In this document: positions 1 to 64,000 of the stretch, one piece after another
How positions within the stretch are numbered: position 1 is the stretch's first letter
Layout of the letters: each line of letters starts with the position of its first letter
NCBI GenBank assembly: GCA_019636515.1
Contig: JAHBXI010000001.1
Span: 248,001 to 312,000, forward strand
Reading direction: 5' to 3'
DNA length: 64,000 nt
Source: Phycisphaeraceae bacterium
GTDB taxonomy: Bacteria > Planctomycetota > Phycisphaerae > Phycisphaerales > UBA1924
The notes under the pieces: model-generated
What the model saw: only the letters and a program-made list of their open reading frames with translations
What the model was told of the DNA's origin: nothing
Database searches by the model: none
Program-made: the position numbers and the translations under genes

Positions 1-651
1 CTGCTGCGGCCCGACCGGGGAGAGGTCCGGTTCGACGGCCGGCGCATCGACCTGCTCAACGAGCGGGAACTCAAGTCCGTCCGCCTCCAGGTCGGCCTGC
101 TGTTCCAGATGGGTGCGCTGTTCGACTCCATGACCGTTCAGGAGAACCTTGAGTTCCCGATGATCGAGCACACGGCATGCACCGCCTCGGAACGCCGGGA
201 CCGGGCCACCGTCGCGCTCGACATGGTCGACCTGTCCGGCGTCCAGGACAAACTCCCCTCGCAACTCTCCGGAGGGCAGAAAAAACGCGTCGCCCTGGCA
301 CGCGCCATCGTCCTCCAGCCCAGAGTGGTCCTCTACGACGAGCCCACCACCGGGCTCGACCCCATCCGGGCCGACGGCATCAACGAACTCATCCTCAAAC
401 TCAAGCGAAAACTCCGCGTCACCAGCGTCGTCGTGACCCACGACCTGGTCTCCGCCCGAAAGGTCGCCGACCGCGTTGTCATGCTCCTGGGGGGACGCGT
501 CATCGCCGACGGGACCTACGACCAACTCGAAAAGAGCGCGGATTCCCACGTTCAGCACTTCCTCCGAGGGCAATACAATCGCGAGGAGGATACCGCCACC
601 GAATCCCTCTCGGTGGCGCAAAAACCCCCGCTCTCGGAAGCCGTCCAGTGA
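1..651 (+). CDS. mlaF: ABC transporter ATP-binding protein, MlaF-like (5' truncated by window)
   Basis: ATPase subunit of an Mla-type phospholipid/MCE transporter, working at the cytoplasmic face of the inner membrane. The start and Walker A lie upstream of the window, and the reading frame is open from base 1. Visible are a Q-loop (LLFQMGALFDSM, typical of MlaF), the ABC signature LSGGQKKR, Walker B (VVLYDEP) with TTGLDP, and the switch histidine in VVTHD. The C-terminus after about residue 185 is low in conservation. The MCE-domain gene follows 28 bases downstream, which supports an mlaF-mlaD order with the permease presumably upstream. The family assignment is firm; the actual lipid cargo is not shown by the sequence. 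Confidence 0.93.
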   Translation: MLRPDRGEVRFDGRRIDLLNERELKSVRLQVGLLFQMGALFDSMTVQENLEFPMIEHTACTASERRDRATVALDMVDLSGVQDKLPSQLSGGQKKRVALARAIVLQPRVVLYDEPTTGLDPIRADGINELILKLKRKLRVTSVVVTHDLVSARKVADRVVMLLGGRVIADGTYDQLEKSADSHVQHFLRGQYNREEDTATESLSVAQKPPLSEAVQ

Positions 652-679
652 TCCGCAGGCACCGACCGGAAGGAACACG

Positions 680-1720
680 ATGCAAGGAGCATCCCGCGAT
701 TTTCTCACCGGCCTGGTGGCCCTGGCAGGCCTGCTCGGGCTGGCCGCCCTGCTGTTCATCTTCGGCGAGGTGCGCAACGTCTTCGCCTCCACCTACGAAT
801 TTCAACTCCGCGTCGACCACGCCGCCGGACTGAGGCCGACCTCCGACGTCGCCCTCCAGGGCGTCCGCATCGGCACCGTCGTGTGGATCGCCAACGCCCC
901 CGACGATCCCAACCACGGCGTCGACATCCGAGTCAAGGTGCGCGGCGACGCCAGGATCCCACGAGAATTCACCCTCTACCTCGACAAGGGATTTGTCGGA
1001 GACGCCGTGCTCGACCTGCAGGTCCTCCCGGGAGCAACGATCGACGATTCGAAGGTCATACGACACAACGAGGTGCTCCCGGGAACCAGGACCGTGGACA
1101 GCCTCTTCCGGCGAGTCGAGATCGCCATGGCCGAGCCGCTCGAACGCATCGGGCAGGCCGCCGAACGTGTCGCCAAACTCAGCGAGGACGCCGCCGACCT
1201 CTTCGAGCCGCGGACCCTCGCCGACGTTCACGCCGGCAAGCCCGCCAACCTCAGCAGCACCTTTGAACGGGTCGATCAAGTCCTCGCCAACGCCAACCGC
1301 TGGCTCGGAGATGAGGCCCTCCACGGAGATGCCCGGGCCATCGCCGCCTCGGCACGAGATGCCATCACCGAGGTGCGAGCCACCGCTTCATCGCTCCGTG
1401 ACACGGCCGAGTCAATCCGGCACGCCTCCGATTCCGCACGGGGCCAGATCGAGACCCAGGGCGCCAGGATCGCCGAGTCGGCCGACCGCATCACCGCGGC
1501 GATCACCCAGACGCTCGGCCGCATCGATCAGACCGCCGGTGAGATCCAGAAAATCGCCACCGGCATCAACGCCGGCGAGGGGACCATCGGTCAACTCACC
1601 AAGAACCCCGACCTCTACAACTCCGTGCGAGACGCCGCCGTCCGCCTCGACCGGGCGATCAACGAACTCCAGATGCTCCTTGAGAAACTCAAGGATGAGG
1701 GGATCCCCATCTCGTTTTGA
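680..1720 (+). CDS. mlaD: MlaD/MCE family substrate-binding protein
   Basis: Periplasm-facing MCE-domain subunit of the same lipid transporter, 346 residues. Residues 9-30 form one hydrophobic membrane anchor (LTGLVALAGLLGLAALLFIF). The MCE domain follows at about 38-120, with the usual G-LRPTSDVALQGVRIGTV core. The rest (about 140-340) is alanine- and glutamate-rich and predicted helical, as in MCE proteins whose C-terminal helices form a needle or barrel. I chose the ATG at 680 because it places the anchor at the N-terminus and follows AAGGAACACG. The longer in-frame upstream extension overlaps mlaF and is low quality. It is likely cotranscribed with mlaF. Confidence 0.9.
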   Translation: MQGASRDFLTGLVALAGLLGLAALLFIFGEVRNVFASTYEFQLRVDHAAGLRPTSDVALQGVRIGTVVWIANAPDDPNHGVDIRVKVRGDARIPREFTLYLDKGFVGDAVLDLQVLPGATIDDSKVIRHNEVLPGTRTVDSLFRRVEIAMAEPLERIGQAAERVAKLSEDAADLFEPRTLADVHAGKPANLSSTFERVDQVLANANRWLGDEALHGDARAIAASARDAITEVRATASSLRDTAESIRHASDSARGQIETQGARIAESADRITAAITQTLGRIDQTAGEIQKIATGINAGEGTIGQLTKNPDLYNSVRDAAVRLDRAINELQMLLEKLKDEGIPISF

Positions 1721-1899
1721 TCGAGCGCCGCCCTCCCAAGACCACCACCCCCCAAGACCTTCACCCCAAGACCCCCAGCCCGAAGTCACGCATCACCGGC
1801 ACGCGGGCGGGCCGGATTCCGACGACTCCGCGACTCCGCTCCGACGACTCCGCCACGATTCTCGGCGGATTGGCTTCGCCGAGGATTGGCCAGGCCCCC

Positions 1900-1934
1900 A
1901 AAAAGCACAAGCCGCCGAGCGAACCCCCGGCGGC
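1900..1934 (-). terminator. Rho-independent terminator of rpmH
   Basis: Read on the minus strand, a GCCGCCG / CGGCGGC stem with a loop of about 10 nt (1911-1934) is followed a few bases later by a run of five T (1904-1900). It lies 63 bases past the rpmH stop. A second inverted repeat (CTCGGCG / CGCCGAG, 1861-1883) lies further on and could serve the converging mlaD transcript, but it has no T run. Confidence 0.55.
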
Positions 1935-1996
1935 TCATCTCCCGATCCATCCGCGGCGCGCTGCATCCCGGTGGGACCCGCGCCGCCGTGGCGGGT

Positions 1997-2146
1997 TCAA
2001 CTGTACTTCTTATCCGCGACGTTGAGCGAACGGCCGACTCGCCGCTTGCGATTCATCATCTTGCGGCCGTGGCGCGTCTTCATGCGAGCACGGAAACCGA
2101 TGTTGCGCTTCCGCTTGCGTTTGCTGATCCGGTGTGGGTAGTGCAT
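1997..2146 (-). CDS. rpmH: 50S ribosomal protein L34
   Basis: Small basic ribosomal protein of 49 residues, read directly from the minus strand. It starts MHYPHRISKRKRKRNIGFRA and ends with VADKKYS. The conserved L34 core is present: KRKRKRNIGFRARM, then RHGRKMMNRKRRVGR (family KR--GFRARM-T--GR-V--RRR-KGR). The length matches bacterial L34 (44-50 residues). No rnpA is visible next to it, unlike the common rpmH-rnpA arrangement. A promoter lies about 130 bases upstream and a terminator downstream, so it appears to be a single-gene transcript. Confidence 0.93.
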   Translation of the reverse strand: MHYPHRISKRKRKRNIGFRARMKTRHGRKMMNRKRRVGRSLNVADKKYS

Positions 2147-2251
2147 GGCTCGTGGCTCGGCTCTGGCGTGCGCGAAGCAAAGGCCCTCTCGTGTCCGGGC
2201 CTTCTCGTACCCGACGGTCTCCCGCGCACACGGGAACCGACGGCCCGCTCG

Positions 2252-2265
2252 GTGGAACGTTCCAC
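2252..2265. promoter_or_regulatory. 14-bp perfect palindrome in the rpmH 5' region
   Basis: GTGGAACGTTCCAC is its own reverse complement. On the minus strand it begins about 14 bases after the candidate -10 of rpmH, so it sits at or just after the transcription start. It could be an operator or a short 5'-UTR hairpin. Nothing in the sequence identifies a ligand or regulator. Confidence 0.35.
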
Positions 2266-2278
2266 ACGACGGGTTGAG

Positions 2279-2307
2279 ATTCTAGACCGTATCCCCAGCC
2301 GTGTCCG
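2279..2307 (-). promoter_or_regulatory. Candidate sigma-70 promoter of rpmH
   Basis: On the minus strand: CGGACA (-35, four of six consensus bases), a 17-bp spacer, then TAGAAT (-10, five of six). The expected start is near 2272, giving a 5' UTR of about 125 nt. The rest of the 482-base gap between rpmH and rnc (2147-2628) shows only a TTGACA at 2404-2409 with no matching -10 for rnc, and no gene. Confidence 0.45.
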
Positions 2308-2628
2308 CCGGTCCGAGCAAACCGCTTCCCAAAGCCAAAAAAACACCGAAATCGACTTGCGGCAAGGCCGCGCCACCGTAGACTAAGAGACGTAAAGTCT
2401 TATTGACAATTTGTTTGCGGGCAACGACCCGCGCCCGGTCTTGAAGAATGCATGCTCGGCTGCGGTTCGGTCACGATCCGGCCGATACCCAGATCCGATC
2501 GGAGAGGTGCGCCTTGGCTCGCCGCTCGTCCATCACGACGGGCATCGAGCCTCCGCGTCCCTCGGTTACACGCCACCGGCAAGGGCCACGGCCCGCCGGC
2601 GTAAGGCACGCACGACGTCGGAGGCACC

Positions 2629-3360
2629 ATGGACGATGCAAACCGGCTCCAGGTCCAAAAGGCACTGGGCTACACGTTCCGCTCGGCCGACCTGCTGGAC
2701 CTCTCGCTCACGCACGCCTCGTTCGTCGAGTCGCGCCTTCATTCCAACGAGCGGCTCGAATTCCTCGGCGACGCCGTCCTGGGCCTGGTCGTCTGCCAGC
2801 GCATCTTCGAGCGATACCCCACCCTGCTCGAAGGGGAAATGACCAAGATCAAGTCGATGGCCGTCTCCCGGTCGACCTGTACGCAGATCGCCCGGCAGTT
2901 GGGCCTGGGTGAAATGCTGGTGATCGGAAAGGGGATGTGCAACGGCGATGGCATGCCCGCCTCGCTCCTGGCCGCCGTCCTGGAGTCGGTCATCGGAGCC
3001 ATCTATCTTGACGGGGGCATCGAGGCCGCCCGGGCCTTCATCGTCCCGCTGATCGATCCCATGATCGAACAGGCCGCCGCCAGCGGGCATCAGCAGAACT
3101 TCAAGTCCGTCCTCCAGCAGCACGCCCAGCAGGTCCTGGGCGAGACTCCCATCTACAGGGTCCTCGACGAGAAGGGCCCCGACCATGCCAAGTGCTTCAA
3201 GGTCAGCGTCGAACTCGCCGGCGAACGCTACGAATCGGCGTGGGGACAGTCAAAGAAGCGAGCCGAGCAGATGTCGGCCCTCAACGCGCTCCGCGCGCTG
3301 CGAATCATCGAGGATCTGCCCGACGGCAACGTCCGCGTCATCTCACCCGCCGTCGAGTAA
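2629..3360 (+). CDS. rnc: Ribonuclease III
   Basis: Endonuclease that cleaves double-stranded RNA in rRNA and mRNA processing, 243 residues. The catalytic domain is residues 1-155, with the signature NERLEFLGDAV at 40-50 and ESVIGAIYLDGG at 119-130. A double-stranded-RNA-binding domain follows (about 158-230, with the C-terminal KKRAEQMSALNAL helix). Glu41, Glu44, Asp48 and Glu119 are present. The metal-binding aspartate three residues before the last glutamate (Asp114 in E. coli) is read here as Ala, within LLAAVLESVIGA. The ATG at 2629 gives the family N-terminus; no strong Shine-Dalgarno is seen. The gene converges on the MFS gene 32 bases downstream. Confidence 0.92.
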   Translation: MDDANRLQVQKALGYTFRSADLLDLSLTHASFVESRLHSNERLEFLGDAVLGLVVCQRIFERYPTLLEGEMTKIKSMAVSRSTCTQIARQLGLGEMLVIGKGMCNGDGMPASLLAAVLESVIGAIYLDGGIEAARAFIVPLIDPMIEQAAASGHQQNFKSVLQQHAQQVLGETPIYRVLDEKGPDHAKCFKVSVELAGERYESAWGQSKKRAEQMSALNALRALRIIEDLPDGNVRVISPAVE

Positions 3361-3392
3361 GGTCCCGCGCCGGGCACGGCGGGAATCAACGG

Positions 3393-4727
3393 TCATGGGT
3401 CGGGGATCCGGGTCGGCGCCCGCGCCGTGTCCCGTTCCAGGTGCTTCGCGCCCGTCAGCCAGGCGACGCCCCCCGCCAGCACCGCCGCCGCGCACAGCAG
3501 GAACGCCCCATCCCACGATCCGGTCCGGTCACGGATCGCCCCCATGATCGGCGGCGAGATCGCGTCGCCCAGCGCGTGGATGATGAAGATGTTGACCGCG
3601 TACGCCGACGACCGCATCGATGGGTGCGTCACGTTCGCCAGCACCGTGTTGGTCGGACCGGTCCCCACGAACAGGAAGAACATCGCCCCGAACATGACCA
3701 CCCACGCCGCCGGGAACGGGGCGTACACGCTCCCGATCACAAGCGGGAAGGCCACGAGCATCCCGATCCCCGAGACCAGGAAGTACGCCCCGGGAAAACG
3801 ACGCCTCAGCGCGTCGGCGAGATAGCCCCCCGCCAGCGTCGCCGACAGCCCCGCCACCACCGTGATGCCCCCGAACATCGTGTTCACACGCGCCAGTTTG
3901 GCGGTCGAAGGCTCTCCGGGCGAGCGGGAATACACGAACTCGGGCATCCAGTACGCGATCCCCCCCACCGCGAAGGTCATCAGCGTCATGCCGATCGTGT
4001 TGCGCACAAACGACGGCGTGCGAGCCAGCACCAGGTAGTCACGAGCCTTCGGTGAACGCCCCGCCGAAGCCCCCGAGTCGGACGCTCCGCGGCGAGGCTC
4101 GGGCACGAGAAAGCACATCGCTCCCAGCGCCAGCCCGGGGACCATCATCACGTAGAACGGCGCCCGCCACGAGTCCGCCGCCGCCGCGAGAATCCCTCCG
4201 AGAAGATACCCAAGCGCGCTGCCCACCGGGATCGCGACGTAGAACCACGCCAGCACCGCCCCGCGACGAGAGACCGGGTACATGTCCGAGATGATCGTCG
4301 GAGCGATCGGGCCGTACGCCGCCTCACCGACCCCCACCATGATCCGGCAAACCAGCATCGCCCCGTACACCGATGCCAGGCCGGTGCCGCCCGTCGCCAA
4401 ACTCCACGCGATCACCCCCAGGCCGATGATCGCCCAGCGACCCCGGCGGTCACCGATCCAGCCGAACACCGGGGCGGCCACCATGTACGCGACCAGGAAC
4501 GCCGTCGAGAGCAGCCCGAGTTTGAACTTCGCGTTCGGGTCCGCCTGGCTTCCCTCACCGAAGAACTCAACCCCAACCATCGGCAGCACCGCCGCCAGGA
4601 TGTACCGGTCAATGTAATTGAACAGGTTGATCAGCAGCAGCAGGATCAGCGACCCGCGCGCCGTGGCAAGCAGGCCCGCGGCCCGCGCGGCCATCGGTCG
4701 TTGACGGCTCGGTGTCGGGTCCGTCAC
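3393..4727 (-). CDS. MFS transporter, Spinster-like
   Basis: Integral membrane transporter of the major facilitator superfamily, 444 residues with about 12 hydrophobic segments. The first segment carries NYIDRYILAAVLP and the fourth carries GVGEAAYGPIAPTIISDMYP, both characteristic of the Spinster branch. The inter-helix MFS motif WIGDRRGRW is present near residue 90. The GTG start at 4727 follows GGGAG at a 6-base spacing; an ATG at 4694 is an alternative. It lies 46 bases downstream of the hydrolase gene on the same strand, so the two may be cotranscribed. The substrate is unknown; relatives export lipids or small organic molecules. Confidence 0.85.
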   Translation of the reverse strand: MTDPTPSRQRPMAARAAGLLATARGSLILLLLINLFNYIDRYILAAVLPMVGVEFFGEGSQADPNAKFKLGLLSTAFLVAYMVAAPVFGWIGDRRGRWAIIGLGVIAWSLATGGTGLASVYGAMLVCRIMVGVGEAAYGPIAPTIISDMYPVSRRGAVLAWFYVAIPVGSALGYLLGGILAAAADSWRAPFYVMMVPGLALGAMCFLVPEPRRGASDSGASAGRSPKARDYLVLARTPSFVRNTIGMTLMTFAVGGIAYWMPEFVYSRSPGEPSTAKLARVNTMFGGITVVAGLSATLAGGYLADALRRRFPGAYFLVSGIGMLVAFPLVIGSVYAPFPAAWVVMFGAMFFLFVGTGPTNTVLANVTHPSMRSSAYAVNIFIIHALGDAISPPIMGAIRDRTGSWDGAFLLCAAAVLAGGVAWLTGAKHLERDTARAPTRIPDP

Positions 4728-4773
4728 GCGAGGCTCCCGCCGGCGGACTCGATGAACTCACGGGTCTGTTGGT

Positions 4774-5634
4774 TCATGCCCCGTCCGTCCCGCCGACGCC
4801 CAGGCAACTCGCCAGGAACTCCACCTGGAGGTTCTTGGCGTCGTTGGCAAAGCGCCCGAAGCCCGAGTGTTCCTGCGGAGCCCCCGTCTCTGGCCACGTC
4901 CGCACCCGCACCAGGCCCGGGTCGGCTCCACGCGCTCGGTACGCCGATCGAACACGCTCGACAAACACCGCCATCCCTTGCCACGGGACGACCCGGTCGG
5001 CCTCCGAATGCAGCACCAGCATCGGCACCGTCGGCATCCCCGCGAGGCGCCTCATCGGGTCCAGCCGCTCCAGCCGATCGGGAGAGACCTCCGCGAAAAC
5101 CCGATCGGCCCTGGGCAACCCCGCCCGGTCGGGGGCGTACAGGCCTTCGAGCCACCCCGTGCTCCCTTCGACCGCCACGGCTCGGAACGCCCCCACCGAC
5201 GCCGGCGCGGGATCGCAGACCCTCCGCAGCGCCGCCATGCCACCCGCCGACATCCCCCCGATCCCGACGCGAGAGAGGTCAAACACGCCACCCCATTCCA
5301 CGGCCGCAAGGGCATCGAGCACCCCGCCGACCTCCTCCACCGCCTGTTCAAGAACGTCCAGCGACCGCGCGGGGGTCTGCCAGTCCTCGATCAACCGCTC
5401 CCCGTGGCCGGGAAGGTCGATCGAAACCGCCGCGATTCCCGCCCGAATCCAGCGGAGATACCGGCCCGGGTCCAGTTCCTTGCTCACCGTCCGCCCGTGC
5501 ATCCAGAACATCACCGGCGCGGGATGCTCCCAGTCCGGATGGGCCAGCAGCGTCGGAACCCCGGCAAGTCCGAGACGGGCCGATCTCGCCCTGGAAGCCA
5601 GATCCCGGGGAAACTGGGAAAATCGAGGATCCAT
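4774..5634 (-). CDS. Alpha/beta hydrolase family protein
   Basis: Predicted serine hydrolase of 286 residues with the alpha/beta fold. The nucleophile elbow is GGMSAGG with Ser129. The acid is probably Asp213 in LVLHSEADRVVP, and the base His256 in PQEHSGF. The oxyanion region is MFWMHGRTV near 42-50, followed by the LPGHGER strand-loop near 74-80. No signal peptide is evident, so it is probably cytoplasmic. It resembles dienelactone-hydrolase or prolyl-oligopeptidase-like esterases, but the substrate cannot be told. It precedes the MFS transporter on the same strand. The divergent rpe start is 80 bases away, leaving a short shared promoter region. Confidence 0.82.
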   Translation of the reverse strand: MDPRFSQFPRDLASRARSARLGLAGVPTLLAHPDWEHPAPVMFWMHGRTVSKELDPGRYLRWIRAGIAAVSIDLPGHGERLIEDWQTPARSLDVLEQAVEEVGGVLDALAAVEWGGVFDLSRVGIGGMSAGGMAALRRVCDPAPASVGAFRAVAVEGSTGWLEGLYAPDRAGLPRADRVFAEVSPDRLERLDPMRRLAGMPTVPMLVLHSEADRVVPWQGMAVFVERVRSAYRARGADPGLVRVRTWPETGAPQEHSGFGRFANDAKNLQVEFLASCLGVGGTDGA

Positions 5635-5714
5635 CCGGCTTCCAATGTAGCCGTTTCGGGCGGACGTGATTCGCGCGCCGTCCCCGCGCGGAACCCTCGT
5701 CCTACCGTCGCCGG

Positions 5715-6413
5715 ATGATCGACCTGCGATCGCCTCCGCGCCTTCCCCTGGTGGCCCCTTCCATCCTCTCCGCGGACTTTGCCAACCTCGCGCGCGACGC
5801 GGGCGACGTGCTCGCCCGGGGCGCGGACCTTTTGCACCTCGACGTCATGGATGGGCATTTCGCCCCCAACCTCACGATGGGCCCGGCTCTGTGCGACAGC
5901 CTCCGCCGCGCTCTTCCCGATGCCTTTCTCGATGTCCACCTCATGGTCCGCGATCCGGGCATGTACGTCGGCCCGTTTGCCGATGCCGGGGCAAACCACA
6001 TCACCTTCCACGCCGAAGCGATCCACGAAGGGGCCCTGGACCCCGACGCATGTCTCCACTTGGCCGACGGGATTCGCGCCAGGGGCATGACCACGGGCCT
6101 GGCGATCAACCCCCCCACGCCCGTCGAGCGGATCCTCCCGCTCGCCGATCGCTTTGACATGATCCTGGTCATGTCCGTGAACCCCGGCTTTTCCGGCCAG
6201 GCGTTCATCCCCGCGGTACTCGCCAAGACCCAGGCCGTGCGGGCCGCCGTCGGCTCATCGACCCGTATCGAAATGGATGGCGGGATTTCGCCTGCAAACG
6301 CGCAGGCGGTGCGCACCGCGGGGTGCGATGTACTCGTCGCGGCCTCGGCGGTCTTCGGGGGGCCGATCGAAGAGCGAACAGAGACCATCCGGGCGCTCCG
6401 AGGTCCGATATAA
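5715..6413 (+). CDS. rpe: Ribulose-phosphate 3-epimerase
   Basis: Interconverts ribulose 5-phosphate and xylulose 5-phosphate in the pentose phosphate pathway; cytosolic TIM barrel, 232 residues. The family signatures are clear: APSILSADFANL at the start, HLDVMDGHFAPNLTMGP near 41-57, DVHLMV near 73, MSVNPGFSGQAF near 153-164, and EMDGGISPANA near 187. The metal and catalytic aspartates (in HLDVMDG and EMDGGI) are present. The length is slightly above the usual 210-225 because of a short N-terminal extension. A TATAAT sequence overlaps the end of the gene (6410-6415) and may belong to the next gene. Confidence 0.95.
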   Translation: MIDLRSPPRLPLVAPSILSADFANLARDAGDVLARGADLLHLDVMDGHFAPNLTMGPALCDSLRRALPDAFLDVHLMVRDPGMYVGPFADAGANHITFHAEAIHEGALDPDACLHLADGIRARGMTTGLAINPPTPVERILPLADRFDMILVMSVNPGFSGQAFIPAVLAKTQAVRAAVGSSTRIEMDGGISPANAQAVRTAGCDVLVAASAVFGGPIEERTETIRALRGPI

Positions 6414-6574
6414 TCTATTTGTACGGTATTTGAATGGCATCAGGTTCTCCGACCTTGTTCAACAGCGGCGAGTCGCTACAGTTTCCGTGGAATGAAGAAC
6501 TGCCCGCCGTGCCCGCGTCCGGAGGACGCCCGCGGCGAGCCACAGGACCGGACGGATCAACCCGACCGGCGACT

Positions 6575-7252
6575 ATGGGAAAGGCTAAGTTCGCGGATAT
6601 CTGGCTGGTCCGCGCGGGGTGTTCGCAGTGGGACCAGGATGGTCGAATCGTCGGCGCCACGGACCTCCCTCCATGCGAGGCCGGATTAGCGGCGGCACGA
6701 GACGCCGCCCGCCTGCTCGCCGGGAAGCCGATCTGCGCCATTCTCACGGCACCCGCCGAATGCGCCCGATCAACCGCCGACCTGATTGCTCAGGGCTCAC
6801 GCAGCCCCAAGGTCCGACCGACCGAAACGCTCGGCGAAATCGCCCTGGGACTCTGGGAAGGCACGCTCGCCAGCGACATCGAAGATCGCTGCCCGACCGT
6901 GTACCGCCAGTGGCGAACCGACCCGTCGAGCGTCATTCCACCCGAGGGCGAGTCGTACCAGGAGGCCATGGCACGCGTACGCGAAGCGATCACCGACGCC
7001 GTCGGCCGCCACCTCAAGAACGGCCAGGGTCTTGCGATCGTCGTCGGCCCCACGGTCTTCGGCATGCTGATTTGCTGGCTTGAAAACCGCCCGCCGTCCG
7101 ATCTATGGGAATTGCTCGACGAGTCGCCGCCGGTGATCCGCATGACCGTTGATCGAGCCACGATGAAGGCCGTTTCAAGGGCACAGTCGCCGGAACCCGC
7201 CGCGTTGCCGGCGGGGCGGGTTCAAGCCTCGGTTTCATCCTTGCACCGTTGA
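6575..7252 (+). CDS. Histidine-phosphatase-fold protein lacking the catalytic histidines
   Basis: 225-residue homologue of the phosphoglycerate-mutase/histidine-phosphatase family. The family layout is recognisable: strand 1 with the RHG region, then DGRIVGATDLPPCEAGLAAA, the CARSTADLI arginine segment and the EIALGLWEG segment. The catalytic RHG is RAG here (Arg13-Ala14-Gly15). The second conserved His region (normally VxHGG) reads IVVGPTVFG with no His. It is probably a non-catalytic, perhaps regulatory or binding, protein. I prefer the ATG at 6575. The frame stays open to an ATG at 6434, but those 47 codons have clearly lower third-position GC and no family match. Function is unknown. Confidence 0.7.
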   Translation: MGKAKFADIWLVRAGCSQWDQDGRIVGATDLPPCEAGLAAARDAARLLAGKPICAILTAPAECARSTADLIAQGSRSPKVRPTETLGEIALGLWEGTLASDIEDRCPTVYRQWRTDPSSVIPPEGESYQEAMARVREAITDAVGRHLKNGQGLAIVVGPTVFGMLICWLENRPPSDLWELLDESPPVIRMTVDRATMKAVSRAQSPEPAALPAGRVQASVSSLHR

Positions 7253-7382
7253 TCGCACGATCCGCGGCCGCGGGTCGAGCGACGAATCACGTATCCACGC
7301 TCCTACCCGTCCAGGCACGCCGCTTCGCACGAACCAAGACCGGCCGGGGGATCAGATCCACCGGCGACAGGAATCGAGAGAA

Positions 7383-8243
7383 ATGACCAAGACCGCAACC
7401 CGGACGTGGCAGGAAGTCCGACCCCAGCGTCGCGCGGCCATCCCCGAAGGACTCTGGCTCCGATGCCCCGGGTGCGCCCGGATGATCTACCGCAAGCACC
7501 TCGAGGCCAACCTTCACGTCTGCCCGGAGTGCCACCACCACTACCGCATCTCCGCCGCCGAGCGCGTCGATCAACTCGCCGACGCGGGCTCCTTCAACGA
7601 GATGTTCACGGACCTCGCGCCCGCGGACGCCCTCAATTTCAAGGACCTCAAGGCCTACAAGGACCGGCTGATCGCCGAGCAGATCCGCACCGGGTCGTCC
7701 GACGCGATCAAGGCCGGACGATGCTTCATCAAGGGTCGCCAGGCGATGGTCTGCTGCCTCGACCTGACGTTCATGATGGGGTCGATGGGATCGGTCGTCG
7801 GGGAGACCATCACCCGGGCCATCGAGCACGCCACGCCCGACCCGGCCTTGAACAAGCCCGGACTTCCCGTGATCATCGTGAGTTGCTCGGGCGGCGCTCG
7901 CATGCAGGAATCCGGCCTCTCCCTCATGCAGATGGCCAAGACCTCGGCCGCCCTGGCCCGATTCGACGACGCCGGCGGACTGTTCATCAGCGTCCTGACC
8001 GACCCCACCACCGGAGGCGTCACCGCCAGTTTCGCCATGCTCGGTGACGTGATCTTCGCCGAACCCAAGGCCCTGGTCGGCTTCGCCGGCCCCCGCGTGA
8101 TCCAGCAGACCATCCGCCAGGAACTCCCCGACGGGTTCCAGCGCTCGGAGTTCCTGCTCAAGATGGGGCTGGTGGACCGCGTCGTCCACCGATCAAATCT
8201 CCGTACCGAGATCGCCCGGGTCATCGACTACACCGGCAAGTGA
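7383..8243 (+). CDS. accD: Acetyl-CoA carboxylase carboxyltransferase subunit beta
   Basis: Beta subunit of the carboxyltransferase that makes malonyl-CoA for fatty acid synthesis; acts with AccA in the cytosol. 286 residues, the usual length. The N-terminal zinc ribbon has Cys28, Cys31, Cys47 and Cys50 (CPGC...CPEC). The crotonase-fold region carries FMMGSMGSVVGE, CSGGARMQE, LTDPTTGGVTASFAMLGD and IFAEPKALVGFAGPRVI, all typical of AccD. The start at 7383 follows a purine-rich GAGAGAA. accA is not in the window. A gene for an SDR enzyme follows 46 bases later on the same strand. Confidence 0.96.
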   Translation: MTKTATRTWQEVRPQRRAAIPEGLWLRCPGCARMIYRKHLEANLHVCPECHHHYRISAAERVDQLADAGSFNEMFTDLAPADALNFKDLKAYKDRLIAEQIRTGSSDAIKAGRCFIKGRQAMVCCLDLTFMMGSMGSVVGETITRAIEHATPDPALNKPGLPVIIVSCSGGARMQESGLSLMQMAKTSAALARFDDAGGLFISVLTDPTTGGVTASFAMLGDVIFAEPKALVGFAGPRVIQQTIRQELPDGFQRSEFLLKMGLVDRVVHRSNLRTEIARVIDYTGK

Positions 8244-8289
8244 CCCCCCGGCGGAGTCGCGCCGCGCCAACCCCCCGTACCGTTGATCC

Positions 8290-9072
8290 ATGCCACAAGG
8301 CGTCAAACCCCACGGATCGGATCGTCCGGTCGCGTTGGTCACGGGGGCGGCTCGCCGCGTCGGCCGTGCATGCGCCCACGTGCTGGCCCGGGCCGGGTTC
8401 GACCTGATCCTCACGTACCGCACCAGCCGCGAAGAGGCCCAGGCGACCGCCGCCTCGATCACCACCGAACTTGCCCCGGCCTCCGTCGATCTCATTCAAC
8501 TCGACCTGTCATGCCTCGACGAGGTGGAACGCTTCGGGGCGTCTTTGGAGGCACGGCTGGCGAGGCTCGACGTGCTGGTGCACAACGCGTCGATCTACCA
8601 ACCCCGGCCGCTGGCACGGATCGACGCGGACCATGCGATGGAGATGTACCGGGTCAACGCGTTGGCGCCCCTGCTGCTTTCCCGGCACGCCGCCGGGCTG
8701 CTTGACCGGTGCCCCCTGCCCGGCGGCGGCTCGATCGTGGCCCTCTGCGACATGCATGTTCTGGGGCGGCCCCGCTCTCACCTGGCGGCCTACTCGATGA
8801 GCAAGGCGGCCCTGGTCGAGATGGTCCGGTCGCTGGCCAGGGAACTGGCCCCGGCCATCCGGGTCAACGGCGTCGCCCCCGGCGTCGTGAACTTCCCCGA
8901 GGAGGGACCCGAATCCGATCCCATCTTCCAGAGGGCGTATGTCTCCCGTGTCCCGCTGGGTCGCCCGGGGACGCCGCGGGACGCGGCGGAGGTGGTCCGC
9001 TGGCTTGCCATGGACGCCCAGTACGTCACCGGCGAGATCATCCGCGTGGACGGAGGCCGCTGGCTAACGTGA
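8290..9072 (+). CDS. SDR oxidoreductase, pteridine reductase-like
   Basis: NAD(P)H-dependent short-chain dehydrogenase of 260 residues. The nucleotide-binding motif is VTGAARRVGRA (17-27), where the Arg after Ala-Ala is typical of pteridine reductases and FolM. VHNAS follows near residue 97. The active site is Tyr168-x3-Lys172 (YSMSK), and the usual catalytic Ser is replaced by Asp154 (CDMH), as in PTR1-type pteridine reductases. The substrate loop RVNGVAPGVVNFPEEG also matches that group. The likely role is reduction of dihydropterins. An ordinary SDR with another substrate is the alternative. Confidence 0.82.
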   Translation: MPQGVKPHGSDRPVALVTGAARRVGRACAHVLARAGFDLILTYRTSREEAQATAASITTELAPASVDLIQLDLSCLDEVERFGASLEARLARLDVLVHNASIYQPRPLARIDADHAMEMYRVNALAPLLLSRHAAGLLDRCPLPGGGSIVALCDMHVLGRPRSHLAAYSMSKAALVEMVRSLARELAPAIRVNGVAPGVVNFPEEGPESDPIFQRAYVSRVPLGRPGTPRDAAEVVRWLAMDAQYVTGEIIRVDGGRWLT

Positions 9073-9097
9073 TTCGTCACCTCCCGTCCGCGGAGGA

Positions 9098-10087
9098 TCA
9101 GCGGATCCGCTCCAGGACGGCCGCGGCCGCTTCGTGCCCCAGGAGCGCGGCCCGACCGAGGTATTCCCGTGCCTGGGACGCCTCACCGGCACGATCGAAC
9201 CACTCCCCGGCCCGGAAGGCCGACTCGCCGTCGGATCGGTCCTCATCGGCGGCCGCGGCGTAGATCAGGGCGGCGTCTCGCGGCCGGTTGAGAAGCCCGA
9301 AACTCTCCGACATCAGCCGCATGACATCGGGATCCCTCCGGTCGGCGGGGGGCATCGCGATGAACAACTCCAGCGCTTCATCCGGGCGGCCGATCCGGTT
9401 CAGTGCCCGGCCCTCGATCAGCCGGTACACCGCATTGGAGGGATCGATCGACCTCGCCCTGGCCGCGTGGCTCGCGGACAGGTGCGCGTTGTTCTCACGC
9501 AGCGCGATATCCGCCAGCGTGCCCCAGATCACCGCCCGGTCCTCGTTGAGTTTCGCCGACCGCAGCAGGCTCGCCTTGGCCGCGTCGTAGCGGCCCAACT
9601 TGGCGAGCACCTGACCCAGGTACAGCGGGTAGTCCCCCGTGGTCGGGTCGGCGGCCTGCGCCGCTTCGTAGTGCTCGATGGCGCGATCGAGCCGCCCGAT
9701 CGTGTTCGCGATCGTCCCGGCGGTGAACTCGATCGCGGGCTCTCTCGGGCCGATCGACAACGCGGCCGTGTACTGGTCGTACGCCTCCTCGGGACGGCGG
9801 AGTTCCAGAAGTTCCATCGCCAGGGCGATCCGCAACTCCTGGTTGTCCGGGTACTGCCGCGTCGCCTCCGAGAGGATCGCCTCCGCCTTGGCGTGCGCTC
9901 CCTCGGTGGAGAGGAGCCGGGCCGACCCCAGGATCGCGTCGATCGTCGTCGGAAGAGCCAGGCGTGACGGGCCTGCTCCGCCGGTAGCCCTTGAAGGACC
10001 CGATCGCAGGACGACGGACGCCGCGACCACGAAGGCCACCGCGACGGCCACCAGGCCCACCGAAGTCAGCACTCGTCCAGGCCTCAC
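9098..10087 (-). CDS. Membrane-anchored TPR-repeat protein
   Basis: 329-residue protein with an N-terminal membrane anchor (about residues 6-28) followed by several tetratricopeptide repeats to the end. Repeat units such as GRLDRAIEHYEAAQAADPTTGDYPL and GRYDAAKASLLRSAKLNED are separated by about 34 residues. TPR arrays serve as protein-binding scaffolds, probably extracytoplasmic here, but no partner is indicated. I chose GTG at 10087, preceded by GAGGA at 6 bases. An ATG at 10111 would overlap the divergent valS region. A 1445-codon open frame continues upstream antisense to valS, but it is a shadow of that gene. TPR units match the family well; the cellular role is unknown. Confidence 0.8.
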   Translation of the reverse strand: MRPGRVLTSVGLVAVAVAFVVAASVVLRSGPSRATGGAGPSRLALPTTIDAILGSARLLSTEGAHAKAEAILSEATRQYPDNQELRIALAMELLELRRPEEAYDQYTAALSIGPREPAIEFTAGTIANTIGRLDRAIEHYEAAQAADPTTGDYPLYLGQVLAKLGRYDAAKASLLRSAKLNEDRAVIWGTLADIALRENNAHLSASHAARARSIDPSNAVYRLIEGRALNRIGRPDEALELFIAMPPADRRDPDVMRLMSESFGLLNRPRDAALIYAAAADEDRSDGESAFRAGEWFDRAGEASQAREYLGRAALLGHEAAAAVLERIR

Positions 10088-10150
10088 GCGGTATCCTCGT
10101 CGATGGTGCATGTCGTGGCTTATCCCGGCGGCGACTACGATCCCTGGACC

Positions 10151-13100
10151 ATGCCCGAAACGTCTACCCATGCCCAGGCCATGACGATTCCCGAACTTCC
10201 CAAGGCCTACGCCCCGGCCGACCACGAGGACCGCATCCGTGCGGCGTGGGACGGTTCGGGGGCCTTTCACGCCGACCCCTCGCGGGTCCTGAACGAAAAG
10301 GCCGCCCCGTACAGTATCGTCATTCCTCCCCCCAACGTCACGGCGGCGTTGCATCTTGGTCACGCCCTGAATAACACGCTGCAGGACGTTCTGACCCGCT
10401 TCCACCGCATGATGGGGTTCGAAACCCTGTGGATGCCCGGCACCGACCACGCCGGGATCGCGACGCAGGCGGTGGTCGAAAAACGCCTGCGCCAGGAGGG
10501 CCGCCTGAAGGGATCGTTGCGCGAGGCCTTCACGCGCGAGGACTTCGTCACCGAGATCCAGGCGTTCAAGGACGAGTACGAAGCCGTCATCACCGGCCAG
10601 TTGAAGAAGATGGGTTGCTCGTGCGACTGGCAACGCCAGCGATTCACCATGGACGACGTGTGCGCCCGGGCCGTGCGAGAGGCCTTCTTCCGCCTCTTCC
10701 TCGACGGCCTGATCTACCGCGGCAAGCGGCTGGTCAACTGGGACCCGGCGCTCCAGACCGCCGTCGCCGACGACGAGTGCTACGACCAGGAGACCGACGC
10801 GGCGTTCTACTACCTGCGATACCCGCTGGTACACGAGCGAAAGCACCAGGGCCCGCGCGACGAGGATGAGGACCCCCAGCCCGCGACCTGGAATGAACTG
10901 GCCGCCCGCGGCTACCCAGGCGCCGAGGAGTTCCCCGCCGAGGAACCCGCGTGGATCACCGTCGCCACGACGCGCCCCGAAACGTACCTGGGCGACACCG
11001 CCGTCGCCGTCAACCCGCACGACCCACGAGCCACGGCCCTTCGCGGGCTGTTCATCGAACTCCCCCTGGTCGGCCGGATTATCCCGATCATCGAGGACGG
11101 TTACGTCGTGCTGCCACGGTCGATGGCCGGGACCCAGGAGCAGGCCGCCGACCCCAAGGCCGAGTTTGCCACCGGGTTCCTGAAAGTCACGCCCGCGCAC
11201 GATCCCAACGACTACGAGATCGGCCGGAGACATTCCGTGGACGGGGCCATGCACGAATGGACCCGTGCCCGCGGGCACCCGGTGCTGGTGAACATGATGT
11301 CCCCCGACGGAAGGGTCTCGGACAGGCATGGGTGGACCGACGTGGGCGATGCGCACGAACTGGTCGGCAGGAAAATGGCCGAGGCACGGAAGATGGTGGT
11401 GGAACTCTTCAAGGCCCGCGGCCTGCTCGGGGACGTGCGACCGTACCGGCACAACGTCAAGCACTCCGACCGCAGCAAGGCCGCGATCGAGCCGTATCTC
11501 TCCGACCAGTGGTACGTCAAGGTCACCGATCCGCGGTTGGCCAAGGCGGCAAACCAGGCCGTCGCCACGGGCGATCAGCCCGCGGGCGACCACTCCCTGC
11601 GCTTCCACCCCGAACGCTACACCAGGACCTTTGAGCAGTGGCACGACGGCATCCGCGACTGGTGCATCTCGCGTCAACTCTGGTGGGGGCACCGCATCCC
11701 GGTGTGGTTCGGCGGGGTGCTGACGGGCGACCCGCAAGAAATCAGGACCAAACTCGCCCATTGGGAGGAGCAAGGGCGACTCGCCGTCAGAAGCAAGCCG
11801 TTCGGTGACACCCGCGAGATGGCCGTGGCTCTCCGCCTGGACGACGCCGTCGAGCAAGGTGATGCATCCGCGTCGGATGAGAGTCCGCGCGCGAACCAAG
11901 CCTTCGCGGACACGATGATCTGCGTGCGAGGCGAGCACGATCGCGAGGTCATCGATTTCCTGGAAGAGGTCGGCTTTGAGCAGGACCCCGACGTGCTCGA
12001 TACGTGGTTCTCCTCGGCCCTCTGGCCCATCTCGACCATGGGCTGGCCCGACCCCGGACTGGCCTCCAAGATGACCGGGATCGGGGACTTCGAGGCGCTC
12101 CTCAAGGCGTTCAGCCCCACGTCCACCCTCTGCACCGCCCGGGAGATCATCACCCTCTGGGTCAGCCGCATGGTGATGTTCAACCGCTATTTCATGGGCG
12201 AAGGACACGGACGCGGCCCGGTCCCATTCCGTGATGTCTTCATCCACGCGGTGATCCAGGACGGCGATGGGCACAAGATGTCCAAGTCGCTGGGCAACGG
12301 CGTTGACCCGCTCGACATCATCGCCTCTCACGGGGCCGATGCCATGCGGTTCACGCTCTGCCAGATGGCGACCAACACCCAGGACGTGCGGATGCCGGTG
12401 CGCCGCGACCCCGCGACCGGGCGCAACACCTCGGAGAAGTTCGACCTGGGGCGTAACTTCTGCAACAAGGCCTGGAACGCGGCCCGGTTCGGCATCGGGA
12501 TCCTGGCCCAGGTGCCCCCCGCGGATCACGCCCCGCTGGCCCCGGGCACGCTCTCGCTGCTGGACCGATGGATGCTCTCTCGCCTGCGAACCGCGACCGC
12601 CGACATCAACGCCGCGATCGGCCGCTTCGAGTTTTCCGTCTACGCCCAGACCCTCTACTCCCTGGTCTGGAACGATTTTTGCGACTGGTACCTCGAGGGA
12701 ATCAAGCCGACCGTCGCCGCCGATGCCGGGCAGCGAGCCGCGCTGCACGCCTCGCTGGGCGCCATCCTGCGGCTGCTCCATCCCGTGGCCCCGTTCGTCA
12801 CCGAGGCGATCCACGAGACGTTCCGGCTCCTTCGCTCCCCGGGCGTGGCGGGCCTCCAACTGGATGCCTCCGGCCGGGGAGAGATGCTCTGCACCGCGGC
12901 GTGGCCCGTCATCGACGAATCGCTCGACGATCCCGAGGCCGAGCGGGAGTTTGCCCGCGTCCAGTCCCTGGTTACCTCGATCCGAGAGGTTCGTGCCCAG
13001 CACCAGGTTCCACCCAGGCGACGCGTCACGCTTCACCTGCCTCGCCATGTCGAGCCCACGTGGCGTCCGGTCCAGGCCCTGCTTTCCACGCTCGCCGGGC

Positions 13101-13399
13101 TTGACGCCGTCACGACCGAAGACCCCCCCGCGACCCACGCCGTTTTCTCGTTCGACGGTCGATCCCTCGCCGTCAGCGGCATGTCCGACGCGGCGGCGAT
13201 CGACACCGGCGCCGAGAAGGCACGACTCGAGAAGATCGTCGCCGACAACGAAAAACTGATGCTCGTCCTCGAAGGACGCCTCGCCAACCCCGGATACGCC
13301 CAGAAAGCCCCGCCGCACATGGTTCAGCAGACCAAGGATCAACTCGCCAAGGCGATCGCCGACAGGTCCGCCGCCGCCGAAGCCTTGAATCGACTCTGA
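10151..13399 (+). CDS. valS: Valyl-tRNA synthetase
   Basis: Class I aminoacyl-tRNA synthetase that charges tRNA-Val, 1082 residues from the ATG at 10151 (a start at 10181, MTIPELPKAY, is equally possible). The HIGH motif is HLGH at 68-71 and the KMSKS motif is intact at about 709-713. ValRS hallmarks include PPPNVTAALHLGHALN, TDHAGIATQ, the editing-domain TTRPETYLGDTAV, DWCISRQLWWGHRIPVW and the C-terminal coiled coil with NPGYAQKAPPHMV. The protein is longer than typical bacterial ValRS (about 880-950), from acidic insertions around 225-265 and within the editing and catalytic regions. It is divergent from the TPR gene. Confidence 0.96.
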   Translation: MPETSTHAQAMTIPELPKAYAPADHEDRIRAAWDGSGAFHADPSRVLNEKAAPYSIVIPPPNVTAALHLGHALNNTLQDVLTRFHRMMGFETLWMPGTDHAGIATQAVVEKRLRQEGRLKGSLREAFTREDFVTEIQAFKDEYEAVITGQLKKMGCSCDWQRQRFTMDDVCARAVREAFFRLFLDGLIYRGKRLVNWDPALQTAVADDECYDQETDAAFYYLRYPLVHERKHQGPRDEDEDPQPATWNELAARGYPGAEEFPAEEPAWITVATTRPETYLGDTAVAVNPHDPRATALRGLFIELPLVGRIIPIIEDGYVVLPRSMAGTQEQAADPKAEFATGFLKVTPAHDPNDYEIGRRHSVDGAMHEWTRARGHPVLVNMMSPDGRVSDRHGWTDVGDAHELVGRKMAEARKMVVELFKARGLLGDVRPYRHNVKHSDRSKAAIEPYLSDQWYVKVTDPRLAKAANQAVATGDQPAGDHSLRFHPERYTRTFEQWHDGIRDWCISRQLWWGHRIPVWFGGVLTGDPQEIRTKLAHWEEQGRLAVRSKPFGDTREMAVALRLDDAVEQGDASASDESPRANQAFADTMICVRGEHDREVIDFLEEVGFEQDPDVLDTWFSSALWPISTMGWPDPGLASKMTGIGDFEALLKAFSPTSTLCTAREIITLWVSRMVMFNRYFMGEGHGRGPVPFRDVFIHAVIQDGDGHKMSKSLGNGVDPLDIIASHGADAMRFTLCQMATNTQDVRMPVRRDPATGRNTSEKFDLGRNFCNKAWNAARFGIGILAQVPPADHAPLAPGTLSLLDRWMLSRLRTATADINAAIGRFEFSVYAQTLYSLVWNDFCDWYLEGIKPTVAADAGQRAALHASLGAILRLLHPVAPFVTEAIHETFRLLRSPGVAGLQLDASGRGEMLCTAAWPVIDESLDDPEAEREFARVQSLVTSIREVRAQHQVPPRRRVTLHLPRHVEPTWRPVQALLSTLAGLDAVTTEDPPATHAVFSFDGRSLAVSGMSDAAAIDTGAEKARLEKIVADNEKLMLVLEGRLANPGYAQKAPPHMVQQTKDQLAKAIADRSAAAEALNRL

Positions 13400-13494
13400 A
13401 TCCGGGCGGAGGGCGTCAGGCGAATCGTCCGACACCCGATGGTTCTTCCGTGGATTCCCGGTTCGAACACCTTCGCCCTACCCGGATAAGCCCC

Positions 13495-14619
13495 ATGCCA
13501 CGCCAACGACTTTCGTGTGTCCGCTCGGCCTTGCTCGCGACGGCCGGCGTGGCGCTTCTCACGGCGTCGTGCGCACGGCAAGAGCCGCGGAGCAACACAT
13601 CCGCCCTGTCCCCCTCGACCGTCTCGACCGACCCGACCACCGCGCCCGATCCCGCGACGATCGCGGCCCAGACCCCGGCCTCCGATCGGGAACTGGTCCG
13701 AGGCACCGAGGACTGGACCTTCGCGGGTCGCCCCGGCCGGACCATCACCACCCCGTCGTACCGGCTGTTCACCACCCTCGACTGGCCGTGGATGATCGAG
13801 GCGATGCCCGCGTTCATGGAAAGCACGCTGCGAACCTACCACACCGCCCTGGCGGACCTGAGACTCCCCGAGCGGCCGATGGACACCTACCTGATGGCAA
13901 ACCGGCCGCAGTGGATCGACCTGTGCCGGTCGATCCTGGGTCCCGAGGACCGTTCCTTCGAGCAGATCCAGCGCGGCGGCGTCACCCTCAACGGACGGGC
14001 GATGCTCTACAACGTCGGTCCGCGCGACACGTTCGCCCTGGTCGCCCACGAGGGCTGGCACCAGTACACCCAGTCGGTGCTGCGCGACCCGCTGCCGGTA
14101 TGGCTCGAAGAGGGGATCGCCGCCTATATGGAAGGCCACCGCTGGAACCGACAGCAAGCCACGGCCGACTTCCTGCCCTGGCGGAACTTCGAGCGATTTG
14201 AAGCATTGCGACGCGCCTCGGACCGCTCGACCCTGATGTCGCTCGAAGAACTCCTCAACACCACCCCGCAGGACGAACTGGCGCGCGGCGACCAGCGGGC
14301 CCTGACCTACTACGCCCAGGCCTGGGCACTGGTGCATTTCCTTCGAGAGGGCGCAGAAGGCTCCCACGCACGCGGGCTCGCCACCCTCCTCGAAGACGCC
14401 TCCCGCGGACGCCTGACACCCGCCATCGAGCGCGCCCTGGGCACGGCCGCGGCCAGGTCACACGCCCTGCGGCGGCGAGGACCGCAGGTATTCAAAACCT
14501 ACATCTCCCGCGACCTCAGCCGCGCCTCGGAAGACTACCTCGCGTTCATCGCGGCGGTGGTTCGCCCCGGCTCGGCGCGGTGGATCGCCGAAGGGCGTTC
14601 ACCGCTGGCAAGCCCCTGA
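13495..14619 (+). CDS. Putative secreted lipoprotein with zinc-metallopeptidase motif
   Basis: 374 residues. The ATG at 13495 gives a clear signal sequence (SALLATAGVALLTASC) with a lipobox-like cysteine at residue 26, so it is probably exported and lipid-anchored. A Ser/Thr/Pro-rich linker (about 27-60) precedes the folded domain. The domain has HEGWH at 185-189 followed by WLEEGIAAYMEGHRW; the HExxH motif and downstream glutamate match gluzincin peptidases and resemble the planctomycete-rich DUF1570 group. The substrate is unknown. An in-frame upstream start at 13450 exists but would bury the signal sequence. Confidence 0.72.
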   Translation: MPRQRLSCVRSALLATAGVALLTASCARQEPRSNTSALSPSTVSTDPTTAPDPATIAAQTPASDRELVRGTEDWTFAGRPGRTITTPSYRLFTTLDWPWMIEAMPAFMESTLRTYHTALADLRLPERPMDTYLMANRPQWIDLCRSILGPEDRSFEQIQRGGVTLNGRAMLYNVGPRDTFALVAHEGWHQYTQSVLRDPLPVWLEEGIAAYMEGHRWNRQQATADFLPWRNFERFEALRRASDRSTLMSLEELLNTTPQDELARGDQRALTYYAQAWALVHFLREGAEGSHARGLATLLEDASRGRLTPAIERALGTAAARSHALRRRGPQVFKTYISRDLSRASEDYLAFIAAVVRPGSARWIAEGRSPLASP

Positions 14620-14640
14620 CACGCGCGGCCGGTCCAACCC

Positions 14641-16815
14641 TCACCCCGACCCGCTTCGCCCGCCCGCGACCGATCGAAGCGCGCGAAGCATCCGCCGCAC
14701 CGCCGCCCCGGTCATCCGCGGCGAACCACCCCCCGAACCCTCCACCTCGCCCGTTCCGTGCAATCCGGCGTTGGCCGACCTGGCATCCTTACGCTCAATC
14801 CACAGTTGGCCGACCTGCCATTCCAGCCGAACCAACTCGATCGCCCGCACCGCGATCTCCCGGGCAAGGCCGGGTGTCAGACGCTGCCTGGCGGCGACAC
14901 GTTGCAGACGGCGTGCCTCGGTCACCGCCCCGAGAAACCCGCCGACAAGATGGTCATGCGTGTACGAACTCTCGACCCGCGCCCTGGCCGCGATTTTCAT
15001 TCGCTCGCATCGCCCCGGATCATCCATCAACGACTCGATCTCACGCGCAAATCGCTCGGCCCGAGCCTGGTCCGACTCATGGTCATCAAACGCCACGAGC
15101 ACCGCCTCGTCCGCCCCGGCCACCTCACCCTGCCCGCCGACCCGAGTGCCTACAAAAACCACCCCCGACGCCATCGCCTCGTACAGGACCAGCGCCACGC
15201 CTTCCCACTTCGAAGGCAAGAAGAAAATGTCCGACGCCGCCATGAGTTCTCGTACCTGGTCCGGGCTTTGCGCCCCCAGGACCCGGACGTGGCCCGCGAG
15301 GCCGTGCTCCTCGACGTACCGACGCAACCACGGCAGGTCCTCCCCATCCCCCGCCACCATCGCCACGAACCGACGACCGCGGTTCGCCAGTTCGCGAAGC
15401 GTCCGCCCAAGCACCCGGGGCTGCTTCTGCTCGCACACGCGTCCCGCGTGGAGGATGACCGTCGCCCCGGGCGCCACCCCCAGCAAGGCCCGGGCTCGAT
15501 CCCGCGCGACCGCGTCAAAGACCCATGACCGATGGTCGACGCCGATGGGCAGACTGCGAACACGATCCGCCTGGGCGCCGCGCGCCAACAGCCACGATCG
15601 CAGATGCTCGCTGGTCGTCAGCGTCATGTCCAACTGGTCGCAGACCCCCGCGCTGTGGCGGGCGTGCCCCCCGGACTTCCAGTCCTCCTCTTCCATATGA
15701 ACGTAATCGAGGTACACCGGCTCGGGGCAGAACGCCCGGAAGTACGGGACGAGGCTGTACGCCAGTTCGCTGTTGCTCACCAGCACCACGCCCGGACGGC
15801 GCGTCTCGATCAGCGACCGCAGCAGCGGCGGGTAATCCGACCAGTGCAGGAACGTGTGCGGCATCACCAGGTCCGAGGTAAGCCCCTCGAACAGGTCACG
15901 CCAGTCGTCACGGCCAGGCGCCGAGCAGGCGATGCTCAGGCCCCACCCACGCTCTCGAAGCATCCGGCAAAGGTCGAGATTGAACTTGTCCGCGCCGCCC
16001 ATCCGAAGCCAGGGAACCAGCATCAGCAGGTGCCGACGCTCCTGGGATGTCTTTCCTCGCGGCGCCCCGGGGCACGCCCATGTCGCGGGCGGATCCACCC
16101 GCACCGGATCAAACGCGCTGGGCCAGCGCGGCTCGATCGCCGGAGGATGCCCGGAACCAAGGGCCGCAAACCGCCCAACGGCCGACGCCATCCGCGGAGC
16201 GACCTCGTCCGCCGTCGCGTCGCCGTGATCGGGGCCTTCGGGACGTCGGACCAGACGCTCGGCGACCGTTGATCCCCAGTGCCCCGCGCCGGCCGATCGC
16301 AGCCAGAATTCCCACGCCCCCAGGCCGACCGGCAGCGACTCGTCGATCCCCCCGACTTCCAGCCAGGCCGCCCGCCGAACGACCACGTGAAGCCCGATCT
16401 CATGGCAGCGATGGATCGAGTCCGCGTCGAAGAAGGCGATCGTTGATTCACGCTCCCGTCCCTGGGCATCGGTTCGCCGCTCGTGGCTGTTCACAAACGC
16501 GTACCGCGGATGGGTCGCCAGGAACCAGAAGCACTTTTCAAGCAACGTCGGGGAGAGGACCGCGTCCGGAGAGGCGAACACAACGAGGTCCGTCCGGGCG
16601 GAACGGACCATCCCGTTCAACCGAGCCGCCATCGAATCGGCCGCCTCGCGGGGCTCATCGGCGATCACCCACCGGGGCATCGTCTGCTCGTGGAGCGAAC
16701 GCGCCAGGAGGGATTCGCCGCCGCCGCGCGCCGGCCGCAGGGGGATCACCGTCACCAGCGGCCACGACGTTGGCTCGCCCGACGGCTCCGAGGCGTTCGA
16801 TTCCGGGTGTGTCAA
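14641..16815 (-). CDS. Two-domain glycosyltransferase (GT2-like plus GT4)
   Basis: 724 residues. The N-terminal part (about 18-205) has the GT-A fold of family 2 transferases (LVTVIPLRP start, WLEVGGIDESLPVGLGAWEFWLR acceptor region). Its DxD position reads FASPDAVLSP, so it may be catalytically weak or inactive. The C-terminal part (about 260-660) is a GT-B, family 4 transferase with MLVPWLRMGGADKFNLDL, the GRVCEQKQP segment, and the nucleotide-binding EGVALVLYEAMASG with its glutamates. It probably builds a surface polysaccharide. The start is a TTG at 16815, chosen because no ATG or GTG gives the full domain. The sugar specificity cannot be told. Confidence 0.8.
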   Translation of the reverse strand: MTHPESNASEPSGEPTSWPLVTVIPLRPARGGGESLLARSLHEQTMPRWVIADEPREAADSMAARLNGMVRSARTDLVVFASPDAVLSPTLLEKCFWFLATHPRYAFVNSHERRTDAQGRERESTIAFFDADSIHRCHEIGLHVVVRRAAWLEVGGIDESLPVGLGAWEFWLRSAGAGHWGSTVAERLVRRPEGPDHGDATADEVAPRMASAVGRFAALGSGHPPAIEPRWPSAFDPVRVDPPATWACPGAPRGKTSQERRHLLMLVPWLRMGGADKFNLDLCRMLRERGWGLSIACSAPGRDDWRDLFEGLTSDLVMPHTFLHWSDYPPLLRSLIETRRPGVVLVSNSELAYSLVPYFRAFCPEPVYLDYVHMEEEDWKSGGHARHSAGVCDQLDMTLTTSEHLRSWLLARGAQADRVRSLPIGVDHRSWVFDAVARDRARALLGVAPGATVILHAGRVCEQKQPRVLGRTLRELANRGRRFVAMVAGDGEDLPWLRRYVEEHGLAGHVRVLGAQSPDQVRELMAASDIFFLPSKWEGVALVLYEAMASGVVFVGTRVGGQGEVAGADEAVLVAFDDHESDQARAERFAREIESLMDDPGRCERMKIAARARVESSYTHDHLVGGFLGAVTEARRLQRVAARQRLTPGLAREIAVRAIELVRLEWQVGQLWIERKDARSANAGLHGTGEVEGSGGGSPRMTGAAVRRMLRALRSVAGGRSGSG

Positions 16816-16884
16816 CGCGGCCTTGCTCCTGTGCTGGCGTTATCATGGTAAGGTACGCGTGCATCTTGAACTCGGAGGGGTGCC

Positions 16885-17820
16885 ATGTCCGACGATGACG
16901 CGGCCGGTGCGGGACCGGGGATGGATCGCGCCCGTTCTGAGCGCGTGGGTCTTCCTCCCCAGCCCATCCGTTCCGGCAAACTCGGCTGTCTGGCCGGGGG
17001 CATCGCCGGGATATTGCTCCTGGCCGCCCTGAGCATCCCGACCGGAGGCGCCAGTTTTCTGTGCGCGGCCCCGCTGGTTTTCCTGGCGGCGGGAGCCTGG
17101 TGGTGGTCGAAGAGGTTTCGCGCCCCAACGGTCGAACAGACGCTCGCCAGGGATCCCCGCCCCCCGGTGGTCTACTTGCGATCGTTCGATCTCGACAGCG
17201 ACATCAGCCGAACCGCCCAGCGCCGCCTCAACCGGCACATCCCGGACGTCATCAATCGTCCACTCGAGGGCTTTGCCAACATCGCGCCGCTCAAGGCGAT
17301 CGACCGCTGGACGGGGCAGACCGTCGAGGACCGCCTGGTGAAGGAACTCAAACGGATCGGACCCGTCATCGCCATCGGTCGGCCCGGTGAGACCGCACCC
17401 CTCCCCGGGGCCACTCGCCTGTACGTCGGAGACGACTGGCAGGATCGAATCCACGCCATGATGAAGTCCGCATCTCTTGTGGTGATACGGCCGTGGATCT
17501 CCCAGGGCGTCCTGTGGGAGATCAAGGCCGCTCTGGAAATCTGCGACCCGCGCCGCGTCGTGTTGATCTTCTGGGAAATCCCCGATGAAAAATACGAGGC
17601 CTTCCGGGACGCCGCCGCGGGCGTGGTGGACCTGCCCCCGGTCACCGCCAGGAGCGGCGAGGAACTCGTGCTGTTCGACCAGAACCGCAAAGCCCGGCTG
17701 GCGCCGATCCCACGCCGCGGCCCGATCGGCACCCTGCTGGTGGATGCGATCGACCTGAACGCCGCCGTGGGAGTCATCATGGCGAACATCGTCACCGGAA
17801 TCGCCGCGAAGCACCCCTGA
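16885..17820 (+). CDS. Membrane-anchored protein with predicted Rossmann-like (TIR/SLOG-like) domain
   Basis: 311 residues. Two hydrophobic segments lie near 32-50 and 55-75, followed by a soluble domain that starts PPVVYLRSFDLDSD. Later segments read VIAIGRPGETAPLPGATRLYVGDDWQDRI and SLVVIRPWISQGVLWEIKAAL. This pattern of strand, glycine-rich loop, acidic-Trp motif and WEI helix recalls TIR-like or SLOG-like nucleotide-binding folds, but I cannot name a family with certainty. The start at 16885 is well supported: GGAGGGG lies 5 bases upstream. Divergent from the glycosyltransferase gene. The fold is an inference; the function is unknown. Confidence 0.6.
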   Translation: MSDDDAAGAGPGMDRARSERVGLPPQPIRSGKLGCLAGGIAGILLLAALSIPTGGASFLCAAPLVFLAAGAWWWSKRFRAPTVEQTLARDPRPPVVYLRSFDLDSDISRTAQRRLNRHIPDVINRPLEGFANIAPLKAIDRWTGQTVEDRLVKELKRIGPVIAIGRPGETAPLPGATRLYVGDDWQDRIHAMMKSASLVVIRPWISQGVLWEIKAALEICDPRRVVLIFWEIPDEKYEAFRDAAAGVVDLPPVTARSGEELVLFDQNRKARLAPIPRRGPIGTLLVDAIDLNAAVGVIMANIVTGIAAKHP

Positions 17821-17837
17821 CAACACGCGCCCCCATG

Positions 17838-18095
17838 TCAGGGACGGCCCCTTTTCCTGGCCATCATCACCATCCCGGTGAGGAAGACGACGACCCCGAT
17901 GCCTCCCGTGCCGACCGCCCAGAGCATCCGCCGGGAAACGTCCTTCCCGTCACCCCCCGCCCGGTCCTCAAGAGGCGCCGCCATCGTGTCGGCGTACAAC
18001 CCGCCGAGTTCAAGCAGCGCGGTCCCCAGCCCGTACCCGATCCCGGCCAGCCCGAGCACCAGGTAAAAGACCGCTTGCTTGTTCCCCATCTTCAT
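17838..18095 (-). CDS. Small membrane protein, unknown function
   Basis: 85 residues with two hydrophobic helices (about 8-32, YLVLGLAGIGYGLGTALLELG, and about 57-78, WAVGTGGIGVVVFLTGMVMM) joined by a short polar loop, and a basic tail ARKRGRP. I placed the start at the ATG at 18095; an in-frame extension to 18200 exists but looks non-coding. The end lies 17 bases from the converging gene. I do not recognise a family. Confidence 0.55.
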   Translation of the reverse strand: MKMGNKQAVFYLVLGLAGIGYGLGTALLELGGLYADTMAAPLEDRAGGDGKDVSRRMLWAVGTGGIGVVVFLTGMVMMARKRGRP

Positions 18096-18226
18096 GGTTC
18101 CAGCGTACTTCGTTGTTGACCGCCGCGTGTCACAAGCGCCCGACCACCGCAGTGCCCGAACAAAACTAGAATGCACCGGCCGCCAGGCCCATGCGACCAA
18201 ATCAAACGGCCTTGCACAGCCCGGTA

Positions 18227-18258
18227 TCGGGGAAGAATTCCCCGAGCGGGTCTATAGT
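18227..18258. promoter_or_regulatory. Inverted repeat and -10-like element upstream of rpsB
   Basis: TCGGGGAA / TTCCCCGA, a perfect 8-bp inverted repeat with a 3-base centre (18227-18245), lies just before TATAGT (18253-18258), which resembles a -10 on the plus strand. No good -35 is seen at 16-18 bp. The repeat sits where a repressor would overlap the promoter, so an operator is possible. The rest of 18096-18459 (364 bases) holds no gene and would be a leader of about 195 nt. Confidence 0.35.
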
Positions 18259-18389
18259 CACGCGTCACCTGGCGGTCGGTCGGGTGGCGGGTGGGTCCGC
18301 GATGTCCGCGGGCAGGCTCCATGTGTTTTGACCCGCGGCGGCTTTGAAACGCCTCCGCCACTGAAGCGCCCATGCGCGGCACGGGGCGT

Positions 18390-18408
18390 CCATCGGTTCA
18401 TCCGATGG
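18390..18408 (+). promoter_or_regulatory. Hairpin in the rpsB leader
   Basis: CCATCGG / CCGATGG forms a perfect 7-bp stem with loop TTCAT, 52 bases before the rpsB start. Ribosomal protein S2 represses its own operon through leader RNA structure in several bacteria. Whether this hairpin plays such a part is only a guess from position. Confidence 0.3.
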
Positions 18409-18459
18409 TTCGCCGACCCGACCACGGACCGCCGGTGTCGCTGACCGAGGATTCACGCC

Positions 18460-19350
18460 ATGGCAAACACGCTGGTCCAGGATCTGATCGAAGCGGGCAT
18501 TCACTTCGGCCAGAGGTCGAGCGGCTGGAACCCGAAAATGGCCCCGTACATCTACGGGAAGCGCAACGGGATCCACATCATCGACATCAAGGAAACCATC
18601 AAGGGCCTCTTGCTTGCCAAGAAGTTCATCGCCAAGACCGTGGCCGACGGCAAGGACATCTGCTTCGTCGGGACCAAGCGCCAGTCCAAGAGCGTCCTGG
18701 AGACCCGGGTGCCGGACGTCAAGATGCACTGGGTCACGGAGCGCTGGCTCGGCGGCACGCTGACCAACTTCCGCACCATCCGTTCCCGCCTGAAGCGGAT
18801 GATCGAACTCGAGGCGATCGAGGCCAACGACAACTTCTCGAGTTACTCGAAGAAGATGGAAAGCCAGTTGCGGCGGGAGATGCGCAAGATCAAACGGAAC
18901 CTCGACGGCATCCGCCACATGGAAAAACTCCCCGGGGCTCTTGTGGTCATCGACGTCCGGCACGAGGCCACCGCCCTCCTGGAGGCTCGCAAACTCGGCA
19001 TCCCCACCATCTGCCTGATCGACACCGACGGCGACCCGGAGATGGCCGACATCCCGATCCCCGGCAACGACGACAGCATGCGGTCGATCGACGTGGTCGT
19101 GCGTGAGATATGCCTGGCCTGTGCCGAGGGGCGTCAGCAGCGGCAGATATCCGACCACGCGGCCGGAACTCCTTCCGATTCGGCCGGTGGACCTTCGGCC
19201 GGCGGCGAGGAGAAGCAACGCCCGCGAAGGGCCCGTCGTCCAGCCCAGTACTCGGCCTCGGCCGGGGCGGGTGACGACAGCCCGTCTTCTTCCGGCGGGG
19301 ATGAGCACCGGCCCGAGTCCACGCCCGCGCCGTCACCGGCGGGTGCCTGA
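18460..19350 (+). CDS. rpsB: 30S ribosomal protein S2
   Basis: Structural protein of the small ribosomal subunit, 296 residues. The family core is residues 1-225: LVQDLIEAGIHFGQRSSGWNPKM, YIYGKRNGIHIIDIKET, FVGTKRQSK, WLGGTLTNFRTIRSRL and IPTICLIDTDGDPEMADIPIPGNDD are all canonical. About 60 residues beyond the usual end form a low-complexity Ser/Gly/Pro/Glu-rich tail that is probably disordered. The ATG at 18460 follows GACCGAGGA at a workable distance. tsf follows after a structured 220-base gap, the usual rpsB-tsf operon. Confidence 0.96.
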   Translation: MANTLVQDLIEAGIHFGQRSSGWNPKMAPYIYGKRNGIHIIDIKETIKGLLLAKKFIAKTVADGKDICFVGTKRQSKSVLETRVPDVKMHWVTERWLGGTLTNFRTIRSRLKRMIELEAIEANDNFSSYSKKMESQLRREMRKIKRNLDGIRHMEKLPGALVVIDVRHEATALLEARKLGIPTICLIDTDGDPEMADIPIPGNDDSMRSIDVVVREICLACAEGRQQRQISDHAAGTPSDSAGGPSAGGEEKQRPRRARRPAQYSASAGAGDDSPSSSGGDEHRPESTPAPSPAGA

Positions 19351-19446
19351 TTCTGGCCGGCCCGCGGGACCAGGCCCGGGCTTCGCCGCCGCGGCGTACG
19401 TGGGCCGCTCGGTCCCGCGCACGGCCTGGCAAGGAACATACCGCGA

Positions 19447-19498
19447 CGAGGCGCGAGCCTCGCAGCGCGGCGGGATGCTCGGCGGATCGCGATCCGCC
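19447..19498 (+). promoter_or_regulatory. Two hairpins in the rpsB-tsf intergenic region
   Basis: CGAGGC / GCCTCG with a GCGA (GNRA) tetraloop (19447-19462) and GGCGGATC / GATCCGCC with a 2-base centre (19481-19498) are both perfect stems. They lie in the 220-base gap before tsf (19351-19570). Partial termination or RNA processing between the two genes would be one use; no T run follows either stem. Confidence 0.4.
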
Positions 19499-19570
19499 GC
19501 TTGGATTCACACACGGGCGGGGAGGATGCGATCCGAACCGCGTACTTTGGAACAGCCGGAGACTATCGAC

Positions 19571-20383
19571 ATGGCCGAGATCAGCGCGAAGGACGTGATG
19601 TCCCTGCGGAACAGGACGGGGCTTTCCATGATGGCGTGCAAGGCCGCCCTTGCCGAGGCCGGCGGAGACGCCGACAAGGCCGAGGAGATACTCCGAAAGC
19701 AACTCAAGGGCAAAATGGAGTCACGGACCGACCGGGCCGCCGGCGAAGGCCGGGTCGAGGTCATCGTCGGCCAGGCCGCCGCCGCCATCGTCGAGGTCCG
19801 GGCCGAGACCGACTTCACCGCCAAGAACGACGGCTTCGTCTCCATGGTCTCCGCCGTCGCCAAACTCGCGCTCAGCGCCCCGCCCGGACCCGTCGCCTCT
19901 TCTCCCGAGATCACCGCCGAGGTGGACAAGGTCCGCATCACCACCGGCGAAAACTGCTCGTTCGCCAGGGGCTATCGCATCGCCGGCGCCGCCGGCTCAT
20001 GCTTCGGTCGATACGTCCACCACGACGGCAAGACCGGCGTGCTCCTCCACGCCACCGGCGACATCCCCCAGGACGTGCTCACACAGGTCTGCATGCACAT
20101 CGTCGCCGCCGACCCAAGGCCCAAGGGAGTCTCGGTCAACGACATCCCCGCCGATGTTGTCGAGAAAGAACGCAAGTTCCGCATCGAGCAGGCGATCGAA
20201 TCGGGAAAGCCCAAGGAGATCGCCGAGAAAATGGTCGAGGGAGGGATGCGCAAGTTCTACGAGGAAATCGCCCTGCTCGAGCAGCCCTTCGTCATGGACC
20301 AGACCAAGAGGATCAAGGACCTCATCGGACCTGGCGGCACGATCGTGTCCTATCACCGCTACCAGGTCGGAGAGCAGGTCTGA
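19571..20383 (+). CDS. tsf: Translation elongation factor Ts
   Basis: Guanine nucleotide exchange factor for EF-Tu, 270 residues, cytosolic. The N-terminal UBA-like region is typical (VMSLRNRTGLSMMACKAALAEAGGD), followed by AVEVRAETDF-type core (AAIVEVRAETDFTAKN) and the C-terminal KFYEEIALLEQPFVMDQTKRI segment that contacts EF-Tu. The ATG at 19571 gives the family start MAEISAKDVM; the open frame extends far upstream through non-coding DNA and was rejected. It is downstream of rpsB, as usual. Confidence 0.96.
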   Translation: MAEISAKDVMSLRNRTGLSMMACKAALAEAGGDADKAEEILRKQLKGKMESRTDRAAGEGRVEVIVGQAAAAIVEVRAETDFTAKNDGFVSMVSAVAKLALSAPPGPVASSPEITAEVDKVRITTGENCSFARGYRIAGAAGSCFGRYVHHDGKTGVLLHATGDIPQDVLTQVCMHIVAADPRPKGVSVNDIPADVVEKERKFRIEQAIESGKPKEIAEKMVEGGMRKFYEEIALLEQPFVMDQTKRIKDLIGPGGTIVSYHRYQVGEQV

Positions 20384-20404
20384 CCGGCGCGATCGCCGCG
20401 CCGG
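20384..20404 (+). terminator. Hairpin directly after tsf
   Basis: CCGGCGCG / CGCGCCGG, an 8-bp perfect stem with a 5-base loop, begins at the base after the tsf stop. There is no T run, so it may act as an RNA 3'-end stabiliser or a Rho-dependent stop instead of an intrinsic terminator. It lies between two converging genes. Confidence 0.35.
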
Positions 20405-20457
20405 AGGCGCCGGCCCGATGAAACACCGCAAGGACGTGTCCCCGCGCACCCGATCGA

Positions 20458-21090
20458 TCAATTCCTCACGTGGGCCGGGGTGACCGCGGGCTCTTCGCTC
20501 ATCGGGGCCGCCCGCGTGGGCTCCATCGGATCAACCCCCGTCGTCGCGGTCGGCGCCTCCGACAGGGACGGCTCGGGTGATGAGGGCTTCACCAGCCGGA
20601 GTTTCTCTAGCGCCCGCCGCTCCCACCGGAGCATCCAGACCGTGTGCAGGATCCGCGTCGCCGCGATCCCCGCGACAAGCCCCGTCGCGCTGGCGATCTC
20701 CCGTGCCCAGCCCGCGTGCAGGAGCGAGTACATCGTCCCGAACGCGACGGTGTAGAGCATCGGCGAGAGAATCAGACGCTGCACCTGAACCGTCGCCGCA
20801 TCTCGAATGAAACTGATCTCACGGTACGCCGCGTCCACCTGCGAGAGCCGCCGGACCCCCGGCCGGTGATTGGCCAGCCAGTGCAGGCCGAAGTAGATCG
20901 CCACGTCAAAGATCACGTCCGCGATGAACGTGATGGCCGTGATCAGCAGCCGATCATCGTCGTGAACCCCGACGTGGCGAGACAGGTGTACCGTCAGAAC
21001 CGTCGGCCCCAGGGCAAGGATCCCCGCCACGATCACGTTCACGTTCACGTTCACGATCCGGCGGTGGTAGAGGTGGAGCAATCGGCGCAT
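20458..21090 (-). CDS. Membrane protein, unknown function
   Basis: 210 residues with an estimated four hydrophobic helices: about 12-32 (VNVNVIVAGILALGPTVLTV), 40-68 (LLITAITFIADVIFDVAIYFGLHWLA), 105-125 and 130-155. The C-terminal 50 residues are Pro/Ser/Thr-rich and probably disordered. The N-terminus has an alternating VNVNVNV stretch encoded by a short AACGTG repeat (21036-21056). I used the ATG at 21090 (MRRLLHLYHRR); the frame stays open to 21201, overlapping the methyltransferase. No family recognised. Confidence 0.6.
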   Translation of the reverse strand: MRRLLHLYHRRIVNVNVNVIVAGILALGPTVLTVHLSRHVGVHDDDRLLITAITFIADVIFDVAIYFGLHWLANHRPGVRRLSQVDAAYREISFIRDAATVQVQRLILSPMLYTVAFGTMYSLLHAGWAREIASATGLVAGIAATRILHTVWMLRWERRALEKLRLVKPSSPEPSLSEAPTATTGVDPMEPTRAAPMSEEPAVTPAHVRN

Positions 21091-21115
21091 CCGGTCGCAT
21101 GGTAGCGGTCGCCGG

Positions 21116-21886
21116 TCACGCGCGAGCCCGCGACGCCAGGCGTGCCCGAGCCACCGCCGCCGCCGCTTCGCTTGAATCAAACCCCAGCGCCCGACGCCCA
21201 CCCGCCACGGCCGCCGCCAGCGTCGTCCCGCTCCCGCAGCAGGGATCGACCGTCAGTCCCCCGGGTGGGCAGAACGCCCCCACCAGCATCGAAAGCAATG
21301 CCTCGGGCTTCTGCGTCGGATACCCCGTCCGTTCCCTCGCCATGTTGTTGATCGCCGGGATGTCGATCACGTCCGTCGCCTTCTTGAGCATCCCCCGCAT
21401 GCGGCGGCTGGTCGCGGCCACCATCGGAGGATCGAAGTAATGCCCGTCGGGCTCCATCCCGTACACGATGATGTCGTCGTGCTTGCGAGCAAACCGCCTC
21501 GCCGACGATCCACCCAGCCCGTACCTCCAGATGAGGTGGTTGATGAAGCGATCCTCTCCCAGCACGCGGTCGAGCATGAGCCGGATGCGGTGGCTGGCCC
21601 GGTCGTCGCAGTGGATCGCCACCACCCCCGTCGGCTTCATGGCTCGCACCGTCGCGCGGACACGGGCCTCCAGCCAGGCGATGTAGGACTCGGCCGTCGG
21701 CCATGAATCGGCGTACGAGGCCGACGCCGCCCGACCCGCGCGTCCGGCTCCGGGAGGAGTCCGTCGGCGAACGCCCGTGTTGAACGGCGGATCGACGTAC
21801 AGGAAGTCCACCGATCCCTTCCCGAGCGTCCCCGCCAGGTCAAGCCAGTCCCCGACCTGAACGTCCAACGACCTCACGCGGCTCAT
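21116..21886 (-). CDS. Site-specific DNA methyltransferase, beta-class order
   Basis: 256-residue AdoMet-dependent DNA methyltransferase. The catalytic motif IV is DPPFN at 32-36, near the N-terminus, while the AdoMet-binding motif I lies near the C-terminus (VDPCCGSGTT), after YPTQKPEALL. That order (IV before I) is the beta class, which includes type III Mod enzymes. DPPF suggests N6-adenine methylation, though N4-cytosine cannot be excluded. No restriction subunit lies next to it. Its ATG overlaps the stop of the upstream glycosyltransferase by ATGA, so the two are translationally coupled in a surface-sugar context. The target sequence is unknown. Confidence 0.88.
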   Translation of the reverse strand: MSRVRSLDVQVGDWLDLAGTLGKGSVDFLYVDPPFNTGVRRRTPPGAGRAGRAASASYADSWPTAESYIAWLEARVRATVRAMKPTGVVAIHCDDRASHRIRLMLDRVLGEDRFINHLIWRYGLGGSSARRFARKHDDIIVYGMEPDGHYFDPPMVAATSRRMRGMLKKATDVIDIPAINNMARERTGYPTQKPEALLSMLVGAFCPPGGLTVDPCCGSGTTLAAAVAGGRRALGFDSSEAAAAVARARLASRARA

Positions 21887-22986
21887 CGGCTGATCGCCCT
21901 CAGCGCACGGGCCGCCTGCCTGGGGATCCACGCCAGCGGGCCGGGGAGGCCGGACACCATCCGGTGCCACGCCCGATGCAGGCGAACGACCGTGTACGAC
22001 TCGTAGTGATCCCGCAGAGCCCGCAGCGAATCCTGGGCCTGCCGAGCCTGGTCGATGAACTCCCGGCCCAACTCGTCGTTGCGGGCCTTCAGATACGCCG
22101 CGTGCTCCCTCACGGAAGACTCCTCCGCGAGCCGGGCAGCCTCCTTCGCTTCCAGTTCGTCGGCACGCTCGCTCCGCGTCCACAGGTACCGAAGCGGGAT
22201 CGGGTACCCGGTCTCGTCGATCCAGTTGCAGTCAAACCGCCGCAGCATCCCGTTGGAAAGGCGGATCAGGTCAAGGGCGTGCCGCAGGTACCGCTCCCGG
22301 TGGCGCTCGACGATCCGCGAGAACGTCTCGTCGTGCGAACGCACCGCCCGCATCACCATCGTGTCGTCGCTGTGACGCCTCCAGAAAAACAGCGGCTCGG
22401 CCACGCGCGCCCCGCGGTACCCGAGGAACGAGAGCCGCAGCCACAGGTCCCAGTCCTCGTAGTCCCCCCGCATCGACGCCTCGAAGCCACCCACCTCCTC
22501 GAAGCACCGCCGGCGGACCAGCGCGGTCACCGGGTGCAGGTTGGTCACCATCAGCAACAGCGGATCCCACTCCGCAACCCGCCAGGTCCCGTGCGCCTGG
22601 CCGGTCAAGACCTCCTGGCAATACGCGTGAGAGATCGGCGGCCCCGCCTCCCGAGAGCCTTCCTCGATCCTCTCCGCCAGGCGGCGGACAAACCACGGGT
22701 CGATCGTGTCGTCCGCATCAAGGAAGACCAGATACGTGGTGTCGGCCAGCGCGGACCCCGTGTTACGGGCCGACCCCGGCCCGCCGTTGGCCTGGTGAAC
22801 CACGCGGACCCGATCCCCCGCCAGCGCGTCGCACACCGCCGGGGTCGTCCCATCGTCGGAACCGTCGTCCACCACCACCACCCGCACGTCCGCCTCCCGC
22901 TGCGACAGGGCCGACGCCACCGCCTCCCCGACGAATCGGCCGTAGTTGAAGCAGGGAATCACCACCGTCACCGAGGTCTGTTCCAT
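21883..22986 (-). CDS. Glycosyltransferase family 2 protein
   Basis: 367-residue GT-A glycosyltransferase. VTVVIPCFNYGRFVGEAVASA, VDDGSDDGT and the DxD-type FLDADDTIDPWF near residue 95 are typical, as is the FEEVGGFEASMRGDYEDWDLWLRL acceptor region near 165-190. The C-terminal third (about 270-345) is Glu/Arg/Ala-rich and predicted coiled coil. It probably transfers a sugar to a surface polymer or glycan; donor and acceptor are unknown. The ATG at 22986 was chosen over a GTG at 23013. Its stop overlaps the methyltransferase start. Confidence 0.88.
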   Translation of the reverse strand: MEQTSVTVVIPCFNYGRFVGEAVASALSQREADVRVVVVDDGSDDGTTPAVCDALAGDRVRVVHQANGGPGSARNTGSALADTTYLVFLDADDTIDPWFVRRLAERIEEGSREAGPPISHAYCQEVLTGQAHGTWRVAEWDPLLLMVTNLHPVTALVRRRCFEEVGGFEASMRGDYEDWDLWLRLSFLGYRGARVAEPLFFWRRHSDDTMVMRAVRSHDETFSRIVERHRERYLRHALDLIRLSNGMLRRFDCNWIDETGYPIPLRYLWTRSERADELEAKEAARLAEESSVREHAAYLKARNDELGREFIDQARQAQDSLRALRDHYESYTVVRLHRAWHRMVSGLPGPLAWIPRQAARALRAISR

Positions 22987-23072
22987 CACCGCGGACACTG
23001 TACGGCCCCGCACTCCCCCGAAGCATCAAACCCGGCGGACCGACCAGCCGCCATCTATGCTTTGAACCCCTT

Positions 23073-25199
23073 ATGAAAATCAGCCTTGCCTGGCTCAATT
23101 CCTACCTCGCCCCGGCCGACCTGACCCCCGATCAGGCCGAAGACCTGCTCATGCACGTCGGGTTTCCGATCGAGTCCCGCGAGACCCTCCCCGCGGGCGA
23201 CACCCTCCTGGACGTCGAGGTCACCAGCAACCGGGGCGATTGCCTCTCGCACGTCGGCCTGGCCCGCGAGATCGCCGTCAAGACCGGCCGCTCCCTGGTG
23301 ATGCCCACGGCCGATCTCCCCCCTCCCGCCCCCGGCGCCGGCCGCGTGGAAGACCTCGTCGCCATCGACAACACCTGCCACGACCTATGCCCCATGTTCA
23401 CCATCCGCGTGATCCGCGGAGTCAAGGTCGGGCCTAGCCCGGAGTGGCTCGCCCGCGCGATCGAGTCCATCGGACAGCGGCCCATCAGCAACGTCGTCGA
23501 CGCCACCAACTACGTGAACTTCGAACTCGGAAACCCCAGCCACGTCTTCGACCTGTCCAGGCTCGCGGGGCCGAGGATCATCATCCGCCGCGCCCGACAC
23601 GACGAGCCGCTCACCACCCTCGACGGAAAGAAACGCCTCCTCACCACCGACGACCTGGTCGTCGCCGACCAGGGCACGGCCCAGGGACTCGCGGGGGTCA
23701 TCGGCGGGGCCGACACCCAGGTGACCGAGCGCACCACCGACGTGCTGATCGAGGTCGCCACATGGTCACCCTCGGCGGTCCGGTCGGCCTCCCGAAGGCA
23801 CGCGGTCAGGACCGATTCAAGCCACCGATACGAGCGGATCGTCGATCAACGCTCGCTTGACTTTGCCTCGCGACGACTCGCCTCGATCATCCTCGCCACC
23901 GCCGGCGGCTTGCTGTGCGAAGGCGTCCTCTCCGCCGGCTCGCCACCGCCGTCCCAGCGCCCGATCCGCTTGCGGACCTCTCGCTGCACGGCCCTGATCG
24001 GGGTGGAGATCCCACCCGCCCAGGTCGAGGGAACGCTCCGCGGCCTGGGAATCGCGACCGAGGCGGCGCCATCATCCGGCGGTGAACAGGGCGCCCTGAC
24101 CTGCATCCCTCCGCACTGGCGACCGGACCTGACGCGAGAGGTTGACCTGATCGAGGAAGTCGCCCGCGTCGCCGGACTCGACCGCATCCCGGTCTCGCCG
24201 AAGGTCTCGGTCGTCGTGCATCCCCCCAATCCAAGAGAACTGGCCCTCAGAGAACTCGCCGCCATCCTGGTCGGCATGAACTTCTACGAAACCGTCACCT
24301 TCTCGTTTGTCCGACCGACGCACGCCGAGCCGTTTCTTGCTCCCGGGCTCCGCGAACTCCGCGTGGATGACGAACGCCGAGGCGCCGAGCCCACCTTGCG
24401 ACCGAGCATTCTCCCCAGCCTCCTGGCGTGCCGTCGCAAGAACCAGGATGGGGATGTCGTGATCCCCGGCGGCGTCCGCCTCTTCGAGTTCGGCCCGACG
24501 TTTTCCCAGGAGATTCCCAGAGACCCGGCGTCACGCGGCGAGGTCATCCAGCCCAGGACGTTCGCCATGCTCATGGACGTGACCGGCTCCGGCACGGCGG
24601 GGAAGCGGACATCCGACGAGGTCCAGTCGGCCATCCGCGCGATGCGAGGCGTGATCGAATCGGTGATCCGCGCCCTGGGGGGGACACGCCCATCCATCGA
24701 AGTCGCCCCCGCCGACCCTCCGTATCCCGCGTGGAGGACCGACGCGGTTGCCCGCATTCTCGTGGATGGACTGGCGATCGGACATTTCGGCGTCGTCTCC
24801 GACCAGACGACCAGCGCCTACGGGATTGAGTGCCCGGTCGTCGCCGCGGAGGTTCTCGCCGCCCCGCTCCTGGATCTCTTCCCGCCTCGCACGTCCGTAC
24901 GCCCGCTGCCGGAGTTTCCCGCGGTCGAACGCGACCTCACGCTGATCGTGCCCGAAAACGTGCGATGGGCGGCCGTCGAGTCGCTCGTACGCGAGGCCGC
25001 CCCGGAACGCTTCGAGTCGCTCGCCTACGTCGGCGCCTACAGGGGCAAGCAGGTCGGAGATGGGAAAAAATCACTGACCATGCGGCTTTGGTTCCGGGAT
25101 GCCCACCGCACGCTCCGACGAGAGGAAGTCGATCCAGAGATCGACTCGCTCGTCCGCCTCGCCGGACAAAGACTCGGGGCGTTGGTGCGCACCTCCTGA
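23073..25199 (+). CDS. pheT: Phenylalanyl-tRNA synthetase beta subunit
   Basis: Beta chain of the alpha2-beta2 enzyme that charges tRNA-Phe, 708 residues. It starts MKISLAWLNSYL and shows the B3/B4 core (FELGNPSHVFDLSRL, ISNVVDATNYVNFELG), the B5 and core-catalytic-like parts (WRPDLTREVDLIEEVARVAGLDRIP), and a C-terminal FDX-ACB domain (VRPLPEFPAVERDLTLIV...LTMRLWFRDAHRTL). The EMAP/OB tRNA-binding insert of about 110 residues found in most bacterial PheT (E. coli residues about 40-150) is absent: GFPIESRETLPAGDTLLDVEVTSNRGD runs straight on. pheS is not adjacent in the window. Confidence 0.95.
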   Translation: MKISLAWLNSYLAPADLTPDQAEDLLMHVGFPIESRETLPAGDTLLDVEVTSNRGDCLSHVGLAREIAVKTGRSLVMPTADLPPPAPGAGRVEDLVAIDNTCHDLCPMFTIRVIRGVKVGPSPEWLARAIESIGQRPISNVVDATNYVNFELGNPSHVFDLSRLAGPRIIIRRARHDEPLTTLDGKKRLLTTDDLVVADQGTAQGLAGVIGGADTQVTERTTDVLIEVATWSPSAVRSASRRHAVRTDSSHRYERIVDQRSLDFASRRLASIILATAGGLLCEGVLSAGSPPPSQRPIRLRTSRCTALIGVEIPPAQVEGTLRGLGIATEAAPSSGGEQGALTCIPPHWRPDLTREVDLIEEVARVAGLDRIPVSPKVSVVVHPPNPRELALRELAAILVGMNFYETVTFSFVRPTHAEPFLAPGLRELRVDDERRGAEPTLRPSILPSLLACRRKNQDGDVVIPGGVRLFEFGPTFSQEIPRDPASRGEVIQPRTFAMLMDVTGSGTAGKRTSDEVQSAIRAMRGVIESVIRALGGTRPSIEVAPADPPYPAWRTDAVARILVDGLAIGHFGVVSDQTTSAYGIECPVVAAEVLAAPLLDLFPPRTSVRPLPEFPAVERDLTLIVPENVRWAAVESLVREAAPERFESLAYVGAYRGKQVGDGKKSLTMRLWFRDAHRTLRREEVDPEIDSLVRLAGQRLGALVRTS

Positions 25200-25261
25200 A
25201 TACCGTCCCCAAACCCATGCCCAGGCCAAGGCCCGCCGCGACGGGCGCCCTCGCGCCCCAT

Positions 25262-26584
25262 TTACAATCCATCGGTCAGCGCCCGCTCGATCGCGTCGCG
25301 GATCTCCCTCTCGTGCTCCTCTCGCCGGGCGACGCCGAATCCGACGCTCCCCCAGACGATCTCCCCTTTCCGATCGATCACGTAGAACGTCGGCCAGCCG
25401 GGCACCCGATACGCGGCCGCGACCGTCTCGGCGCCCCGGACCAGGAGGTACGTGAACCCGTTGTCCGCCATGTACTTCGCCGGGTCCGCCGTCGAGGAAC
25501 GCTCGAAGTTCATCCCGATCACCGCCACGCCACGATCCTTGTACCGTTCGTGAATGGCCTGCACCATCGGCATCGCCTGCCGGCACGGCGGGCACCACGT
25601 ACCCCAGAAATCCAGCACCACGACCTTACCCGCAAAATCTTCCGACGAGACCGGCTCGCCGCCCTCGCCCGTGAGGCGCCACGCCGGGGCGAGACTCCCC
25701 GGCTTGAGGATGCCCCCCGGTGGAGATTCGACCTTCCCCGCCGGCTTCACCCCCGGCGTATCCACGGCGGGACTCCCCGAAGGGCGGAACACCCGGACCA
25801 CGTACTCGTCTGGAACATCCACGATGAACGAGGACTCGGCAACGGGCATGTTGCGCTTCACGTTCGAGAGGTCCAGCGTCCACTCCAGCCGGCCGCCGGA
25901 CAGGTCAACCGTGCCCGATCCGGTCGCCGCGTCGGGCATCGTAAACCGTTCAAGGCGCCGCGGAAGGCCGTCCGACCGGGCGACATGATGGCGACGAACC
26001 TCCGAGCCTGAACGCACGACCACCACCTCGCACGCCTCTCCGGAAACTGTTGATTCGCCCTCCCCCGCCGTGACCAGGGTGTGCCCTTGCGGAGCGATGG
26101 TCCCGTGACGCATCAGTTCCCACGGAATCAGTTCAACGACACCTTGCCCCTCGAGAAACGCTTCCAGCGCCCCGGGGTCCTTGACCACCAGTTCAATGAC
26201 GGACTTTTCAGACTCCCGGATCGAACGGGCGCTGAACCCGTCAAACCCCACCGACACACGCCCGCTCACCCCGGGCGCCCCGTGATCCGGCGTGCCGCGG
26301 ATGCTGATCTTCCAGCCGACCCCCTGGATATCGGCGGCTCGCTTGAGCATCACGCTCGCGGCGAGCGATTCGGGCGGCTTCTCTCCGCTCGATGCCCGCG
26401 CCAGGACGGCGTGGTACGCCAGCGTGCTGGTCTTGGAAAAGGCGTCCTCGACGGCGGCGGCGGTTGCCGCCGGCGGCGAACGGCCGCCCAGGAACCCGGG
26501 TCCCGATGACGCCGACCCATGCACCCCGATGGCCACGATGAACACGGCCGCCGCTCGAACGCGCGAACAAGTCCGTCGAGTCAT
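25262..26584 (-). CDS. TlpA-like thioredoxin-fold lipoprotein/secreted protein
   Basis: 440 residues. An N-terminal signal-like segment (about 9-27, AAAVFIVAIGVHGSASS) suggests export. Residues about 35-280 form a beta-rich, DUF-like domain resembling outer-membrane lipoprotein-sorting folds (SDGLPRRLERFTM, DLSNVKRN). The C-terminal domain (about 295-440) is a TlpA/ResA-type thioredoxin with FWGTWCPPC (Cys330, Cys333), the GMNFERS strand and the cis-Pro GWPTFYVID. It probably acts as an extracytoplasmic thiol oxidoreductase. The ATG at 26584 is preceded by GGAGG at 7 bases. It is divergent from the HDOD gene, with possible alternative hairpins in its leader. Confidence 0.85.
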   Translation of the reverse strand: MTRRTCSRVRAAAVFIVAIGVHGSASSGPGFLGGRSPPAATAAAVEDAFSKTSTLAYHAVLARASSGEKPPESLAASVMLKRAADIQGVGWKISIRGTPDHGAPGVSGRVSVGFDGFSARSIRESEKSVIELVVKDPGALEAFLEGQGVVELIPWELMRHGTIAPQGHTLVTAGEGESTVSGEACEVVVVRSGSEVRRHHVARSDGLPRRLERFTMPDAATGSGTVDLSGGRLEWTLDLSNVKRNMPVAESSFIVDVPDEYVVRVFRPSGSPAVDTPGVKPAGKVESPPGGILKPGSLAPAWRLTGEGGEPVSSEDFAGKVVVLDFWGTWCPPCRQAMPMVQAIHERYKDRGVAVIGMNFERSSTADPAKYMADNGFTYLLVRGAETVAAAYRVPGWPTFYVIDRKGEIVWGSVGFGVARREEHEREIRDAIERALTDGL

Positions 26585-26622
26585 GCCTTGTCCTCCGAGG
26601 GTGTCCCATAACAAGAGTAGGT

Positions 26623-26652
26623 ACCGGCTCGATAGCCGGTGAAAACACCGGT
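26623..26652 (-). promoter_or_regulatory. Mutually exclusive hairpins in the TlpA-gene leader
   Basis: On the plus strand, ACCGGCT (26623-26629), AGCCGGTG (26634-26641) and CACCGGT (26646-26652) are spaced so that the middle element can pair with either neighbour (loops CGAT and AAAA), but not both. They lie 39-68 bases upstream of the TlpA-like start, in the divergent promoter region. Such a layout can act as an RNA switch or as paired operator half-sites; no ligand is indicated. Confidence 0.35.
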
Positions 26653-26787
26653 CTCCGGGCTTGGGTGGGGTGTCAATCACGTCAATTTGTACAGACCCGA
26701 CGGGCACCTTCCTCATCAATGCAGCCATCGGTCAGGAATCCCCTCCGAGTCTCCGAAAATAGACAAGGCAACCGGGAGGGCCGCGAC

Positions 26788-28002
26788 ATGTCGAACGACC
26801 GCGTCAAGCCGACCATCAACGACAACCAGTCGGACTCGGATTCGCTCGACCAGAGAATCGAGGCACTCGGACTTGGCGCCCGTTCCCAGCACCTGAGCCG
26901 CCTGCTTGACTTGTGCGGTGATCCATCGGCGAGCCTCATGGATTTCGCCCGCCTCATCCGAACCGATGCGGCGCTTGCCGGTAGGCTTCTCAAGATCGCC
27001 AACTCGGTGTACTACGCCCAGCGGGGGCCGGTCACGAACCTGGACCGCGCCTGCGTGCTGCTGGGGATCGAGCGTCTCAAGGCGTTCAGCCTGGGCTTTA
27101 CCCTCGGCCAGGCCGCCGCCGACCGCGAGAGCGAGTTCTCGCAACGCGTCTGGGGAGAGTCGGTCTTCCGGGCGTGCCTGGCCGGTGAACTGGCCCGGGA
27201 GGCGTGCCCCCTGTTTGTGACCGAGGCGTTCATCATCGGCCTCATGATCGACGCCGGGCAGGGGCTCATGCCCAAACTCCTGCCCGGGAAGTACCGCCCG
27301 ATCGCCGAGGCAAGCCTGCCCCCGGCGGAGGTCTTCGAGCAGGAACTGGCGACGCTTCCCTTCACGCACCTCGACGCCATCAGGTCCTTGTCTCGCCTGT
27401 GGAAACTCCCCGAACTCCTCGCCGAACCTGTCGCCCATCACCACACGACACCGCCTCAGGATGACCCGACGGCCATGGGGCACCTGCGCCGTATCGCGTT
27501 CGTGGCGGGCAACACGGATTGCCGCGGCAAACTCAGCCCCATGGAAACGCCTCCGGTCTTCCCGGCACGAGTCGAGGAAATCCTCGGTCTTTCAACCGAT
27601 CGGATCGCCGCCGCGATCAGGCGCGCCGGCACCGAGTACACCGCCGCCGCGACCCTCTTCCAGGGGGTATGCCAGTCGATCACCGATCCCGCCGATCTTT
27701 GTGCCCGCGTCCGACATCAACTCGCCCAGGCCATCGACCACATGCTGGCGCACGGCGGGGGCGCCTCCGCCACCGTCATCGAGCGATTCCTTCACGACGA
27801 CGTCGCGATCGAGGTTCGCCGCACTTCAAGGAATCAATGGACCGCGTACCTGTGCGATGCCCGCGGGGAGCACCTGGCACAGGTGACCTTCGGGCTCGAC
27901 AGCGTACGGCCCAGGTTCATCTCCGAGTCGCTGGGCCTCACGCCCGAGGAAGCCCCCGTGGTGGACCAGATCCTCGCGCACCTCAGGGCGCGGGCCGCGT
28001 AG
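26788..28002 (+). CDS. HDOD-domain protein
   Basis: 404 residues with an HDOD domain, an HD-related output domain without phosphohydrolase residues, found in bacterial signalling proteins. The domain spans about residues 35-230: RLIRTDAALAGRLLKIANSVYYA, ALGIERLKAF-type (CVLLGIERLKAFSLGF), IIGLMIDAG, and HHHTTPP. The C-terminal part (about 270-404) is not recognised. No receiver or GGDEF domain is attached. The ATG at 26788 (MSNDRVKP) is preceded by GGGAGG at 8 bases and is preferred over longer in-frame starts. Its 3' end overlaps the converging rlmN by 20 bases. Confidence 0.85.
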   Translation: MSNDRVKPTINDNQSDSDSLDQRIEALGLGARSQHLSRLLDLCGDPSASLMDFARLIRTDAALAGRLLKIANSVYYAQRGPVTNLDRACVLLGIERLKAFSLGFTLGQAAADRESEFSQRVWGESVFRACLAGELAREACPLFVTEAFIIGLMIDAGQGLMPKLLPGKYRPIAEASLPPAEVFEQELATLPFTHLDAIRSLSRLWKLPELLAEPVAHHHTTPPQDDPTAMGHLRRIAFVAGNTDCRGKLSPMETPPVFPARVEEILGLSTDRIAAAIRRAGTEYTAAATLFQGVCQSITDPADLCARVRHQLAQAIDHMLAHGGGASATVIERFLHDDVAIEVRRTSRNQWTAYLCDARGEHLAQVTFGLDSVRPRFISESLGLTPEEAPVVDQILAHLRARAA

Positions 28003-29206
28003 ACGCCGAGACCGTCACCCCCACGGACGATCGACCCCGGATCGCCTCGTTGCCCAGTTGCCCGCACGCCCCCATCAGGCGACGCCCCTTGGTCCGGCGC
28101 CGCTTGGCGTACACCCCCAGGGCCGTCAACGCTCCGAGGAACCCGTCCACCGACTCCTCGGTCGGGGCCGGCCAGGGAGAGTCCCGCCGCGGGTTGTACG
28201 GGATGACGTTGAGCATGCACCGCGGCGTCGCCGCCCCCCGAGAACGACGGTAATGGGCGTCGATCGGACCGACGAACTCCGCCACGCGATGGACATCCGC
28301 CATCGTGTCGTTCACCCCGGGGATCAGCACGTACTCAAGGCACAACTTGCCGCCACCGTACACCGGCCAGTCCACCAGCGCCTCGCGCAGACGACTCAGC
28401 GGCATCGAACGATTCACCGGCATGATCGATGAACGCAGCGCTTCATCCGCCGCGTTGACCGACACCGCCAGGTTCAGGCGGTGCCACCCGGGTTCCCCCA
28501 GTTTCTCCCGCAGCCGACCGAGCCCGTCGAGTCGGCCCACCGTCGATACCGTGATCTTGCTGATCGGGACCGCCGCCCCGTTGTGGTCCTTCAGGACCGA
28601 GATCGCACGAAGCACGTTGTCGAAGTTGTCCAGGGGCTCACCCATGCCCATGAAGACGATGTTCCGCGGCCGACGGCCCAGCACGTGCGTGGCCGCGAAC
28701 CACTGACCCACGATCTCATCGGGCGTCAGCGAACGGATCAGGCCCATCTGAGCCGTCTCGCAAAAGACGCACCCCATCGCGCAGCCGACCTGGCTCGACA
28801 CGCATAGCGTGTGCGCCGACCGACCCGTCCGGCCGATCATCGGGATCAGCACCGATTCGGTCTCCAGCGTGCCGAACGCCGCGAGGCGCTCCGCCGAGCC
28901 GCCCGAGGCGCCAACCCCCCACCGCGACCCATCCACCGGGTTGGCCGCGATCCGCTGCGTGAACTTCAGCACCTCCCCCTCGGGGGATTCCTCCGACTCG
29001 GTGCGAACCACCGGATCCGCCCGAACCCCGATCCCATGGGTCGCGCCCGTTCGGAAGAGCCGCCTGTACCTCTCGATCGCCTTTTCACGCGACCACCCCG
29101 CTCGAAAGGCCATCTCGGCCGCGAACCCCTCCGAATCGAGGGATAGGGCGTTTACCCACTCGAGCCCGCCCTGGACAGCCTCTGAGATTCGATCCGGAGC
29201 CTGCAT
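27983..29206 (-). CDS. rlmN: 23S rRNA/tRNA adenine-C2 methyltransferase RlmN
   Basis: Radical-SAM enzyme that methylates A2503 of 23S rRNA and A37 of some tRNAs at C2. 407 residues. The cluster motif C-x3-C-x2-C is Cys142, Cys146 and Cys149 ([12 protein letters not shown]). Further hallmarks are [29 protein letters not shown]-type ([13 protein letters not shown]), YVLIPGVND and the C-terminal [12 protein letters not shown], whose Cys is the mechanistic methyl acceptor. The family is RlmN/Cfr; the context gives no reason to suspect Cfr. The ATG at 29206 was preferred over 29245. It converges on and overlaps the HDOD gene. Confidence 0.93.
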
Positions 29207-29283
29207 CGGCCCGATTCTACGGGTCCAGAGTCCCATCCGGTGCAAAAAGCCCGCGTAATCAAGCCCGCCGGGTCGGAATTGAC

Positions 29284-29332
29284 TTGATGCCGCCGTCCGT
29301 TCGGGTATGTTGGAGCGACGCGGGACGCTCCA
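29284..29332 (+). promoter_or_regulatory. Candidate promoter and 5' hairpin of the prepilin-like gene
   Basis: TTGATG (29284-29289), a 16-bp spacer and TATGTT (29306-29311) form a plausible sigma-70 promoter. Directly after it lies TGGAGCG / CGCTCCA, a 7-bp stem with an 8-base loop (29311-29332), probably at the 5' end of the transcript. Confidence 0.4.
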
Positions 29333-29397
29333 GCACCGCGTGGGTTACGTCGCCACCGTGCCGGTTCTCGGACGCGGCGATGTCAGGAGGTTTGGCC

Positions 29398-30333
29398 GTG
29401 TTCATGATGAACCCGCTTTGCACTCGCCGACACCCCCGTGGATTCACGCTGATCGAACTGCTGGTCGTGATCGCCGTCATCGCGATCCTGATCGGGCTCT
29501 TGCTTCCCGCGCTGGGCAAGGCACGCCTGGCGAGCCAGGCGACCGTCTGCATGCAGAACAACCGGCAGTTGATCCAGGTCGCTCATTTCTATGCCAACGA
29601 CCACAAGAGCCGCCTGTGGTTCCACCACTGGTCCCCGCCAAACGCGGCCGATCCGCGTCCCTTCCAGACCTGGTGCCGGATCAATACCAAGAAATCCGAC
29701 TCGGACTGGACCGTGTGCGAGCCTGGCCTGGTGTACCGGTACATCGACAACTCTCAGAAAATTACCGAGTGCCCCCTGAACAAGAGGCGCGGGGGTGATG
29801 GAACGAGCAACAACCTCAACACGGCCACCGGCAACAGGGACATGTTCGGCGGCGACAAGCGCATGGAGTTTGATTACTGCATGGTGACGGGAGTCGGCGG
29901 GGCGGAACTGGGGCTTGAAATCCAGGCCGCGTACACCCCCCCCACCTACAGCGGCGGGAACAACCTCCCCGTGAGCGAGGTCTCAAAACTCACCCGTTTC
30001 AGTTCGCTCCCCATCTTCGTCGAAGAGAGCAGTTACTGGTACCACGACAGCAAGCCCGGCAAGGTCAACGACGGCCTGTGGGGGAACCTCGACCAGATCT
30101 CCCTGCGGCACGAGAACGGGGGCATGGTCGCCATGTGGGACGGCACCGTTTTCCACTTCCGCCCCCCCTCGGGCTCCAGCGAGCAACTCGAGGAAGTCGC
30201 CAAGGATTTCTGCGCCAACGACATCTTCATCAACCGCGGCGGCAAAGACCAGCGCTGGTATCGCCTCTACTACGGCGGGTATGCACCGCCGATGGAAAAA
30301 CGCTACGGCTGGATCAACAAGCCATCGATGTAA
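29398..30333 (+). CDS. Prepilin-like protein with N-terminal methylation motif
   Basis: 311 residues. The N-terminus carries a type IV pilin-like leader with [10 protein letters not shown] (cleavage after Gly, methylation of Phe expected) and one hydrophobic helix to about residue 38, followed by [18 protein letters not shown]. This is the pseudopilin start common in planctomycete protein families (DUF1559 and relatives), where many paralogues occur. The rest is a secreted domain with [18 protein letters not shown], which resembles the H-x9-DG motif of that group ([12 protein letters not shown]). The GTG start at 29398 sits 7 bases after AGGAGG, an unusually strong site here. Specific function is unknown. 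Confidence 0.85.
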
Positions 30334-30444
30334 TCCCGCCCCGGTAGCCACCGCCGCATCACCCCGGCGGTATGCCTCCGCATCGCCGGCATGCCCCACA
30401 CGGCCCGGCCCGCGACTCTCCCCCCCGCGACCCCGCCCAACCGC

Positions 30445-31155
30445 TCACGCGTTGAGCATGATCCCGGCCGCAATCGCGGCGGCCGTCTCGATCCGCATCG
30501 CGTGCGGCCCGAATCGCACGATGGCCACCCCGGCCGCACGGGCCTCCGCCCGCTCGTCGTCGGTCCAGCCCCCCTCCGGCCCGATGAGCAGCCGAACCTC
30601 GGCCGGACGAGGGTCGTCCGCCAGCCGAGCCTCTCCCGATCCGTCGGCCATCACCACCCGCCTGGTTGTCTGAATCGCGTCGCGGAGCGTCCCTCCACGG
30701 CCGATGCTCATCGCCCACGCCCGCCCGCACTGCTTGCAGGCCTCGCGCACGACCCGGCTCAGTCGGGTGATCTTGCCTTCTCGCGGCTCGACGACCGAGC
30801 GTTCGACCGCCAACGGCGACCACCCCGCCGCCCCGACCTGCGTGAGCGCATCAATCATCTGCTCAAGGCGTTCACCCTTGGGCACCGCGGACCAGACTTC
30901 GAGCAAAGGCGCGACCGGCAACACGCGCTCAACGCCGATCACCTCGCCCTCGACCTCCCACTCCCGGCGGGAGGACTTGACACTCCCGATCACCCGGGCC
31001 TGGCCGAGGCGCCCCGTGCCGTCGATCAACTCGAGCAGGTCCCCGGGCCTGACCCGGCGGACCCTCGCCGCGTGGTGGCCCTCTTCCCCACCGATCGTCA
31101 GACGGGTGCCGGGACGGTCCGGAAACGAGTCCAGCCAGACGCGGTGTGCGGACAT
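30445..31155 (-). CDS. rsmE: 16S rRNA (uracil-1498-N3)-methyltransferase
   Basis: SPOUT-class methyltransferase that modifies U1498 of 16S rRNA, 236 residues. It shows the N-terminal PUA-like part (HHAARVRRVRPGDLLELIDGTG) and the SPOUT knot with KGERLEQMIDALTQVG, LLIGPEGGWTDDE and the terminal RFGPHAMRIETAAAIAAG. The ATG at 31155 (MSAHRVWLDSF) is the family start; the frame stays open upstream. It is divergent from the gene at 31295. Confidence 0.93.
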   Translation of the reverse strand: MSAHRVWLDSFPDRPGTRLTIGGEEGHHAARVRRVRPGDLLELIDGTGRLGQARVIGSVKSSRREWEVEGEVIGVERVLPVAPLLEVWSAVPKGERLEQMIDALTQVGAAGWSPLAVERSVVEPREGKITRLSRVVREACKQCGRAWAMSIGRGGTLRDAIQTTRRVVMADGSGEARLADDPRPAEVRLLIGPEGGWTDDERAEARAAGVAIVRFGPHAMRIETAAAIAAGIMLNA

Positions 31156-31294
31156 GATGGGTTGTAGCGCGCCGGATACCCCCGGCCGCCTCGTTCCCGA
31201 TCGGCAGGCTGATATCGTGTGAACGATCGTTCGATCAAACCCTGGGTATCCGGGGCGTGCGGATTCTGTTCGCGCCCCGACCCGATGGAAAGAC

Positions 31295-32200
31295 ATGCCC
31301 GATCCATCCGCCAACCTCAAGAACCCCGCGACCGATGACCTGGCCTCCCAGGTCGAATCGCTGCTGGGGACCTCCGATGAGAACTCCGCCTCGGCCGGCA
31401 CGTCCGAGACGGCCGAGGGGATCGACACGGCCTCGCGGGACTCCGAATCACCACCGCCGGATGACCGTACCGGGGAAATGCCGATTCACACCGCCGACCT
31501 CGCCGGGCAGGTCGAGCGGATGCTCGACGACGCGATCGAGCGAGCGGAGAATCTCGCGGTCGAGATGGATTCGCCCGGCGACGTCGTTTCAGGAGATCAT
31601 CCTCGCGCGGCGCCGGGCTCGGCGCACGACCAGGCCCCGCCGATCGCACCCTCCCGGCCCGCTGACGGCCAGGTCGCGCCGGATCCATCGGAGCGCCCGT
31701 TCGAAGCACATCGCCCGTCTGAATCACAGCGCGAGTCCGAAAAACCGGCAAACCCGCGGGCCCCCCGAAAACCGATCGCAACCAGCCCCGGAACTCCGCG
31801 TGCGAAGCCCCCGGCCATTCTTCTGGCCGCGGGCGCGATCGCACGCCTTCTGGCCGCCCCCCTCGCGAACCGATCGGCCGCGGTTCGCGATTCGGTCGGC
31901 TGGATCGCGCTGGTGACCGTCTTCATGGCCGGGTGCATGTGGGCCGCGGTCATGCTCCGGGATCCCAAGCCCCTCCCGACCGCCACGCCCGCGGTCTCGC
32001 TCTCGACCGGAGAAGCCAACGGAAGCACCAACCAAGCCGCGGATCACGGCGGCCACGCCCCAGGGGCGGGCCCCGCGAAGTCCGAGCACGCCGCGAGCGC
32101 CTCCACCGGAGAGCCGTACACCCAGAAGGACCCGCTCATCAAGCGTGGATCGGCCGGGCGCAAGCCCCCCGCGAAAGAGAAGGCCCCAAGTGGCCATTGA
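31295..32200 (+). CDS. Disordered single-pass membrane protein, unknown function
   Basis: 301 residues. The N-terminal 180 residues are rich in Ser, Asp, Glu and Pro and probably disordered. They contain a repeated short segment, DDLASQVESLL (14-24) and ADLAGQVERMLDDA (67-80). One membrane helix lies about 205-222 (SVGWIALVTVFMAGCMWAAVML). The C-terminal 80 residues are again low complexity. No family is recognised. The repeat may be a short binding motif. The start is preceded by GGAAAG. miaA begins 77 bases after its stop. Confidence 0.55.
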   Translation: MPDPSANLKNPATDDLASQVESLLGTSDENSASAGTSETAEGIDTASRDSESPPPDDRTGEMPIHTADLAGQVERMLDDAIERAENLAVEMDSPGDVVSGDHPRAAPGSAHDQAPPIAPSRPADGQVAPDPSERPFEAHRPSESQRESEKPANPRAPRKPIATSPGTPRAKPPAILLAAGAIARLLAAPLANRSAAVRDSVGWIALVTVFMAGCMWAAVMLRDPKPLPTATPAVSLSTGEANGSTNQAADHGGHAPGAGPAKSEHAASASTGEPYTQKDPLIKRGSAGRKPPAKEKAPSGH

Positions 32201-32277
32201 CCAGCGCCCGCAACCGGCCCGCGCGTGCCACTCGTGAAGCGGCTCGATTCCGACCGCTCTCGTGCGTTGTATTCCAC

Positions 32278-33240
32278 GTGGCCGAGGCCTCCATCCGATT
32301 CCCGATCATCGTCGGACCCACCGCGGGGGGAAAATCCGCCCTGTCGATCGATGTGGCCAGGCGGCTTCACGCCCTCACGGGCCGATCCGCCGAAGTCGTC
32401 ACGGCCGATTCCATCCAGGTCTACCGCGGGCTCGATATCGGTTCGGCCAAGCCGACCCGGGTTGAAATGGCGGGGATTCCCCACCACCTGGTCGACATCC
32501 TTGATCCCACGGAGCGTTTCAGCGTCCACGCCTGGCTCTCGATGGCCGAAGCGGTGATCGACCAGGTCAAGGGGCGGAACTCGATCCCGGTCGTGGTCGG
32601 CGGATCACACCTGTACATCAAGGCGCTGCTCGACGGGCTGTTCGAAGGCCCCGCGCCCGATCCCAAGGCCCGCGAACAACTCAACGCCCGAGACCTGGCG
32701 GATCTCAGGGACGAACTCGAGAGGGTCGATCCCGCCGCGGCGGGTCGCATCAACGCGATGGATCGCCGCCGGACCGTGCGCGCGCTGGAGGTTCATCACG
32801 CCACCGGCCGCCCGATCAGCGAACTCCAGCGCCAATGGGACCAGGACCGGCCCCGCCGGGCCGATGCCGTGCTGATCGGGATCGAGTGGCCCGTGCCGGA
32901 GATCAACCGCCGCATCAACGCCCGTGTCCGGACGATGTTCGAGCGTGGCCTGGTCGAGGAAGCACGGGCACTCTGGCTCGGCGGGTTGCTCGGAATCCAG
33001 GCCCGTGAAGCCCTGGGATACAAGCAGTTGATCGATGCGTTCGAGGGCCGCGGAACCCTCGATGAAGCGCACGAGCGGATCAAGATCGAAACCCGACGCT
33101 TCGCCAAGAACCAGCGGACCTGGCTCAGGCGATTGAAACCAACGCCGGGGTCGGTATGGATCGACGCGGGCGTGACCCCGCCGGAAGAATGGACTTTGCT
33201 GGTCGTGCGAGCCTGCCTGGGAGGAGACGTGGGCGGGTAA
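32278..33240 (+). CDS. miaA: tRNA dimethylallyltransferase
   Basis: Transfers a dimethylallyl group to A37 of tRNAs that read UNN codons; 320 residues, cytosolic. P-loop GPTAGGKSAL near 12-21, the DSIQVYRGLDIGSAKPT motif near 42-58, HHLVDI, VVGGSHLYIKALLDG, and the NRRINARVRTMFERGLVEEARAL segment are all canonical. No ATG lies between the frame opening far upstream and the domain. I chose GTG at 32278 (VAEASIRFPIIVGP), which gives the normal length. It converges on the small gene ending at 33265. Confidence 0.93.
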   Translation: MAEASIRFPIIVGPTAGGKSALSIDVARRLHALTGRSAEVVTADSIQVYRGLDIGSAKPTRVEMAGIPHHLVDILDPTERFSVHAWLSMAEAVIDQVKGRNSIPVVVGGSHLYIKALLDGLFEGPAPDPKAREQLNARDLADLRDELERVDPAAAGRINAMDRRRTVRALEVHHATGRPISELQRQWDQDRPRRADAVLIGIEWPVPEINRRINARVRTMFERGLVEEARALWLGGLLGIQAREALGYKQLIDAFEGRGTLDEAHERIKIETRRFAKNQRTWLRRLKPTPGSVWIDAGVTPPEEWTLLVVRACLGGDVGG

Positions 33241-33265
33241 CCCGCGGCGTGTCGGCCTCGCGGGT
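33240..33265. terminator. Hairpin between miaA and the his-operon end
   Basis: ACCCGCG / CGCGGGT, a 7-bp stem with a 12-base loop, fills the space between the two converging stop codons. It could end both transcripts. It has no T run on either side, so the call is weak. Confidence 0.3.
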
Positions 33266-33651
33266 CAATCCTCATCCATGAGCCGGCGCAGGCACGCCGC
33301 CAGAGGGGTTGACTCGTCGGCGGATCCCACATCCTCGCTGAACAGGTCGTAGTTGTCCGCCTGCGCGGGATCGTCCCGCGTGAGACGGAAGAACCGCTTG
33401 AACGGGGAGATGTCAAAGCCCTTGGCCATGGCCAGGCCGTTGTCGGCCGACGCCATGATCAACTCGCCCAGCAGCGCCTGCTCCAGGTCGCCCAGTTCAT
33501 CCCGCCGAGAGATGAAGTACTCGACGAACTCCGACAGCCGACCCGGATCCTGGTTGCACAGCCCCCAGTCCTCCCCGTAGTACGCCAGCCCCAGGTCCCG
33601 GCCAAGACGGTCGCACGCGTGGTCATAATCGGATTCCAGCGGGTTGTTCAC
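33265..33651 (-). CDS. Conserved-looking small protein, unknown function
   Basis: 128 residues, acidic, soluble. It reads SDYDHACDRLGRDLGLAYYGEDWG at 8-31, then a helical segment and DISPFKRFFRLTRDDP, ending ACLRRLMDED. The GTG start at 33651 overlaps the aroK stop (GTGA) and is preceded by GGAGGG at 8 bases, so both the start and coupling to aroK are well supported. It is the last gene of the his-aroK transcript. No family is recognised. Confidence 0.68.
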   Translation of the reverse strand: MNNPLESDYDHACDRLGRDLGLAYYGEDWGLCNQDPGRLSEFVEYFISRRDELGDLEQALLGELIMASADNGLAMAKGFDISPFKRFFRLTRDDPAQADNYDLFSEDVGSADESTPLAACLRRLMDED

Positions 33652-34223
33652 GGGAAGTTCCCTCCAGGCCGCGCCGCCTCCACCACCGCGTCGGCGCACG
33701 CCGATACCGTCAGCCCCGACGACTCGATCACCACGTCGGCAAGCGAAAGGTAGATCGGATCGCGGGCCGCGAGAACATCCTCGATCTCGTCGAGCGGAGG
33801 GCGCCCCGTCAGCGAAGGCCGGTTCGACCCCGGCCCGGATTCAGCGCCAGAACCCGCCGACTCAAGCCGCCGTCGGAGTTCACGTGCCCCGGCCCGCAGG
33901 TACACCACGCCGACGGACCCAGAACCCCGGGCCTGGGTCAGCAGGTCCGCCGCCCCGGGAGCCGTCGGGGTTCCCCCTCCCAGTGCCAGGACATCCGGCG
34001 GATCCTCGATCACGCGCCGCAGGGCCGCCGCCTCGGCGGTTCGGAACGCGGCCTGACCATCAAGCCGCCAGGCCTCGGCGACCGTGCCGCGACCCAGAAT
34101 CCCGGGCGTCACGTCGTCGAGATCGACAAACGTGCCCTGGAGACGATCGGCCGCCAGCCGACCCACGGTCGATTTCCCGCTCCCGCGTAAGCCGATCAGG
34201 ATGAGCGTGCGTGTCGTGCGCAT
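33648..34223 (-). CDS. aroK: Shikimate kinase
   Basis: Phosphorylates shikimate in chorismate synthesis, 191 residues. P-loop GLRGSGKST near 10-18, FVDLDD for the DxD substrate site near 32-37, FRTAEAAALRR (family FR-xE), and LALGGGTPTAPG near 80-91. The family is FRxxE...GGG; the spacing fits shikimate kinase. The ATG at 34223 was chosen; a TTG at 34235 is possible. It lies 66 bases after hisD on the same strand and overlaps the next gene by GTGA, so it is probably read from the his promoter too. Confidence 0.87.
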   Translation of the reverse strand: MRTTRTLILIGLRGSGKSTVGRLAADRLQGTFVDLDDVTPGILGRGTVAEAWRLDGQAAFRTAEAAALRRVIEDPPDVLALGGGTPTAPGAADLLTQARGSGSVGVVYLRAGARELRRRLESAGSGAESGPGSNRPSLTGRPPLDEIEDVLAARDPIYLSLADVVIESSGLTVSACADAVVEAARPGGNFP

Positions 34224-34289
34224 GGATTCGTTCAAGGCATGGTACGGAACGGCCCGCCCGCCCGCCTCGCGCCGGAGGGACCCGCCGCC

Positions 34290-35582
34290 TCACGCCGTCC
34301 CGAGGGCCGGGTGGATCCGGGCCTCGGCGGACCTGGCGTGGCCTTCCAGCCCCTCGAGCCTCGCCAGCACGGCCGCGTCCTTGTAGATTCGGGCGTCTGG
34401 CCGCCCCAACTCGCGTATGTATGTGCGCACGCGAACAAAGTGAAGCACCGACAGGCCCGCCCCAAATCGCGCCGAGCCGCCCGTCGGAAGGGTGTGATTC
34501 GGCCCCAGCCCGTAGTCACCGATCACCTCCGCCGCCCCACGACCTATGAAAACAGCCCCGTAGTGACGGCAGCGGCACGCCACCGAGTCGGCCCGCTCGG
34601 TCATGATCTCAAGATGCTCGGGGGCCAGACGGTCGCTCACGGCGATGGCCTGTTCGATCGAGCCGCAGACCACCATCCCACCGTTGCGCAGCGCGAGAGA
34701 GGCCGCCTTCCCGCCGGGGAGATCCGCAAGCCGACCGGCCAGACACCCATCGATCCGATCCGCCAGCGAAGCCGACGTCGTCACCACCCACGCCGCCGCG
34801 TCGGGGTCGTGCTCGGCCTGCGCGAGAAGGTCCGCCGCCACCACCTCGGGATCGGCGCTGCCGTCGGCGATGATCAGGACCTCGGACGGCCCGGCGAGCA
34901 TGTCGATCCCGGCATGCCCGACAACGGCCTTCTTCGCGGCGGTCACCCATTTGTTCCCCGGGCCGGCGATGACGTCGCATCGCGGGATCGGCCCCGCGCC
35001 AAAGGCCATCGCGGCGACCGCCTGCGCTCCACCGACCGCGATCACGCCGTAGGCCCCGGCGATGGCCGCGGCGGCGAGGGTCGCGGGCGCCGGCCGAGGG
35101 GAGGCCACCCATACCTCGGCCACGCCCGCCACACGTGCCGTAACGGCGGTCATCAGGACCGTCGACGGGAGCGGGAATCGCCCCCCGGGGGCGTAACACC
35201 CGGCACGGTCCACGGGCGCGATCGTGTGCCCGGCCTCAAAGCCGCCGACCGTCACTTGGCAGGGCGTCAGCGAGGCCCGCTGCGCGGAGGCAAACGACTC
35301 GATCCGCTCGGCGGCTCGTTCGAGAGCACCGCGATCCTCGGGACGCAGAGTCCCGAGCGCGGCTTTGCAAACCGCCGGAGATAGAACCAGGTCGCCCCCG
35401 GGAGCCAGGTCTCCCAGGCGGCAGGCGTGCTCTCGCACCGCGTCGGCTCCCCGCGCGCGCACGTCCTCGACGATGCGAGCCGCCTGCTCATACACCGCCG
35501 GATCGACCGGATCACGCCGTTCACGATCGACCTCCCCCGGCTGAAGGCGGGGCAGGATCGGCTCGTACGCCATCGGCGTCAT
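34290..35582 (-). CDS. hisD: Histidinol dehydrogenase
   Basis: Catalyses the last two steps of histidine synthesis (histidinol to histidine), zinc-dependent, 430 residues. Hallmarks: YAPGGRFPLPSTVLMTA near 129-146, CDVIAGPGNKWVTAAKK, GIDMLAGPSEVLIIAD, AQAEHDPDAAA with the zinc-site Gln-His, RLAPEHLEI, and NHTLPTGGSARFGAGLSV near the end. Its ATG overlaps the stop of the hisA-hisIE fusion by ATGA. The his operon has no histidinol-phosphatase gene visible before it. Confidence 0.96.
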   Translation of the reverse strand: MTPMAYEPILPRLQPGEVDRERRDPVDPAVYEQAARIVEDVRARGADAVREHACRLGDLAPGGDLVLSPAVCKAALGTLRPEDRGALERAAERIESFASAQRASLTPCQVTVGGFEAGHTIAPVDRAGCYAPGGRFPLPSTVLMTAVTARVAGVAEVWVASPRPAPATLAAAAIAGAYGVIAVGGAQAVAAMAFGAGPIPRCDVIAGPGNKWVTAAKKAVVGHAGIDMLAGPSEVLIIADGSADPEVVAADLLAQAEHDPDAAAWVVTTSASLADRIDGCLAGRLADLPGGKAASLALRNGGMVVCGSIEQAIAVSDRLAPEHLEIMTERADSVACRCRHYGAVFIGRGAAEVIGDYGLGPNHTLPTGGSARFGAGLSVLHFVRVRTYIRELGRPDARIYKDAAVLARLEGLEGHARSAEARIHPALGTA

Positions 35583-36880
35583 GGGCGGCCCTCCGGGCGG
35601 GCGGGTTCGCCGCCTGTGCCGATCCCGGGCTTGGCATCTCCCGGACGACGGGTGACGCGGAGGGAGCGGCGGTCGAGTTCTCGTTCAACATCGGCGAGCG
35701 AAGCACCCGCCGAAACGAGTCTGGCCAGGGTGAAATACACCACGTCGGCCGCCTCGTGGATGACCTGGGCGGTCTCCGTGGCCCCCGCGAGTTCGCGGGC
35801 CTCTTCAACGATCTTGGAGGCCAGCAACGCGGGATCCGAGAGCAGCCGGGCCGTGTAGGACCCGTCGGGGGCGGCGGCCCGCCTGGCTTCGAGCGTCGCC
35901 GCGAGTCGAGCCAGCCCGAACGAGTTCCCCCAGCAGGTGTTCGTCCCCCGATGGCAGAACCCCGGCCCGTGCTGGCGGATCGTGAACAAGAGAGCATCCC
36001 GGTCGCAGTCGAGATCGACGCGGAGCAGTTCCTGGGTCGCCCCGGAAGTCTCCCCTTTTCTCCATAATCCGCGTCGGCGTGACCAGTACACGCCCCGTCC
36101 CTCCTGGACCGCCGTGTTCAGGCTCTGGACATTGGAGTAGCACAGCCCCAGGGCACGGCCGCTTTCATCCACGACCACGGTGGGCCACAGGCCATCGGGT
36201 CGGTCGGTGTTCAGGCACGCGGACACGGCGTCGGCCACGCTGAACAGCCCCTTGTAGATCGCCATGCCGACCTGTGCATCGGCCCCGGCCCGGTCGATCT
36301 GGCCGATCTCGTCGGCCGTGCGCACGCCGCCGGCCACGGTCACCCGTGCCCCGCCCGCGGCCTCGATCACCGGGCGGGCCCGGTCAGCACCAAGACCGCA
36401 AAGCATCCCCTCGGTCTCCACAAAGGTCACCAGGAACCCCCCGACGTACGGGGCCAGCACCCGGACGCGATCAAGAAGGGCATCGGGTGTCGGCTTGGTC
36501 CAGCCCTCGACGACGACACGCCCGTCACGGGCATCGACCGCCGCGATCAGACGCTCACGCGGGAGTTGTTCGAGCACTTCCGGGACCGCCCGGGTTCCCA
36601 GGATGACCTTGCTCGCCCCCGCGTCAAGCCACGCCCGGGCGGCCTGCACGTCTCGTATGCCCCCGCCGACACGGCACCGGGCCAGCGCAAGCAGTTCCCG
36701 GATGATGTCGGCATTGGAGCCGCGCCCCATCGCCGCGTCGAGGTCGATCACCGCGATCTCCCCGACCCGGCCGAACAACCTGGCAATCGGGCGGGGATCG
36801 CCCGCGTCGATGACCTTGGTCTTGCCCTGTTCCAGTTGCACGGCCCGGCCGTCCATGAGATCGATCGACGGGATGATCAT
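35579..36880 (-). CDS. hisA-hisIE: HisA-HisI-HisE trifunctional fusion
   Basis: 433 residues joining three histidine enzymes. Residues 1-230 are HisA, the ProFAR isomerase barrel (IPSIDLMDG with Asp7, GGGIRDVQAA near 72, AAVDARDG with Asp116, TVAGGVRTADEI near 181-192). Residues 231-320 are HisI, the PR-AMP cyclohydrolase: YWSRRRGLWRKGETSG, DCDRD with Asp291/293/295 for metal, Cys292, Cys309 and Cys316 for zinc. Residues 322-405 are HisE, the PR-ATP pyrophosphohydrolase (LLASKIVEEARELAGA, HEAADVVYFTL). The frame is continuous and has no break. HisIE fusions are common; joining HisA to them is unusual. ATGA overlaps couple it to hisF and hisD. Confidence 0.92.
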   Translation of the reverse strand: MIIPSIDLMDGRAVQLEQGKTKVIDAGDPRPIARLFGRVGEIAVIDLDAAMGRGSNADIIRELLALARCRVGGGIRDVQAARAWLDAGASKVILGTRAVPEVLEQLPRERLIAAVDARDGRVVVEGWTKPTPDALLDRVRVLAPYVGGFLVTFVETEGMLCGLGADRARPVIEAAGGARVTVAGGVRTADEIGQIDRAGADAQVGMAIYKGLFSVADAVSACLNTDRPDGLWPTVVVDESGRALGLCYSNVQSLNTAVQEGRGVYWSRRRGLWRKGETSGATQELLRVDLDCDRDALLFTIRQHGPGFCHRGTNTCWGNSFGLARLAATLEARRAAAPDGSYTARLLSDPALLASKIVEEARELAGATETAQVIHEAADVVYFTLARLVSAGASLADVERELDRRSLRVTRRPGDAKPGIGTGGEPARPEGRP

Positions 36881-37728
36881 CGGGCGCCTCCGCGAGGTCC
36901 AGCCGCCGGGCTTGCGTCAGGGCTTCCGCCGGGGCTTCCTTCAAGCCCCCCCGCGGCACGCACCGCGAACCCCGCCGACGCAAGGTCCCGCTTCACGTCG
37001 GCCACGGTCCTGATTCGGTCGTGAAAAATGGTCGCGGCCAGGACGGCATCGGCCCCCGCGGTCAGCCCTTCGGCCAGGTGCTCCCAGTGCGCGGCCCCGC
37101 CCGAGGCGATGATCGGGATGCGGACGCCGCGGCGAACCGCGCGGAGAAGATCAAGGTCGTACCCCGATCCAACGCCGTCACGGTCGATGCTGGTCAGCAG
37201 GATTTCCCCGGCGCCCAGCCGCTGACACTCGCGCGACCACGCGTCGGCCCGGAGGCCAGTCGCCCGCGTCCCCGCTCGGACCACCACCGCCCACGACATG
37301 GACGGCTCCGCCTCCCCGGCATCCGGCGTCCTCGCGGCGTCAATCGCGACGACCACGCACTGGGAACCGAATCGACCGGCCAGCCGCGCGACAAGCGAGG
37401 GATCCTCCACGGCGGCGGTGTTCACCGCGACCTTGTCGGCTCCCGCCCCCAGCATGCACGCCGCATCGGCCTCCGAGCGAACACCCCCGCCCACGGTCAG
37501 CGGGATCGAGATTCGCCGACGCAGCGCGGACACGGTCTCGACGGCGGCCCGCCGCCCGTCGGCGGTGGCCGAGACGTCGAGCATGACCAGTTCGTCCGCG
37601 CCCTGGCGTTCGTACTCGGCGGCCAGCGCGGCCGGATCCCCCGCATCACGCAGGTTCTGAAACCGAACCCCCTTGACGACACGCCCGTCGCGGACATCAA
37701 GGCACGGGATGATTCTCGGGATCAGCAC
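36877..37728 (-). CDS. hisF: Imidazole glycerol phosphate synthase subunit HisF
   Basis: Cyclase subunit that with HisH makes IGP and AICAR, 283 residues. TIM-barrel signatures: IPCLDVRDGRVVKGVRF (Asp in LDV), DELVMLDVSATADG, PLTVGGGVRSEADA, ADKVAVNTAAV, VVVAIDAAR (second catalytic Asp), ITSIDRDG-type (LLTSIDRDGVGSGYD), and IASGGAAHWEHLAEG. It is about 25 residues longer than usual because of a Gly/Pro/Ser-rich C-terminal tail. The GTG at 37728 overlaps the hisH stop by 7 bases; its own stop overlaps the hisA start by ATGA. Confidence 0.96.
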   Translation of the reverse strand: MLIPRIIPCLDVRDGRVVKGVRFQNLRDAGDPAALAAEYERQGADELVMLDVSATADGRRAAVETVSALRRRISIPLTVGGGVRSEADAACMLGAGADKVAVNTAAVEDPSLVARLAGRFGSQCVVVAIDAARTPDAGEAEPSMSWAVVVRAGTRATGLRADAWSRECQRLGAGEILLTSIDRDGVGSGYDLDLLRAVRRGVRIPIIASGGAAHWEHLAEGLTAGADAVLAATIFHDRIRTVADVKRDLASAGFAVRAAGGLEGSPGGSPDASPAAGPRGGAR

Positions 37729-38378
37729 GCGCCAGACTCCAGGAGGTCCCGCGTGGCCGGCGTGGGAACGCCCGATAGATCGAGCCACCCCGCGAGCAGC
37801 CTTGCCCCCCACGCCCCGGACAACTCGGGATGAAACTGGCACGCAACAACCGAACCTCGCTCCATCCCCCCCACAAACGGCCCGCCGTGCTCGGACCACG
37901 CGCCCAGCCATCCCGGCGGGGTCGCCGCCGCGCGGAACGAGTTGGCGTAATAGGCATGCCCGGGCCGCAGCACGCGGCACGATGGATCCGGCTTGACCAG
38001 GTTCCACCCCATCTGCGGGACCCGGACGCCCGCGGGGAAACGCCCAACCGTCCCGGCGGCGACCGCAAGACCCTCGACGCCCGGCGATTCCTCGCTTGAT
38101 TCAAACAGGATCTGCATGCCCAGGCAGATCGCAAGCACGGGACGGCCGCCGTCCACCCGACGACGGATCGCCTCCACAAGCCCGTTCTCCCGCATGGACC
38201 TCATCCCCGCGTCGAAGGAACCCACGCCGGGGAGAACAACCGCCCCCGACCGCTCGATCATGTCCGGCCCTTCCGCCGGCGCGACCTCGACCCCCAGGCG
38301 ATCAAACGCCGCCAGGACCGAGGCGATGTTCGCCGTCGGGGTGCGGACGACATGGATGACCGGCCGAGAACCCGGCAT
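37722..38378 (-). CDS. hisH: Imidazole glycerol phosphate synthase subunit HisH
   Basis: Glutamine amidotransferase subunit that supplies ammonia to HisF, 218 residues. Class I amidotransferase signatures: VLPGVGSFDAGMRSM near 48-62, the nucleophile in LAICLGMQILFESSEE (Cys85), PQMGWN near 121, and the His-Glu pair in CQFHPELSG. It overlaps hisB (TGATG) and hisF, and is clearly part of the operon. Confidence 0.95.
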   Translation of the reverse strand: MPGSRPVIHVVRTPTANIASVLAAFDRLGVEVAPAEGPDMIERSGAVVLPGVGSFDAGMRSMRENGLVEAIRRRVDGGRPVLAICLGMQILFESSEESPGVEGLAVAAGTVGRFPAGVRVPQMGWNLVKPDPSCRVLRPGHAYYANSFRAAATPPGWLGAWSEHGGPFVGGMERGSVVACQFHPELSGAWGARLLAGWLDLSGVPTPATRDLLESGAC

Positions 38379-38980
38379 CAGAGGACCCCCTTGGTCGACC
38401 TCGCGCCGGCGGACCCCTCAAGCCCGACCCCTTGCCGCAGCGCCAGGGCGGTGGCCTTGAACGCGGCCTCGAGGCGGTGATGGTCGTTGACCCCTCGCAG
38501 GACATCAACGTGCAGGCAGAACCGCCCGGCCGTGGCCAGGGATCCGAAAAAATGCGGTGCGTTCTCGCACGAAAGGTCCCCGAGGCGCTCACGCGTCAAT
38601 CCAAGATCGATCACCGTGGTCGGGCGCGTCGCCAGGTCAACGACCGACCTTGCCAGAGCCTCGTCCAGGGGGGCATAGGCAAAGCCAAATCGCCTGATCC
38701 CGCGCCGGTCACCCAGGGCACGGTCGATCGCCTCTCCCATCGCCAGCGCGCAATCCTCCACGGTGTGGTGGTCATCAACCCGAAGGTCACCCTCGCACGC
38801 CAGATCGAGATCGAACCCGGCGTGATGCGCCAGGGAGGTCAGCATGTGGTCAAGAAACCCGACCCCGGTCGCGACCCGGGCCGCGCCGCTCCCGTCGAGG
38901 GCCAGCGTCAGGGCGATCTTCGTTTCGGAGGTGGCGCGTTGAACCGTCGCGACGCGGGGCGGTCGGTTGGTGGGGGTCAT
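38378..38980 (-). CDS. hisB: Imidazoleglycerol-phosphate dehydratase
   Basis: Dehydrates IGP to imidazole acetol phosphate; 200 residues, the monofunctional form with no N-terminal HAD phosphatase. Metal-binding motifs DHMLTSLAHHAGFDL and DDHHTVEDCALAMGEA are intact, as are the second-site ENAPHFF and HVDVLRGVNDHHRLEAAFK. The ATG at 38980 overlaps the hisC stop (ATGA). Histidinol-phosphate phosphatase must therefore be supplied from elsewhere in the genome. Confidence 0.95.
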   Translation of the reverse strand: MTPTNRPPRVATVQRATSETKIALTLALDGSGAARVATGVGFLDHMLTSLAHHAGFDLDLACEGDLRVDDHHTVEDCALAMGEAIDRALGDRRGIRRFGFAYAPLDEALARSVVDLATRPTTVIDLGLTRERLGDLSCENAPHFFGSLATAGRFCLHVDVLRGVNDHHRLEAAFKATALALRQGVGLEGSAGARSTKGVL

Positions 38981-40077
38981 GTCGAGTTCTCCAGGGCCTT
39001 GACGAGCCGTGAGAATAACTCCGCTTCGCCCGGGCACGTGATCCGAAGGCCGTCTTCAAGGCCCGGGCGCCCCGGGAATGCACGGACGGCGATGCCGTGC
39101 GTCGCAAGCGACCCGGCGATGCCCCGGGCCCGGGGTGAGCGGGCCAGGACAAAGTTGGCCAGCGAGTCGTTGACGCGAAGCCCCTTGTGCCGCAGCATCT
39201 CGGCCAGCAGGCCCCGTTCCTCCCGCACCCGATCGACACCGGCGAGCACGGCGTCCTTGAGATCACGGATCGCCCAGGAGGCGATCGCGGCCGACGGGCC
39301 GGCGACGGCGTACGGCTGCCCGACCGCCCTCAGCCAGTCAATCACGGTCGGATCCCCGACGGCATACCCCACGCGAAGACCCGCCAGGCCCCAGGCCTTG
39401 CTGAGCGTGCGCACCGCGACCGCGTTGGGCAGCGAGATCGCGACCGGCGTGAGGTCCTCGCCGGCAAACTCCGTGTACGCCAGGTCCACGACCATCAGGG
39501 CATGAGGAGCCGCGTTCGCCACCGCGGCGAGATCACCGGCCGTCGCGGCCAGGCCGGTCGGGTTGTTGGGCGTCACGATGAAGACCGCGCGGGTTTGCCC
39601 GTCGATCATCCGCGTGAACGACTCCACGGGGAACGGGCCGTCCGTCCACGGGACCTGCCGGAGAATCCCTCCCGCCAGCGAGACATACCGCGGGATCATC
39701 TCGAAGGTGGGCGTGGTGGAGACCGCGTGGCACCCCGGGTCGATCGTGGCCAGGCACAACCGCATGAGCGCATCGTCACCCCCCGCCGTGACCACCACGC
39801 GCTCAGCGCCGACACCCAGATGATCGGCCAGTTGCACGCGAAGCGAGTCGGGGTCCGGGTACTCTCGAACAATCGACGCCCGCCGAGCCTCGGGGATCTC
39901 GATCCACCGTCTTTGCGTCAACGAGAACGGCCCCTCGTTGGCGTCCAGGCGCAGAACATTCTCCGCGGATTCGCCGGAGGCTCCCAAGCCCTTCCCCAAC
40001 GCCGCGGCGGGGGCGGAGGGCGATCGGCGGTACGCCGTGGCCGAGGCGGCCCGGGCCGACGGAACCACGCCGCTCAT
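38977..40077 (-). CDS. hisC: Histidinol-phosphate aminotransferase
   Basis: PLP-dependent class I/II aminotransferase acting on imidazole acetol phosphate, 366 residues. LDANEGPF near 44-51, TAGGDDALMRLC, IVTPNNPTGLAA, VVDLAYTEFAG, the Schiff-base lysine in TLSKAWGLAGLRVGY, and LPDGLRITC-type ending (LEDGLRITCPGEAEL) fit HisC. The first 35 residues are an alanine-rich extension. The ATG at 40077 overlaps the hisG stop (ATGA). Confidence 0.93.
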   Translation of the reverse strand: MSGVVPSARAASATAYRRSPSAPAAALGKGLGASGESAENVLRLDANEGPFSLTQRRWIEIPEARRASIVREYPDPDSLRVQLADHLGVGAERVVVTAGGDDALMRLCLATIDPGCHAVSTTPTFEMIPRYVSLAGGILRQVPWTDGPFPVESFTRMIDGQTRAVFIVTPNNPTGLAATAGDLAAVANAAPHALMVVDLAYTEFAGEDLTPVAISLPNAVAVRTLSKAWGLAGLRVGYAVGDPTVIDWLRAVGQPYAVAGPSAAIASWAIRDLKDAVLAGVDRVREERGLLAEMLRHKGLRVNDSLANFVLARSPRARGIAGSLATHGIAVRAFPGRPGLEDGLRITCPGEAELFSRLVKALENST

Positions 40078-40982
40078 GGGACCACCTGCGTCAGCGGGGA
40101 GATCACGATGTCCGAGCCGCCGCGCGACTTGAGCAGCGGGATGAGCATCGCCAGTTGGTCGCGCGGGACCGCCGCCTTGACCGCGAACCCGGCGTCCCCG
40201 TGCAAGCGGGCCATCGTCGGCTCTCGCATGGACGGAAGGGCGGCGACGACCTCTTCCAGCCGATCCGACGGGCAGTTGAGTTCGAGCATCACGCGATGCC
40301 GGGCGTCGAGCACGGATCGGACCAGCATCGCGATCGCCTCGATTCGCTCCCGACGCGGCGGGTCCTCCCAGGCCTGGCGCGAGGCGTACATACGGGTCGA
40401 TGATCGCATGATCTCTCCGACCACGGCCAGCCCGTTGGCCTCGAGCGTGGCCCCGCTGGCGGCGATGTCGATCACGCAGTCGGCGTCCTCCGGTGGGAAG
40501 ACCTCCGTCGCCCCGTACGAGCGCACAAACCGATCGGACATGCCGCGCCGATCGATCCACCGCCGGGAAAGACGCTCCAGTTCCGAGGCCACCACCAGCG
40601 GCCGCCGCGGAAGGTCGCCCCCTTCGAGGATCGCACGCGGGGCGGCCACGACCACCCGGACCACGTCCAGCCCCGTATCAAGCACCTCCACCACGTCGGC
40701 ATCCAGTTCACTCACCCAGTCCGCCCCGGCAAAACCGACATCGCGGCTGCCGACGTGGAGCATCTCCACGATGTTCTGCGGCTTGAGGATCTTGCACTCC
40801 GTGCCGGGCAGGGAAATCGACGGGCGGTACCCTCGTGACGAGGCGGAGACGCGCATCCCCGCCTCGGCCAGCAGCGAGGTCACCCCCTCGTGCATGCGCC
40901 CCTTGGGAAGGCCGACATGCAGCGCGGCGACCATCCCCGGGCCGGGGGCCGGCGATCCATCCGCGGTTCTCGAATCAGACAC
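40074..40982 (-). CDS. hisG: ATP phosphoribosyltransferase (long form)
   Basis: First and feedback-controlled step of histidine synthesis, joining ATP and PRPP; 302 residues, the long form with a C-terminal ACT-like regulatory domain. Catalytic part: LPKGRMHEGV near 25-34, the GADWVSE segment, DVVEVLDTGLD, and the PRPP loop in DCVIDIAASGATLEANGL (family DxxxSGxTL). The last 75 residues (PTMARLHGDAGFAVKAAVPRD) form the regulatory domain. The start is GTG at 40982, 8 bases after AAGGGAG. It is the first enzyme gene after the his leader and attenuator. Confidence 0.95.
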   Translation of the reverse strand: MSDSRTADGSPAPGPGMVAALHVGLPKGRMHEGVTSLLAEAGMRVSASSRGYRPSISLPGTECKILKPQNIVEMLHVGSRDVGFAGADWVSELDADVVEVLDTGLDVVRVVVAAPRAILEGGDLPRRPLVVASELERLSRRWIDRRGMSDRFVRSYGATEVFPPEDADCVIDIAASGATLEANGLAVVGEIMRSSTRMYASRQAWEDPPRRERIEAIAMLVRSVLDARHRVMLELNCPSDRLEEVVAALPSMREPTMARLHGDAGFAVKAAVPRDQLAMLIPLLKSRGGSDIVISPLTQVVP

Positions 40983-41033
40983 GGCGATTCTCCCTTCGGA
41001 TCATGGCCGCCGGAGTTCGCCCGGGATCGATCG

Positions 41034-41073
41034 CCTTCAAAAGCGAATCGACGCCGGGCAAGCCGGCGTCGAT
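41034..41073 (-). terminator. his attenuator terminator hairpin
   Basis: On the minus strand, ATCGACGCCGG and CCGGCGTCGAT pair perfectly over 11 bp with loop CTTGC (41073-41047), followed by TCGCTTTTG (41046-41038). It is an intrinsic terminator shape with a short U-run. It lies 28 bases after the leader-peptide stop and about 50 before hisG, the position of a transcription attenuator. Upstream, GCCCACG in the leader can pair with CGTGGGC just past its stop, as the proximal stem. I could not define the antiterminator pairing by eye. Confidence 0.72.
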
Positions 41074-41101
41074 CGTGAACATCAGACCTGCTCGGCCCAC
41101 G

Positions 41102-41176
41102 TCACATCGCCACCAGCCCGCGTCCGTGGGCGTGATGATGATGATGGTGGCCGCGATGGTCGGCAAAGCACTTCAT
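41102..41176 (-). CDS. hisL: his operon leader peptide
   Basis: 24-codon reading frame: it starts MKCFADHRG, then six consecutive His codons (CAC CAT CAT CAT CAT CAC), then AHGRGLVAM and a TGA stop. Eight of 24 codons are His. As in the enterobacterial his operon, translation of the His run would sense charged tRNA-His and choose between terminator and antiterminator. Its ATG is only about 11 bases after the candidate -10, so the transcript would be nearly leaderless. The alternative frames over the same repeat (poly-Ile or poly-Ser) do not fit a leader. The peptide is read directly from sequence; its role is inferred from family knowledge. Confidence 0.82.
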   Translation of the reverse strand: MKCFADHRGHHHHHHAHGRGLVAM

Positions 41177-41187
41177 ACGACATGGAA

Positions 41188-41216
41188 ACGCTAGCCATCG
41201 GCGCCCGCGCCGTCAA
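41188..41216 (-). promoter_or_regulatory. his operon promoter
   Basis: On the minus strand TTGACG (41216-41211, five of six consensus bases), a 17-bp spacer, and TAGCGT (41193-41188, three of six). The predicted start is near 41180, a few bases before the leader-peptide ATG. It is the only good candidate between ribF and the leader. Confidence 0.55.
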
Positions 41217-41254
41217 GCGCCGCCGGATCGGGGCCGTGCGGCCGGCCCACTATC

Positions 41255-42211
41255 ATGGTCCCGATGACGACCCGGAGCACCCAGGAGCCTTCCCTCACCG
41301 CCGTCACCATCGGCAACTTCGACGGGGTTCACCTGGGGCACGCGTCCCTGGTTCGCGCCTGCCGGGAGCACGCCGGGTCCTCCGGACGGGTCGTCGCGTT
41401 GGCCTTCGATCCCCATCCGTTCTCGACACTCGCCCCCGGGAAATGCCCCCCGCGACTCACATCCTTCGATGAAAGGGCCGACCGGCTCCGCTCCCTGGGG
41501 GTCGATCAGGTCATCCAACTGCATCCGACACCCGAATTGCTCGGCCTCAATCCCCAGGAGTTCATCGACCGCGTGGTGATGCCGCTGCGTCCGACGGCGC
41601 TGGTCGAGGGCGACGATTTTCACTTCGGACGCGCAAGGTCCGGAAACACGAGGGTCCTGGCGGAACTGGGGCTGTCCCGCGGGTTCGGCGTCATGGTCTG
41701 CCCGGCCGTCGAGGTCGGCCTTGACGGGCAATGGCTGGTACGGGCTTCGAGCACCGTGGCCAGATGGCTCATCTCCCACGGCCGCGTCGCCGACGCCGCC
41801 CGCGTCCTGGGGCGGCCATTCTCGGTCCGCGGACAAGTCACCCGAGGCGATCAGCGTGGGCGCTCCATCGGATACCGCACCGCCAACATCAGCACCGACC
41901 AGGTCCTTCCCGCCGACGGCGTGTACGCCGGGCGGCTCGACCATGACGGCCGGTCCTATCCGGCCGCGATCAGCGTGGGCACTCGACCGACGTTCAACGG
42001 CGCGACAAGCCGCGTCGAGGCGCACGCCATGAATCCCGACGGCACGCCCGCCACGCTCCCGGACGCATACGACTGGCTCGCCGTGGTCACGTTCGACCGT
42101 TGGGTGCGTGACGACCTGCGGTTCGACGGGGTCGAGTCGCTCCGCGGACAGATCGACCGCGATGCACGGCGGTGCCTGAACCTGCTGGCGTCGCTCACGA
42201 CGACGGGATAG
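41255..42211 (+). CDS. ribF: Bifunctional riboflavin kinase/FAD synthetase
   Basis: Makes FMN and FAD from riboflavin, 318 residues. The N-terminal FAD-synthetase domain (about 1-180) has TIGNFDGVHLGHASL (HxGH-type), AFDPHPFSTL, ILxxDFxFG-type LVEGDDFHFGRARSG. The C-terminal riboflavin-kinase domain (about 185-318) shows GRPFSVRGQVTRGDQRGRSIGYRTANIS and DGVYAGR. A start at 41264 (MTTRST) is also possible. It is divergent from the his operon, so the 72 bases between 41183 and 41254 hold both promoters. Confidence 0.93.
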   Translation: MVPMTTRSTQEPSLTAVTIGNFDGVHLGHASLVRACREHAGSSGRVVALAFDPHPFSTLAPGKCPPRLTSFDERADRLRSLGVDQVIQLHPTPELLGLNPQEFIDRVVMPLRPTALVEGDDFHFGRARSGNTRVLAELGLSRGFGVMVCPAVEVGLDGQWLVRASSTVARWLISHGRVADAARVLGRPFSVRGQVTRGDQRGRSIGYRTANISTDQVLPADGVYAGRLDHDGRSYPAAISVGTRPTFNGATSRVEAHAMNPDGTPATLPDAYDWLAVVTFDRWVRDDLRFDGVESLRGQIDRDARRCLNLLASLTTTG

Positions 42212-42277
42212 CGGCCGCGAAGGGCACGCCACGCCCCTACCCTCGCCATCAGACCTCGCGACGGAGAACCCTCACGC

Positions 42278-43327
42278 ATGACGGAGTCCTGGACGACCAA
42301 CACCACGCTTGAGCAGATCGCCCACTGGATCCGACCGCTGCGGAGGGTGGTGGTGCTGACGCACGCCAAACCCGACGGAGACGCGATCGGGTCCACGCTC
42401 GCGATCGCCGCCGCGATCAACGCCCTGCGGCCCGATGCCCAGTCCCCCACGGCCCAGGTGTGGTACTTCGGCGCGATGCCACCCTTCGCGGCGAAACTCA
42501 TCGGCGACGCCCCCGCCCGCCATTTCCTGCAGCAGTCCCACCCCGGCGGGGAGCCCGACGGGATCGTGATCACCGACACGGGATCGTGGAACCAACTCGA
42601 GCACGTCAAGGATTGGCTGGGCCCCCGGGCCGACCGCGCGGCGTTGATCGATCACCACCGACACGGCGACCCCGCCAGCGCGGCCCGACGCTTCATCGAT
42701 CCCGGCTCCGCGGCGGCGTGCCAGATCGCCGCGGAACTCGCCCGTTTGCTGCTGAAACTACCCTCCGTGACGGGCCTGCCGGTCGGCATCGCCCGCCTGT
42801 GCTACCTGGGCCTGGCGACCGACACGGGATGGTTCCGGCACAGCAACACAACCCCATCGGCGCTGCGCCTGGCGGCCGACCTGCTCGATGCGGGCGTGGA
42901 TGCCCCGGAACTCTACAGGATCGTCGAGCAATCCGACCGCGAAGCACGCGTGAGACTCATGGCCCGGGCGCTCGCCGGGATGCAACTCCACGACCGCGGC
43001 CGGTTCGCGTTCATGTCGCTGACCAGGGCCGACTTCGCCGAGTTTCACGCCGAGCAAGGGGACGCCGGAGGCTTTGCCGATCACGCCCAGGCCATCGAAT
43101 CGGTCAGCGTCGTGGCGATGTTCACCGAGTCCGACCCCGATTCCTCCGGAGCCCCCGTCACCAAGGTCAGCCTCCGCAGCAAGGATGGGGAGGGCGGCGT
43201 CGATGTCAACGCCGTGGCTCGGCGGTTCGACGGGGGCGGGCATATCAGGGCCGCCGGCGCTCGCATCGCCGCGCCGATCGACCAGGCCCGGCAGATGGTC
43301 CTGGACGTTCTCCGCGAGGCGGTCTGA
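42278..43327 (+). CDS. nrnA: DHH-family phosphoesterase, NrnA-like
   Basis: 349-residue DHH/DHHA1 phosphoesterase. Family relatives (NrnA) degrade short oligoribonucleotides and dephosphorylate pAp. Motifs: THAKPDGDAIGS near 28-39, VITDTGS, the DHH motif LIDHHRHGD near 125-133, a third metal site in LGLATDTGWF, and the DHHA1 nucleic-acid-binding GGGHIRAAGARI near the end. Cytosolic. It is followed 111 bases later by a methyltransferase gene on the same strand. Confidence 0.88.
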   Translation: MTESWTTNTTLEQIAHWIRPLRRVVVLTHAKPDGDAIGSTLAIAAAINALRPDAQSPTAQVWYFGAMPPFAAKLIGDAPARHFLQQSHPGGEPDGIVITDTGSWNQLEHVKDWLGPRADRAALIDHHRHGDPASAARRFIDPGSAAACQIAAELARLLLKLPSVTGLPVGIARLCYLGLATDTGWFRHSNTTPSALRLAADLLDAGVDAPELYRIVEQSDREARVRLMARALAGMQLHDRGRFAFMSLTRADFAEFHAEQGDAGGFADHAQAIESVSVVAMFTESDPDSSGAPVTKVSLRSKDGEGGVDVNAVARRFDGGGHIRAAGARIAAPIDQARQMVLDVLREAV

Positions 43328-43437
43328 CCAACGTGGAGAATCCTCGCCCATCCCGACGCACCCCGCCCGGCCACACGCCACCCGCGACGCCCCGGCCACG
43401 CCGCGCGGGCCTGCCGGCTCGACCCGCCCTGCGCCTC

Positions 43438-44232
43438 ATGACCACGACGCTCTGGGAGTACCCAAGCCAGCACTACGACTCTCCCGCGGGCCCAAGGATG
43501 CAGGGCGATAAGGAGTACGTCGGCGCCACGCCGTCGTGGGTGATCTGGCAGGTTCTCTCGAGATACACACGTGAAACCGACCTGGTGGTCGACCCCATGT
43601 GCGGCAGCGGCACCACCCTGGACGTCGCCAGGGACCTGCGCCGCCGGGCGCTTGGATACGACCTGGCTCCCTCTCGCCCGGACATCTTCCGGGCCGATGC
43701 CAGAAAAGTGCCGATCGAGGACGAGAAGGCGGACTTTGTCTTCATCGACCCACCGTACTCGACGCACATCGCCTACTCCGAAGACCCCGCGTGCATCGGG
43801 AAACTCGACGCGAGCGGCCAGGACGCCGGCCGGGCCTACTACGACGCGATGCGCGCGGTGATCGCCGAGGCGTGGCGCATCCTCAAGGACCGCCGATACA
43901 TGGCCTTGTACGTGAGCGACTCGTGGCGCAAGCGGGGCCGCGGGCCGGGAGAATCGAGCCGGGCGGGGGGCCGCCCCCCGGGGCCGGCGGGGCTTGCGTC
44001 GGGCCTGTTCATGCCCATCGGGTTTGAACTCTTCTCCATCATGCGTGAACGATTCACGCCCGTCGATATCGTCTGCGTGGTCCGCCACAACCAGAAACTC
44101 CGGCGAGGGAACTGGCACAAGGCGGCGGAGGAAGGAAACTTCTTTTTACGCGGGTTCAACTACCTGTTCATCATGAAAAAGCAACAGAGCGATCCCGGAC
44201 GCGATCCCGCCTCACCGATGCGACGCCCATGA
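43438..44232 (+). CDS. Putative DNA methyltransferase
   Basis: 264-residue AdoMet-dependent methyltransferase. Motif I DPMCGSGTTLD starts at residue 52, and the catalytic DPPYS is at 104-108. The upstream TPSWVIWQVL segment matches motif X. This order (X, I, IV) is that of gamma-class or related N6-adenine/N4-cytosine methylases. A low-complexity loop (about 165-185, Arg/Gly/Pro-rich) follows. The C-terminal FNYLFIMKK segment is seen in phage-type DNA methylases. No restriction enzyme is adjacent. RNA as substrate cannot be excluded. Confidence 0.72.
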   Translation: MTTTLWEYPSQHYDSPAGPRMQGDKEYVGATPSWVIWQVLSRYTRETDLVVDPMCGSGTTLDVARDLRRRALGYDLAPSRPDIFRADARKVPIEDEKADFVFIDPPYSTHIAYSEDPACIGKLDASGQDAGRAYYDAMRAVIAEAWRILKDRRYMALYVSDSWRKRGRGPGESSRAGGRPPGPAGLASGLFMPIGFELFSIMRERFTPVDIVCVVRHNQKLRRGNWHKAAEEGNFFLRGFNYLFIMKKQQSDPGRDPASPMRRP

Positions 44233-44266
44233 CCCGGTCGGCGGCGACCCGAGTCTACCATCGGCC

Positions 44267-45547
44267 ATGACCGCCCCTTCCCCGCTGCTTGACCTCCACG
44301 CCGCCCGCGGGGCCGCGTTCGCCCAGTACGGCGAGGCGGATGGACGGGCCGGGATCGCCGTCCCGATGGCGTACGGCCCGGTCGAGGTCGAATACGCCGC
44401 GATCCGCCGCTCCGCCGGGGTGCTGGACCTCCCGCAACGGGGCGTGGTCGAGGTGGTGGGTGCTGACCGCGTCGAGTTTCTCAATCGCATGATCTCGCAG
44501 GACGTGCGCACGATCGTGCCCGGCCGCTGTGCCAGGGCCTTCTGGCTCAACCGCAAGGGACGCATCGACGCGGACCTGCGAGTCTGGCACCTCGAAGACC
44601 GGACACTCCTGGACATCGACGCGCACGCGGCGGGACGCACCGTCACGGGCCTCGGGGCGTACATCGTCGCCGACGACGTGGCGATCCGAGAGATCTCCGC
44701 GGCCACGCACCGGATGGCCATCCACGGGCCGGGGGCCTGCCTGGCCGCCGCCTCGATCCTCGACGACGACGACGACCGGGATCGACTCGCCGTTCTCCCG
44801 CCCGATCGGTGCCTGCTGGCGACGGCAAGCGGCTGGCCCGTGGTGATCGCGCGCGAGGACCAGACCGCCCAGGTCGGGCTGGAGTTCATGTGCCCCGCGG
44901 AGTCGGCCACCACCCTGTACACGGCCTTGCTCGAAAAGGGCGGATGGCTCGACGCCCAGGCCGCTCAACCCGCGCCCCCTTCACCGGGACCGACGCCCGG
45001 TGCCCGCCGAGCCGCGGCCACGCTCCGTCCGATCGGATGGCACGCGTTCAACACCGCCCGGATCGAAGCGGGCACCCCGTTGTACAACATCGATTTCGGC
45101 CCCGACTCACTCCCCGCGGAGACCGGTGTCTTCGACGACCGCGTCTGCTTGACCAAGGGGTGTTACCTCGGTCAGGAGATCGTCGCCCGCATGCACGCCA
45201 GGGGTCAGGCGCGGCGGCGGCTGGTGGCCATCCGCCTGGACCGGAGTATCCCCATCGGCGGCGGAACGCCCGACACGCCGCCTCCCTCGCCCCGCCAGCC
45301 GGAAACAGGGGCCGCGGTGCGGGCCGCGGACAACCCCGCGGGCGATCCGATCGGCGCGGTGACCAGTTCGGCCCTCAGCCCGATGCTCGGGCAGACGCCC
45401 GTCTGCTTCGCGATGGTCACCCCCGATCGAAGCGATGCGGATACGCCGGTCGAGATCGACTGCCAGGGAAGTTCGGTCCGGGGCGTGGTCCAGCCTTCGC
45501 TTCGATTCCTGGTGCGCCCGGAACCCTCGCCCGCCACGCGCCCGTAA
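44267..45547 (+). CDS. ygfZ: Folate-binding protein YgfZ/GcvT family
   Basis: Tetrahydrofolate-dependent protein that helps assemble or repair iron-sulfur enzymes, 426 residues, cytosolic. The GcvT-like fold shows VDLPQRGVVEVVGADRVEFLNRMISQDV near 50-78 and the diagnostic YgfZ motif TKGCYLGQEIVAR with Cys299, which glycine-cleavage T proteins lack. An alanine/proline insert lies near 235-255. The length is above the usual 330 because of such insertions. The stop falls in an 11-bp tandem repeat. Confidence 0.88.
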   Translation: MTAPSPLLDLHAARGAAFAQYGEADGRAGIAVPMAYGPVEVEYAAIRRSAGVLDLPQRGVVEVVGADRVEFLNRMISQDVRTIVPGRCARAFWLNRKGRIDADLRVWHLEDRTLLDIDAHAAGRTVTGLGAYIVADDVAIREISAATHRMAIHGPGACLAAASILDDDDDRDRLAVLPPDRCLLATASGWPVVIAREDQTAQVGLEFMCPAESATTLYTALLEKGGWLDAQAAQPAPPSPGPTPGARRAAATLRPIGWHAFNTARIEAGTPLYNIDFGPDSLPAETGVFDDRVCLTKGCYLGQEIVARMHARGQARRRLVAIRLDRSIPIGGGTPDTPPPSPRQPETGAAVRAADNPAGDPIGAVTSSALSPMLGQTPVCFAMVTPDRSDADTPVEIDCQGSSVRGVVQPSLRFLVRPEPSPATRP

Positions 45548-45574
45548 CGCGCCCGTAATGCGCCCGTAACGCCC
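45538..45574. repeat. 11-bp tandem repeat at the ygfZ 3' end
   Basis: GCGCCCGTAAY is repeated three times in a row (45538-45570) with a partial fourth copy. The first copy supplies the ygfZ stop codon TAA; the others lie between it and the converging thioredoxin-like gene. It probably arose by slippage. Confidence 0.7.
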
Positions 45575-45582
45575 AATCGGGG

Positions 45583-46158
45583 TCAGTCCCCGTACCGCTC
45601 CCGGAGTTTGGGGCTCAGCCGCAGCAGCAGCGCGACCCGCTCAAACTCGTTGATCCAGTCCTGCATCGTGGACGTGATCTCGTCGGTCGGCACGGCCGCC
45701 CCCGGCAGCGGGCACGAAACCCCCAGGGAGCGGGCGGCGATCGACCGGTAGCGCATCAGCGTCCGGTCCCCCAGGATCGACACGAATTCGTGATCCTCGT
45801 TCATGAAGATGACGGTGGGGACGCGGCGTCCCCCGCAGATCATGACCTGGTCCGAGAGATCGGCGTGGCGGTCACGGTCCACGTACCTCACCCGTAACAC
45901 CGACGGGCCGGCACGGGCGATCGCGTCGATCAGCGGGCACTGCTGGACGCAGTCGCCGCACCACGTTCCCGAGATGACCAGGACCGGCATCTCCCTGGTA
46001 AAGCCCTGGATCAGGCCGACCTGGGACGGCGTCAGCGGCGGCACGCGCTCGATGAACCGTGTCCAGTTCTCCCGCTGGGACGGCGTCGCGGTGTTCAGGT
46101 ACGCCTCGAACTCGTGGCCCGCCTGGAACGCGCGGCGAAGATCATCGGGAGAGACCAT
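45583..46158 (-). CDS. Thioredoxin-family protein
   Basis: 191 residues. The thioredoxin fold contains the active site WCGDC (Cys67, Cys70) in VISGTWCGDCVQQC and the cis-Pro segment GGRRVPTVIFMNED near 111. The sequence fits the small Thioredoxin_9-type group, which is cytosolic and uncharacterised. No signal peptide is seen. It lies 52 bases downstream of fabH on the same strand, so it may be the last gene of the rpmF-plsX-fabH operon. Confidence 0.8.
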   Translation of the reverse strand: MVSPDDLRRAFQAGHEFEAYLNTATPSQRENWTRFIERVPPLTPSQVGLIQGFTREMPVLVISGTWCGDCVQQCPLIDAIARAGPSVLRVRYVDRDRHADLSDQVMICGGRRVPTVIFMNEDHEFVSILGDRTLMRYRSIAARSLGVSCPLPGAAVPTDEITSTMQDWINEFERVALLLRLSPKLRERYGD

Positions 46159-46210
46159 CGTGGTGCCGTCCTTTGCTTTGGGTGCCGCGCCGGGAAGACG
46201 CCGGGCTCGC

Positions 46211-47257
46211 TCACAACTGCCAGAGGCTTGATCCCCAGGTCAGCCCCGCCCCGAAGGCCAGGAACATGACCTTCTGACCCTCGCGAACCCTTCCCGTCCG
46301 GCGGATCTCGTCAAACGCCAGCGGGACCGAGGCCGCGACCGTATTCCCGTACCGGTCGATGTTCATGGGCATCTTCTCGCCCGGGATCCCGAACCGCTCC
46401 CGGGCGGCTTCAAGGATCCTCGCGTTGGATTGGTGACAGACGTAGTGATCCACCTGCTCGGGCGAGAGCCCGGCCTTGGAAAGCGTCCGCTCGATCAGCA
46501 CCGAGAACGTCCCGACGGCGAACTTGAACACCGCCGCGCCGTTCATCTGGACCCGGTTGATCTTGTGCTCCTCGAACTCTTCTTCCGGCGGGAAATCCTC
46601 ACGGGTATACGGGATGAAAAGGTGCCTCGAACCCTCCCCGTCGGAGTGCATCGCCTGGGCGATGATGCCCTTCGAGGCATCGTCGGTGGCGCGAAGCACC
46701 ACCGCTCCGGCGCCGTCTCCAAAGAGCACGCTCGTGGCCCGCCCCCGGGTCGAGTAGTCCAGGTGCCGCGTGATGCGGTCGGCCCCGATCACCAGCGCCG
46801 CCCGGTACGAGCCGGCCCGCATCAGGTCATGCGCGACGTTCAGGCCGTAGACAAACCCCGAGCACGCCCCGTTGAGATCCAGCGCGGCCGCGTGGCCCGT
46901 TCGTATCGCGCTGGCGACACCGCACGAGACCGTCGGCGTCGGAGAGTCCGGCGTCATCGTGGCGACCACCACAAGGTCGACCTCGGAACCCTCCATGCCG
47001 GCGTTGGACAGCGCCGAGCGGGCGGCGGCGATCGCCAAACCCGACGTCGTCTCGCCAAGTTCCACCTTGTGGACGTGCCGCGCGCGGATGCCCGTGCGCT
47101 GGGTGATCCACTCGTCGGAGGTTTCCATGATGGCCTCGAGATCCGCGTTGGTAAGACGGGTTGCCGGCACCGCCGTCCCCGTGCCCGCCAGGCGGACACC
47201 AGGCCTGGACGGCAACGAGCGGGCGCCTTTGCCGCCGCCCAGGACGCCGGTGCTCAT
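46211..47257 (-). CDS. fabH: 3-oxoacyl-ACP synthase III
   Basis: Starts fatty-acid chain elongation by condensing acetyl-CoA (or another primer) with malonyl-ACP; 348 residues. The thiolase-fold triad is present: Cys132 in LNGACSGF, His in VCHQSNARI, and Asn in IDRYGNT. Also DEWITQRTGIRAR near 48-60 and FGDGAGAVVL near 195. The ATG at 47257 (MSTGVLGGG) overlaps the plsX stop by ATGA, so synthesis of the two is coupled. Order rpmF-plsX-fabH is conserved in many bacteria. Confidence 0.94.
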   Translation of the reverse strand: MSTGVLGGGKGARSLPSRPGVRLAGTGTAVPATRLTNADLEAIMETSDEWITQRTGIRARHVHKVELGETTSGLAIAAARSALSNAGMEGSEVDLVVVATMTPDSPTPTVSCGVASAIRTGHAAALDLNGACSGFVYGLNVAHDLMRAGSYRAALVIGADRITRHLDYSTRGRATSVLFGDGAGAVVLRATDDASKGIIAQAMHSDGEGSRHLFIPYTREDFPPEEEFEEHKINRVQMNGAAVFKFAVGTFSVLIERTLSKAGLSPEQVDHYVCHQSNARILEAARERFGIPGEKMPMNIDRYGNTVAASVPLAFDEIRRTGRVREGQKVMFLAFGAGLTWGSSLWQL

Positions 47258-48336
47258 GCCGTCTCCCGCCTCTCGGCCCCCTCGGCGCTCCCGCCGTGGC
47301 CGCCAACGATCCCCTGGTGAGTCTCGACCCGCGGGCACACATCGGACAGCCGCTGGACGATCGCCTTGTTCACGCCGGATCGCACAAACTCCTGGCAGGC
47401 CCGCACCGCCGATCGGATCGTCCGGGCCTGGCTCGATCCGTGCGCGATCAGGCAAACCCCGTTGACTCCCAGCAGCGGGGCGCCGCCGTACTCGTGGTAG
47501 TCGTGCTTCTTGTACAACTGCTTCATGATCGGCTCGAACTGAAGCAGAAGGTTCGGATCGAACATCGCGATCTCACGCGCCAACGCACGCATCAGGCTCG
47601 ACGCCATCCCCTCGGCCATCTTCAGCAGCGTGTTGCCCGTGAACCCGTCGGTGATGACCACGTCCGCCGAGTCCTCGAAGAACTCACGGCCCTCGATGTA
47701 ACCGACGTAGTTCACGCCCGGCGTCGCCTTCAGAAGTTCACGCGTCTCCTTCGTCAGGCCGGTCCCCTTGGCTTCCTCGGAACCGATGTTCATCTGCGCG
47801 ATCCGAGGGCTCTGGATCCCCAGCACCGTCCTCGCGTACGTCTCACCCATCAGGGCGTACTGCCAAAGGTGCGAGGAACGCGGCTCGGGATTCGCCCCCG
47901 CGTCGATCAGAACCACCGGGCCGTGGAACGATGGGATCGTCACCGCGATCCCCGGGCGATGAACATGAGGCAGGCGACGCATGTGCATCATCGCCGCCGC
48001 CACGCACGCCCCCGTGTTGCCCGCCGACAGCACCGCGTCGCACCGCCGGGGGTGCTTTTCCGATCCGAGCAGCGCCATCCGCACCAGCGACGAATCCTTC
48101 TTCGTCTTCACCGCCTGCGTCGGCGGCTCGTGCATCTCGATCACCTCGTTGGTGTGGTCGATCTCCAGCCGGTCATCCCGGATGCCACGGTCCACAAGCA
48201 TCTCGCGGATCACCGGCCCGTCCCCGATCAGCACCAGGCGGTCATCCCCCTCCAGCAGGCTGATCGCCTCGATGCACCCCTTGACGATCGCCTCGGGAGC
48301 GTTGTCGCCCCCCATCACGTCCACGGCCAGGCGCAT
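47254..48336 (-). CDS. plsX: Phosphate acyltransferase PlsX
   Basis: Makes acyl-phosphate from acyl-ACP for phospholipid synthesis, 360 residues, peripheral to the membrane. Canonical start MRLAVDVMGGDNAP, then DAVLSAGNTGACVA, VLIDAGANPE, NIGSEEAKGTGLT and VDVVITDGFTGN-type (ADVVITDGFTGNTLLK). The ATG at 48336 was chosen; the open frame upstream is non-coding. It lies about 200 bases after rpmF, and its stop overlaps fabH. Confidence 0.94.
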   Translation of the reverse strand: MRLAVDVMGGDNAPEAIVKGCIEAISLLEGDDRLVLIGDGPVIREMLVDRGIRDDRLEIDHTNEVIEMHEPPTQAVKTKKDSSLVRMALLGSEKHPRRCDAVLSAGNTGACVAAAMMHMRRLPHVHRPGIAVTIPSFHGPVVLIDAGANPEPRSSHLWQYALMGETYARTVLGIQSPRIAQMNIGSEEAKGTGLTKETRELLKATPGVNYVGYIEGREFFEDSADVVITDGFTGNTLLKMAEGMASSLMRALAREIAMFDPNLLLQFEPIMKQLYKKHDYHEYGGAPLLGVNGVCLIAHGSSQARTIRSAVRACQEFVRSGVNKAIVQRLSDVCPRVETHQGIVGGHGGSAEGAERRETA

Positions 48337-48538
48337 GTGCAGGTTCCCGCGGCCCCGTCCCGGGGCCTCCCGTCGTCCGGGGGCCACGGACCCTTCAGGC
48401 CCCTGCCGGGCGGCGATTACACTTGATTCCAAGACACCCGTCGCACCAGGACGCGAACAACCAGCGCCCGATGACGACATGATCGCCGACCGTCACCATT
48501 CCCGACCCGTCGGGAAGCACGGCGGCGCACGCGCTCCA

Positions 48539-48739
48539 TCAGTCCTTGCTCACCCCGATCCCCAGTTTGGGAACCTTGATCCGAAGACCCGCACGCACAT
48601 ACCCCGATTCCTTGCACACCCGATGGTGCGCCTTGGGCATGCCGCTCAAGGGACAAAGCGTCTGCGACGAAGCCTCCAACGCGTGGTGGCTCCGACGACG
48701 ACGAGTCCGGCCGTAACTCTGACGAAAGGCGGGTTGCAT
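48539..48739 (-). CDS. rpmF: 50S ribosomal protein L32
   Basis: 66-residue L32. The family pattern RRRRSHHAL (RR-H-L) is followed by a zinc-ribbon region where two of four cysteines are lost: Cys29-x2-Ser32 and Cys42-x2-Ser45 (CPLSGMPKAHHRVCKESGY, against the usual CxxC...CxxCGYY). Position upstream of plsX-fabH supports the assignment. The ATG at 48739 is preceded by GAGGAG at 9 bases. The usual DUF177 (YceD) gene is not visible upstream. Tail beyond residue 50 is longer than in most L32. Confidence 0.85.
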   Translation of the reverse strand: MQPAFRQSYGRTRRRRSHHALEASSQTLCPLSGMPKAHHRVCKESGYVRAGLRIKVPKLGIGVSKD

Positions 48740-49591
48740 ACCAGCGAACTCCTCGCGGCGGTCAGACCGCCGACCAATCCTCTGCACCTTCAAGCCGCGC
48801 CGAGCCGAGCCGACCTCGCTCCCGACCCACACGGCCCGGTGACCAGTTGTCCGGACGCCGGGAATCGCCGCCGAACCCTGTTTTCAGGGACCAAGAGGGT
48901 ATTCGTCCGGGTTGCATCGGTCAAACCGAACCGGAGACCTCCAACCGGATCGGTCCACTCCGATCAAGACCACGCATATCTTTGTCCTCAATACCCCGCA
49001 AAAACCCCCACTCTCGCCCCGCCGACTCCCCACCACCCCGACACACCGGATATCCCACCAGAAGAACCCCCTCGAAATTCGCGACCGCACGCCCAAGTCA
49101 TCGCCAAGCCTCCGAATCGACCTGGACTCGCCCCCAGAGGCGAGGGCGATCCGGACTCACCGCCCGCGGCGAGGGCGTGGCCGTCGTATTTCCCGAAGCC
49201 ACGCGGGCCGGACTCCTCGCCGTAAACGCACCAGTGCCCGACCCAGCGCCAAGGCCCAGGGCGATCGCATTCTCCGTATGGCCGCCGCTGATCGAGCCCG
49301 CCGACCCACCCGGCGAGGGCGAATTTGACCTGGAACGGGCCGGAAATCGAATCATGCGATTGCCCCGCGACAAGGCCCCAGCATGCTGGACTCATCGCCC
49401 GCAACGGGTACGATCGCCTTGTACTCTCCGCGAAGCCACGCAGGCGAGCGAGGCCCACGCACGGAAAGGTTTCGGTCTCTGTACAGTATTCGCGCCATCG
49501 GGTTCGCCGCACAGACCGGTATCGACCGACCGCCCCAGGCCGTCGGCTCGATGAAACGGAGGTTCGCCGTCGGTTCCTGACACGACATCCC
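48740..49591. other. 852-base region without a supported gene
   Basis: Between rpmF and tRNA-Lys lie several overlapping open frames on both strands, none with a recognisable domain, ribosome-binding site or consistent codon bias. A plus-strand stretch near 49175-49380 reads protein-like (FDLERAGNRIMRLPRDK), but it cannot be tied to a start or family. It could be a decayed gene or leader and promoter DNA for rpmF and the tRNA. Confidence 0.4.
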
Positions 49592-49664
<73 letters not shown>

Positions 49665-49673
49665 CTTGAAAAC

Positions 49674-49703
49674 GGCTCTGGGATGATCCCAGGGCCTTTT
49701 TTA
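49674..49703 (+). terminator. Rho-independent terminator of tRNA-Lys
   Basis: GGCTCTGGGAT pairs with ATCCCAGGGCC (one T-G pair) and is followed by six T. It lies 10 bases after the tRNA. Confidence 0.8.
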
Positions 49704-49799
49704 TTGGTGAGTTGAGGGGGTCGCGGCGGATCGGCGGGGAGCGCCCGCACTACCGACGCACAACGGCGCGGATACCGCAGCGGCGTACAGTTGGGCACC

Positions 49800-50153
49800 A
49801 TGAACACCACCACCGCCCAGCATACGGACACTCCCACGATCCTCGGTCGCTCCGCTGGCGATTCGCCGGAACACGCCTCGGAGCGCGCCCGCACCGAAAA
49901 AGTCTGCGAAGTGTCCGTGCCGTATGTCAGCGGCGCTGTCGGCACCGCGAAGGTGGAACTGTTCCGCAGTGTCGATGACGAGGATCGGGGCGGGGTGATT
50001 CTTCGCCTCACCACGGAAGACGGCGGGTCGTCATTCTCCCCGACGTTCCGAGTGGTGGAGAATGGCGTTGAACTCCACCTCACAGGTGACGCCGAAGCGG
50101 ATGCCCTGCTGCGCGCGATCGTCGGTGCCATTGCCACCGACAAGGGGCGCTGA
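49800..50153 (+). CDS. Small protein, unknown function
   Basis: 117 residues, soluble, acidic, no membrane segment. The N-terminus is Thr-rich (MNTTTAQHTDTPT), the centre reads VSVPYVSGAVGTAKVELF and GGVILRLTTEDGGSSFSPTFRV, and the C-terminus is helical. Beta-rich composition suggests a compact domain, but no family is recognised. It ends 2 bases before the converging DUF262 gene. It lies in the accessory island and may or may not belong to the adjacent operon's function. A TTG at 49791 is an alternative start. Confidence 0.6.
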   Translation: MNTTTAQHTDTPTILGRSAGDSPEHASERARTEKVCEVSVPYVSGAVGTAKVELFRSVDDEDRGGVILRLTTEDGGSSFSPTFRVVENGVELHLTGDAEADALLRAIVGAIATDKGR

Positions 50154-50155
50154 GA

Positions 50156-51916
50156 TCAGGCTGGCGACGCCGCCTTCGTGCCGAACATGGTCTTCAGCCG
50201 GTCCCGGATCAGCCCTTCCCGCGCCTTCAGGAAGTCGGGGAACCGATCAAACTGCCAGAGCGCTCGGTCCTCTGGGATCAGATGACGCTTCAGGAATCCC
50301 GGTTCGCGTGACGCCAACCATTCGGGCAGCGGCATGTCCTGTTTGCCGACGTTCTCATGGGCCAGCAACAGGCAGAGGTTGCCCAGGCGTTCCTTCCGGT
50401 TCATCCAGTCGATGCGCCCAGCGGCGGACAGTTCCTTCGCCTTGAACTGGTTGCGGGCGAAGAGGTGGTCCTGATGGTGCGGCATCGTGCCCCACGCGGC
50501 ATCGTCGTACAGCAGGGACAGGGCAAGGAACGTCTGCTGTCCGCCGTAGTTCAGGCTCAGCACGTCACCCACGGCGGAATCATCGAACCCCACCGATAGG
50601 CCCGTCTTCCCGATGGCACCGTTGATCGCATCCACTGGGAAGTCGGCACCGGGGTTCGCACACGCGCCGATGAGGGTTCGGATATCGCGCAACAGGTTGT
50701 CCGACGCCCTGCCGAATGCGCCCTTCAACAGCGCCATGATGACCCATCGCCGTATCGCGTCGGCGTTGCGGGCCTCGAACGGTGTTGACCCGCGCAGAGT
50801 CACGGCGGGATTCTTGAAGAGGAAGTAGACAATCGGAATCAGGGCGTTGGCGCTGGTGAGGTTGTCGCGGTCGATGCCGAATGAGTTGGCAAGGTCTACG
50901 CCGCGTTCAACGGCCTTCCTGATCGCGGCCCAGTTCTGGCGAATGGTGGTCAGGTTGGCCGTGTTGAAGTTCTGAACCTTGTACGCCACGGGCAGGTCAG
51001 AGAGAACCAGACACGACTTCATAATGAAGTCTTTGTCGAAGTCGTTGCGCCGGGTCAGTTCGGTGTTCACCCGATCCACGAACTTGAAGATTTCTTCGCG
51101 GGCGTTCACGCCGTCCCAACTCGACGTGACCATCGACAGCAGCAGGTCGGACTTGCTCAACTTCGTGCCGCCTTCGTTGGCGCGCACAAAGATGTCCAAC
51201 ACTCGGTCGTAGTCCTGATCCTTCTCGGTGTAGTAGGCAATCACCTCGTCAACGTGGACGGCTTCGTACAGGCGCTTCAGGTTGCGCTCGAACACGCGGC
51301 GCTCGGTCTTCGCAAGCCCCATCTTCTCCAACTTGTCGTCCTGCTCATCCAGGTACGTCTCGAACTTCGCGCGCTCGTCAAAGTCCAGGATGCGCCCGAC
51401 GCGGAACCAGTGGTGTTCGGCGTCCGGCGCTGGCGTCTCTTCCATGAACTCGAACTTGTAGTACAGCCCCGCGTCGGCGCTGTCCTCGTCAAGGCGGGGT
51501 TCGGCCAACAGGTCAAGGTGTAGCCGCTGATCGCTCCAAGCGTCGGGGTTGTCCCACCGCTTGTACTTCTTCTTGGCGACGTAGGTGCCCCGCAACCCGA
51601 TCAGCAGAGACGTAAGCCGCTGTTGCCCGTCCAGCACCAGCGCGAGATTCGGCAAACCATCGGTGTTCGCCAACTGGTTGTGAGTGCCGCCGTGCTGCGC
51701 CTTCTCCAGGAACTTGTATACCTGCCACTTGTCCCGATTCTCGGGGTTCAACTCCCAGAACAGGAAGGAACTGATCGGATAGCCGCGCATGATGGAATCG
51801 AACAGTTGGGCAATCTGCTCTGGCTTCCATACGAACTCCCGCTGGATCGCGGGAAGGAAATACTGCCGGTTCATCCGGGTGATGGCGGTGGCGATTGTCT
51901 CTGATCGGTAACTCAT
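50156..51916 (-). CDS. DUF262/DUF1524 protein, GmrSD-like
   Basis: 586 residues. The N-terminal DUF262 part carries PAIQREFVWKPEQIAQLFDSI near 23-43, LDGQQRLTSL near 95 and FVRANEGGTKLSKSDLL near 250-266, the ParB/sulfiredoxin-related NTPase motifs of GmrS. The C-terminal part has HHQDHLFARNQF and NRKERLGNLCLLLAHENVGKQD, matching the DUF1524 HNH-like nuclease half (GmrD). Such fusions include type IV restriction enzymes that cut modified DNA. It is the last gene of a seven-gene operon and reads toward tRNA-Lys. Start ATG at 51916 is 4 bases past the previous stop. The target is unknown. Confidence 0.85.
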   Translation of the reverse strand: MSYRSETIATAITRMNRQYFLPAIQREFVWKPEQIAQLFDSIMRGYPISSFLFWELNPENRDKWQVYKFLEKAQHGGTHNQLANTDGLPNLALVLDGQQRLTSLLIGLRGTYVAKKKYKRWDNPDAWSDQRLHLDLLAEPRLDEDSADAGLYYKFEFMEETPAPDAEHHWFRVGRILDFDERAKFETYLDEQDDKLEKMGLAKTERRVFERNLKRLYEAVHVDEVIAYYTEKDQDYDRVLDIFVRANEGGTKLSKSDLLLSMVTSSWDGVNAREEIFKFVDRVNTELTRRNDFDKDFIMKSCLVLSDLPVAYKVQNFNTANLTTIRQNWAAIRKAVERGVDLANSFGIDRDNLTSANALIPIVYFLFKNPAVTLRGSTPFEARNADAIRRWVIMALLKGAFGRASDNLLRDIRTLIGACANPGADFPVDAINGAIGKTGLSVGFDDSAVGDVLSLNYGGQQTFLALSLLYDDAAWGTMPHHQDHLFARNQFKAKELSAAGRIDWMNRKERLGNLCLLLAHENVGKQDMPLPEWLASREPGFLKRHLIPEDRALWQFDRFPDFLKAREGLIRDRLKTMFGTKAASPA

Positions 51917-51920
51917 CGGG

Positions 51921-52355
51921 TCACACCGCCCAGTTCTTTTTGCCTTCGGACTTCTGGCGACGCATCACGGCCTTGATGGACTTCTCCGACATTCCGAACG
52001 GCACGTTGGCGCTGTTGCCTTCGATGCGGTACGGGTAGCCGCAGTGAATCGCGGCGGTGATGAACACGCCGTTCGTGACGTACCCGATATCCTCTTCGGC
52101 AACGTGTTTCAGGCCGTAACTGCTGTGACGGTCATTGATCGTCTTGATCTTGTCAATCTGGCGCAGCCACTCGCAGACCTTGTTGCAGGCATCGACACTC
52201 TTCAGCAGGTCGCGCTTGCCCTCGGCCAGTTCCTTCTCCCGTTCCTCGGGCTTCTTTCGGCGCTGATCGTACACGCCGATGCCAAAGTCATTCAGGCCGG
52301 GCACCTTGTCCATGATCCGTTGAATGTCGTCTCGCGTCACTTCGATGCCCTCCAC
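51921..52355 (-). CDS. Small protein of a mobile-element type family, unknown function
   Basis: 144 residues, soluble, Lys/Glu-rich helices followed by a conserved-looking core INDRHSSYGLKHVAEEDIGYV and NGVFITAAIHCGYPYRI, ending with basic residues (RRQKSEGKKNWAV). The pattern resembles proteins I associate with plasmids and integrated elements, but I cannot name the family. The start is GTG at 52355, one base after the stop of the upstream gene, so the two are coupled. It is the sixth gene of the island operon. Confidence 0.65.
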   Translation of the reverse strand: MEGIEVTRDDIQRIMDKVPGLNDFGIGVYDQRRKKPEEREKELAEGKRDLLKSVDACNKVCEWLRQIDKIKTINDRHSSYGLKHVAEEDIGYVTNGVFITAAIHCGYPYRIEGNSANVPFGMSEKSIKAVMRRQKSEGKKNWAV

Positions 52356-52356
52356 T

Positions 52357-52569
52357 CTACTTGTCAGACCAATAGACGATGACCACTTCTACCTTCGGCG
52401 TTGCCGTGCCGGTCGGTGTCGCTAGTTTCGTGCCCAGGGTGGGCGGCAGTGCGCTGACCGACACGATGTCCGATTCCTTGATCCCGAACTCTTCCGCCCG
52501 TTCGTTGAACTCGTCCAACACGCCTTCAACGGTAAGCCCAGACACCTGAAAGCACTTGAGTTTTCGCAT
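52357..52569 (-). CDS. Small protein, unknown function
   Basis: 70 residues. It reads MRKLKCFQVSGLTVEGVLDE, a helix-rich middle (FNERAEEFGIKESDIVSVSA), then a Thr/Pro loop and KVEVVIVYWSDK, ending in a beta strand. It looks like a compact alpha/beta domain. It starts 22 bases after the previous gene and ends one base before the next start, so it is within the operon. No family recognised. Confidence 0.6.
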   Translation of the reverse strand: MRKLKCFQVSGLTVEGVLDEFNERAEEFGIKESDIVSVSALPPTLGTKLATPTGTATPKVEVVIVYWSDK

Positions 52570-52591
52570 GGTGGCGATTGTATCCGAACCC

Positions 52592-53008
52592 TCATCCCCC
52601 CACCCGCGCCCGGATGTTCTCCGCCACCTCTGGCGACAGGGCTTCGGGGTGCCCGGTGGCCGCAATCTCCAGCAGCAGTTGCAGGGCGTACCGCACGGCG
52701 TGATTCTCCAGCAGCGTCCCCACGGCCTCGGTGACGTGGCGGACGGCCTGCTGAAGCGCCTCGTCTGCCGGTCCCTCCCAGGTGCGGGCCGCGATGGTGG
52801 AGTGGTAGGTGATGACGGCGCGGGCGTCGGACTCGTCCACCAGAACCGACCGGGCCTTGGCCTTGGCCGTGAGTGCCACCAGCCCGGTGAACTCGCCCCC
52901 GGCATCCTCCACAATCGCGTGAACGCGGCGGACGGCGCGGCGGTGGTAGCGGTCGGTGACGGCGCAGGCGATGACGGCGGTAATGCTGTTCGCTTGGGCA
53001 AGGTTCAT
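52592..53008 (-). CDS. Small helical protein, unknown function
   Basis: 138 residues, predominantly helical and Ala/Val/Leu-rich (VIACAVTDRYHRRAVRRVHAI; ALQQAVRHVTEAVGTLLENHAV). No signal peptide or membrane helix. Its ATG at 53008 overlaps the stop of the upstream gene (ATGA), which shows translational coupling. It may pair with its neighbours as part of the same complex, but that is a guess from gene order. Confidence 0.6.
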   Translation of the reverse strand: MNLAQANSITAVIACAVTDRYHRRAVRRVHAIVEDAGGEFTGLVALTAKAKARSVLVDESDARAVITYHSTIAARTWEGPADEALQQAVRHVTEAVGTLLENHAVRYALQLLLEIAATGHPEALSPEVAENIRARVGG

Positions 53009-53376
53009 CGGCCACCCCCGATCAACCAGGACGGCGGCACGATCCCCGCGCGGCGGCAGGCTTCGATAGCCGCACGCTCGCCCACCCGCGCGACCAGGGC
53101 CATTTGCGCCGTCAGCGTCCCTCCATCGCGGAAACAGGACACGTCGGCCCCAGCGTGGGCGGTGTACCCGGCACCCTTCGCGCCGCCGCCCGATGAGAGC
53201 GGGAAGTAGTGGGCGCGCTTCGCTTTGAGTTCGGAGTGAATGAACGATGCCGGGTCGGAGCCGGGGAGGGTGTCGGGCGCGTCGGGCTTCGTGGTGACGC
53301 GGCGGACCCTGCCGCCGACGGCTAAAACCGATGGGCCGTGCTCCGTGAACCCGTCGCCGGGAAGTGCTGGGAGCAC
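53005..53376 (-). CDS. Small protein, unknown function
   Basis: 123 residues. A mid-region FPLSSGGGAKGAGYTAHAGADVSCFRDGG reads like a glycine-rich loop, and the C-terminus is a helix (GERAAIEACRRAGIVPPSW). The GTG start at 53376 is the only reasonable one. It begins 29 bases after the second Fic gene ends and overlaps the next gene by ATGA. No family recognised. Confidence 0.5.
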   Translation of the reverse strand: MLPALPGDGFTEHGPSVLAVGGRVRRVTTKPDAPDTLPGSDPASFIHSELKAKRAHYFPLSSGGGAKGAGYTAHAGADVSCFRDGGTLTAQMALVARVGERAAIEACRRAGIVPPSWLIGGGR

Positions 53377-53405
53377 GTTCGTGCGTAAATCTGCCTGACA
53401 AGCGC

Positions 53406-54258
53406 TCAGGCTTCGCCGACAAGCCGCTCAATGGACGACCCAACGCTCTGGAGCACGAACGAAGCGAATCGCTCGCACTTGCCGCCATTGGCCTCTTCGA
53501 GGGCCGCGAGGTACTCGGCTCGCTTCTCCACCTCGATGATGGCGTGCGGGAAGCCACGTCGGAGCAAGTGGTAGTTCATCAGCAACCTGGCTGTCCTGCC
53601 GTTGCCGTCGGTAAAGGGGTGGATGGCCACGGCGTTGGAGTGGAGTTCCGCAGATTGAAGAACGGGATGAACGCCGGGGAGGTTCGAGAGTTCGAGCATC
53701 CTGGGCACAATCTCCCCAAACCCGTGGCTGCCCGGTGGGATGAAGCGGGTGCCTTTGATGAGCACGCGGTCGGTCCTGAAACGCCCGGCGTTCTTGGGCT
53801 CGATATCGGCGAGCACATGGGCGTGGATATCGAGCACGTCCTGATCGGTAAGCGGTGCGTTCGCGGGTCGCTTCTCAACCCACTCCTCAATCGCCCGCAG
53901 CGCCCGGTCGTGGTTCCTGGCCTCGTAGATTTCGCGGAGCGTCTTGCCGCTCGTGGGCGCGTGCCCTTCGATGACAAAGTTGGGTCTCCCGGAGTGAGAG
54001 CGTACTCCCCTCGATGGCGTTGGAGTGGTACGTGAGTTCGATGCGAAGGGCCTCAACAGAGTTGGGGAGGATTTTTCCCGCGGCTCGTTGCTCCTGGTAC
54101 TCGGCAAAGAGAGCATCCACGCGCTGGATCGCGGGTGCCACGGCACCGGCCAGTCCGTCAAAGGCTTGCAGGGGTTCAGGGAGTTGCTGTTTCACGCCTG
54201 TCATCATTGGGTCGTTCGGAATCTGGCGTGGATCGGGCATTGATGCCGACTCCTCCAT
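53406..54258 (-). pseudogene. Fic-family protein gene with a one-base frameshift
   Basis: Two overlapping frames on the minus strand together make one Fic protein. From the ATG at 54258, the first frame encodes the N-terminal helices and the inhibitory motif YHSNAIEG (class II Fic, S/T-x3-E-G/N), to SLRETQL near 53980. After an extra T in CTTTG (bases 53976-53978), the second frame continues with VIEGHAPTSGKTLREIYEA and the intact Fic motif HPFTDGNGRTAR, to the stop at 53406. Removing one T restores a normal protein of about 280 residues. This is either a real lesion, a sequencing error or a +1 shift at CTT-TGT. Confidence 0.75.
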
Positions 54259-54260
54259 GC

Positions 54261-55433
54261 TCAGCCCTGCGGTCTTGGGGCTTTCACAATCTCTCCGCTC
54301 TTGTCGATGGTGATTCGCGGCACTTGCCGGAGCGGAATCGAGAGGTGGTAGCGAGCGCCTCTCTTCTCGCCGGTGCGGATCAGCACGCCGCGTTCGGCCA
54401 TGTCCGCAAGGTCGCGGCTCGCGGTGGCCGTCGACGTCTTGGCGATCGCGACGTAGTTCTTCGCGCTCAATCCCCCCTTGAAGCCCTCCGGTCCCTCGTT
54501 CAGCATCCGGATCAGAACCTTCTGCTGCCGTTCGTTCAAGGTACCGCGGAACTTGTCGAGCAGTTTTGTTTTGTCGATCAGGAACTCGACCTGAACGAGG
54601 GTGCGCTGCTGGGCTTCCAAACCGATCCCCGCAAACCAGGCGAGCCAATCGGTGAGATCCGTCCCCTTGTTGGCGGCTTCGAGGGCGTCGTAGTAGCCCT
54701 TGCGGTTCGCGAGAATGGTCGCGGCGATCGCCGTGAGCGTCGGTTGCCCGAGGCTCTGCGCCAGGACTTTCTCCGCGATGGCTCGACCGACCCGGCCATT
54801 GCCGTCCTCGAATGGGTGGATGCACTCGAAGTAGAGGTGGGCGATCCCGGCGCGTGCCAGAACGGGCAGGGGCTCAGGTCCGGTGGGAGCGGTGCGATTG
54901 AACCACTCGATATACCGCCGCATCTCAATGCCAACCCGGGCCGAAGGCGGCGCTTCGAAGTGGACTTTGGGGTCGTAGATTCTTCCTGAGACAACCTGCA
55001 TCGGCTCGGGGTGCGTTCGGTACCGGCCGATGTCCCGCAGGTCGGTGCGCCCGTTCGCGATCATGCGGTGCCAGGCGAACAAGGTGTCGTCGTCGAGCGG
55101 CTTGGCGTAGTTGCGGAACAGGTCCACCATCATCTCGCCGATCCCTTGTTCGGCGGGTTGGACTCTGCGATGATCTGTGGCGAGTCCGAGTTGGCGGCGG
55201 ATGGACGACTGGACGCTGTCGCGGTCCAGAATCTCACCCTCGATCTCCGAAGTGGTGACCGCCTCGTTGCTCATTGCCTCGACCGTAAGTTGGTGCCGAT
55301 TCTCGGAGTTCAGGTGCTTGACGGTCCCGAGGAACACCCCGCCGCCGAGCAAAAACCGCTCCTCGGCCTTCGCCAGCCGAGATCTTTCCCAGGTAAAATG
55401 AGGCCAATCGGCCCGCTGCCAGTTCCATGCCAT
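54261..55433 (-). CDS. Fic-family protein (AMP-transferase-type) with C-terminal winged helix
   Basis: 390 residues, intact. The N-terminal region (MAWNWQRADWPHFTWERSR) matches the DUF4172 extension seen in some Fic proteins. The inhibitory motif TSEIEG is at 61-66, so this is class II and self-inhibited. The catalytic Fic motif HPFEDGNGRVGR begins at His206. Residues about 300-390 resemble a winged-helix DNA-binding domain (NERQQKVLIRMLNEGP; ASRDLADMAERGVLIRTG), so it may bind DNA and could repress its own promoter. The ATG at 55433 was chosen over a GTG at 55445. It is the first gene of the island operon. Confidence 0.88.
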   Translation of the reverse strand: MAWNWQRADWPHFTWERSRLAKAEERFLLGGGVFLGTVKHLNSENRHQLTVEAMSNEAVTTSEIEGEILDRDSVQSSIRRQLGLATDHRRVQPAEQGIGEMMVDLFRNYAKPLDDDTLFAWHRMIANGRTDLRDIGRYRTHPEPMQVVSGRIYDPKVHFEAPPSARVGIEMRRYIEWFNRTAPTGPEPLPVLARAGIAHLYFECIHPFEDGNGRVGRAIAEKVLAQSLGQPTLTAIAATILANRKGYYDALEAANKGTDLTDWLAWFAGIGLEAQQRTLVQVEFLIDKTKLLDKFRGTLNERQQKVLIRMLNEGPEGFKGGLSAKNYVAIAKTSTATASRDLADMAERGVLIRTGEKRGARYHLSIPLRQVPRITIDKSGEIVKAPRPQG

Positions 55434-55451
55434 GATCGAAAACACCCCTAG

Positions 55452-55505
55452 TTATCGATCATAATAGCACTGATTTTAATCGATTTCAACGGCCATTATC
55501 GATCA
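55452..55505 (-). promoter_or_regulatory. Island operon promoter with three ATCGAT-centred sites
   Basis: On the minus strand TTGAAA (55489-55484), a 17-bp spacer and TATTAT (55466-55461) form a strong sigma-70 promoter, AT-rich against its surroundings. TTATCGATCA occurs at 55452-55461 and again at 55496-55505; TTAATCGATTT (55476-55486) lies between -35 and -10. ATCGAT centres are 25 and 19 bp apart. The sites cover the start, the spacer and upstream DNA, as expected of a repressor array. The rest of 55434-55825 holds no supported gene. Confidence 0.7.
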
Positions 55506-55825
55506 AGCACGGGGCGGATTGGCGCCAACGCAGCAGCCGATCGCGTGGCTCCCCCGACACCGCCACGCGACTCAGCGCATCCGGCGGCGGTGGCCTTCGC
55601 GACGCTCCCGCCGGGCCAACGCGCAGCGTTTCATCGCCAGGGCGATGGTCGCGCTCGGGTCGCGGGATGACCGCCAGCGACGCGATCGGGGATCGTACGG
55701 GCTTTGTTCTGAATCGCCACCTTTTTTGTCGCTGAAGAATTGAGTATCATCGCCGGCTCGCGGGTGCTCCCAACACCAACCGGGTCCCTCGCGCCGGGGT
55801 ATCCCACCCCGATGGAGGGTGCGGC

Positions 55826-56653
55826 GTGTTCAAGATCCCCGAGCGGTCCGAGGTCGAGATTCTCTACAAGATCCTCTTCGGGGTGGTGGGCCTGGCGGCC
55901 GGGCTGATCGCCGTCGGGCGTTTCATGGCGAGTTCGCCGACCGGGTTCTTCTGGGCGCTGATGCTGCTGTGCGTGCTGCTGCTGGTCGCGCTGTGGTACG
56001 TGGTGTCCCAGGTGCGGTACATCGGGTACCTGAAGAAACATCCAAGCCGCCTGGTCCAGACGGCGGCCGAGATGCTACGGGATTGCTCGGAGAGCCTGTA
56101 CTACTACGGCGGGGTCGGGCTGATCAACCATTCCGAAGTCCACGACTGGCAGAACGCCTTTGACGAGAAACTGGGGGACAAGAACTTCAAGATCGTCCGG
56201 ATCATCGACCTGCAGAGCCTGGCCGACCTGCAGGCGGTCTACCGGCTCAGCCCCGACCGCTTCAACCGGGCGATCCAGCAGTACAGCAAGTGGATCGGGC
56301 TCCACAAGAACCGCTTCAAGGACCGGGACCCCAACGTCCGGGCCTCCAACTCCATCTACACGTTTCCGGGCGCCCCGATCTGGCAATACGGCTTCCACAT
56401 CATCGTTTTCGACGAGCGGCACATGCTCATCGTCTACCGCAAGGACCAGCAGGCCCGCGGCCTGCTGCTTCGCAACCGACCGGCGATCTGCCGTGATGCG
56501 GTCGCCATGATCGAGAACCTCCGGGAGCACCTGCTCGTGAAGGAGATCACCGGAGCCGACCTCGAGCGCCTCCACGGAGAACTCCTGCGGTACATGAAGG
56601 ACCACGGCATCCCCGAGAGCCCCGAGGAACTCCCGTTCCACGAGGGCCCGTGA
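55826..56653 (+). CDS. Membrane protein, unknown function
   Basis: 275 residues with two N-terminal membrane helices (about 13-33 and 43-63), then a cytosolic domain. The domain reads LVQTAAEMLRDCSESLYYYGG, KIVRIIDLQSLADLQAVY and IWQYGFHIIVFDERHMLIVYR, which suggests an alpha/beta fold. I do not recognise a family. The GTG start at 55826 is preceded by GGAGG at 8 bases. It converges on obgE, 29 bases away. Its GC content is back to that of the chromosome, so it marks the outer edge of the island. Confidence 0.65.
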   Translation: MFKIPERSEVEILYKILFGVVGLAAGLIAVGRFMASSPTGFFWALMLLCVLLLVALWYVVSQVRYIGYLKKHPSRLVQTAAEMLRDCSESLYYYGGVGLINHSEVHDWQNAFDEKLGDKNFKIVRIIDLQSLADLQAVYRLSPDRFNRAIQQYSKWIGLHKNRFKDRDPNVRASNSIYTFPGAPIWQYGFHIIVFDERHMLIVYRKDQQARGLLLRNRPAICRDAVAMIENLREHLLVKEITGADLERLHGELLRYMKDHGIPESPEELPFHEGP

Positions 56654-56682
56654 CCGACACGGACGCGTTGGTCAGGCGTTCG

Positions 56683-57723
56683 CTACGCGGGCTGTTTCCA
56701 CGCCTCCACACCGCCCCCGGCCGGGTGGAGCATCGACCACATCCGCTCCAGGAGCGGGCGCAGGTTCTCGCGAGTCGCCCCCGAGATCGCTATCACGCCC
56801 TGGCGTGGGTCAACATCCAGTTCGCTCGACAGCGACCGTACCGCCTCGGGGACTTCCTCGGGATCGAGCAGGTCGATCTTGTTGAGCACGATGATCTCGG
56901 GCTTGTTGACCAGGTCCGGGGAGTGCCGTGAGAGTTCATGCCGCACGGTGCGGTAATTGGCCGCGGGGCCAGACCCGTCCGCGGGGCACGCATCCAGGAG
57001 GTGGATGATCGCCCGGGTGCGCTCGATGTGCCTCAGGAAATCAAGCCCCAGGCCCGCCCCTTGCGACGCCCCCTCGATCAGCCCCGGGATGTCGGCCAGG
57101 ATCAGCCGGCGCATCGCGTCCAGTTCGCAGATGCCGATCTGCGGGGAGAGCGTGGTAAACGGGTAGTCGGCGATCTTGGGGGTGGCCCGCGTCAGCGCGG
57201 CCAGGAGGGTCGATTTGCCCGCGTTGGGAAGGCCGACAAAGCCGATGTCGGCGATAAGTTTCAGTTCCAGGCGCAGCCGGAACGATTCGCCCGGGGCGCC
57301 GGGCGTGGCCCGTCGGGGGGTCTGGTTCGTCGAGGACTTGAAATGCTCGTTCCCCCATCCGCCCTTGCCGCCGCGGGCAATCACCACGCGGTCCGATGGC
57401 TTGAGGTCGGCCATGAGCGCCCCGGTCAGGTCGTCGTACACCAGCGTCCCGGGGGGGAGTTTCACGATCAGGTCGGGGGCATCGGCCCCGTGGCACTGCT
57501 TGGCACGTCCGGGTCCGCCGTCGGTCGCCTCGACGGTCGCCACGCCCCGGAAGTCGTACAAGGTGTGCATGCCGTCCTCGACCGCGAGCACGACATCACC
57601 GCCCTTGCCTCCATCCCCGCCGCTGGGCCCACCCTTGGGCTCGAATTTCTCACGGCGGAAGGCGACGCAGCCGTCGCCGCCCTTGCCGGCCTTGACGGTG
57701 AAGATGGCTTGATCAACAAACAC
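56683..57723 (-). CDS. obgE: Obg-family GTPase
   Basis: Ribosome-assembly GTPase of the Obg/CgtA family, 346 residues. The N-terminal glycine-rich OBG domain (about 1-157) starts MFVDQAIFTVKAGKGGDG, and the GTPase domain has P-loop GLPNAGKST near 165, the switch FTTLSPQIG, DIPGLIEGASQG and NKIDLLDP. The variable C-terminal OCT domain found in some Obg proteins is missing. The start is GTG at 57723; the family MFVD start fits exactly. Order with rplU-rpmA, common elsewhere, is not seen. Confidence 0.95.
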   Translation of the reverse strand: MFVDQAIFTVKAGKGGDGCVAFRREKFEPKGGPSGGDGGKGGDVVLAVEDGMHTLYDFRGVATVEATDGGPGRAKQCHGADAPDLIVKLPPGTLVYDDLTGALMADLKPSDRVVIARGGKGGWGNEHFKSSTNQTPRRATPGAPGESFRLRLELKLIADIGFVGLPNAGKSTLLAALTRATPKIADYPFTTLSPQIGICELDAMRRLILADIPGLIEGASQGAGLGLDFLRHIERTRAIIHLLDACPADGSGPAANYRTVRHELSRHSPDLVNKPEIIVLNKIDLLDPEEVPEAVRSLSSELDVDPRQGVIAISGATRENLRPLLERMWSMLHPAGGGVEAWKQPA

Positions 57724-57797
57724 CCCGCAGGGTAGGTGCGGCGGGGGCGCCTTGCCGCCCCGAGATCCGCGGGAGGCTCCCTAAAAGACCGCGGCCG

Positions 57798-58211
57798 TTA
57801 CGCCGCGCGGCGCATCAGGGTGCCGCGAGCCAGCCCCCGCACCAGGCGGTCCCGGTCCCCGAAGCGTGCAAACCGCGTGAACGCCACGGCCATGCGGACG
57901 GGTCCTGGATCGGAGTCGTCCACCCAGACCACGTTGCCCATGACGTAGATGCTGCGATCCGAATCAAGTTCGTGCGGATGGTCACCCGGCAGGGTGATCT
58001 GGATCGCCACCCCGGTCCCGGTCTCGATCGGCTCGTCCATCTCGAACATCACGCCGCCTTCGCTGATGTCGTAGGCGTGCCCCTCACGATCGAATCGCTC
58101 ATCGGCGATGCGACGAAGCGAGATCGGGCAGTACATCGGGGCGACGGTGAACCGCGCGTGGCGGCGGCGGTTGACCGGAGACTCGGTGTCAAAGGTGGCG
58201 GTCGCGCTCAT
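57798..58211 (-). CDS. PilZ-domain protein
   Basis: 137 residues with a PilZ domain, a receptor for cyclic di-GMP. The RxxxR motif is RRRHARF near residue 14, and the (D/N)xSxxG motif is DISEGGVMF near 47. The barrel continues to about residue 115. No other domain is attached, so it is probably a c-di-GMP adaptor. The ATG at 58211 (MSATATF) was chosen; upstream in-frame DNA is low quality. Confidence 0.87.
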   Translation of the reverse strand: MSATATFDTESPVNRRRHARFTVAPMYCPISLRRIADERFDREGHAYDISEGGVMFEMDEPIETGTGVAIQITLPGDHPHELDSDRSIYVMGNVVWVDDSDPGPVRMAVAFTRFARFGDRDRLVRGLARGTLMRRAA

Positions 58212-58424
58212 GCGGATGCTCCGTGGCGGTCGCCCGGAGGGACACGCGGCCAGCCCGCGCCGCGTCAACCCGGCGACTCTCCGTGCCCTATCGGGCCTCG
58301 CCCGGCGCGACTTGTGCGCCCGCCGCGGGTTTTGACACGCCGGGCCGCACACACCGCGCCGATGGAATCGCCGGCCGCCCCATCGGCGCCCGCGGGCCAG
58401 GCCGCGTCCGAGAACCCAATCCCG

Positions 58425-58868
58425 TCAGGGTTGCTCGGGCATCCGGGCGATCAGGTGGAGGTTCACCGATTCGACGCGGATCCCCATGCGATGCTCGACC
58501 TCGGCGACCAGGTCCGCCCCCAGCCGGTCCGCCAGCCGTCGGCTCAGGTCCTCGGGAAGATCCATGAACCGGCCATCGGGCATCGCGACGTGGGCGTGGT
58601 TCGACAGGTCCGCGTCGTACCGGGAAGGGCCTCCGCCGACGGGGTTCAGGCGACGGCATAGCCCCGCCTCCCACAGCACATCGAGCGTGTTGTACACCGT
58701 CGCCAGGCTCAGCCCGGGGTCGCTCTCACGCACCGCGGCGAGCAGTTCGTCGGCCGAGGGGTGCGAGGACGAGGCGTGAAGCGCGGCGTAGATGCGCTCT
58801 CGCTGGCGAGTGGCTCGCAGTCCGTGCCGCCGGAACAGGTCGTGGATGTGGTCATCGGTCATGGGCAT
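58425..58868 (-). CDS. Fur-family repressor, PerR-like
   Basis: 147-residue metal-dependent repressor. The DNA-binding wing-helix (about 10-80) has ATRQRERIYAAL and SLATVYNTLDVLWEAG. The regulatory metal site of PerR is present at matching positions: His36, Asp85, His91, His93 and Asp103. The four structural-zinc cysteines (two CxxC) are missing, since HVAMPDGRFMDL replaces the usual HHHLIC-x2-C. A perfect inverted repeat lies 21-36 bases upstream. Divergent from the zinc-ribbon membrane gene. It could sense peroxide or iron; the sequence does not decide. Confidence 0.85.
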   Translation of the reverse strand: MPMTDDHIHDLFRRHGLRATRQRERIYAALHASSSHPSADELLAAVRESDPGLSLATVYNTLDVLWEAGLCRRLNPVGGGPSRYDADLSNHAHVAMPDGRFMDLPEDLSRRLADRLGADLVAEVEHRMGIRVESVNLHLIARMPEQP

Positions 58869-58888
58869 GATGGGAGCGTCTGGAGCGT

Positions 58889-58904
58889 GGAATCCGAGGA
58901 TTCC
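58889..58904. promoter_or_regulatory. Inverted repeat in the Fur-like gene promoter
   Basis: GGAATC-CGAG-GATTCC, 6-bp perfect arms with a 4-base spacer, lies 21 bases upstream of the Fur-like start. On the minus strand a TATACT (58912-58917 region) sits just before it, so the repeat overlaps the likely transcription start. It is a candidate operator, maybe for self-repression. It does not match the classic Fur or PerR box. Confidence 0.4.
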
Positions 58905-58997
58905 CGGCAAAGTATAGAGTCCCTTGCCAGGTCGGGTTCCTCCCGGGCGGCGATCCCACGAGCGATCCCGAGGGATCGGCGACTCCCCATCGTCACG

Positions 58998-59765
58998 ATG
59001 CGCACCCCCACTTCCACCAACACGCCCGCGCTCCTGTGCGAGTCATGCGGCTACTCGCTGCAAGGCCTGGAATCGGGCGTGATGAACTGCTCGGAGTGCG
59101 GGATGCCCGTCGCCGACTCGCACCCGTCACGACGCCCCGGCTCACGCTGGCAGCGGGCGCCGGGGCCGGCTTCGTGGCTCCTGACGCACTTCGATACGCT
59201 GACTTCTCCTCGCGCGCAGTTCCGCCGACTACGGATCGATCCTCGCGGCGCGCGCATGCTGCTGGCAACGACCCTGTTGATGGCGGGGCTGATTGCCTCC
59301 CCCGCCGCCGGCGACCTGCTGATCCCGAGAGGCCTGGTGACGGCGCCGGTCGCGAAAAACCTGCTGGCGGCGTGCGCGGTCGCCCTCGTGCTGCGCGGCC
59401 TGACATGGATCGAGCACCATGGGATCCGCTTCATGGCGGCGCGGCGAGGATGGCGCCTGACAACCGACGCGGCGGCCCAGGTCTGCGCTCATGCGTCGAT
59501 CGGCTGGGTCATCGGCCCCGCCGCGATGACCTGGCTCCTGAGCGAAAGCCGATTCGATCGATGGTCGGCGGCCTTCCCCGACTGGTGGAAGATCGAGCCG
59601 CTCGGGGTCATCCCGCTCGGGGCCCAGTCCGACCGCTTCGCCGGCCTGGGGCTCTCGCTCCTGGCGGGGATGATCCTGTTCGAGGTACTCGTGTACGCCG
59701 GGGTGCGTCGGTGTCGGTGGGCCAATCCGCCGGGAAGCGCGGTTGCCACCCGCCATACCCTCTGA
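58998..59765 (+). CDS. Zinc-ribbon membrane protein, unknown function
   Basis: 255 residues. An N-terminal zinc ribbon has two CxxC-type pairs (CESCGYSLQGL and CSECGMP, near 14-39), the form common in planctomycete membrane proteins. Three to five hydrophobic helices follow (about 85-105, 115-135, 165-185, 215-240). No catalytic motif is visible. The ATG at 58998 was chosen because it puts the ribbon at the start. It is divergent from the Fur-like gene and 92 bases upstream of an MFS transporter on the same strand. Confidence 0.7.
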   Translation: MRTPTSTNTPALLCESCGYSLQGLESGVMNCSECGMPVADSHPSRRPGSRWQRAPGPASWLLTHFDTLTSPRAQFRRLRIDPRGARMLLATTLLMAGLIASPAAGDLLIPRGLVTAPVAKNLLAACAVALVLRGLTWIEHHGIRFMAARRGWRLTTDAAAQVCAHASIGWVIGPAAMTWLLSESRFDRWSAAFPDWWKIEPLGVIPLGAQSDRFAGLGLSLLAGMILFEVLVYAGVRRCRWANPPGSAVATRHTL

Positions 59766-59857
59766 CTCTCCGTCGCGTGGGCTCGCGCGGGACGTACGCG
59801 TCGGCGGCGAACCGGGTTCAAATCCCCGGACCAGACCCGCCCGAGCCGGCGGACACC

Positions 59858-61486
59858 ATGGACGCATCCACGCCATCGCCCGGTGACTCGCCTCGATCGA
59901 CGGATCGCCCGGGGGACCCCGCCACGGTTCCGACCGCGGCGCCGGGATCCGGCCCGAGGTCCGTTCCCGGCGCTGGCCTGGCGTGCATCCGGTGCCGGGC
60001 GCTGATCGACGGCTTCTCGAGCGCGGACGCATGCCCGAAGTGCTCGTACCCGATCGAGCGTTCGCTGGCGGGACTGCTTCCCGACGGACGGCGGCACCGC
60101 TGGGGCGTGCTTCGTCACCGGCATTTCCGCAACGTGTGGATCGGGAGTTTCGGGGCGAGCCTGGGCGGCTGGATGGAGCACGTCGGCGTGCGCTGGATGA
60201 TGACGAGGATCACGACCCGCCCGGAGTGGGATGGTCCCGACGCGACGGTCATGATCGCCCAACTGACCACCGCGGCCCTCCTGCCGTCGCTCCTGCTGGG
60301 GATGGTCGGGGGGCTGGTGGCCGACCGCGTCAACCGAAAGACGATGCTGATCTATTCCCGGGTGCTGATGATGCTCATCGCGGTCGCGCTCGCGGCGGCG
60401 AGTTGGACCGGACACGCCACGCCGGCGGCCTTGCTGGTGCTTTCGGCGCTCCAGGGCGTGGTGATCGCGTTCGATATCCCGGCGTACCAGGTGTTGATCC
60501 CCAGGCTGGTGCCCCGCGATGAACTGACCCTCGCGGTTCACCTCAACGGGGTGCAGTTCAACCTGGCGCGGGTGATCGGCCCAGCGCTGGGCGGGGCGGT
60601 GCTCGCGTGGACGGGCGCGACCTGGCTGTTTGTGATCAACGCGCTGAGTTTCCTGGGAGTCCTTCTCCCGATGGCCTTCACCCCCGACTCCCCGGCCCCG
60701 CCCAGGCGACCGGGGGGGCGGGGCGTCATCCGCCAGGCCTGGGCCGACGTCGCCGAGGCGATGTCGTTTGTCTTCCACAACCGCGGACCCCGGGCCGTCT
60801 TCCTGGCGCTGGTCATCTTCGCGATCTTCGCGACTCCCCTCATGCAGTTCCTGCCGGTGATCGTGAGCCAGGTCTACGGGAAGAACGAGACGATCTTCGG
60901 CGTGATGCTGGGAGTGATGGGCGCCGGGGCCGTCGTGGGCGGGCTGGTCGTGCGCCGGGTGCCCCGGTGGTACCCCATGCACCACTTCATCCCGCTGTCG
61001 GTGCTGCTCGGCGGCGTCTCGATCGGCCTGTTCGCGGCAATGGACCGGGCGGTCCCGGCCGCGGTCTTTCTCTTCCTGTCGGGGGTGTTCTGGTTGTGGG
61101 CCTTCAGCGCGACGACCGCCGCCATGCAACTGCTGGTCGACGACGCCATGCGAGGGCGAGTGCTCGCCGTGTGCAACACGATGGCCCTGGGCCTCATGCC
61201 GGTGGGAACCGTGCTGGGCGGATGGGCGGGTCGCCTGGTGGCGGGAGAAGGCGACACCGGCGGAGCGGCCCAGATCGCCGTGGGCTCGTCCGCCGCGGTC
61301 CTCGTCGTCGCCGGGCTGTTCATGATCGTCCGCCGGACGCCGGAGGTGGACGGGCCCGCCGTGATCGTTCACGCGGAGGAGGGGCCGACGGGACCACGCC
61401 ACGAGTCCGGACTCCTCCGGGGGCTGACGGCAAGCGAGCACCGCCCGGCAAAGACACCGCCCCGCCCCGGCGCGCCGCCCGGATAA
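59858..61486 (+). CDS. MFS transporter with N-terminal zinc ribbon
   Basis: 542 residues. The first 45 residues are Ser/Pro/Gly-rich; a zinc ribbon follows (CIRCRALIDGFSSADACPKC near 45-64). After that come about 12 membrane helices of the MFS_3/EntS-like drug and siderophore exporter type: FRNVWIGSFGASLGGWM, GLVADRVNRKTMLIYSR (MFS motif A), VVIAFDIPAYQVLIPRLV, and RVIGPALGGAVLAW. A zinc ribbon fused to an MFS protein is uncommon. A Fur-like repressor gene is close by, so metal or siderophore transport is possible but not shown. Confidence 0.82.
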   Translation: MDASTPSPGDSPRSTDRPGDPATVPTAAPGSGPRSVPGAGLACIRCRALIDGFSSADACPKCSYPIERSLAGLLPDGRRHRWGVLRHRHFRNVWIGSFGASLGGWMEHVGVRWMMTRITTRPEWDGPDATVMIAQLTTAALLPSLLLGMVGGLVADRVNRKTMLIYSRVLMMLIAVALAAASWTGHATPAALLVLSALQGVVIAFDIPAYQVLIPRLVPRDELTLAVHLNGVQFNLARVIGPALGGAVLAWTGATWLFVINALSFLGVLLPMAFTPDSPAPPRRPGGRGVIRQAWADVAEAMSFVFHNRGPRAVFLALVIFAIFATPLMQFLPVIVSQVYGKNETIFGVMLGVMGAGAVVGGLVVRRVPRWYPMHHFIPLSVLLGGVSIGLFAAMDRAVPAAVFLFLSGVFWLWAFSATTAAMQLLVDDAMRGRVLAVCNTMALGLMPVGTVLGGWAGRLVAGEGDTGGAAQIAVGSSAAVLVVAGLFMIVRRTPEVDGPAVIVHAEEGPTGPRHESGLLRGLTASEHRPAKTPPRPGAPPG

Positions 61487-61585
61487 GCCCGGCTCCCCGA
61501 AAATGACCCCGGAACTGGCGCCCGGGCCCGTCTCCCGAGGGCCTTTGAGTTTTCAGGCCAGAGTGAAAGTCCTACAGTACCGCCG

Positions 61586-63109
61586 ATGGTCACGCCGCCC
61601 GCCTTCCACCCGCCGGTGCATCCCCAGATACCCGCCTCCGACCGCGGCCTTCTCGCCGCGGTGTCTCGCGGAGAGGCCCGCCTTTCTCCCGAGCAGGGCC
61701 TGGACCTCCTGCGTTCGATGCCCCTGTGGGAACTTGGCCGCTGGGCCGATGCCAGGTGCCGATTCCTTCACGGCCACACGCTCCGGACGTACGTGATCGA
61801 CCGGAACATCAACTACACGAACGTGTGTACGGCGCGGTGTACGTTCTGCGCCTTTCGCCGGGACGCGAGCGACCACGACGCGTACACCCTGCCGCGCGAG
61901 GTCATCCACGAGAAGATCGCGGAACTTTCGGCGATCGGAGGGACTCAGATCCTGATGCAGGGCGGGATGAACCCGGACCTGCCCCTGGACTACTACCTCG
62001 ACCTGCTCGGTTCGATCAAGCAGCGGTTCCCGTCGATCCACGTGCATGCCTTCAGCCCGCCGGAGTTGGTCGAGTTCGTCAATTTCTTCAACCCGCCCGG
62101 CGGGGACCTGCTCGCCAAGTGCCGCTGGGTCCTGGCGAAGTTGCAGGAAGCCGGGCTTGATTCACTGCCCGGCGGGGGCGGTGAGATCTTCGCCGCGCCG
62201 GTTCGCCGGAAAATCGGCCTGGGCAAGTGCGACGCCGAGTCGTGGCTGACCGTCATGCACGCGGCGCATTCGCTGGGGATGTTCACCAGCGCGACGATGA
62301 TGTTCGGACACATCGAGGGGTACGCCGACCGAATCCACCACATGCTTCTGGTGCGGGACTGGCAGGACCGATCGCTGGAGGCCGCCAAACGCGGCGAGGG
62401 CGCCCAGGAGACCCCGCCCGGCCGCGGCCCCCGACAGGGGTTCGGCCACTACAAGGCGTTCATTTCCTGGCCGTTCCAGCGAGAGAACACGCCGCTGGGC
62501 CGTGTGCCCCACTGGGGAGAGGACCCGGCGGACAACAACCGGGAGTTCCCGGGGGACGTGGTGGCGCGGGCCTTTGACTGGGGACGCGGGGGCGAGGTGG
62601 ATCACCGGTTGCTCGGCCCCGCCGCGGCGCCATTCGGGCGGCGGGTGCGGATGTCGGGCTCGACGGACTACCTGCGGACCCAGGCCGTGTCGAGACTCAT
62701 GCTGGACAACATCTTCTCGATCGGCAGTTCGTGGGTGACGATGGGTCCCCACCTGGGCCAGGTGGGGCTGGCGTTTGGCGCCAACGACATGGGCAGCGTG
62801 ATGATGGAGGAAAACGTCGTCTCCTCGGCGGGTACCACGTACTGCCTCGACGAGGCGGTCCTGTGCCGCCTGATCCGGGAAAGCGGGTTCATCCCGGCGC
62901 AGCGCGACAACGCGTACGACCTGTTGAAGATCCATGACGGGCCGGACGCCCCCGACCGATCGGTCTCGGACTGGTCGCTTCACCGGGCGCGAACCCTGGC
63001 ACGCCAGTCGGTCTCGGCCGGGACGGGAACCCAGGCCAAGCCAGGGGCGCCTCCGAGCCGTGTGAACCTGACGGTCGGGGCAACCCGTGCCGAAGTTGAT
63101 CCGGCGTAA
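61586..63109 (+). CDS. mqnC: Cyclic dehypoxanthinyl futalosine synthase
   Basis: Radical-SAM enzyme of the futalosine route to menaquinone, 507 residues. The cluster motif is C-x3-C-x2-C in NVCTARCTFCAF near 75-86. MqnC hallmarks include NINYTNVCTARC, LMQGGMNPDLPLDYY, HAFSPPELVEF, GLDSLPGGGGEIF, and RLMLDNI...SWVTMGPHLGQVGLAFGANDMGSVMMEENVV. Two insertions (about residues 263-285 and 310-355, Gly/Pro/Arg-rich) make it longer than the usual 360-400. Other mqn genes are not in the window. Confidence 0.92.
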   Translation: MVTPPAFHPPVHPQIPASDRGLLAAVSRGEARLSPEQGLDLLRSMPLWELGRWADARCRFLHGHTLRTYVIDRNINYTNVCTARCTFCAFRRDASDHDAYTLPREVIHEKIAELSAIGGTQILMQGGMNPDLPLDYYLDLLGSIKQRFPSIHVHAFSPPELVEFVNFFNPPGGDLLAKCRWVLAKLQEAGLDSLPGGGGEIFAAPVRRKIGLGKCDAESWLTVMHAAHSLGMFTSATMMFGHIEGYADRIHHMLLVRDWQDRSLEAAKRGEGAQETPPGRGPRQGFGHYKAFISWPFQRENTPLGRVPHWGEDPADNNREFPGDVVARAFDWGRGGEVDHRLLGPAAAPFGRRVRMSGSTDYLRTQAVSRLMLDNIFSIGSSWVTMGPHLGQVGLAFGANDMGSVMMEENVVSSAGTTYCLDEAVLCRLIRESGFIPAQRDNAYDLLKIHDGPDAPDRSVSDWSLHRARTLARQSVSAGTGTQAKPGAPPSRVNLTVGATRAEVDPA

Positions 63110-63130
63110 ACCCACGCCGGTTCACGGCAA

Positions 63131-64000
63131 TCAGCGGGCGTACTCGATCGCCCGGGTCTCTCGCAGGACGGTGACCTTGATCTCACCGGGGAAGGTCATC
63201 TCCTCGCTGACTCGCTTGGCGATCTGGTGGGCGATGAGGAAGGCCTCGTCGTCGCCGACCCTGGCGGCGTCGATCATCACGCGGACCTCGCGACCGGCCT
63301 GGATGGCGTACGCCTCGGTCACGCCCTTGAACCCGGTGGCGATGTCCTGGAGTTCCGTCAGGCGCTGGACGTACTTTTCCATGCTCTCCCGTCGGGCTCC
63401 GGGCCGAGCGGAGGAGACCGCATCGGCCGCCATCACGATCGGGGTGTAGAAACTCGTCGAGGGGATGTCGGCGTGGTGCCCGCCGATCGCGTTGAGCACC
63501 GGCTCTTTCTCCCCGTACTGGCGGGCAAAGTCCATGCCGATCTTGGGGTGTCCCCCCTCCATCTCCTGGTCCATCGCCTTGCCGATGTCGTGCAGGAACC
63601 CGCAGCGTCGCGCCACCGTGCCGTCGAGGCCCAGGAGGTCGGCGATGATCTGGCTGAGGAAGGCGACCTCGATCGAGTGCCGGAGCACGTTTTGCCCGAA
63701 ACTCGTCCGGTAGTGGAGTTTGCCCATCGCCTCAACGACCTTGGGGTGCAGCCCGCGGAGGTTGGCCTCCAGCACGGCGTCCTTGCCCGCCTTGATGATC
63801 TTCTCCCCGATCTCCGATCGAACCTTCTCGACGACCTCCTCGATGCGGGTCGGGTGCATGCGACCGTCGGCGATGAGGCGGTTGAGGGACTCGACGGCCA
63901 CGGCCTGGCGGATCTTGTCAAAGCAGGAGACCACGATCACGCCCGGGGTATCGTCGACGATGATGTCAACGCCGGTGGCCTTCTCGATTGCCCGGATATT
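63131..64000 (-). CDS. rny: Ribonuclease Y (5' end beyond window)
   Basis: C-terminal part of RNase Y, the membrane-anchored endoribonuclease that starts mRNA decay. The visible part runs from the KH domain (IEKATGVDIIVDDTPGVIVVSCFDKIRQ) through the HD domain, with RHSIEVAFLSQIIA and the metal-binding HDIGKAMDQE, GGHHADIP and TPIVMAADAVSSARPG motifs. The ending RAIEYAR is typical. The N-terminal membrane helix and coiled coil lie past the window edge. It converges on mqnC, 21 bases away. Confidence 0.95.
   Translation of the reverse strand, partial: NIRAIEKATGVDIIVDDTPGVIVVSCFDKIRQAVAVESLNRLIADGRMHPTRIEEVVEKVRSEIGEKIIKAGKDAVLEANLRGLHPKVVEAMGKLHYRTSFGQNVLRHSIEVAFLSQIIADLLGLDGTVARRCGFLHDIGKAMDQEMEGGHPKIGMDFARQYGEKEPVLNAIGGHHADIPSTSFYTPIVMAADAVSSARPGARRESMEKYVQRLTELQDIATGFKGVTEAYAIQAGREVRVMIDAARVGDDEAFLIAHQIAKRVSEEMTFPGEIKVTVLRETRAIEYAR

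Follow-up and report, generated by a model that had tools for sequence, protein, structure and literature searches.

The hisGCBHF operon in the 64,000-nucleotide stretch of Phycisphaeraceae DNA analyzed here (the window) is very probably controlled by a ribosome-mediated transcription attenuator whose leader peptide gene is leaderless, or nearly so. The attenuator is real and conserved; its working is like that of the enterobacterial system, with a leaderless leader as a variation on it. The parts, their conservation, their mutually exclusive pairings and the ribosome geometry were established computationally. The his attenuator of enterobacteria is the founding case of this type of regulation. 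Descriptions of histidine attenuators cover Gammaproteobacteria and some Firmicutes (PMC9413887). No report of a his attenuator in Planctomycetota or Gemmatimonadota was found in the open-access literature (subscription papers were outside the scope of the search). An initial annotation of this DNA had remarked that such leaders are little described in planctomycete-like genomes.

The attenuator is located in the 272-nt gap between hisG and the divergent ribF gene (41255-42211, plus strand). The minus strand of this gap contains a promoter, a 24-codon reading frame, an 11-bp hairpin and a short U-tract; coordinates below refer to this strand unless noted otherwise. The genes were identified using NCBIfam models with their cut-offs, and the order after the attenuator is hisG-hisC-hisB-hisH-hisF. 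The hisG gene (40074-40982, GTG start at 40982) encodes an ATP phosphoribosyltransferase with a C-terminal regulatory domain (TIGR00070, TIGR03455). The best model for hisC (38977-40077, histidinol-phosphate aminotransferase) is TIGR01141, with a score below the cut-off. As for hisG, matches above the cut-off were obtained for hisB (38378-39037, imidazoleglycerol-phosphate dehydratase, NF002111), hisH (37722-38378, TIGR01855) and hisF (36877-37731, TIGR00735). The initial annotation had listed a TTGACG-N17-TAGCGT promoter, a 24-codon frame with six consecutive His codons (eight in total), a perfect 11-bp GC-rich hairpin with a short U-run, and hisG downstream of the leader and hairpin; each of these was confirmed. 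Elsewhere in the window, a frame with the DNA-methylase-like motif DPPYS (43300-44232, plus strand) is flanked by an nrnA-like gene and a gcvT/ygfZ-like frame.

The leader peptide gene, hisL (MKCFADHRGHHHHHHAHGRGLVAM, 41102-41176), has 24 codons, eight of them for His, and is preceded by no Shine-Dalgarno sequence. The first His is codon 7, the six consecutive His codons that constitute the regulatory run are codons 10-15 (41132-41149), and an isolated last His is codon 17. Dinucleotide shuffling of the 272-nt intergenic region, repeated 2000 times, never produced six His within 10 codons. The same HisG type is present in 86 of the 163 genomes of the window's family, and 82 upstream regions of hisG from the family were examined for a His-rich micro-ORF, defined as a short frame that has four or more His codons within a stretch of ten. 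The run of codons for the product of the operon that characterizes an attenuator leader was found in 77 of these 82 regions; of the five regions that lack it, one is at the end of a contig. The controls gave 4/82 on the reverse strand and 24/820 for shuffles (3%), and no other amino acid is as enriched as His in the family micro-ORFs. In about 73 of the 77 relatives, the leader stop codon is followed, at a distance of 21-50 nt, by a GC-rich hairpin with a GCCGG core and a T-rich tail. Loss of the His codons or the terminator in relatives had been named in the initial annotation as evidence that would count against its reading, and the comparison came out in favor of that reading.

The -35 hexamer TTGACG (41211-41216) and the -10 hexamer TAGCGT (41188-41193) are separated by a 17-nt spacer, and the leader begins 11 nt downstream of the -10 hexamer. 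From the position of the -10 hexamer, transcription is predicted to start at 41177-41182, 2-5 nt before the leader start codon, which would leave a 5′ UTR of about 2-5 nt and an effectively leaderless transcript. The -10 hexamer has 3/6 matches to the consensus and is weak taken alone. A consensus promoter and terminator scan of this region reported neither element, because the window's own -10 hexamer and U-tract are weak copies. Both are poor in isolation, and their conservation in relatives is therefore the real test. When the upstream regions were aligned on the leader start codon, TTGAC and TAnnnT appeared directly before the start, with TTGAC kept at the same place in the family. The distance between the end of the best promoter and the leader start is 5-11 nt in 72/77 relatives, compared with 7% of shuffles, and a Shine-Dalgarno core precedes the leader in just 4/77. 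The window, with its 11-nt spacing and no Shine-Dalgarno sequence, has both marks of a leaderless leader-peptide gene. The distance from a -10 hexamer to the transcription start is usually 6-7 nt; the family 5′ UTR is therefore predicted to be about 0-5 nt, and by this spacing the leader of the family is probably effectively leaderless.

It is unlikely that the leader instead has a normal 5′ UTR made from a promoter further upstream. The poor -10 match and the 11-nt distance, which is at the far end of the family range, would suit such a promoter, but the TTGAC/TAnnnT pair is kept next to the start in nearly all relatives, Shine-Dalgarno cores are rare, and the divergent ribF gene begins 38 nt upstream of the -35 hexamer. 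No alternative promoter downstream of the leader was found in the consensus scan, which also missed the window's own promoter.

Within the window's own genome, a strict TTGAC-TANNNT promoter 5-10 nt before an ATG was found at nine sites (L205-L213). Eight of these open long frames, and leaderless genes therefore look usual in this organism. The long frames include what we take, from reading the sequences, to be two ArsR-like regulators and one glucose-6-phosphate isomerase (pgi-like). No further leaderless amino-acid leader was found among the nine sites genome-wide. Leaderless and/or RPS1-based initiation has been inferred for Planctomycetes in a published comparison (PMC5397173). The initial annotation had described the transcript as nearly leaderless and as unusual for that reason. 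The first part is supported (72/77 relatives); the arrangement is not unprecedented, as leaderless leader peptides are known for trpL, leuL and ilvL in Streptomyces (PMC8079986) and for trpL in S. meliloti (PMC7298713), and the Cys-rich uORFs of mycobacteria are also leaderless (PMC4633059). These share with hisL a regulatory micro-ORF at the 5′ end of the transcript before an amino-acid gene. They differ in amino acid and lineage, and no His leader is among those of PMC8079986.

The intrinsic terminator between the leader and hisG consists of a perfect 11-bp GC-rich stem, ATCGACGCCGG (41073-41063) paired with CCGGCGTCGAT (41057-41047), with a 5-nt loop and then TCGCTTTT. The U-tract UCGCUUUU (41039-41046) is short and weak taken alone in the window, and a T-rich tail is present in nearly all relatives. 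Segment 3 (AUCGACGCCGGCUUGC, 41058-41073), which is common to the antiterminator (2:3) and the terminator (3:4), and segment 4 (CCGGCGUCGAU, 41047-41057), the 3′ arm of the terminator, were identified from the sequence, the folds and the family comparison. The leader could in principle act on translation, with the downstream hairpin hiding the ribosome-binding site of hisG and no stop of transcription; translational attenuators are known in other bacteria, and the short U-tract would be in line with one. This alternative is improbable: the end of the hairpin is 64 nt from hisG, with the Shine-Dalgarno-like AAGGGAG of hisG (40990-40996) outside the terminator and free, and in relatives the hairpin keeps its T-rich tail and is located about 50 to 215 nt upstream of the aligned start of hisG.

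The antiterminator is the part missing from the initial annotation and is added by the present analysis. Folding and a search for an exclusive antiterminator pairing had been proposed there as a check, and the pairing was found: 2:3 excludes 3:4 and behaves as a switch in the folds. Segment 2 (GCGGGCUGGUGGCGAU, 41106-41121), the 5′ strand of the antiterminator, overlaps the last leader codons and pairs with segment 3, which comprises the terminator loop and 5′ arm, at 15 of 16 positions with one mismatch. An inner hairpin, GUGACGUGGGCC/GGUCUGAUGUUCA (41076-41104), extends the antiterminator stem in the folds of the window. Segment 1 (CAUCGCGGCCACCA, 41145-41158), which contains His/Arg/Gly codons, pairs with segment 2 in the ribosome-free MFE fold of the window, and the terminator then forms.

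The same pairings were examined across 74 members of the family. In 69/74 members the strongest pairing of the terminator 5′ arm is with a strand at the leader stop codon, and the mean energy of the antiterminator duplex is -17.7 kcal/mol, compared with -12.7 kcal/mol in shuffles. When the alignment columns were kept fixed, the terminator gave a clear signal, and the antiterminator paired in 55.4% of cells versus 53.4% for row-swapped alignments (sd 0.73). The small size of this excess is due to a register that shifts with respect to the stop codon, and a free-register partner-swap test was used in place of fixed-column covariation. Segments 2 and 3 bind better to the partner from the same genome than to those of other genomes (z -6.0; z -4.05 with one genome per genus), and the 1:2 pairing is likewise stronger within a genome (z -4.0, family). 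Matched changes in single genomes are found for GAACCGGUG with CGCCGGUUC in G008 and for GGUCGGCG with CGCCGACC in G429.

In the ribosome model, the footprint extends 12 nt ahead of the A-site codon. In 74/74 members there is at least one His codon at which a stalled ribosome leaves all of segment 2 free, and a ribosome at the stop codon masks 94% of segment 2 on average. Folding of the window's RNA behind the modeled ribosome gave the antiterminator when the ribosome was placed on codon 10, 12 or 15, all within the six-His run, and the terminator when it was placed on codon 17 or on the stop codon. With the ribosome stalled at codon 7, the terminator is the fold at equilibrium, but the antiterminator is the first to form, at a time when the 3′ arm does not yet exist. 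Equilibrium masked folding shows a switch in 44/74 members versus 12/222 with a shuffled spacer, and the 30/74 members without a switch were counted against the model. By computation alone, the antiterminator and the terminator are mutually exclusive and the choice between them depends on the position of the ribosome. The initial annotation had recognized the layout of enterobacterial ribosome-mediated his attenuation. The working design is supported by the folds and the conservation; membership of the RNA family is not, as Rfam RF00514 (His_leader) gave no match in the window at the gathering cut-off or at E up to 10.

From these features we infer the transcription start, the actual termination, the read-through and the response to histidine. 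RNA polymerase would begin the transcript 2-5 nt upstream of the leader AUG, and the loading of a ribosome at the 5′ end of the RNA would take place without a Shine-Dalgarno sequence. With ample charged tRNA-His, the ribosome would reach the stop codon and cover segment 2, so that segments 3 and 4 would pair and the GC-rich hairpin with its U-tract would stop transcription before hisG. With scarce charged tRNA-His, the ribosome would stall within the six-His run, opening segment 1 and leaving segment 2 free to capture segment 3 before segment 4 exists; no terminator would form and the operon would be transcribed. If the leader were untranslated, the 1:2 pairing would allow the terminator to form. 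Regulation is thus expected to follow the level of charged tRNA-His.

His-rich peptides are able to bind metals, and the micro-ORF could accordingly be imagined to make a functional, metal-binding peptide with a hairpin that merely insulates hisG. This is very improbable, given that the family peptides have little in common beyond the His run and vary freely in the remainder, that the RNA pairings of segments 2, 3 and 4 are kept genome by genome, and that the micro-ORF is strictly placed before one hisG type. A chance run of CAY codons beside an unrelated hairpin is refuted by the conservation in 77/82 relatives: poly-CAY or poly-His runs do occur at several other places in the genome, in long frames, but the hisL run alone lies in a short ORF and none of the 2000 shuffles matches it.

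Like the attenuator proposed here, the enterobacterial his attenuator (hisL; RF00514) has a His-codon leader before hisG, alternative terminator and antiterminator structures, and a ribosome as the sensor. The planctomycete leader differs in that its ORF is at the 5′ end of the RNA without a Shine-Dalgarno sequence, in its shorter leader and in the overlap of the antiterminator strand with the end of the leader ORF. A his-specific T-box riboswitch is not supported, with no T-box model matching at the gathering cut-off or at E up to 10. The candidate his attenuators of some Firmicutes have short leaders, consecutive His codons, a terminator and an antiterminator; they belong to a different phylum, their sequences are unrelated, and a leaderless start is not reported in the passages of that source consulted (PMC9413887). 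The histidine operons of Actinobacteria were not preceded by any RNA element in a survey from 2005 (PMC1262725); His leaders in this phylum are the subject of a later conference paper cited in PMC4833913. The trp attenuators of Corynebacterium and Streptomyces contain a GC-rich complementary triple, gGCC-rGCy-GGCC, common to the antiterminator and terminator (PMC1262725). The corresponding triple here is GCCGG-CCGGC-GCCGG, whereas theirs goes with Trp codons and a different operon.

The same micro-ORF, leaderless promoter and GCCGG terminator precede related hisG genes in records of Gemmatimonadota, Acidobacteriota, Actinomycetota, Spirochaetota and Chloroflexota; these cross-phylum records are mostly metagenome bins, and single phylum labels may be wrong. 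In a phylum-wide sample around one Gemmatimonadota genome, the leader was found before 16/22 HisG of the window's type and before 0/6 of the other type. It was also found before 0/11 HisG of the other type in two sister families of the window's order, and 30 other planctomycete hisG genes gave one weak leader match. HisG types without the leader serve as negative controls. On the HisG tree the attenuator label requires 11 changes, compared with 28 for shuffled labels. Two very distant HisG types split one planctomycete order, and the window's type is common to Gemmatimonadota and other phyla (L018-L028 versus the window). The patchy presence of this hisG type and its attenuator in two phyla fits a transfer of the operon together with its switch; ancient duplication and loss is a possible source of the same distribution. 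It is quite possible, and proposed here tentatively, that a self-contained leaderless his attenuator travels with one his operon type between phyla (Planctomycetota, Gemmatimonadota and the bins labeled Acidobacteriota, Actinomycetota, Spirochaetota and Chloroflexota). HisG was not detectable in 77/163 family genomes or in most sampled genomes of the two sister families, which suggests histidine auxotrophy or a missed enzyme.

No consistent Trp leaders were found before trpE in 30 family genomes, and attenuation is therefore not general in the family. No IlvB scored above the TIGR00118 cut-off in 41 family genomes, hence there were no ilvB leaders to examine. Acetolactate synthase (TIGR00118) gave no match at all in 31 of these 41 genomes, the window's genome included, and the family may lack branched-chain amino acid synthesis or have a divergent form of it.

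Nearly every hisG gene of one type has the attenuator upstream. Its leaderless reading frame simplifies the recruitment of the first ribosome and the timing of this ribosome with the polymerase. No Rfam family matched, and a new RNA family model could therefore annotate the leaderless his attenuator. A spatial separation of transcription and translation has been proposed for Gemmata, as cited in PMC5394234. For an attenuator to work, the polymerase must be closely followed by a ribosome, and the conservation of the attenuator thus bears on transcription-translation coupling in planctomycetes. If the proposal of transfer between phyla is true, an attenuator that needs neither a Shine-Dalgarno sequence nor a regulator protein would work in any host that couples transcription with translation, and phycisphaeral planctomycetes would be among the bacteria that couple the two.
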